Below, in pieces: positions 1 to 22,336 of a stretch of 22,336 nt of DNA. The notes beneath the pieces are model-generated. The model saw only the letters and a program-made list of their open reading frames with translations. It did not search any database and had not been told where the DNA came from. Both the position numbers and the translations under genes were made by a program. Numbering within the stretch: position 1 is the first letter of the stretch; the number at the start of each line of letters is the position of its first letter. This DNA comes from a virus, in the IMG/VR virus record IMGVR_UViG_3300045452_000008, positions 1-22,336 of that record; one strand, written 5' to 3'.

Positions 1-47
1 GGCGTCATCAGATGCAGCGCCAGCAAAAATGAAATGAGCACGCGCAT
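1..47 (-). CDS. Partial gene, N-terminus with signal-peptide-like start
   Basis: Only the first 15 codons are in the window. The ATG at 47 is preceded by AAGGA at a suitable distance, inside the end of the upstream gene. The visible peptide begins MRVLISFLLALHLMT: one basic residue followed by a hydrophobic run, as in a signal peptide, a signal-anchor or a small lysis protein. It follows the tail fibre and a membrane protein, where podoviruses often place lysis genes, so an endolysin or spanin component is plausible. That is inference; the product cannot be named from 15 residues. Confidence 0.55.
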   Translation of the reverse strand, partial: MRVLISFLLALHLMT

Positions 48-48
48 T

Positions 49-558
49 TCAGTGTCCTTCCATGATCTCGATGTGTTGCTTGCGATGCGCCAGGCTCTTG
101 AGGTCCAGCGGGTTGATGTAGATGCGCCCGAAGTAGCGCGCGACCCTCCCCCTCCAGGTGTTCTTCTTGCTGTGCTTGTTGAGCGCCTCGGTGACGGTGT
201 GCTCGGTGGGCACGCGAATCAGCAGCAGGGACATGACCGTGGCATTGAGCAGGTAGTCCAGCGGGTAGCCCATGCCGTAGAGGTGCACGGAGCCGAAGAC
301 CTTGAGCTCGGTGGGCAGCTGCATCTTCTGTCCGAAGAGCGCCTCGAACTCCTGCCGGTGGCCGTGCTCGATGATGAAGCCCAGCAGCATGAGGAAGCCG
401 TAGAAGACCAGCGTGGCGCAGAACAGAGCCACCGCGGCGAGAAGCCACCAGTGCGGCCAATTCACCAGGGCCCAGACGGATGCCGCCGTGAGAAACGGCG
501 CGCATACCAGCAGAGCGCCTTCCAGCAGGTCGAGCAGGAGTTCGATCATGGTCTTCAC
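49..558 (-). CDS. Predicted multi-pass membrane protein, GTG start
   Basis: 169 residues, family not recognised. Residues about 5-28 and 33-60 form long hydrophobic segments (for example LLEGALLVCAPFLTAASVWAL), and a third, shorter hydrophobic stretch lies in the middle (YLLNATVMSLLLIRV). The C-terminal third is basic and probably cytoplasmic. The start is GTG at 558: GGAGG lies seven bases upstream, and the GTGA overlaps the stop of the preceding gene. The ATG at 549 is too far from that site. It lies between the tail-fibre genes and a signal-peptide gene, so a holin-like or host-envelope role is possible. Nothing in the sequence proves it. Confidence 0.75.
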   Translation of the reverse strand: MKTMIELLLDLLEGALLVCAPFLTAASVWALVNWPHWWLLAAVALFCATLVFYGFLMLLGFIIEHGHRQEFEALFGQKMQLPTELKVFGSVHLYGMGYPLDYLLNATVMSLLLIRVPTEHTVTEALNKHSKKNTWRGRVARYFGRIYINPLDLKSLAHRKQHIEIMEGH

Positions 559-911
559 TGAACAGCCTCCACCGAGGCCCGCAGATCGCACAGCCTGCGG
601 TAAAGCGGGTTGCCAGCGTAGGCCACCGGATGCGCTACAGCCACCTCCACACCAGCCTTGAGCGCGGCCACAGTGATCATCAGCTCGATGTCTCTCTGCA
701 ACTGCCACAGGTCGGTGTAGTTGTGTGGGCGCAGTAGCGCGGCGCGGCGCTCTTCTACTGTTGCCACAGGCGGCAGATCAGCAGGCTCCGGCGTGTTTGA
801 CTGCAGCCACTCCAGATAGGCGATGCGATCCAGATTGCGCGGGTCATCAGGTATCACAGCGCCGTCAGAAAGCCTGCGCACGCTGGTCGAACCGTGAATC
901 AGCTTGTACAT
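555..911 (-). CDS. Small protein downstream of tail fibre (possible fibre assembly protein)
   Basis: 118 residues. The N-terminus MYKLIHGSTSVRRLSDGAVI followed by PDDPRN and YLEWL is a pattern I associate with short proteins encoded just after phage tail fibres, often annotated as tail assembly chaperones. The rest is helical, with no catalytic motif. ATG at 911 is used, with GGAG eight bases upstream inside the end of the fibre gene; the two genes are separated by two bases, which suggests coupled translation. The role as a fibre chaperone or accessory rests on position and N-terminal resemblance only. Confidence 0.7.
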   Translation of the reverse strand: MYKLIHGSTSVRRLSDGAVIPDDPRNLDRIAYLEWLQSNTPEPADLPPVATVEERRAALLRPHNYTDLWQLQRDIELMITVAALKAGVEVAVAHPVAYAGNPLYRRLCDLRASVEAVQ

Positions 912-913
912 AG

Positions 914-2656
914 TCAAAGCTCCGCGCTGGCGGTGTATCCGTAGGACGTCCCACCATTGTTCGCGACACCAGTTGCGTAACCGGCGCTAACCCTGCGCGG
1001 ATTGGCGTATGCGCTTGTTGGGACGACATTACCCGTCCAAGTAGTAGCGTTCAAAAAGTAGCTGATCCGCCCAGAATTGCCAGAATGGTCCCAAAAGGTG
1101 ACTGTAGGCGCATATGCCATTTCGACATCAAAATCCTGACAGGCAGAACCAATCGCCGCCCCGCCGTTGCTAACGGTCTGGGTAACGTTGTCATTCGCCG
1201 ACTGCGGCGTGTACGCCGTTCCCGGGGCCACATTATCTGCATAGGACTTGCGGAATCGGCGAAGGCAGAGCTTGCGCTCAAGCTCATAGGGCCGGCGCTC
1301 AAACGGAGTGGCCACTGCGCCGATCTCCAGCTGTGCGGAAGCAAGGTCCAGCGTCACGTTCTGGGCCACCGTTCCCTCGGTCCAGATGAAGACGATCAGG
1401 TTGTTGAAGCTGGAGCCTAGCGTTACCGTAACCTCGGAGCCATCGGTCAGCGTGTTTGCCGTCAGGGCCTGCTGCACCACACCAGAAACGGTGAGGTTTG
1501 AGCCGAGGAAGAAATTGCCAGGCGTGTACGCACCGCTGGTCCAGTCGTTGACCACATCGCTGGTCACCGTGTCCTCGGTCCCGGTCCACTCCAGCACCGC
1601 GATTCGCACATTGGCCGAGGAAGACAGACGTTTGCGCCCGAAGCGGAAGGTTACCTCCTTACCACGCAGATGTTTGCAGTCCTTACCCTCGATGATCTGC
1701 GCGTATCCCATACGTTGCGCAGCCACCTGCGACTGTGTTAGCCGCGCCATAAAAGGTGTGCCGTTTTCCACATCCGTCAGGGTAGAGACGGCGATAGTAC
1801 CGGTCTGGGTCAGGACATACCAGCGATCGTGTGCGTAGGTGTCATCTGCATTGCTGGCCGCCTGCCGTTGATTGATCCTGTAGTCGCCGTTGATCAGCAG
1901 GTTGCGCAATCCAGCCATCTGTCCACTGTAAAAAGATGTGGTGCCGGCTGCAGATTGAATCGGGGTATTGCCACGAACTCCACCAGCCAAGTTGTTTGCT
2001 GATGTGGCCAAAGTTGAGGTTGCGGCGTTACCAGTAACTGATATTGGCCACGTACCGGTAGCCCCGGTCCCGTCTTTAAGCGGGGCATCGGTGATGCCAT
2101 AGCCAGCAAGAGTGGTCGGCCTGCCGGTGATCTTTGACCATGCAAGCGACGTCAGCCAAGACGGATTTGCATAGGTGGAAGATGTTTTGACTGCGATGTC
2201 GTCGATGATCCCCTGTGACACACGGCAGTAGGCCATGATTCGCCAGCCATTGGCTGGGTCACCAATAGGCACCGCAATGCAGGCGTCATCCGCTTGAGTC
2301 GTGATGGGAAGACCACCAGGACATTGCAGCGCGGCACCGTGATTGATCTGCAGCGATCCCTGGAATCGCAGGAAGATTCCGCCCTTGTAGTTGGCGCCAA
2401 ATGAGTTGATGGGGTTGGAGCCCGTGATCAGCAGCACCGGGCCGTAGCCGTTGCCGATGTCTGTGGTGCTGGCCGAGGCAAGTGGAACCTCGGATACCGT
2501 GACAGCCACACCAATGGCGGCCGCCAGCGCCAGGATCTCCGCGTAGACATCGTCGAAGCCGGCCTCAATGCTGTCGAACTCGTTTCGGACCAACGCACTG
2601 GTGCCTCGCGTCTGGTTCGGCGGGTTGCCGGTTGGCGTGTAGTACGGATTTGCCAT
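914..2656 (-). CDS. Tail fibre / receptor-binding protein
   Basis: 580 residues. The N-terminus begins MANPYYTPTGNPPNQTRGTS and continues into FDSIEAGFDD, a common virion-anchoring pattern in podovirus fibres. The middle carries collar-type repeats (WSKITGRPTTLAGYGITDA, then ISVTGNAATSTLA). From about residue 250 a module begins LRNLLINGDYRINQRQ and later YAHDRWYVL, like the carbohydrate-binding beta-sandwich at the ends of many fibres. The C-terminal about 120 residues should be the host-contacting tip. Start ATG 2656 has CGGAG upstream; an upstream in-frame ATG at 2674 lies in the terminator hairpin and was not chosen. It is expected to bind the receptor at the tail tip. Confidence 0.88.
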   Translation of the reverse strand: MANPYYTPTGNPPNQTRGTSALVRNEFDSIEAGFDDVYAEILALAAAIGVAVTVSEVPLASASTTDIGNGYGPVLLITGSNPINSFGANYKGGIFLRFQGSLQINHGAALQCPGGLPITTQADDACIAVPIGDPANGWRIMAYCRVSQGIIDDIAVKTSSTYANPSWLTSLAWSKITGRPTTLAGYGITDAPLKDGTGATGTWPISVTGNAATSTLATSANNLAGGVRGNTPIQSAAGTTSFYSGQMAGLRNLLINGDYRINQRQAASNADDTYAHDRWYVLTQTGTIAVSTLTDVENGTPFMARLTQSQVAAQRMGYAQIIEGKDCKHLRGKEVTFRFGRKRLSSSANVRIAVLEWTGTEDTVTSDVVNDWTSGAYTPGNFFLGSNLTVSGVVQQALTANTLTDGSEVTVTLGSSFNNLIVFIWTEGTVAQNVTLDLASAQLEIGAVATPFERRPYELERKLCLRRFRKSYADNVAPGTAYTPQSANDNVTQTVSNGGAAIGSACQDFDVEMAYAPTVTFWDHSGNSGRISYFLNATTWTGNVVPTSAYANPRRVSAGYATGVANNGGTSYGYTASAEL

Positions 2657-2672
2657 AGTCGCTCCGAAATGC

Positions 2673-2695
2673 AAAAGGCCTGCGCTTGGCAGGCC
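2673..2695 (-). terminator. Intergenic intrinsic terminator/attenuator
   Basis: On the minus strand a 7-bp stem (GGCCTGC/GCAGGCC, loop of 5) is followed by TTTT. It lies between the nozzle-like gene and the fibre gene, just ahead of the fibre Shine-Dalgarno, so it would reduce rather than abolish fibre transcription. Confidence 0.6.
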
Positions 2696-2701
2696 CGTGC
2701 G

Positions 2702-4771
2702 TTAGCTACCGCTGCGCTGCAATCGCCGCGGTGTGTAGAGCAGGTTGACGCCCTGAACCGTGTGGCTGTCGTCCTGCGCCCTGTTGCTGTAGAACAGGAA
2801 GCTGATGTTTTTCTCGGTGCCGTCGATGGAGATGCGTGTCTCGTTCACGACAGGCGAGTCCCAGTTGAATTCGTCCCACGTGAACTGATCCCAGTAACCG
2901 CCGGCGCCTAGCAGGTCTTGGTCCAGCTGGGTCGCAGCCGGCTCTACTGCTGGTGTCGCGTAGCCCAGGTCGTAGGTGATGTTGACCCTAGCGAAACCGT
3001 CGCACTTCACCTCAAAGGCAGCGGTGCGAAACTGCTTGCGAACGAGTGGCGACTGCAGGTTGTTGAACACCGGCCGGATCCAGGACTCGATCTGGTTGCC
3101 GTCGAAACTCGTGCCGATGCTCTCGCGGTACACGAAGCCATCGTCACTCCCGAAGTACGTGACCTCCTCGCCCGTGCTGAGCTCATCGGTTGTGATGCAC
3201 TCCACGGGGGTGCCGTAGCTCAGCGGCAGGATGCCGTTGACCTTGTTGCCGGTCAGGCCGACCACAAAGGCCGTGCCGTCGTTGAAGTAGATCCTGAACT
3301 GGTTTTTGGCTTTGAGCGTGGTCGATGCCACGGCCATGCCGGCCTTGAGATTCACCAGGGACTGCAGCAGGAAAGAGACCGATCCGAAGGTGAAGTTTCC
3401 GTAGTTGAGCGTTGTGCTCAGCGCCTGAATGCCGCGCGGCGTCATGCCGTAGGTGTCGTTCCCCACGCGCTGCATGGTGTATGCCGTGTAGCCGATGTCG
3501 TCGTTCGACGGAACCAGGCTGAAATTGGCGCTGCTCGAGCCGTACAGGATCGATGTCTTGCCGCGCGTGAACACGGCCAGCGCGGCGCCAGCGCTTGAGC
3601 CAGCCTGCGGCAGGAGCCCAGTGATGGTGTCGCCCAGCGCGATCTCGTTGGCCCCCGTCAGCAGGGTGTAGCTGTACGGCGCGCCGATGCCGCTGTACTG
3701 CAGGCTGCCGGCGAAGGCCAGGAACAGGTGGTTGCGGTGCTCGGCGATGTGCTTGGGCGTGTCAACCGCCATGCCAGTGCGGATAGGCACATAGTTGGTG
3801 CCGTCGAACTCGAAGGCCAAGTTTGCGCCGTCGGCGCCGTAGGCTCGCTTGGAGGTCAGGGCGCCGTTGAAATCCGTGACCACGTACTCGACCCGGCCAC
3901 CAGGCGCGCGCGTGATCGCGGCCGATGCCGACGTGGAGGTAGCCTTGGTCACGCCACCCACCCGCAGCGCCTCGCCGTTCTGGAAAGGACCACCGGTGAT
4001 GGCTCCCAGTACCAGGGTGCCGACGCCGCTGGCCGTCCATGTTCCGGTGCGCAGCAGGGGCCGAATAACCGTCGCCGATGCGCCAGACGTCAGGCCCGTC
4101 ACGGTGTCGCCAGCGAAGATCTCGCCCACGGCGGTGTTGAACTGGATCTCGTTGCCGAACGTGACCTGCTGCCACCCGCTGCCTGAGCTGCGGTACAGAT
4201 CGCCGGCGGTGCCAAGCGCGTTGTCGCGGAAGGCGTAGACGGTGTCGGCATACACCATGACGCCACGCACCGGGCCGCTGCCTGGCACGGCCTGGATGTC
4301 AGCACGGTAGTCGTTGGCCGCCAGCAGACGGTAGTCGGCGTCGTCCGAGGCTGATCCCGCGCCGCGCTCGCTGCTCGCTGACGTCGAGACCGCCACCAGA
4401 ACCGAAGAAATCACCAGGCCCTCTGCGTTCTGGAAGATTCCCACAACCCGGCCCAGCACGATGGTGCTTCCGAAGACCCCGAGCACGCGGCCCGTAGCGC
4501 CGCTCGTGCCGCCAGTGAGCGTGTCGCCGGCGGCGATGACGCCTGAGATGCTGGCGGTCAGAAACCAGTAGGTGGCCGATGTCGGTGAAGGCCTACCGTC
4601 GAATCGCTCGTAGCCGTTGATGCGCCGGTAGCCGCCTACCGGGTGCGGCTCGTAGTTCTGCGCGTCCAGGCAGAAGCCTGGGTCCATCTCGATGGCGGGC
4701 GTTTCCAGGTTCAGCCCGCCCTGCATGGCGTAGTAGCTGTACTGCGTCTCCGGGAAACGCGGGCGACGCAT
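2702..4771 (-). CDS. Tail nozzle-like structural protein with duplicated beta insert
   Basis: 689 residues, rich in Gly, Thr, Ser and beta strands. It sits directly after the adaptor gene, the usual place of the tail nozzle or tail tubular B protein in short-tailed phages. The N-terminus (RRPRFPETQYSYYAMQGGLN, then DPGFCLDAQNYEPHPVGGYR) is like phage tail proteins in which the chain lays down a beta-propeller. Two related inserts are seen: residues about 80-130 (AGDTLTGGTSGATGRV ... FQNAEGL) and 219-283 (AGDTVTGLTSGASATV ... FQNGEAL). The ATG at 4771 shares one base with the adaptor stop (TGATG). An open frame continues upstream in this register but only as an antisense-like shadow of the adaptor gene. 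Assignment as nozzle is by position and fold style. Confidence 0.72.
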   Translation of the reverse strand: MRRPRFPETQYSYYAMQGGLNLETPAIEMDPGFCLDAQNYEPHPVGGYRRINGYERFDGRPSPTSATYWFLTASISGVIAAGDTLTGGTSGATGRVLGVFGSTIVLGRVVGIFQNAEGLVISSVLVAVSTSASSERGAGSASDDADYRLLAANDYRADIQAVPGSGPVRGVMVYADTVYAFRDNALGTAGDLYRSSGSGWQQVTFGNEIQFNTAVGEIFAGDTVTGLTSGASATVIRPLLRTGTWTASGVGTLVLGAITGGPFQNGEALRVGGVTKATSTSASAAITRAPGGRVEYVVTDFNGALTSKRAYGADGANLAFEFDGTNYVPIRTGMAVDTPKHIAEHRNHLFLAFAGSLQYSGIGAPYSYTLLTGANEIALGDTITGLLPQAGSSAGAALAVFTRGKTSILYGSSSANFSLVPSNDDIGYTAYTMQRVGNDTYGMTPRGIQALSTTLNYGNFTFGSVSFLLQSLVNLKAGMAVASTTLKAKNQFRIYFNDGTAFVVGLTGNKVNGILPLSYGTPVECITTDELSTGEEVTYFGSDDGFVYRESIGTSFDGNQIESWIRPVFNNLQSPLVRKQFRTAAFEVKCDGFARVNITYDLGYATPAVEPAATQLDQDLLGAGGYWDQFTWDEFNWDSPVVNETRISIDGTEKNISFLFYSNRAQDDSHTVQGVNLLYTPRRLQRSGS

Positions 4772-5466
4772 CAGGCCAGACTCCCGGCCAGGTTCATGCG
4801 ACGCAGCTGGGCGCGCTCGAGCTCGGCCATGATGGCCTTGAACTCCTTCTCGCCTTCGTCGTAGACCTCGGGCGCCGCCTCGCTGGCGCCGTAGTACATC
4901 ATGGCCTTGTAGACGATGGCCATGTGGTACTGCGACGGCATGCCGGGCACATCGCTGGCAGAAGTCATCTCGGTGGGCACCGCGTAGTAGTCGCCGATGA
5001 GCGTGTAACCCGCCAGCGGGATCGGCCCCACGGCCAGCGAGTTGTCGGGTGCCAGCGCGATCTCGATCGGCCGGCTGTACGAATAGCGGATGGCGCCGTA
5101 GAGGTAGCGGTCGCGCCAGTCGTCGTAATCGATGACCGGCATGAAGACCTCGGACGCCGGGCCTTCGGCCGTCACGTAGTTGCGGAACGTGTCGTCGCGC
5201 TCGTAGTCCAGCGCCCAGTGCCCGAAGTCCGTGAGACCGAAAGCCGTGGTCGGGCTGTAGGTGCTCTGACCCAGCACGGTTGTGGCCGTCGCGCTCTTGC
5301 GCATCCAGCGCCAGTCCTCGTGCTTGCGCTGGATGAACATCCACGCCTCGTTGACCCAGTCCAGGATGCGGTTGTACTCCTCGCTCTGGCCCGTCAGGCT
5401 CAACGGCCCGTTGCCGCTGATGCGGCACTTGCGGCGGGTCTTCTGGGCCAGTTGGAGGTAGTTCAT
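4771..5466 (-). CDS. Head-tail adaptor protein (SU10-adaptor-like)
   Basis: 231 residues. The N-terminus NYLQLAQKTRRKCRISGNGP, then SLTGQSEEYNRILDWVNEAW and DWRWMRK, matches the pattern of phage adaptor proteins of the SU10 type, which form a ring below the portal and link it to the nozzle. The C-terminal about 50 residues are helical and rich in Glu and Met, as expected for a tail that packs on the portal. ATG 5466 is preceded by a GGGGG-type site. It overlaps the nozzle-like gene by one base, consistent with a connector cluster. I am fairly confident of the family and less sure of ring stoichiometry or position. Confidence 0.8.
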   Translation of the reverse strand: MNYLQLAQKTRRKCRISGNGPLSLTGQSEEYNRILDWVNEAWMFIQRKHEDWRWMRKSATATTVLGQSTYSPTTAFGLTDFGHWALDYERDDTFRNYVTAEGPASEVFMPVIDYDDWRDRYLYGAIRYSYSRPIEIALAPDNSLAVGPIPLAGYTLIGDYYAVPTEMTSASDVPGMPSQYHMAIVYKAMMYYGASEAAPEVYDEGEKEFKAIMAELERAQLRRMNLAGSLA

Positions 5467-5479
5467 CGCATCCCCCGGA

Positions 5480-6082
5480 TCAACGCTCGGACATCAGGCG
5501 GACCAGCCAGTCGCGGCCCTTGGGGTTGCGGTCTTCCAGCACCGAGAACACCGCCTTGCGGCCGGTGTTGCGCACGATGCGGTTCTCCGGCAGCTCCTGG
5601 GTCATGTCGCCGGTCTTGGTCTGGATGTTGTCGAACTTGGCGCGGGCCAGGACCTCGACATACTTGCGCTTGGTGGTGATGGGGCCGCCGATCGGCAGGC
5701 AGTTGAGCTCCATCCACTTGCCGGTGCGCGGGTCCAGGACCTCGGCGCCCTTGCCGTTGACCCAGCAGTCCACGACCCTGGGGGCGTTCTCGTCCTGGCC
5801 GGGCTCGATCTGGATGGTGATGGGGTCCTCGGCCATCAGCAGCGCCTGGGCGTAATCGCTCTCCAGGGGCTTGTCGATGGCCTCGATGGAGGTCTCATGC
5901 TCGATCGGCTTGTTGAAGGCCAGCGAGATATCGGGCGGTTGGGTCTGGGGAATGTCGGCACTCAGCAGTTCTTTGCCGGGCTTGCTGACGGGGTTGTTCT
6001 TGGCCTGCGTGCTGGGCTTGGTGCCGGGCTTCGGGCCAGGCTTGCGGCGCACGGGGGCATTGGCTACGGCGGCTTCGGTCAT
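5480..6082 (-). CDS. Conserved phage protein of unknown function
   Basis: 200 residues. The first 45 residues are low-complexity, rich in Lys, Pro and Ala (RRKPGPKPGTKPSTQAKNNP) and probably disordered. The folded C-terminal half holds VDCWVNGKGAEVLDPRTGKW, PENRIVRNTGRKAVFSVLED and RNPKGRDWLVRL, a pattern I have seen in uncharacterised proteins of phage head-tail regions. ATG 6082 is chosen because CGGAG lies six bases upstream; an in-frame ATG at 6118 lies inside the preceding terminator hairpin. Its position between the capsid-associated proteins and the adaptor suggests a virion or assembly role. The basic disordered tail could contact DNA, but this is speculation. Confidence 0.72.
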   Translation of the reverse strand: MTEAAVANAPVRRKPGPKPGTKPSTQAKNNPVSKPGKELLSADIPQTQPPDISLAFNKPIEHETSIEAIDKPLESDYAQALLMAEDPITIQIEPGQDENAPRVVDCWVNGKGAEVLDPRTGKWMELNCLPIGGPITTKRKYVEVLARAKFDNIQTKTGDMTQELPENRIVRNTGRKAVFSVLEDRNPKGRDWLVRLMSER

Positions 6083-6104
6083 GTGGTTCTCCGGTGGTGG
6101 AATG

Positions 6105-6131
6105 AAAAGGGCCCGCACAGTGGCGGGCCCT
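6105..6131 (-). terminator. Intergenic intrinsic terminator/attenuator
   Basis: A perfect 9-bp minus-strand stem (AGGGCCCGC/GCGGGCCCT, loop of 6) runs into TTTT. It is the strongest of the late intergenic hairpins. It lies between the 164-residue structural gene and the 200-residue gene. Confidence 0.75.
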
Positions 6132-6151
6132 TGCCTGACAAGCCTTGCGGC

Positions 6152-6646
6152 TTAGACCTGGGGACGGTCGGGCAGCGTGATGCAGTCCTGGAAGGTGTGC
6201 AGCACGTTGGACGGCGGGCCGGCCAGGTTGCTCGAGCCGAACGTCCAGGCCGCGCCGCTGGTACCGACCTTGGTGATCAGGTAGCCCAGCGGGCAGACCG
6301 TGTCGGGCACGATCGGGAACTGCGGCGCGATGATGAACTTCGCGTTCGCACCGTCGGCGACACCGTCCATCTGCTGGATCTGGCCCTGGCTCACCTTGAC
6401 GGCGCCATCCTTGTCGACGCCGATCACGAAGACGCAGCCGTAGCCGGCGGGAACCGGCAGGAAGGCGGCGCCAGTCGTGGCGTCGGTGGTGGGCGTGGCG
6501 GTGTTGGAGACCGAGGCCTTGGAGTAGGCCTTGCCCTTGATGGCGAAGGGCGTGGTGGTGCCGATCGTCAGCGTGGTGGTGGTGCCAGCCGCCAGGCCGG
6601 CTTTCGCCAGCGCCAGGGTCAGTGGGATTTGCGTGAGAGCGTCCAT
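6152..6646 (-). CDS. Beta-rich virion-region protein, relative of the upstream gene
   Basis: 164 residues, family not named. The chain is rich in Thr, Gly, Ala and Val and predicted all-beta after a short N-terminal helix. Segments such as PVPAGYGCVFVIGVDKDGAV, then FPIVPDTVCPLGYLITKVG and TFGSSNL, parallel the 171-residue product encoded just before it (IPQGKACIGFVIINP and others), so the two look like diverged copies. Strong AGGAG precedes ATG 6646. Following directly after the major capsid gene suggests a capsid decoration, head-fibre or similar outer-capsid protein. No motif proves this. Confidence 0.72.
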   Translation of the reverse strand: MDALTQIPLTLALAKAGLAAGTTTTLTIGTTTPFAIKGKAYSKASVSNTATPTTDATTGAAFLPVPAGYGCVFVIGVDKDGAVKVSQGQIQQMDGVADGANAKFIIAPQFPIVPDTVCPLGYLITKVGTSGAAWTFGSSNLAGPPSNVLHTFQDCITLPDRPQV

Positions 6647-6673
6647 GTTGAGGACTCCTTTTCTCGGGGATGG

Positions 6674-7189
6674 TTACTGGATCAGGACCGTGGGATCGAA
6701 CGCGCCGATGGTGTTCACATAGACGGCGTTCGGCACCACGGTGACGTCGTCGAGGGCAGTGGTATTGCCGACGAAGTTGCCCGTGCCAGTGGGATTGATG
6801 ATCACGAAACCGATGCAGGCCTTGCCCTGCGGAATGGGCGGGAAGACCACGCCAGCGAGGGTCGTGGCCGCCGTGCCCATGGCCGAGGTCAGGTTGCCCG
6901 CGGAGTCGATGAAGAACGCATAGACGTTGAACGTCGCGTTCGCCACCGTGCCCGCGAGGGCCGCCATGTCGGTGTTGATCGCCTTGGTGACCAGCTTGCC
7001 CTGGACCATGGCGTAGAAGGCCGCACCGGCCTTGACAAGCACACCGCCGACAGCCTTGATGACAAGGCCAGCAGAAGTGAGCGTCTGGGTAGAGAGCCGA
7101 TCACCGATCGGGTTCAGCACAGCCTGCAGAGCAGCGCGGTGACGAACCTCGGAGATGGTGTTCAGCCATTGGGTGATAGTGCCAAGCAT
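6674..7189 (-). CDS. Beta-rich virion-region protein next to the coat gene
   Basis: 171 residues. An N-terminal helical segment (LGTITQWLNTISEVRHRAAL) is followed by a Gly/Ala/Thr/Val-rich beta domain (TVANATFNVYAFFIDSAGNL, then VVFPPIPQGKACIGFVIIN). AGGAG lies seven bases before ATG 7189. The gene directly follows the major capsid gene and precedes a shorter relative, so both are probably abundant structural proteins such as decoration or head-fibre subunits. The N-terminal helix, absent from the second copy, could be a capsid anchor. Function is inferred from context only. Confidence 0.72.
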   Translation of the reverse strand: MLGTITQWLNTISEVRHRAALQAVLNPIGDRLSTQTLTSAGLVIKAVGGVLVKAGAAFYAMVQGKLVTKAINTDMAALAGTVANATFNVYAFFIDSAGNLTSAMGTAATTLAGVVFPPIPQGKACIGFVIINPTGTGNFVGNTTALDDVTVVPNAVYVNTIGAFDPTVLIQ

Positions 7190-7243
7190 TGTTTTGCTCC
7201 TTTTGATGCAGCCATCACCCCGAAGGGATCAGGCCGCAGTCGA

Positions 7244-8314
7244 TCAGGTCAGCTGCTTGACGCCGACGTTGCCCACGGCCATCCAGCCGTTGTTCTCGAT
7301 CATGGTGGCCTTCCACCAGATCGTGCCCGCGTAGCCGCGCTGGCCCAGGGGGTCAGACTTGGACTTCTCGCCGGGCGGCAGGTAGGTCGGGTTCAGCGAT
7401 TCCTTGCCGCGCACCGCGATCTGGCTCCAGGCGTCCTGGGCGCACACGATGAACTGGTACACGTCGATGTTGGAACCCGACGTGGACTGCAGACCCGTGG
7501 TGCCCACGGCCGCGCCGGCGTCCTGACGGCTCGGCAGGTCGGGGGTCGTGATGAAGCGGAAGCGCTCGCACTTGCCGATCTCGTTGGGCATCGGCTTGCC
7601 GCTGGCGTACTTCTCGGCGGGCACGAAACCCGGCAGATCGCGGATGTCCGGCTCCATGTCGGTGGAGCAGTAGACGCAGTAGCCTTCGGCCACGGCGTCG
7701 GTGCCGTAGTTGGCACTGGCGCCCAGCATCTTGTTCACCGGCTTGCCGTGGTTGGCCTGCAGGTTCTTGGCGATCTTGCGCAGCATGCCCAGGCTGATCG
7801 CACCGTTCACGGTGGCCAGCGTGGTGCCGGTGCCGCCGTAGTACTGGTTCGTGCAGGCCTTGAGGGCACCGTAGACGATCATCTCGTTGACGAAGGTCAC
7901 GCGCTCGCCGATCTGCTCGATCATGGCCTGCGGGATGTCGTCCTCGTAGAGGTCGTAGGTCTTGTCGGTGAAGCCGTACAGGCAGCTGTACTGCTGGACC
8001 ACCACGGTGATGTCCTGCGGCACGATGCTGTCCGGGGTCGGCGTGACACCTTCCTGGGTCAGGTGGGCCTGGGCGATGGCGTTGCCGCGGTCACCGGTGC
8101 CGTTCTGGAAGAAACGGTTGATGGTGTTCGCGTCGGCCGAGGTCGCGCCGTAGGGCAGCCAGCGACGGGCCACGTAGGTGTCGCTGTTGTTCTTGGGCAT
8201 CTTGACCTGGCGGCCGCCGCGGTTCAGCACCTCGAGGGGCACTGCGTGGGCCAGGATCTGGCCCTTGAACTTGTTGATCCGCCCGGGGGTGAGGGCGAAG
8301 GTTTGCATCGTCAT
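7244..8314 (-). CDS. Major capsid protein, N4-gp56 family
   Basis: 356 residues. The N-terminal half has the pattern of the N4-gp56 coat family: TLTP-type opening (FALTPGRINKFKGQILAHA), VPLEVLNRGGRQVKMPKN, TLARRW-like YVARRWLPYG, then VVVQQYSCLYGFTDKTYDLY and QIGERVTFVNEMIVYGAL. These make the HK97-fold shell that encloses the DNA. It is somewhat shorter than phage N4 coat (about 400 residues). Strong AGGAG six bases before ATG 8314, as expected for a highly expressed gene. It follows the scaffold gene, the standard order. An intergenic hairpin precedes it. Confidence 0.93.
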   Translation of the reverse strand: MTMQTFALTPGRINKFKGQILAHAVPLEVLNRGGRQVKMPKNNSDTYVARRWLPYGATSADANTINRFFQNGTGDRGNAIAQAHLTQEGVTPTPDSIVPQDITVVVQQYSCLYGFTDKTYDLYEDDIPQAMIEQIGERVTFVNEMIVYGALKACTNQYYGGTGTTLATVNGAISLGMLRKIAKNLQANHGKPVNKMLGASANYGTDAVAEGYCVYCSTDMEPDIRDLPGFVPAEKYASGKPMPNEIGKCERFRFITTPDLPSRQDAGAAVGTTGLQSTSGSNIDVYQFIVCAQDAWSQIAVRGKESLNPTYLPPGEKSKSDPLGQRGYAGTIWWKATMIENNGWMAVGNVGVKQLT

Positions 8315-8342
8315 TTCTGACTCCTATGACTGGCGCCAACAG

Positions 8343-8365
8343 AAAGGCCCGCGCTGTGGCGGGCC
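8343..8365 (-). terminator. Intergenic hairpin between scaffold and coat genes
   Basis: A 7-bp minus-strand stem (GGCCCGC/GCGGGCC, loop of 6) followed by only TTT. It is probably leaky, or serves as an mRNA end or processing and stability structure, because the coat gene just downstream must be strongly expressed. Confidence 0.5.
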
Positions 8366-8390
8366 TGGTGTCGTGGCGCTGGGGTTACGA

Positions 8391-9299
8391 TCAGCCGGAC
8401 CTGAATCCGGCCTCGAACTCGTCGTTGTCCGACGGGCTCATTGCGGGTTTGCCGACGGTCCCTCGCGGGGCGACGGCGGCTGCGAGCACGCGGCTTCGCG
8501 TGGGGCTTGCGGCCGGGGCAGCTGGAGTGGTGGGTTGAGGCGTGGGCGGCGGTGCGTCGCGGTGCGCCTTGTACAGGCGCAGCATGCGAGAGGCATCGCG
8601 CAGGCTCGCCGATTCGGCCAGGGCCTTGATCTCTTCGGGCTGCTTGTTCAGCCACGCATCGAATTCAGGCTTTTTGACTTCCTCGCGCCAGTCTCCGTCG
8701 ACGATCTCGTCCAGGCGGCTGTCAACGACTTCCGTGCGAACCGTGGCCGTGCGCTCCTGGACCACCTTCTCGATGGTCTCGGGGTCGACGGCGGCGCCTC
8801 GCAGCGGCAGCTTGTCCAGCATGCGCTGCATGCCCTTGATGTGCAGGGCAGCGAGATCCGGGAACTCGGCTTTGAGTTCGGCGAAATCTTCCTCAGACAG
8901 TTTCAGCGGCTGGCCAGCGGGTTGTTCCCGCAGGTCTTTCAGGATGCGCTCGACACCACCGATCTTGCCGTACACCTTGTCCGCCGTCTGCTGCAGGTTG
9001 GCCTTGAGGTTGTCCACCTCGGAGGCCTTGCGCATGATGTCGTCGAACTGGGCGCGCGTGATCTGCACATACTCGGGCGGCTCGGCCGGCGCAGTCTCAG
9101 CAGCGGGTGCTGCCGGTTCTTCACCAGTCGTGGGTGCCTCGGGCTGAGATTCGGCGCCTTCGCTGGGCTGTGCTTCGGCGGTCGACCCCGGCGTTTCCGT
9201 GGGGGTGCCTGAGAAGCCAGCGTCGAAATCGGCGTCGTGCTCGTCGTGCTGGGTGTCCAGGTTGTCCTGGCCTTCTGCCACTGTCGTCTCTCCACTCAT
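8391..9299 (-). CDS. Capsid scaffolding protein
   Basis: 302 residues, acidic and mostly helical, immediately upstream of the coat gene, which fits a scaffold that templates procapsid assembly and then leaves. Residues 1-75 are acidic and Pro/Ala/Glu-rich (disordered). Residues about 80-250 are charged helices (ITRAQFDDIMRKASEVDNLK, then KVVQERTATVRTEVVDSRLD). A Pro/Ala/Thr linker precedes the C-terminus DNDEFEAGFRSG. A near copy of the end motif occurs at residues 24-29 (DFDAGF). ATG 9299 has CGGAG at good spacing. Length is close to P22 scaffold (303). No protease domain is visible. Confidence 0.85.
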   Translation of the reverse strand: MSGETTVAEGQDNLDTQHDEHDADFDAGFSGTPTETPGSTAEAQPSEGAESQPEAPTTGEEPAAPAAETAPAEPPEYVQITRAQFDDIMRKASEVDNLKANLQQTADKVYGKIGGVERILKDLREQPAGQPLKLSEEDFAELKAEFPDLAALHIKGMQRMLDKLPLRGAAVDPETIEKVVQERTATVRTEVVDSRLDEIVDGDWREEVKKPEFDAWLNKQPEEIKALAESASLRDASRMLRLYKAHRDAPPPTPQPTTPAAPAASPTRSRVLAAAVAPRGTVGKPAMSPSDNDEFEAGFRSG

Positions 9300-9318
9300 T
9301 TGATGCTCCGGTTACTAC

Positions 9319-9338
9319 AAAGCCCGCACGAGGCGGGC
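9319..9338 (-). terminator. Intergenic hairpin before scaffold gene
   Basis: A 6-bp minus-strand stem (GCCCGC/GCGGGC, loop of 5) followed by TTTG. It is weak as a terminator. It occupies the 95-base gap between the 78-residue gene and the scaffold gene. Confidence 0.45.
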
Positions 9339-9394
9339 CGCGAACATGCAGCCGGCGGTGTTTATCCGTGGGCTGCCACGAATTGCCGTGCGAC

Positions 9395-9631
9395 TCACTC
9401 GGAGTCGGGCGGCAGGATTGGGAGGTCTTTGTCCAGGACCAGCATCGCCTTCACATGGGCGATCTGGCCGCGCAGGGCAGCGGTCTGCTCTGCGCTCAGG
9501 GATTCGTTGTCGTTGCGCTCACGCAGGCGCTGCAGTTCCTTTTCGAGGTGGGCCTTGATGACCTGCCAGGTGTCGCTCTGGCGCTGGCCAGGGCTCAGAC
9601 GAAAAGGCGGCTGCGGCGTGATGATGTTCAT
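9395..9631 (-). CDS. Small helical protein of unknown function
   Basis: 78 residues. A short N-terminal region with Pro and Gln is followed by one long charged helix (TWQVIKAHLEKELQRLRERN) and a second helix (SLSAEQTAALRGQIAHVKAM), then a Pro-rich end. This looks like a helical hairpin or coiled coil. The ATG overlaps the stop of the DUF5856-like gene as ATGA, indicating translational coupling. Position between portal and scaffold suggests an assembly or virion accessory part. No family recognised. Confidence 0.75.
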   Translation of the reverse strand: MNIITPQPPFRLSPGQRQSDTWQVIKAHLEKELQRLRERNDNESLSAEQTAALRGQIAHVKAMLVLDKDLPILPPDSE

Positions 9632-9981
9632 TGGAAGCGTTCCAGCTTGTAGACCGTGCGGGTGTAGACGCAGACCAGGGCGTCGACCAGGCTAGCCACG
9701 CTCTGCGAGTCACCGGCGATCTCGTCGCGGTTGCTCTCGATCCAGTCGCCCTCCTCGCGCAGGTAGGCGGCGATGTCGTTGACGTCCGGCGTCATGATCT
9801 CGACGTCGCCCAGCGGCGCCAGCTGGCCCTGGTAGCACTCCACGAGCTCGTCCAGAGCCTTGACGACGTCCTCGTAGAAGTGGCCGAGGTGCTTGTGCTT
9901 GGCGTAGCTGGTCGTGGTCAGGTGCTGCAGGTGCGCGATGTTGCGGGCGGCGAAGACGCGGCCGACGAGTTCCTCGATCAT
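9628..9981 (-). CDS. DUF5856-like helical protein (ferritin-like pattern)
   Basis: 117 residues. The N-terminal half shows ARNIAHLQHLTTTSYAKHKH followed by LGHFYEDVVKALDELVECYQG. This spacing of Asn-Ala-His, Ser-Tyr-Ala-x-His and Phe-Tyr-Asp/Glu on successive helices is that of DUF5856-type phage proteins, whose helical bundle resembles Dps/ferritin. Several His and Glu residues could bind metal. The second half is helical (DVNDIAAYLREEGDWIESNR). ATG overlaps the preceding stop as ATGA, and its own stop overlaps the next ATG. A role in DNA protection or as a virion component is possible but unproven; the family call is from memory of the pattern. Confidence 0.72.
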   Translation of the reverse strand: MIEELVGRVFAARNIAHLQHLTTTSYAKHKHLGHFYEDVVKALDELVECYQGQLAPLGDVEIMTPDVNDIAAYLREEGDWIESNRDEIAGDSQSVASLVDALVCVYTRTVYKLERFQ

Positions 9982-10334
9982 CGCTTCACTCCCTTGAATC
10001 CAGCATCAAACTCCTCTTGTGCAGACCTTGGCATTGGCATCTGCTCACCTGGTGCGGCAAATGGACTCTTTCCGGCTTTGATCCTTTGCATGGCCCAGTC
10101 AATCGACTTTTTAAAGATTTCGTCGTTCGGCTCCCCGCCATTGACCAGGAAATCAATCTCTTCTTTTGTGAGCATGGGGTTGATCAGAGGGAATTGGATT
10201 TCCTTCCCGTCAACTTCTACGCCGGCCCCCAGTTCGGTGGACAGGGCCTTGCCGTCCTTTGTTTTGATCTCGCCAAACCAGCCGAGACCCTTTTGGGTGC
10301 CATCAGCTCGCGTGCCGTACTGCGCTGGGTCCAT
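9978..10334 (-). CDS. Conserved phage protein after the portal, unknown function
   Basis: 118 residues. The central segment (FPLINPMLTKEEIDFLVNGG, then IFKKSIDWAMQRIKAGKSPFA) is a pattern I recognise from uncharacterised proteins encoded beside podovirus portals. The N-terminus (GTRADGTQKGLGWFGEI) is typical of the same proteins. The C-terminus AQEEFDAGFKGVKR carries the EF-x-x-GF peptide also seen at the ends of the scaffold and of the 107-residue protein at 16322. AGAGG lies six bases before ATG 10334. Probably a minor virion or assembly protein; that is context inference. Confidence 0.75.
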   Translation of the reverse strand: MDPAQYGTRADGTQKGLGWFGEIKTKDGKALSTELGAGVEVDGKEIQFPLINPMLTKEEIDFLVNGGEPNDEIFKKSIDWAMQRIKAGKSPFAAPGEQMPMPRSAQEEFDAGFKGVKR

Positions 10335-10337
10335 GGT

Positions 10338-12722
10338 TTACCTCTGGAATGACTGGCCAGCAGGCGCTCGGCCCGCGGGCTCGACGGGCGGCTTCGGCAA
10401 CGATGATGCCCTGGCACCGGCCATGGCCAACTGGCGGGTTGTCTGCAGCTTCATGACCGTATCCGCCAGCTTGGTCTTGTTGTCCTCGACGCTGATGCCC
10501 TTGTTGATCTGCAGCGTCAGGTAGGCGATCTCGCGCTTGATGGCCAGCTCCTCGCGGCGCGTCATGGCGTTGGTCTGGTCGCGGCGCTCCAGGGACTGCG
10601 TGTAGGCCGTGTCGCGGTCGGTGTCCATCTTGGCGCGCTGCAGCGTGATCTGGCCGCGGGCCTGCTCGATCCTCTCGGCGCTGGCCGCCCGGATCTTGGC
10701 GACCTGCACGGCCGGCGCCTCGGGCTGCGGCTGGCTGCGCATGGTCTGCAGCTCCTCGTCGGTGTAGCGGGCGCGGCGCGGGTCCATGCGCTTGGCGCGC
10801 AGGAACTCCTCGGCTACCTTGGCGGGGTTCATCTCGTAGGCCGGGTTCAGCGACAGGCCCAGCATGGCCGTCAGCGTCTGCTCCTGGATGGCCTTCTCGA
10901 CCATGGCGATGGAGCCGCGGGCGTTGATCTTGAAGTCGCCCTTCTCGTCAGCCGGCACGTCGGGGTCCAGCAGCAGCCACTCGTAGAGGTCGTTCACCAG
11001 GGGCTCGGTGACGCAGTCGTCGACGTTGTAGCCGAGGTTGCGCAGCAGACTGTTGGCGTTGGTGTTCTGCAGCTCGGCCTGGCCGAAGGTCTGCGGATCC
11101 TGGGCGCCGGTCTGGCCTTGGCTGATCAGCGGGATGTTGCTGGCTTCCTCCGCCAGCTTGAACCCGTACTGGATCACGCCCATGATCTGCTGCCCCAGGT
11201 TGGGGAACTCCACGGACATGAAGGCCTTGCGGACATCATCGCCGCCGGCACCATCCAGCTTGTACCAGAGCTTGTCCGGGGTGATGGTCCAGTTTCCGTC
11301 GGCCGGCACCACGGCGCCCTGGTCGACCACGATCTGCGCGCCGCTGCTGATGCCGGCGTTGTCCAGCAGGCGGCGGGTGCCGGCGTTGACAATGCTCTGC
11401 GCCAGGCTGACCTGCTCGGCCACGCCGATGCCGGCCCAGAAACCAGCGCGGCGGCTCCACGGCAGCACGCGGTAGGGGAAGCCGCCGGTCTTCTCCATCG
11501 GGTTCAGCGTGGCCCGGATCACGGTGTCGTTGACCACGGTCACGATGGCGTAGACCGTCTGCATGTCCTCGGGCAGGTCCTCGCTGCCCACGGCGGGCTC
11601 GAGCGCCAGGAAGTCGTCGCGCTTGAGCGTGCCGTAGAAGTACCAGATCTCGTACTGGCTGTCGTTGACGGGCTTGTTGGGGTTCTGATTCTCCAGCCGG
11701 CACTTGCCCGGGCCCTCGGCAATGACCTTGTCGATCTGGCCGGCGATGTACAGCGGCTGGCCGGTGTGCTGGTCGCGCTCGTCCTTGAGGGCCTGCAGCG
11801 TGGCCTCGGCGATGCGGTCACGCTCGCAGACGTAGTCGCCCTGGTGGATGTCCTCGCCGCAGGCTCCGTGCGGGAAGAAGTTCCAGGGGTCGATCCACTT
11901 CACGGCCGGCGCGACCTTCTCCTGGACCACCATGGTGGCCACGCCGTTCTGCACGCTGATGCTGGCGGCCTTCTGCAGCTCAGGCACCGGTCCCTTGAGC
12001 ACGCCGACACCCAGACGGGCGGAATCGAAGATGACGCGCCGCATCTGCTTCGGGTACTGGCTTTCCAGCAACCAGTCGTAGATGCGGTTCTCGGCCTTCT
12101 CCGCTGCCTTCGCGGCCTTGTCGAACTCGGCCTTGATGATGTCGCCGACCGTCGTGGGCTTGGGCGGCTGCGGCGGCTGGCCCGGCATCTGTGGCGGCTG
12201 CTGCATCAGCGGCTGGCCATCGGGGCCTGCCACCGGCGTCTGGTCCTGGGTCTTGTTGATGAGATCCGGTACCGGCGTCGGGTCGAAGCTGAACGCCTTG
12301 TCGTCAATGGGCAGGACGATCTCGCTGATCTTGGCCGCGCCCATGTCCACATAGCGGGCCGTCAGCCGAACGAATGCCGTGCTCTTGCTGTCGCCGCGCT
12401 TCTGCTGGGCCCGGGTCAGCGGGCCGGTGATGCCCGTGGGCTTGCGCCAGTTCTGGCGGTCAGCGGCCGGGTTGGCGCTGTCGATGCACTGGTAGGCGTT
12501 CTCGCACGCCGTCCAGACCTCCTCGATGCCTGATTCCTTGCGGTCCCGGATGGCCTCGTCGCGCAGGCGGCTGATGATCTCGCTCAGCGTGTCCAGCCGG
12601 CGCTGGCGGCGCTCGTGCTCGGACTCCGCGGCCTGGTCAAAGCCGTCGCCTGCCGTGTGCTCGGGCGTGCTCCGCCCCTGCAGCTCTTCCGGCAGGTCGG
12701 GATCGTAGGCTTCGAAGGCCAT
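10338..12722 (-). CDS. Portal protein
   Basis: 794 residues, in the size range of large podovirus portals (P22 gp1 is 725). It lies downstream of the large terminase, whose motor docks on it, and forms the ring through which DNA enters and leaves. After an acidic N-terminus come helices with RQNWRKPTGITGPLTRAQQK and SKSTAFVRLTARYVDMGAAK, typical of this portal class. A Pro/Gln/Gly-rich insert lies at about residues 165-190. The core has VKWIDPWNFFPHGACG and YDWLLESQYPKQMRRVIFDS. The last about 130 residues are long charged helices, likely the barrel extending into the capsid. ATG 12722 has a poor ribosome site and follows the previous TAA by three bases, so reinitiation is likely. Confidence 0.9.
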   Translation of the reverse strand: MAFEAYDPDLPEELQGRSTPEHTAGDGFDQAAESEHERRQRRLDTLSEIISRLRDEAIRDRKESGIEEVWTACENAYQCIDSANPAADRQNWRKPTGITGPLTRAQQKRGDSKSTAFVRLTARYVDMGAAKISEIVLPIDDKAFSFDPTPVPDLINKTQDQTPVAGPDGQPLMQQPPQMPGQPPQPPKPTTVGDIIKAEFDKAAKAAEKAENRIYDWLLESQYPKQMRRVIFDSARLGVGVLKGPVPELQKAASISVQNGVATMVVQEKVAPAVKWIDPWNFFPHGACGEDIHQGDYVCERDRIAEATLQALKDERDQHTGQPLYIAGQIDKVIAEGPGKCRLENQNPNKPVNDSQYEIWYFYGTLKRDDFLALEPAVGSEDLPEDMQTVYAIVTVVNDTVIRATLNPMEKTGGFPYRVLPWSRRAGFWAGIGVAEQVSLAQSIVNAGTRRLLDNAGISSGAQIVVDQGAVVPADGNWTITPDKLWYKLDGAGGDDVRKAFMSVEFPNLGQQIMGVIQYGFKLAEEASNIPLISQGQTGAQDPQTFGQAELQNTNANSLLRNLGYNVDDCVTEPLVNDLYEWLLLDPDVPADEKGDFKINARGSIAMVEKAIQEQTLTAMLGLSLNPAYEMNPAKVAEEFLRAKRMDPRRARYTDEELQTMRSQPQPEAPAVQVAKIRAASAERIEQARGQITLQRAKMDTDRDTAYTQSLERRDQTNAMTRREELAIKREIAYLTLQINKGISVEDNKTKLADTVMKLQTTRQLAMAGARASSLPKPPVEPAGRAPAGQSFQR

Positions 12723-12725
12723 GGG

Positions 12726-13091
12726 TTAGGCGGTGGCCACCAGGGTGACGGTCCACACTGCCCCGGTTCCCGGCGTTGTCAGGTTGGGGCGCACGTACAG
12801 CGGGTGCTCATTGGTCTCGGCGCCGCCCGATGCCGTCATGGTGGCTGCCGTGCTGCCGCCGACCTTGGTCAGCGGATACCAGTTCGTGCCGTCGTTGCTG
12901 CCCTCGAAGGCCAGGGTGGCACCGCCTGCGGTACCGGCCACGCCCTGCCAGTTGAAGTTCTTGAAGCCAGCCACGGGCACACCGCGGCCGTCGGCATTAG
13001 CAGTGGTCAGCGCCCAGCTGGCTTGCAGGATGGCTCCCTTCGGGGCCGGCAGCTCGCTGTTGGGTTTGATGGTGGGGACGACAGTGGCCAT
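12726..13091 (-). CDS. Small beta-rich protein between terminase and portal
   Basis: 121 residues, predicted beta-sandwich. The segment LAFEGSNDGTNWYPLTKVGG is a pattern shared by many phage surface or decoration-type beta domains, and PLYVRPNLTTPGTGAVWTVT forms the closing strands. There are no cysteines or catalytic motifs. Strong AGGAG six bases before ATG 13091 suggests good expression. Its place between terminase and portal is unusual for a decoration protein. The call of virion surface protein is tentative. Confidence 0.75.
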   Translation of the reverse strand: MATVVPTIKPNSELPAPKGAILQASWALTTANADGRGVPVAGFKNFNWQGVAGTAGGATLAFEGSNDGTNWYPLTKVGGSTAATMTASGGAETNEHPLYVRPNLTTPGTGAVWTVTLVATA

Positions 13092-13117
13092 GTCTGGCTC
13101 CTATGGAGTGTGTGGGG

Positions 13118-14638
13118 TCAGCCCAGCATTCCGGCTGCTGGGTCTCGGGTCTGGTAGGCAGGGATGCGCGCGGCCGGGCGGTTGGCGCTGGTAACGGCCT
13201 GAATACCGCCGGTCTCCATGGCTGCGTACTGCAGCGCGTCGTGCGGGTGCGAGAACTTGTTCTTGACGGGTTCGTCGGTGTAGCGCTCGTCGCCGGTCAC
13301 CTGCACGCGGCGGTACTTGTAGCCACCGTTGAAGCCCTTGCGCAGAAGCCGGCAGTCCTCATCCAGCAGGAAGGCTGGCTGGCCACCGATCAGCTTGGAC
13401 AGATACCAGGCCACGGCGCCACGGCGCGGCAAGAAAGCGTTGGTCTTGGCGGCGCGGATTTTGAGGTTCTTGGCCCGCACTTCCTGGAAGCACGACTTCT
13501 CATCGGTCTGCGCCTTCTGCTCGCCGGCCGGATCGCCGACCAGCTCGATCATCGTGTCCTTCTTGCGCCACCAGGCGTCGTAGTTCGTCACCAGATACGG
13601 GATCAGTGCGTCCTCCAGGAACTGGCGGATGCCCATGTCTTCGCCGCATATCTCGTCCAGCACCAGGATGCGGCCACGCGCGTCGGTCTGCGTGATGACA
13701 GCTGCCGGCGTCAGGCCGAAGTCCATGCCGATGACCAGCTTGACGCCCTGCACGGCATAGATCTGCCGCACGTGCATGGCCTCGTTGAACTCCTGGTACA
13801 CGGGCTTGCCGTCGTGCACGCTGCCGTACTGGCCCAGGATGTAGACCTTGATCCAGTGCTCGGTCTTGCCGGCCACCTGGCGCAGCCAGTAGCCGTAGCC
13901 CATGCTGTGGTTCTGGACGTTCTCGGCCTCGGGGTTCGGGATGTACTTGCCGTCAGGGTTCTTAATCAGGGCCCCGGGCTGGGCGAAGAACTCGTAGAGC
14001 GGCTGGTCCTCTTCCATAAGGCCCATCTCGACCAGCTGGCGGACCAGATCGGCGCGCTGCTCGAGTTCCTCCGGTGTCGGCTCCTCGGCCAGCATGTAGT
14101 ACCAGTGGTCGTCGTCAGGCGAGTTGGTGTCCATGATCACGCCAGACCACGTGCACCCGCCCTGGGCCTTGCTTGGATAGCGACCCACGCGGCCAGTGGC
14201 CATGTCGAACACGGCCTTGGGCAGTTCGCTGACCTCGTTGAGCCAGATCCCGGTCAGATCAAGGGATTTCAGCTTCTTGACGTCATCCGGGCGGTCCAGC
14301 GACAGAAACAGCAGCTCGATCTCGACCTTGGTGCCATCCGGCAGCCGGCGCTCAAACACCGATACGATCGGCGCGCTGTAGACCGTGGCCGCACCTGGCG
14401 CCCAGTCTTCCCAGGTCTTGATGGTCGTGGACTTGAGCTCGGGGTAGCTGTTACGCACCGCAGCCCAGCGGGTCTTGCGCACGCCGTTCCAGGCCTCTTG
14501 CTCGACGCCGCGGCGGATGATCTCCATGCAGCAGGTCACTGACTTGCCGGTGCCAATGGGCCCGCGCAGGCCGCGCACAAAGGCCTTGGATCGGTGGAAC
14601 TGCTTGGCGGTCGGCTCGGCGTTGTAGACGATGCTCAT
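13118..14638 (-). CDS. terL: Terminase large subunit
   Basis: 506 residues; the ATP-driven packaging motor and endonuclease. Walker A is GPIGTGKS at residues 26-33, and Walker B with catalytic Glu is TGIWLNE ending near 135. A TNSPDDDHWY segment near 171-180 fits the coupling motif. The RNase-H-like nuclease has acidic residues in GMDFG (Asp306), GDPAG (Asp369) and HPHDALQ (Asp467), the expected three. The start ATG overlaps the stop of the small subunit as ATGA. All key residues look intact. Confidence 0.95.
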   Translation of the reverse strand: MSIVYNAEPTAKQFHRSKAFVRGLRGPIGTGKSVTCCMEIIRRGVEQEAWNGVRKTRWAAVRNSYPELKSTTIKTWEDWAPGAATVYSAPIVSVFERRLPDGTKVEIELLFLSLDRPDDVKKLKSLDLTGIWLNEVSELPKAVFDMATGRVGRYPSKAQGGCTWSGVIMDTNSPDDDHWYYMLAEEPTPEELEQRADLVRQLVEMGLMEEDQPLYEFFAQPGALIKNPDGKYIPNPEAENVQNHSMGYGYWLRQVAGKTEHWIKVYILGQYGSVHDGKPVYQEFNEAMHVRQIYAVQGVKLVIGMDFGLTPAAVITQTDARGRILVLDEICGEDMGIRQFLEDALIPYLVTNYDAWWRKKDTMIELVGDPAGEQKAQTDEKSCFQEVRAKNLKIRAAKTNAFLPRRGAVAWYLSKLIGGQPAFLLDEDCRLLRKGFNGGYKYRRVQVTGDERYTDEPVKNKFSHPHDALQYAAMETGGIQAVTSANRPAARIPAYQTRDPAAGMLG

Positions 14639-15294
14639 CAGAAGTTCATAACGATGTCGCCGGTCTGGCCACCTGCGCCGCGTCGGTCATCAATGCCGTA
14701 GGCCACGCGCTCCATGGCGACCAGCTTCTCCAGCATGTCGGTCAGCTTCTTGGCGCTGTCCACCCGGCCGGCCATGGACAGGATCTTGTCCAAGGTCTCG
14801 CGCATCTTGCGCACGCGCTCCTCTTCGGACTTGCTGGGCTTGTCACCCTTCTCGTCCACCAGCAGCTCCATCAGCTGCTCGACCAGGTCACCGTGAGTGG
14901 TCAGGCCCTCGATCTCGCTGAGCAAGGACCGGAACAGGCTGCGGGTGCGCCGGATGTCGTCGCGGTGCTCAATCCGGACCTGGAACTGCTGGTCGGCGTT
15001 AGCGTCGACGATCTGCTCTTCGCTAACTTTTTGCTCAGCGCTTACTAACTTGCGAACTGCGGCGGCGCTAACCTTGTCCTCGGCCTTCTGGCGGATACGG
15101 GCAGTCAGGTCCCTGGTCCAGCCGTCACGCTTGGCGCGCTTGATGATGCCGGCATCCGAGACTCCGAACTCCTTGCCGATGTCCCTGAGAGGGCGGATAC
15201 CGGCGCGGTAGTGGAGCTCGACCTTGTCCCATTCAATACCGGCAGGCTGTGCTGGGGCGGCGGTTTTCTTTACTTTCGTAGCCATATCAGGCAT
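14638..15294 (-). CDS. terS: Terminase small subunit
   Basis: 218 residues. It directly precedes and overlaps terL (ATGA). A helix-turn-helix lies at residues about 33-59 (IRPLRDIGKEFGVSDAGIIK), consistent with recognition of the phage packaging site. The rest is helical and charged (ERVRKMRETLDKILSMAGRV), suited to forming the multimeric ring. Start choice is uncertain: ATG 15294 overlaps the HNH stop by 8 bases, while ATG 15285 follows it directly; neither has a strong ribosome site. Only the first three residues differ. Confidence 0.85.
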   Translation of the reverse strand: MPDMATKVKKTAAPAQPAGIEWDKVELHYRAGIRPLRDIGKEFGVSDAGIIKRAKRDGWTRDLTARIRQKAEDKVSAAAVRKLVSAEQKVSEEQIVDANADQQFQVRIEHRDDIRRTRSLFRSLLSEIEGLTTHGDLVEQLMELLVDEKGDKPSKSEEERVRKMRETLDKILSMAGRVDSAKKLTDMLEKLVAMERVAYGIDDRRGAGGQTGDIVMNF

Positions 15295-15814
15295 CCACGG
15301 CGAAGCTGTTGTGCTTCTTCATGTTGTCGGCTGCGGTCAGGATCTGCAGGTTTGACTGCACATGCAGACCACAGACCAGTGGGTGCTTGAGCGGCACGGT
15401 GTGATCAACATGGCGCTTTATCCCGTCTGCCGCCTCCATTTCCTTGGCGGCTGCGTAGACGGCATTGATAGCCTGGATGTCAGCCCAGGTTGGGGTGGCG
15501 CGGCGCTCGCCGTGCTTTCTGGCGATGTTGTTGGCCCGGATGGCTCCGGGGTTGGCGATGCGCCTGGCGGCTGCCCTTTCCCGGTAGGCCGGCAGCAGTC
15601 GGTCGGCATTGAGCTGGCGATACTGGCGGTTTCTTTTTGATTCATGCTCGCGGCGCTCTTGCCAGCGCAGCTTGTCGTAGGCCTTCTCGCTTCGATACTG
15701 CTTCATGCAGGACTTGCAGTACACCTGCAAACCATCTTTCTTGGCTGAGTTGAGCCCAAATTCTTGCGCTGGCTTGCAGATCTGGCAGCGGGCGCACTTC
15801 TTGGCAGTGGCCAT
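15287..15814 (-). CDS. HNH endonuclease beside the terminase
   Basis: 175 residues. An N-terminal zinc-binding knuckle (CARCQIC at 7-13, then DGLQVYCKSC with Cys33 and Cys36) is followed by a long basic helical linker and a C-terminal HNH core: HVDHTVPLKHPLVCGLH at 135-151, then NLQILTAADNMKKHNS. This is the layout of phage HNH enzymes that often sit next to terminase and can assist packaging-site cleavage. ATG 15814 starts two bases after the previous stop. It could also be a homing-type nuclease, but its place inside the packaging operon favours a packaging role. Confidence 0.85.
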   Translation of the reverse strand: MATAKKCARCQICKPAQEFGLNSAKKDGLQVYCKSCMKQYRSEKAYDKLRWQERREHESKRNRQYRQLNADRLLPAYRERAAARRIANPGAIRANNIARKHGERRATPTWADIQAINAVYAAAKEMEAADGIKRHVDHTVPLKHPLVCGLHVQSNLQILTAADNMKKHNSFAVDA

Positions 15815-15816
15815 AC

Positions 15817-16038
15817 TCAGGCCTTCTTGCCCTTCCCGGTGACAGCGGACTTGGCGCGCTCGAGCAGGCTGGGCTTCTGGAGTGCGGCCTTCTTGGCAGC
15901 CGGCTTGGGGTTGGCGGCCACAGGGGCCGTGGCGCTGGCAGGCTGGGCGGCTTCGGGCTGGGGATCGGAGTCCACCATGACCTTGCGGCTTTCGCCGTTG
16001 ACGACCATGGTGACCTCGTGGCGCAGTTCGTTGCTCAT
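15817..16038 (-). CDS. Small Ala/Pro/Lys-rich protein
   Basis: 73 residues, no family recognised. The first 22 residues form a strand-like start (HEVTMVVNGESRKVMVDSDP), followed by an Ala/Pro linker and a basic C-terminus (SLLERAKSAVTGKGKKA). Perfect AAGGAG six bases before ATG 16038 supports expression. It is probably partly disordered and may bind nucleic acid through its lysines; this is a guess. Upstream of the HNH/terminase group. Confidence 0.7.
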   Translation of the reverse strand: MSNELRHEVTMVVNGESRKVMVDSDPQPEAAQPASATAPVAANPKPAAKKAALQKPSLLERAKSAVTGKGKKA

Positions 16039-16067
16039 GGGGGGCTCCTTCTTGGGGGGTCGGGGAA

Positions 16068-16322
16068 TCAGCGCAGCGCGCTCGCCGGCAATTCCAGGAT
16101 GTTCCTGGCGGCCTGCTGGGTCTTGCTGCGTTCCGCCATACCGGCGGTGGGGAAGTGCTGGGGTTTCTGGCCCTCGGCCGCGGCCAGGCGGTCGAGGTGG
16201 TTGATGGCGACGCCAGCCGTCTTGTGGGCTTGGCTGTTGTGGTCGTAGCCGCCCTCGAAGGTGGTCAGCATCTGGATGTGGCCGTCAGGGGTGTCTTCGA
16301 ACACCAGGATTGCTTTGCCCAT
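16068..16322 (-). CDS. Small conserved phage protein of unknown function
   Basis: 84 residues. The N-terminus GKAILVFEDTPDGHIQMLTT, then FEGGYDHNSQAHKTAGVAIN, is a pattern I know from uncharacterised proteins in the pre-terminase block of proteobacterial phages. ATG 16322 shares its A with the previous stop (TGATG), and GGGAG lies about eight bases upstream; a GTG at 16325 is a less likely start. A single compact alpha/beta domain with no catalytic motif. Confidence 0.75.
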   Translation of the reverse strand: MGKAILVFEDTPDGHIQMLTTFEGGYDHNSQAHKTAGVAINHLDRLAAAEGQKPQHFPTAGMAERSKTQQAARNILELPASALR

Positions 16323-16645
16323 CACATCGGCTCCCGGCGGGTGAAACCGCTGTTGAACTCGGCGTCGCCGACAGCCGCGTCCGGCATGGCGCCGTCGTTG
16401 CGGTAGATCTCGAGCGCCATGGTCAGGGCTTCCTTGATGCTGCCGGCCGGCGCGTATTCACCGGTCTCAGCCATGGCTTCCATGCCCTCGCCCATGGGGG
16501 CCGCGGCTGCCTTGTCCACGCCCACGCTGAGCTGGCCACCCTCGACCTTGATGCAGATCGTGTAGCTGCCCATGCCGGCTTCGGGCGGGGCTTCCTGGCC
16601 AGCCATGGGAGGCTGGGCCGGGGTTTCGGGGTTCATGGTGTCCAT
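16322..16645 (-). CDS. Small acidic protein with C-terminal EFNSGF peptide
   Basis: 107 residues, family not recognised. A Pro/Met/Ala-rich N-terminus precedes a short beta segment (GSYTICIKVEGGQLSVGVD), a Met/Ala/Glu-rich stretch, and a helix (SIKEALTMALEIYRNDGAM). It ends DAEFNSGFTRREPM, matching the peptide at the ends of the scaffold and of the post-portal protein. AAGGA lies seven bases before ATG 16645. An in-frame ATG at 16636 is possible. The shared tail hints at a common binding partner during head assembly. Confidence 0.72.
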   Translation of the reverse strand: MDTMNPETPAQPPMAGQEAPPEAGMGSYTICIKVEGGQLSVGVDKAAAAPMGEGMEAMAETGEYAPAGSIKEALTMALEIYRNDGAMPDAAVGDAEFNSGFTRREPM

Positions 16646-16658
16646 GGGATGGTCCTTC

Positions 16659-17051
16659 TCAAGCAGAGGTTTGCTGTTCGCCAGTCAGAGGCGGTTGCAT
16701 GGCGTGGAGCTTGCTGCGCAGCTCGTAGCCCATCAGCGGCCAGATCTTGGCCACCGCGTTCTGACGGGCGATCTTGCGGCCCAGCTCGGCGTCGAAGTTC
16801 TCAGGGCTGGCACAGGCGGCTTCGCCCGTGACCGTGAAGCCGTTGCGCAGTACCAGGACGCAGAAGGTCAGCAGCGAGAGAGCCCTTTCAGAGGTGGCGT
16901 AGGCGCGGGTGTTCAGCGCGCCTGCGCCGTTTGCTCCGTCCAGCCCAGTGAAGTAATGCTCGCTGGCGATGTTCGCCTCGATGTCGGCCGGCGTGATGCG
17001 CGGTGCGGTGAGGCCTTTGGCCTGGATCTCTTGCTCGATTGCGTTTTCCAT
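16659..17051 (-). CDS. Gp49-family phage protein
   Basis: 130 residues. The sequence TAPRITPADIEANIASEHYF, then SLLTFCVLVLRNGFTVTGEA, ACASPENFDAELGRKIARQN and IWPLMGYELRSKL is the signature of the Gp49 family of phage proteins (Pfam Phage_gp49_66). These are common near the packaging or late region; their molecular role is unknown to me. ATG 17051 is chosen with AAGGA eight bases upstream. Open sequence upstream in the same frame is low-complexity and overlaps the non-coding block. First gene of the structural operon. Confidence 0.88.
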   Translation of the reverse strand: MENAIEQEIQAKGLTAPRITPADIEANIASEHYFTGLDGANGAGALNTRAYATSERALSLLTFCVLVLRNGFTVTGEAACASPENFDAELGRKIARQNAVAKIWPLMGYELRSKLHAMQPPLTGEQQTSA

Positions 17052-17262
17052 GGGTGAGTTCCTTCTCTCGGTTGGGGGTTGGGGTGGCGCCCTTGCGGCC
17101 TGTTCCTGCGCGACAGCACACGCCGCCACGCATTACCGGGTCTGTTCTGTCCCGGCAGGGCGCGGCCGTTCGCTATCTCGCCTCGATTACCCGACTGATG
17201 CGAGCCGGGGAAGGACCTGGCGGTGGCTGGCCGCCACGCCGTCGGGCTCGGCGGTGGTGTAG

Positions 17263-17286
17263 AAAACCCCCGGGGTCAGCCGGGGG
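17263..17286 (-). terminator. Intrinsic terminator after the tRNA block
   Basis: Minus-strand stem CCCCCGG/CCGGGGG (7 bp, loop of 6) followed by TTTTCT. It would end unmodified transcripts that carry the tRNAs, before the structural genes. Confidence 0.75.
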
Positions 17287-17341
17287 CGAAAGAACCTTTG
17301 GCAACTGCTTGCGTTGGGGTTCCGAGACACAACTGGGGGTG

Positions 17342-17399
17342 CCAAGCACCCGCCCGGGTCCTATGAGCGCGGAGCATCCGGGCGGGGTGGTTTGCTTGG
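17342..17399 (-). other. Long compound hairpin, 16 paired bases
   Basis: Outer stem CCAAGCA (17342-17348) pairs with TGCTTGG (17393-17399). Inner stem CCCGCCCGG (17349-17357) pairs with CCGGGCGGG (17378-17386). A 6-base bulge lies on one side only, and the loop is 20 bases. There is no T-run, so it is not a terminator. An alternative small hairpin (GGTGC/GCACC) overlaps its left edge. It could be a transcript structure or a DNA recognition site. Confidence 0.65.
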
Positions 17400-17591
17400 G
17401 CTACGCTGATTTGCCCATCAGCGAGAGGCCGGCCCTCTTGCACAGATCAGCAGGATGGGAATTGCTGCGTGCTGTCGGGCCCTGGCGTGGTGTCCTCGGG
17501 CTCGACCTGGCGGTCCGGTTTTGATGAATCCAGGGCTGCGCTCCCGTCTGTGCACTGCGAGAGTTTGGGTGATGGGGCGAGCCCTTGGAAC

Positions 17592-17667
17592 TGGTTGCAG
17601 CGGCTGGACTTGAACCAGCGACCTTCGGGTTATGGGCCCGACGAGCTACCAACTGCTCCACGCTACA
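17592..17667 (-). tRNA. Initiator-like tRNA-Met (anticodon CAT)
   Basis: 76 bases with encoded CCA. Arms: acceptor TGTAGCG/CGCTGCA (one G-U pair), D stem GAGC/GCTC, anticodon stem TCGGG/CCCGA with loop CCCATAA, T stem GCTGG/CCAGC with loop TTCAAGT, and A73. Initiator hallmarks present: three G-C pairs at the base of the anticodon stem and A11-U24 in the D stem. Instead of the usual unpaired C1-A72 it has a weak U1-A72 pair. The anticodon arm and variable loop match E. coli tRNA-fMet except that U33 is C, which is very unusual in bacteria. Confidence 0.9.
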
Positions 17668-17915
17668 GGAATGGTTGCCGGTTACTCGATCCGGCGGTAT
17701 TGCACCAGCGTTTCTGCCCGATGTATGCCGCAGGCGCCAGCCACCGAGCCGCAATGTGGTGGATCGCTTAACCCTGCTCGTTGGCTCCGATCTGAGGCCA
17801 CTTGGTAGAAGGCTGACTGATGCCGTTAAGGGTTCGCCAGGCCCAAGCTGCGCCGCCCTCTGTGGACGACTTAGCCGGCTCTCCGCAGACTGTCTGTGCA
17901 GCCCGCAGGACTTAT

Positions 17916-17991
17916 TGGCACCGAGGGAAGGACTCGAACCCTCAACCTCTGGTTTTGGAGACCAGCGCTCTGCCAGTTGAGCTACCAGGGT
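17916..17991 (-). tRNA. tRNA-Trp (anticodon CCA)
   Basis: 76 bases with encoded CCA. D stem GCTC/GAGC, anticodon stem CTGGT/ACCAG with loop CTCCAAA, and T stem GAGGG/CCTTC (one G-U) with loop TTCGAGT. Trp identity is supported by anticodon CCA, G73 and A1-U72. The acceptor stem ACCCTGG/CCTCGGT has two adjacent mismatches (C4-C69 and U5-U68), so folding or charging may be weakened. It lies 248 bases ahead of the Met tRNA in the same transcript. Confidence 0.88.
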
Positions 17992-18104
17992 GCAGAAATG
18001 GTGCCCCGTTTCGTGGGGTTCCGGCCTGTTGCGCGGCAGGCACCAAACGCGGATTCTCCCGTCATGGTGCCAAGCCCGCGAGTCTTGGGACGGTCCACAA
18101 ATGG

Positions 18105-18126
18105 AAAAGCCCGCAGGGCGCGGGCT
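18105..18126 (-). terminator. Intrinsic terminator in the late leader (tR'-like)
   Basis: Minus-strand stem AGCCCGC/GCGGGCT (7 bp, loop GCCCT) ending in TTTT. It lies about 90 bases after the predicted start of the late transcript and ahead of the tRNAs. This is where a Q-type protein would need to prevent termination. Confidence 0.8.
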
Positions 18127-18218
18127 TCGGAAATTTTGGAGGGCACTCACCCCTTGAGGGGCGGGCCGACTACTCTTGTCGCTGCGTTTTTCTGCGCAGG
18201 CTTTATCTCGGTGCGCTA

Positions 18219-18247
18219 ATTGTAGGGCTGTCAATTCAACTGTGCAA
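18219..18247 (-). promoter_or_regulatory. Sigma-70-type late promoter (pR'-like)
   Basis: Minus-strand -35 TTGCAC (18247-18242) and -10 TACAAT (18224-18219) with a 17-base spacer; expected start near 18212. The surrounding stretch is clearly more AT-rich than the genes. It begins just after the last early gene and drives toward the terminator at 18126. A CCCCT/AGGGG hairpin (about 18152-18164) lies in the leader. Confidence 0.72.
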
Positions 18248-18272
18248 GGAATTGTTGCGAATTCGGTAATTC

Positions 18273-18590
18273 CTAGCGCAGTCTGGTAATCAGCCCTGGA
18301 ACTGGCGTCAGCAAATGGTATTCCATCAGCTGGTCCTGCATCTGCTCGACCTTGATCAGGGCCTCGTAGGACAGGATCAGCAGGGCCTCCTCGGGCGAGA
18401 GGCCTGCTTGGCTGGCCATATCCATGACGTTGCGCATGAGCACGGGCGCTATTGAAGGCTGCCTGTTCTTGCCGTCGAATCGCCCGCCGGTGTGCAGCAC
18501 GCGGATGAATTCTCCCCGGATCCTGCGCATGTTGGCCGTGATGGCGTCGTTGTCGGGGCGGTCGGGTTCTTGCATGAAGGGTGGCAGCAT
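18273..18590 (-). CDS. Small helical protein of unknown function, last early gene
   Basis: 105 residues, family not recognised. The N-terminus (LPPFMQEPDRPDNDAITANM) is followed by RRIRGEFIRVLHTGGRFDGK and helices SPEEALLILSYEALIKVEQM. No catalytic motif or membrane segment. AGGAG six bases before ATG 18590. It ends in TAG, one of two genes here with an amber stop. It lies directly before the predicted late promoter and close behind the Q-like gene. Confidence 0.75.
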   Translation of the reverse strand: MLPPFMQEPDRPDNDAITANMRRIRGEFIRVLHTGGRFDGKNRQPSIAPVLMRNVMDMASQAGLSPEEALLILSYEALIKVEQMQDQLMEYHLLTPVPGLITRLR

Positions 18591-18607
18591 GGGGTTCTCC
18601 TGTAGAA

Positions 18608-18781
18608 CTAGATCTGGACCTGCTTTGCAGGCAATTCCTGAAACTTGATCGGCACCAGTTCTTCGCCCTCAAGGCGATACACGCCGTTCTCGGTGGCAAC
18701 AATGACCTTCCCCTGGTGCTCGATAATTCCTACCACCTTGCCCGGGACGGGTATGAGGTTCCAATGCTTTGGGAATTCCAT
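18608..18781 (-). CDS. 57-residue protein of unknown function
   Basis: The product is short and beta-rich: PKHWNLIPVPGKVVGIIEHQ, then GKVIVATENGVYRLEGEELV, resembling one blade or hairpin of a propeller-like sheet. GGAG precedes ATG 18781, which starts two bases after the Q-like stop. It ends in TAG. Similar short proteins occur near Q in related phages as far as I recall; function unknown. Confidence 0.72.
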   Translation of the reverse strand: MEFPKHWNLIPVPGKVVGIIEHQGKVIVATENGVYRLEGEELVPIKFQELPAKQVQI

Positions 18782-18783
18782 GG

Positions 18784-19365
18784 TCACAGCTCCAGCTGAG
18801 GCGCCAGCGCCCGCATCGCAGCCGGCCCGGCATACCCCGACGCCCGGGTCATCTCCGAAACCATCCAGCGGGCCAATTCCCGCCACTCGGGCCTGAATTG
18901 CCGCTCGAATTGCATCTTGCGGCTGCCGCGGCATTCCGGGCACTCGCGCTCGCTCAGGGTCTTGGTTCCGGGGATCAGCTGGTATCCACGGCCTTCGCAG
19001 GGCTTGCAGGTGCCGTCGCGGTGCCACGCCAGGCAGGCCCGGGCCAGGTCCACGCACTGCACGCGCTTGATGCGGCAGTCGATCTTGAAGCTGTGCTCGT
19101 GGGCCATCTCGGCCAGGGTCCGGACGATGTCGTAGGCCGCGCGGTTGTCGCCGCTGAACAGGCGCTCCAGGCTCACGGCCAGCGGGGCCGGCCTGACAGG
19201 CTCGTAGGTGTCTGGCGCGATGATCCGCCTACCCTCAGTCAAGGCTTTGTCCGCCAGGCCCATGGCGCCCAGCGTGTCGCTGTCGCTCATGTAGGTCTTG
19301 CCGTCCACCGCCAGGTTGCTGCTGTGCACGGCGCTCGCGTATCGGTTTTGGATCTTCTGGGTCAT
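18784..19365 (-). CDS. Q-like late antiterminator (putative)
   Basis: 193 residues. Residues 120-145 hold a zinc-ribbon pair: CKPCEGRGYQ (Cys120, Cys123) and CPECRGSRK (Cys142, Cys145), the CxxCxGxG style of lambda-type Q proteins. The preceding helical segment (SLERLFSGDNRAAYDIVRTL) and the following basic helix (ERQFRPEWRELARWMVSEM) could contact DNA and polymerase. The ATG overlaps the previous stop as ATGA. It is encoded just upstream of a promoter-terminator pair heading into the late genes, exactly where Q would act. A DnaJ-like zinc motif in an unrelated protein is the main alternative. Confidence 0.7.
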   Translation of the reverse strand: MTQKIQNRYASAVHSSNLAVDGKTYMSDSDTLGAMGLADKALTEGRRIIAPDTYEPVRPAPLAVSLERLFSGDNRAAYDIVRTLAEMAHEHSFKIDCRIKRVQCVDLARACLAWHRDGTCKPCEGRGYQLIPGTKTLSERECPECRGSRKMQFERQFRPEWRELARWMVSEMTRASGYAGPAAMRALAPQLEL

Positions 19366-19865
19366 GGCATCAGCCCCTTGAACGGGTTGTTGTGGATGTG
19401 GCGGTAGGTCCGCTGGTTCTTGATGTAGCTCACGGCCTGGCGGCTCACGCCTTCGCGTGCCGCTATCTCGCCAGGGGGTGCGTCTTCCAAGAAGATTTCC
19501 TTGGCCTTCTCGTCGCCCAGCTTGGAAGGGCGCCTGCGCCGGGCGAGCGCGACATTGGCCTTGTGGCCGGCGTGATGGATCAGCCCAGCCTCGATCTCGC
19601 GCTTGACCACGCCTGCCTTGCTGACCTCGCGCAGCAGCTCGGGGTTCATGCACTTGTCGTCGGCGCAGTCTGTGACGATGCAGTGGCCCTTCTTCACCGG
19701 GCGGCCCTTGTGCAGCTCGAAGACCGTGCGGCGCACGGGGTAGCGCTTCTTGTTCACGTAGACGGCGATCTTGTGGCCCACAGGCCCTGGGTGGCCGGCC
19801 CAGCGCCAGTTGGTGTCGCACTCCGGGCAGAGGGTGCAGCGGGATTGGATGTCTTGCAGCTGCAT
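19362..19865 (-). CDS. Degenerate HNH protein with C-terminal helix-turn-helix
   Basis: 167 residues. The N-terminal part has a Cys cluster (CTLCPEC at 10-16) and the frame of an HNH homing-type nuclease: RYPVRRTVFELHKGRPVKKG and CIVTDCADDKCMNPELL at 62-78. The His expected before the first central Cys and the last His of the motif are Asp/Thr and Leu here, so catalysis is doubtful. The C-terminus LGDEKAKEIFLEDAPPGEIA, then AREGVSRQAVSYIKNQRTY, is a clear helix-turn-helix. ATG 19865 abuts the previous TAA. It may now act as a DNA-binding regulator. Confidence 0.75.
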   Translation of the reverse strand: MQLQDIQSRCTLCPECDTNWRWAGHPGPVGHKIAVYVNKKRYPVRRTVFELHKGRPVKKGHCIVTDCADDKCMNPELLREVSKAGVVKREIEAGLIHHAGHKANVALARRRRPSKLGDEKAKEIFLEDAPPGEIAAREGVSRQAVSYIKNQRTYRHIHNNPFKGLMP

Positions 19866-20315
19866 TTAGAACCTCACGGTGTCGACGCCCAGGCCGGCAA
19901 AGTCACTGCGCTTCATGGCGATCTGCACCGCCTCGCGCGCCGTGGCGCCGGCCTCCAGCGCACCCCAGGCAAACTCGTGGCCACCGCCGAAGGCATAGAT
20001 GCGCTCGTAGTGGCGGATGTAGACCAGCGTCGGGCTCAGCTGCCATATCCTGCACTTCTCGTCGATCACCAGCGCGCACTGTTGACCGAAGTCGGAGGCC
20101 TGCATGAAGTCTTGGCAGTTGGGGCGCGGACCGGTGCCGCGCATCCACGCCAGCACGGCCATTGCAAAAGCGGCCTCGCCGGAGAAAGCCACAAGGAAAC
20201 GGCGGCCGTCTGGGGCCCGAACCTTGAACACTTTGCGCACGCGGCGGCGTGCCGCCCCGGACCAGCTGCACGCATCTGCCGCCAGGGTCTTGCCGTCCCA
20301 AGCAATCGTCGTCAT
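19866..20315 (-). CDS. HslV/proteasome-like Ntn hydrolase
   Basis: 149 residues, slightly shorter than HslV (about 175). It begins MTTIAWDGKTLAAD, so removal of Met exposes an N-terminal Thr as in HslV. The active-site Asp (AAD, residue 14) and Lys (RKV, residue 28, aligning with HslV Lys33) are present. Further matches: FLVAFSGEAAFAMAVLAWM, then YAFGGGHEFAWGALEAGATA and REAVQIAMKRSDFAG, following HslV order. ATG 20315 is fixed by the catalytic Thr and overlaps the previous stop as ATGA. HslV needs the HslU ATPase, absent here; host HslU or ATP-independent action is possible. Substrate unknown. Confidence 0.8.
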   Translation of the reverse strand: MTTIAWDGKTLAADACSWSGAARRRVRKVFKVRAPDGRRFLVAFSGEAAFAMAVLAWMRGTGPRPNCQDFMQASDFGQQCALVIDEKCRIWQLSPTLVYIRHYERIYAFGGGHEFAWGALEAGATAREAVQIAMKRSDFAGLGVDTVRF

Positions 20316-20458
20316 GCTGTCACCGAGTGCAGCCAGGGCTTGATCAAGGACCACAGCCAAGGGATACCGAATATCAACGCGGCAGTCACGGCCGCACTGA
20401 TAACGGCTATCACAACCATGGCCATCGCCATGGCCTTTGCAATTCCTTCTCCGATCAA
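20312..20458 (-). CDS. 48-residue single-pass membrane peptide, TTG start
   Basis: A TTG at 20458 has a strong AAAGGAG six bases upstream and overlaps the YbcO-like stop as TTGA; the stop overlaps the next ATG as ATGA. The product has a short amphipathic start (IGEGIAKAMAMAM), a hydrophobic segment (VVIAVISAAVTAALIFGIPW) and a tail with Trp and Lys (LWSLIKPWLHSVTA). ATG codons within the Ala-Met repeat are alternative starts. Function unknown; small membrane peptides in early regions often affect the host envelope. Confidence 0.7.
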   Translation of the reverse strand: MIGEGIAKAMAMAMVVIAVISAAVTAALIFGIPWLWSLIKPWLHSVTA

Positions 20459-20940
20459 GTTTCTCTCCTTTGGTTGATGTGATCCACTGCCCGGCGCGCG
20501 GCCTGCCGAAAGCGCAGCGGCTCGCCCGGATCGGTTGCGATGCGTTCCCACTCCACGCGCTGGCGGGCCAGGGCGGCATCGAAGGCGCGGCGCTTTTCGT
20601 AGCGGTCGGCGCAGCCCTGGTCGTACCAGCCGTGGCACAGCGCGCAGGCCCAGACGCTGTAGCAGTCGTCGGCCTTGCGTCCCCTGGCCTTGCCGTGGTC
20701 CAGATGGTTGCTGTGCGCGGCCACCGTCGTGTCGGTGCCGGCGTGCGTGGGGCGCGGCATCAGGCACGGGCGGCCACGCGCCATGTCCAGCAGTGCAAGA
20801 TCTCGATACGCAGCAGGCTTCGGCACGACGGCTGCATCGTTGGCGCTGATACGCGCGTAGTTCACGGGCTGCACCAGCGGGCGCACGGGTGCGGCCGGCG
20901 TCGGCGTGTAGACCTTGCGGGCAAAGCCGGTGCGCTTCAT
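20455..20940 (-). CDS. YbcO-like nuclease-domain protein (DUF1364)
   Basis: 161 residues. After a basic Pro-rich N-terminus, the core GRPCLMPRPTHAGTDTTVAA, then HSNHLDHGKARGRKADDCYS, CALCHGWYDQG and KRRAFDAALARQ, is that of the YbcO/DUF1364 family of lambdoid phages, which has an HNH-like metal-binding nuclease fold. Conserved Cys and His residues are present. ATG overlaps the previous stop as ATGA. In lambdoid phages these genes lie in the nin-type region before Q, as here. A role in phage recombination or repair is the likely reading. Confidence 0.83.
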   Translation of the reverse strand: MKRTGFARKVYTPTPAAPVRPLVQPVNYARISANDAAVVPKPAAYRDLALLDMARGRPCLMPRPTHAGTDTTVAAHSNHLDHGKARGRKADDCYSVWACALCHGWYDQGCADRYEKRRAFDAALARQRVEWERIATDPGEPLRFRQAARRAVDHINQRRET

Positions 20941-21479
20941 GCTGAATGCTCCTCGTGGTCCGCAAAGATCGCCTCAACCATCTCGGTCATGAGGGCGGGC
21001 TTGCGTCGCAGGTGACGCCAGAGAAAGCGCTGGGCACGCTCGGTGCGCAGGAATGCCACCATGGCGGCGTGGGCCTCGCGCATCTCGTCCTCGCTGGTCT
21101 CGGGGAAGCTGGTGCTGCGCGGTACCGCCTTGCCCGTCTTCTCGTTCCAAATGACGTAGCCGGCACCTACCTTGAGCCAGTCGTGCAGGCGCTCAATGTT
21201 GGTGAACCGGTCCTGGCTCTGGAACAGGCGCTCAAGGATGGCGCGGTGCCGTCGATGGAAGGGCCCGCTGCGCTCCTCGACGCGGAACAGCAGGAAGCCC
21301 TCGCCCGGCTCGGCGTTCATGAGGTCCTTCCACAGCCGGCGCCAGCGCGCATCGTGGTCGCGCGTGATGCCGCGGATCTTCTGGAACAGCACGCGGCGCA
21401 GGACGTCGCGCTCGGCATCCGTCAGGTAGCCCAGTGGCTCCATCGGGCAGATCATGATGTCGGCAGGCCTGGCGCTCAT
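20937..21479 (-). CDS. DUF1367-like phage protein
   Basis: 180 residues. The centre reads FHRRHRAILERLFQSQDRF, then LHDWLKVGAGYVIWNEKTGK and VPRSTSFPETSEDEMREAH. This fits DUF1367, a family from the nin-like region of lambdoid phages, with the same order of an aromatic helix, a W/Y-rich segment and a Lys/Arg-Ser-x-Ser-Phe turn. It is Arg-rich and probably binds nucleic acid or a host protein; function unknown. ATG 21479 has GGAGG nine bases upstream and overlaps the end of the amber-interrupted frame as ATGA. Confidence 0.75.
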   Translation of the reverse strand: MSARPADIMICPMEPLGYLTDAERDVLRRVLFQKIRGITRDHDARWRRLWKDLMNAEPGEGFLLFRVEERSGPFHRRHRAILERLFQSQDRFTNIERLHDWLKVGAGYVIWNEKTGKAVPRSTSFPETSEDEMREAHAAMVAFLRTERAQRFLWRHLRRKPALMTEMVEAIFADHEEHSA

Positions 21480-21739
21480 GGCAGATAAACCTCCATCGGA
21501 GGGATACGCTTGAACCAGATGTAGCGGGCCTTTCCAGTCGTTGTTACGCCAAATACTCGGACGTCCTCGCCTCGGCGGCGCAGTTTGCGGGCACGCCTGC
21601 AGCACACCTCACGTCGCTGTGTCCAGCTGTATCCGTAGACCAGAAGATCAAGCAGCTGCCTTTCCTCACGCCGCTAAGGTGGTGTTAACGGCTTTTGAGC
21701 GGCCAACACAGGTGCCAGTAGGTTGAATGGAGACGTCAT
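21476..21739 (-). pseudogene. Small gene interrupted by one in-frame amber codon
   Basis: ATG 21739 overlaps the previous stop as ATGA. The frame runs 21 codons (MTSPFNLLAPVLAAQKPLTP...), meets TAG at 21674-21676, then continues 65 open codons (RREERQLLDLLVYGYSWTQR, later VFGVTTTGKARYIWFKRIP) to a TGA that overlaps the next ATG as ATGA. Both ends fit the operon, so an 87-residue basic protein is the natural reading, broken by one stop. No good in-frame restart follows the TAG. It could be a recent mutation, an assembly error or readthrough; TAG is followed by C, a leaky context. Family not recognised. Confidence 0.65.
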
Positions 21740-21978
21740 GGCCTGCGCCCCCGGCGTTCGTTCTTCCACTGGGCGACTACCTTGCCTTTGTGGGTTGGCC
21801 GGTAGTGGGCAACAGGTGGCTGCTGCGGCTCGTCCAAGTAGACCGACTCGATGATCTCGAAAGGCTCAACCTTCCCCGTCGTTCCCTGGGCCAGGACGAC
21901 CTGAGCCCCCGTCGTCTCCAGGGCGGCGATGAGATCGGGATAGATGCCGGGTTGAACGACTTGGATTCTTAGACTCAT
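21736..21978 (-). CDS. Small protein of unknown function
   Basis: 80 residues. It begins SLRIQVVQPGIYPDLIAALE, then GAQVVLAQGTTGKVEPFEII, probably alpha/beta, with a basic C-terminus (KNERRGRRP). ATG 21978 is chosen because it overlaps the DUF6011-like stop as ATGA; a GTG at 21993 in frame has no ribosome site. No motif identified. Confidence 0.75.
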   Translation of the reverse strand: MSLRIQVVQPGIYPDLIAALETTGAQVVLAQGTTGKVEPFEIIESVYLDEPQQPPVAHYRPTHKGKVVAQWKNERRGRRP

Positions 21979-22232
21979 GGCCGTACCACCCACAACTGAC
22001 GCCGGCGGGCATCCCTGAAACCTTCGGCAATCGCCTGCTGGGCCAGCCAGGCACGGAAGTCGACGAACTCGGCCAGCCGCGCACGCGCCGCCAAGGCTGC
22101 GCCCTCAATGTCGTAGCCGAAGAGATCGCGCTCGACCTCGGGCACGGGCGCAGCCAGCTTTTCGCAGACGGGGCCGAGACCTGACTCGGTCGGGGTCTTG
22201 AGGGGGCGGTGGCAGCGGAGGCAGGTGGTCAT
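21975..22232 (-). CDS. DUF6011-like small zinc-binding protein
   Basis: 85 residues. The N-terminus TTCLRCHRPLKTPTESGLGP, then VCEKL, has Cys4, Cys7, His8 and Cys23, the zinc-binding pattern of DUF6011-type proteins (CxxC-x-RxLxxxxSxxxGxxC). The remainder is helical with many Ala and Arg (VDFRAWLAQQAIAEGFRDAR). ATG 22232 has GGAGGT six bases upstream and overlaps the previous stop as ATGA; an upstream in-frame start at 22289 would overlap the preceding gene extensively. Probably a nucleic-acid-binding accessory protein. Confidence 0.78.
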   Translation of the reverse strand: MTTCLRCHRPLKTPTESGLGPVCEKLAAPVPEVERDLFGYDIEGAALAARARLAEFVDFRAWLAQQAIAEGFRDARRRQLWVVRP

Positions 22233-22336
22233 GGCAAGACCTCCAGCACCAGCAGGCGGCGTGTCTTCGTGACACCACAGCGGCGCCACCCTGCGGCCAG
22301 GAAGCAGCAGCCCGGGTTCGTGCTGCGCACGCGGCG
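22229..22336 (-). CDS. Partial gene, C-terminal 35 residues
   Basis: The frame enters from the right edge and ends at a TGA overlapping the next ATG as ATGA. The visible tail reads STNPGCCFLAAGWRRCGVTK, then TRRLLVLEVLP. The Asn-Pro-Gly-x-x-Phe-x-x-Ala-Gly-Trp pattern resembles the end of GNAT-like or Mom-like modification proteins, but too little is visible to name it. It begins the visible part of the overlapping early operon. Confidence 0.6.
   Translation of the reverse strand, partial: RRVRSTNPGCCFLAAGWRRCGVTKTRRLLVLEVLP

Follow-up and report, generated by a model that had tools for sequence, protein, structure and literature searches.

A phage-borne initiator-type tRNA-Met gene with C at base 33, and its counterparts in other phages and in cells

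The comparisons made in this work indicate that the tRNA-Met gene at positions 17592–17667 (minus strand) of the window, by which we mean the whole stretch of DNA analysed (22,336 bases, the full length of its IMG/VR record, with the gene set of a tailed phage), is probably an ordinary phage-borne initiator tRNA gene, in which C33 would be a tolerated substitution derived in this phage. Since C33 is also found in other phages and in whole bacterial groups, it is, on this distribution, an uncommon but natural variant of the initiator and not a new device.

Structure and initiator features of the tRNA-Met gene

ARAGORN calls a tRNA-Met(cat) at this site, and the Rfam tRNA model scores the gene at 62.6 bits (E 1.2e-11; gathering score 29). 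In the ARAGORN structure the cloverleaf is intact, with zero mismatched pairs: the acceptor stem UGUAGCG/CGCUGCA forms seven pairs, of which U1-A72 is the first and U3-G70 a wobble; the D stem GAGC/GCUC gives A11-U24; the anticodon stem UCGGG/CCCGA provides the three G-C pairs 29-41, 30-40 and 31-39; the variable loop has five bases, the T stem is perfect, and A73 is followed by an encoded CCA. The anticodon loop reads CCCAUAA, with CAU as the anticodon and C at base 33 (position 17635, C on the minus strand). The initiator features present are the CAU anticodon, the three G-C pairs, A11-U24, and A73 with CCA, and across bases 22–49 the sole difference from the E. coli initiator gene is at base 33. 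The match to tRNA and to initiator features is far beyond chance. An initiator-type, phage-borne tRNA-Met with C33 and U1-A72, its anticodon arm equal to that of bacterial tRNA-fMet save for one base, is what the sequence-only reading had described, and ARAGORN, Rfam, the structure and the E. coli comparison bear it out. Elongator Met or Ile2 identity was considered and ruled out by A11-U24, the GGG/CCC stem and the match to the E. coli initiator. We regard it as very probable that the gene, the exact form of which is covered by one contig only, encodes a working initiator.

The 1:72 position is occupied by a pair that is Watson–Crick but weak, the usual state of an initiator being a mismatch; among viral initiator-like genes with CCA, U-A also occurs at 1:72 in 12 of 80 that have U33 and in 6 of 20 that have C33. 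A weak pair of the U1-A72 type still permits formylation in E. coli, and in the window tRNA it may stand in for the usual mismatch. We suggest that the transcript would be processed by host enzymes, that the tRNA would be charged with methionine and then formylated, and that in the ribosomal P site it would then begin translation, adding to the host's supply of initiators during infection or taking its place. An initiator goes straight to the P site and bypasses decoding in the A site, the step for which U33 and the U-turn are most important. It is probably because initiators skip A-site decoding that C33 can be tolerated. Eukaryotic initiators with C33 agree with such tolerance (PMC9023262).

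Two other roles had been put forward from the sequence, namely that of a decoy and that of shifting the choice of start sites in favour of phage genes with certain start codons. GTG and TTG starts are indeed present in the window, as is usual for phages, and GTG opens 2 of 10 checked genes. However, eight of the ten start with ATG (as given by a mechanical ORF list), the anticodon, CAU, is that of every initiator, and in some bacteria C33 appears to belong to the main initiator, so that neither role finds support and both seem to us highly improbable.

Genomic setting, related phages and the probable derivation of C33

Genes of the window encode terminase subunits, a portal, a major capsid protein, a tail fibre and HNH endonucleases. 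The terminase large subunit gene (TerL; 13118–14638, minus strand; PHROG phrog_2, E 2.8e-20) served as the anchor for finding related phages, and the tRNA-Met gene sits 2.95 kb upstream of it. A companion tRNA-Trp(CCA) lies at 17916–17991, again on the minus strand (ARAGORN; Rfam 58.7 bits). It carries two adjacent acceptor mismatches, C4xC69 and U5xU68, and a canonical anticodon loop; positions 17930–17984 within it show a 96% match to the tRNA-Trp of Caulobacter phage CcrSC, and the Trp acceptor stems of related phages, unlike that of the window, are fully paired. Downstream of the tRNA-Met gene there is a strong G+C-rich inverted repeat at 17350–17390 (CCCGCCCGGATGCTCC...GGACCCGGGCGGG on the minus strand). 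The search for a promoter of the tRNA pair gave a single 9/12 match where shuffled sequences gave 0.3 on average, which is not convincing, and PADLOC identified no defence-system genes among ten proteins tested near the tRNA-Met gene. At the megablast level no near relative was found among named phages, the tRNA-Trp being the sole match, and host assignment from TerL and capsid relatives was rejected, since these relatives are too distant and their hosts mixed.

Related phages were represented by 89 viral loci fetched via TerL similarity. A CAT tRNA is present in 12 of them, always 0.4–2.5 kb upstream of TerL and on the same strand, and in all 12 base 33 is U and the 1:72 pair is absent. Absence of the 1:72 pair is a mark of initiators. 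Eleven of the 12 genes are without A11-U24, which the locus L005 has, and most have GGA/UCC, not GGG/CCC, in the anticodon stem; the related genes are therefore initiator-like mainly at the acceptor end. On four contigs (L410, L420, L434 and L441) a tRNA-Trp(CCA) is found close to a 1:72-unpaired tRNA-Met upstream of TerL; the window has both genes, in the reverse order.

In L005, the TerL of which is 88% identical to that of the window, a tRNA-Met gene occupies the equivalent place upstream of TerL, and a 3' flank common to the two genes shows 80% identity over 17525–17650. From this position and the short shared flank, the window and L005 genes appear to be orthologous. They are separated by six both-sided compensatory stem changes (4:69, 5:68, 6:67, 12:23, 27:43 and 51:63), and since changes on both sides of a pair are expected from selection on structure, these argue for a working tRNA in the window phage as well as in L005.

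Other tRNA-like sequences occur in the relatives. L005 contains two such stretches (~438–507 and ~534–617), Gly(TCC)-like and Ala-like respectively, with good T arms, CCA ends and abnormal D arms, and neither ARAGORN nor Rfam calls a tRNA in them. In L004 (~1453–1530) the site of the window's tRNA genes is taken by a tRNA-like relic, in which the D arm is canonical and the acceptor ends are complementary but a canonical T loop is lacking. If the window tRNA-Met were likewise drifting or decaying, C33 and U1-A72 would be early changes, neutral or mildly deleterious, in a tRNA for which the phage no longer has any need. The mere relic in L004, the abnormal D arms in L005 and the two acceptor mismatches of the neighbouring tRNA-Trp would fit with this; the tRNA-Met itself, however, is without any mismatch, and all six of the pairs listed above have changed on both sides. 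We consider decay unlikely and favour a working initiator.

With U33 and an unpaired 1:72 in all 12 relatives, C33 and U1-A72 look derived within the TerL-related group, unless the window tRNA was acquired separately, which is possible given its close match to initiators of the E. coli type. The related phages also bear on whether C33 might be an artefact of the sequencing or assembly of one metagenomic contig. Only one contig carries the exact gene, and L003, a 97% relative, ends 126 bases before the matching region that precedes the tRNA. T at base 33 in related phages had been named by the sequence-only reading as an observation that would refute it; its presence in L005 and in all 12 tRNA-Met genes near TerL points to C33 as a derived variant and does not show it to be an error. 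C33 also recurs in numerous independent viral contigs and in phage isolates, so that an error is a needless assumption, to which we attach almost no weight.

C33 in phages and in cellular genomes

An 18-mer was matched exactly in 37 viral contigs in its form with C33, and in at least 120 in its form with T33. When viral initiator-like genes were scanned with base 33 left open, the 80 listed loci comprised 8 with C and 72 with T, a C33 rate of ~10%. Bases other than U at 33 are less frequent in the non-CAT viral tRNAs of the fetched loci (18/603, or 3.0%, 13 of the 18 being C) than in the initiator-like genes (8/80; Fisher p = 0.007). Both the rate and this comparison are estimates, as sampling was in scan order and the sequences are phylogenetically non-independent. 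Named phages that carry C33 initiator-type genes include Donnerlittchen, D3, FBPa47 and PfAn1, the tRNA of PfAn1 being without A11-U24. Over the stretch compared, the C33 initiator-type tRNAs of a viral contig (L026, 825–842) and of a Spartobacteria genome bin (L237, 2309–2329) are identical, which suggests a recent exchange, an element common to both, or wrong binning.

Initiators in cellular genomes, like those in viruses, were surveyed with fixed-stem patterns, which miss initiators with other stems. Among the matches listed in a genome scan with a 21-base C33 pattern are Weissella, Leuconostoc, Fructobacillus, Erysipelotrichaceae, Phycisphaerae, Patescibacteria and DPANN archaea. The GGGCNCATAACCC match has C33 in 27 of 28 sampled genomes of Weissella and in 13 of 19 of Leuconostoc, and a T33 match was found in none of either genus; the genomes that gave no match are perhaps incomplete or have a different stem. 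Where initiator matches with GGG/CCC have a pyrimidine at base 33 in the sampled genomes of both genera, it is always C. Each of two single-contig Phycisphaerales chromosomes has one match only, with C33 and within an Rfam tRNA; matches in 149 sampled genomes of the same phylum mostly have T33, so that C33 would be confined to some clades of that phylum. Some bacteria appear to use C33 initiators only, and C33 is, as far as these patterns reach, compatible with being in a bacterium's main or only initiator. Single matches to GGGCGCATAACCC or GGGCACATAACCC were recorded in further genomes (G009, G177, G020, G071 and others), in some cases beside a usual initiator; these may be G33 or A33 tRNAs, or chance. 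Our literature search, which covered mostly papers outside subscription journals, found none that deals with C33 in the initiators of bacteria or phages.

C33 had been held in the sequence-only reading to be known mainly from animal initiator tRNAs, which the bacterial and archaeal genomes contradict, and to be exceptional enough to call for a special function; it is instead the rule in some bacterial genera and recurrent in phages, isolated ones included. One such function would be escape from a host anticodon nuclease (e.g. a VapC that targets tRNA-fMet), the phage tRNA serving translation starts after the host initiators have been cut. Changes in the anticodon loops of phage tRNAs have been proposed as an escape from host tRNases (PMC10264068), VapCs of several bacteria cut the initiator tRNA in its anticodon arm (PMC4105405, PMC8522696), and C33 recurs among phage initiator-like genes, all in keeping with such a role. 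However, the VapC of enteric bacteria cleaves the initiator between A38 and C39 (PMC4105405), both of which are unchanged in the window tRNA, C33 being on the opposite side of the loop. Further, U33 is kept by 12 of 12 tRNA-Met genes of the related phages, phages that face a VapC targeting tRNA-fMet are reported mostly to do without this tRNA (PMC10264068), and as C33 is standard in some cellular initiators a phage-specific cause is needless. Nuclease escape is thus a possible but weak proposal, and one that we think quite improbable. We are equally doubtful of the broader proposition that phage C33 is recurrent and adaptive, evading nucleases or other host factors that read the U-turn of the initiator, with initiation still working since C33 is tolerated.

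Significance and comparison with known initiators

Considered alone, the tRNA-Met of the window is one more phage initiator-type tRNA and of little import. The occurrence of C33 in Weissella and Leuconostoc and in about one-tenth of phage initiator-like genes agrees with a lesser need for U33 in initiation than in elongation, and the distribution of C33 makes this view easy to test. In addition, TerL-related phages repeatedly keep an initiator-like tRNA-Met upstream of the terminase, and in some cases a tRNA-Trp(CCA) as well; such retention points to a requirement in infection that these phages have in common.

Comparison with individual genes places the window tRNA, probably an ordinary phage initiator, among known ones. 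The L005 gene shares its genomic place, 3' flank, A11-U24, A73 and CCA, but has U33, an A1xA72 mismatch and a G30-U40 wobble. The E. coli initiator (encoded in an array between mltA and amiC) has the same anticodon arm save for base 33, together with A11-U24, A73 and CCA; it differs in having U33 and a C1xA72 mismatch. The tRNA-Met of Janthinobacterium phage vB_JliS-Donnerlittchen (ON529854.1), which adjoins the terminase large subunit gene, has U1-A72, A11-U24, GGG/CCC, the loop CCCAUAA with C33, A73 and CCA, as in the window, although this phage is a siphovirus of another family (Mesyanzhinovviridae) and its tRNA has C-G at 27-43 and another acceptor stem. Pseudomonas phage D3 (AF165214.2) and other Detrevirus members likewise carry an initiator-type tRNA-Met with C33, A11-U24, GGG/CCC and CCA; unlike that of the window, it has a C1xU72 mismatch and belongs to another phage group and gene context. 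Finally, the chromosomal initiator of Weissella and Leuconostoc combines a GGG/CCC anticodon stem, C33, CAU and A11-U24 just as the window tRNA does, but it is a cellular gene, mostly with a C1xA72 mismatch, and its CCA is not encoded.
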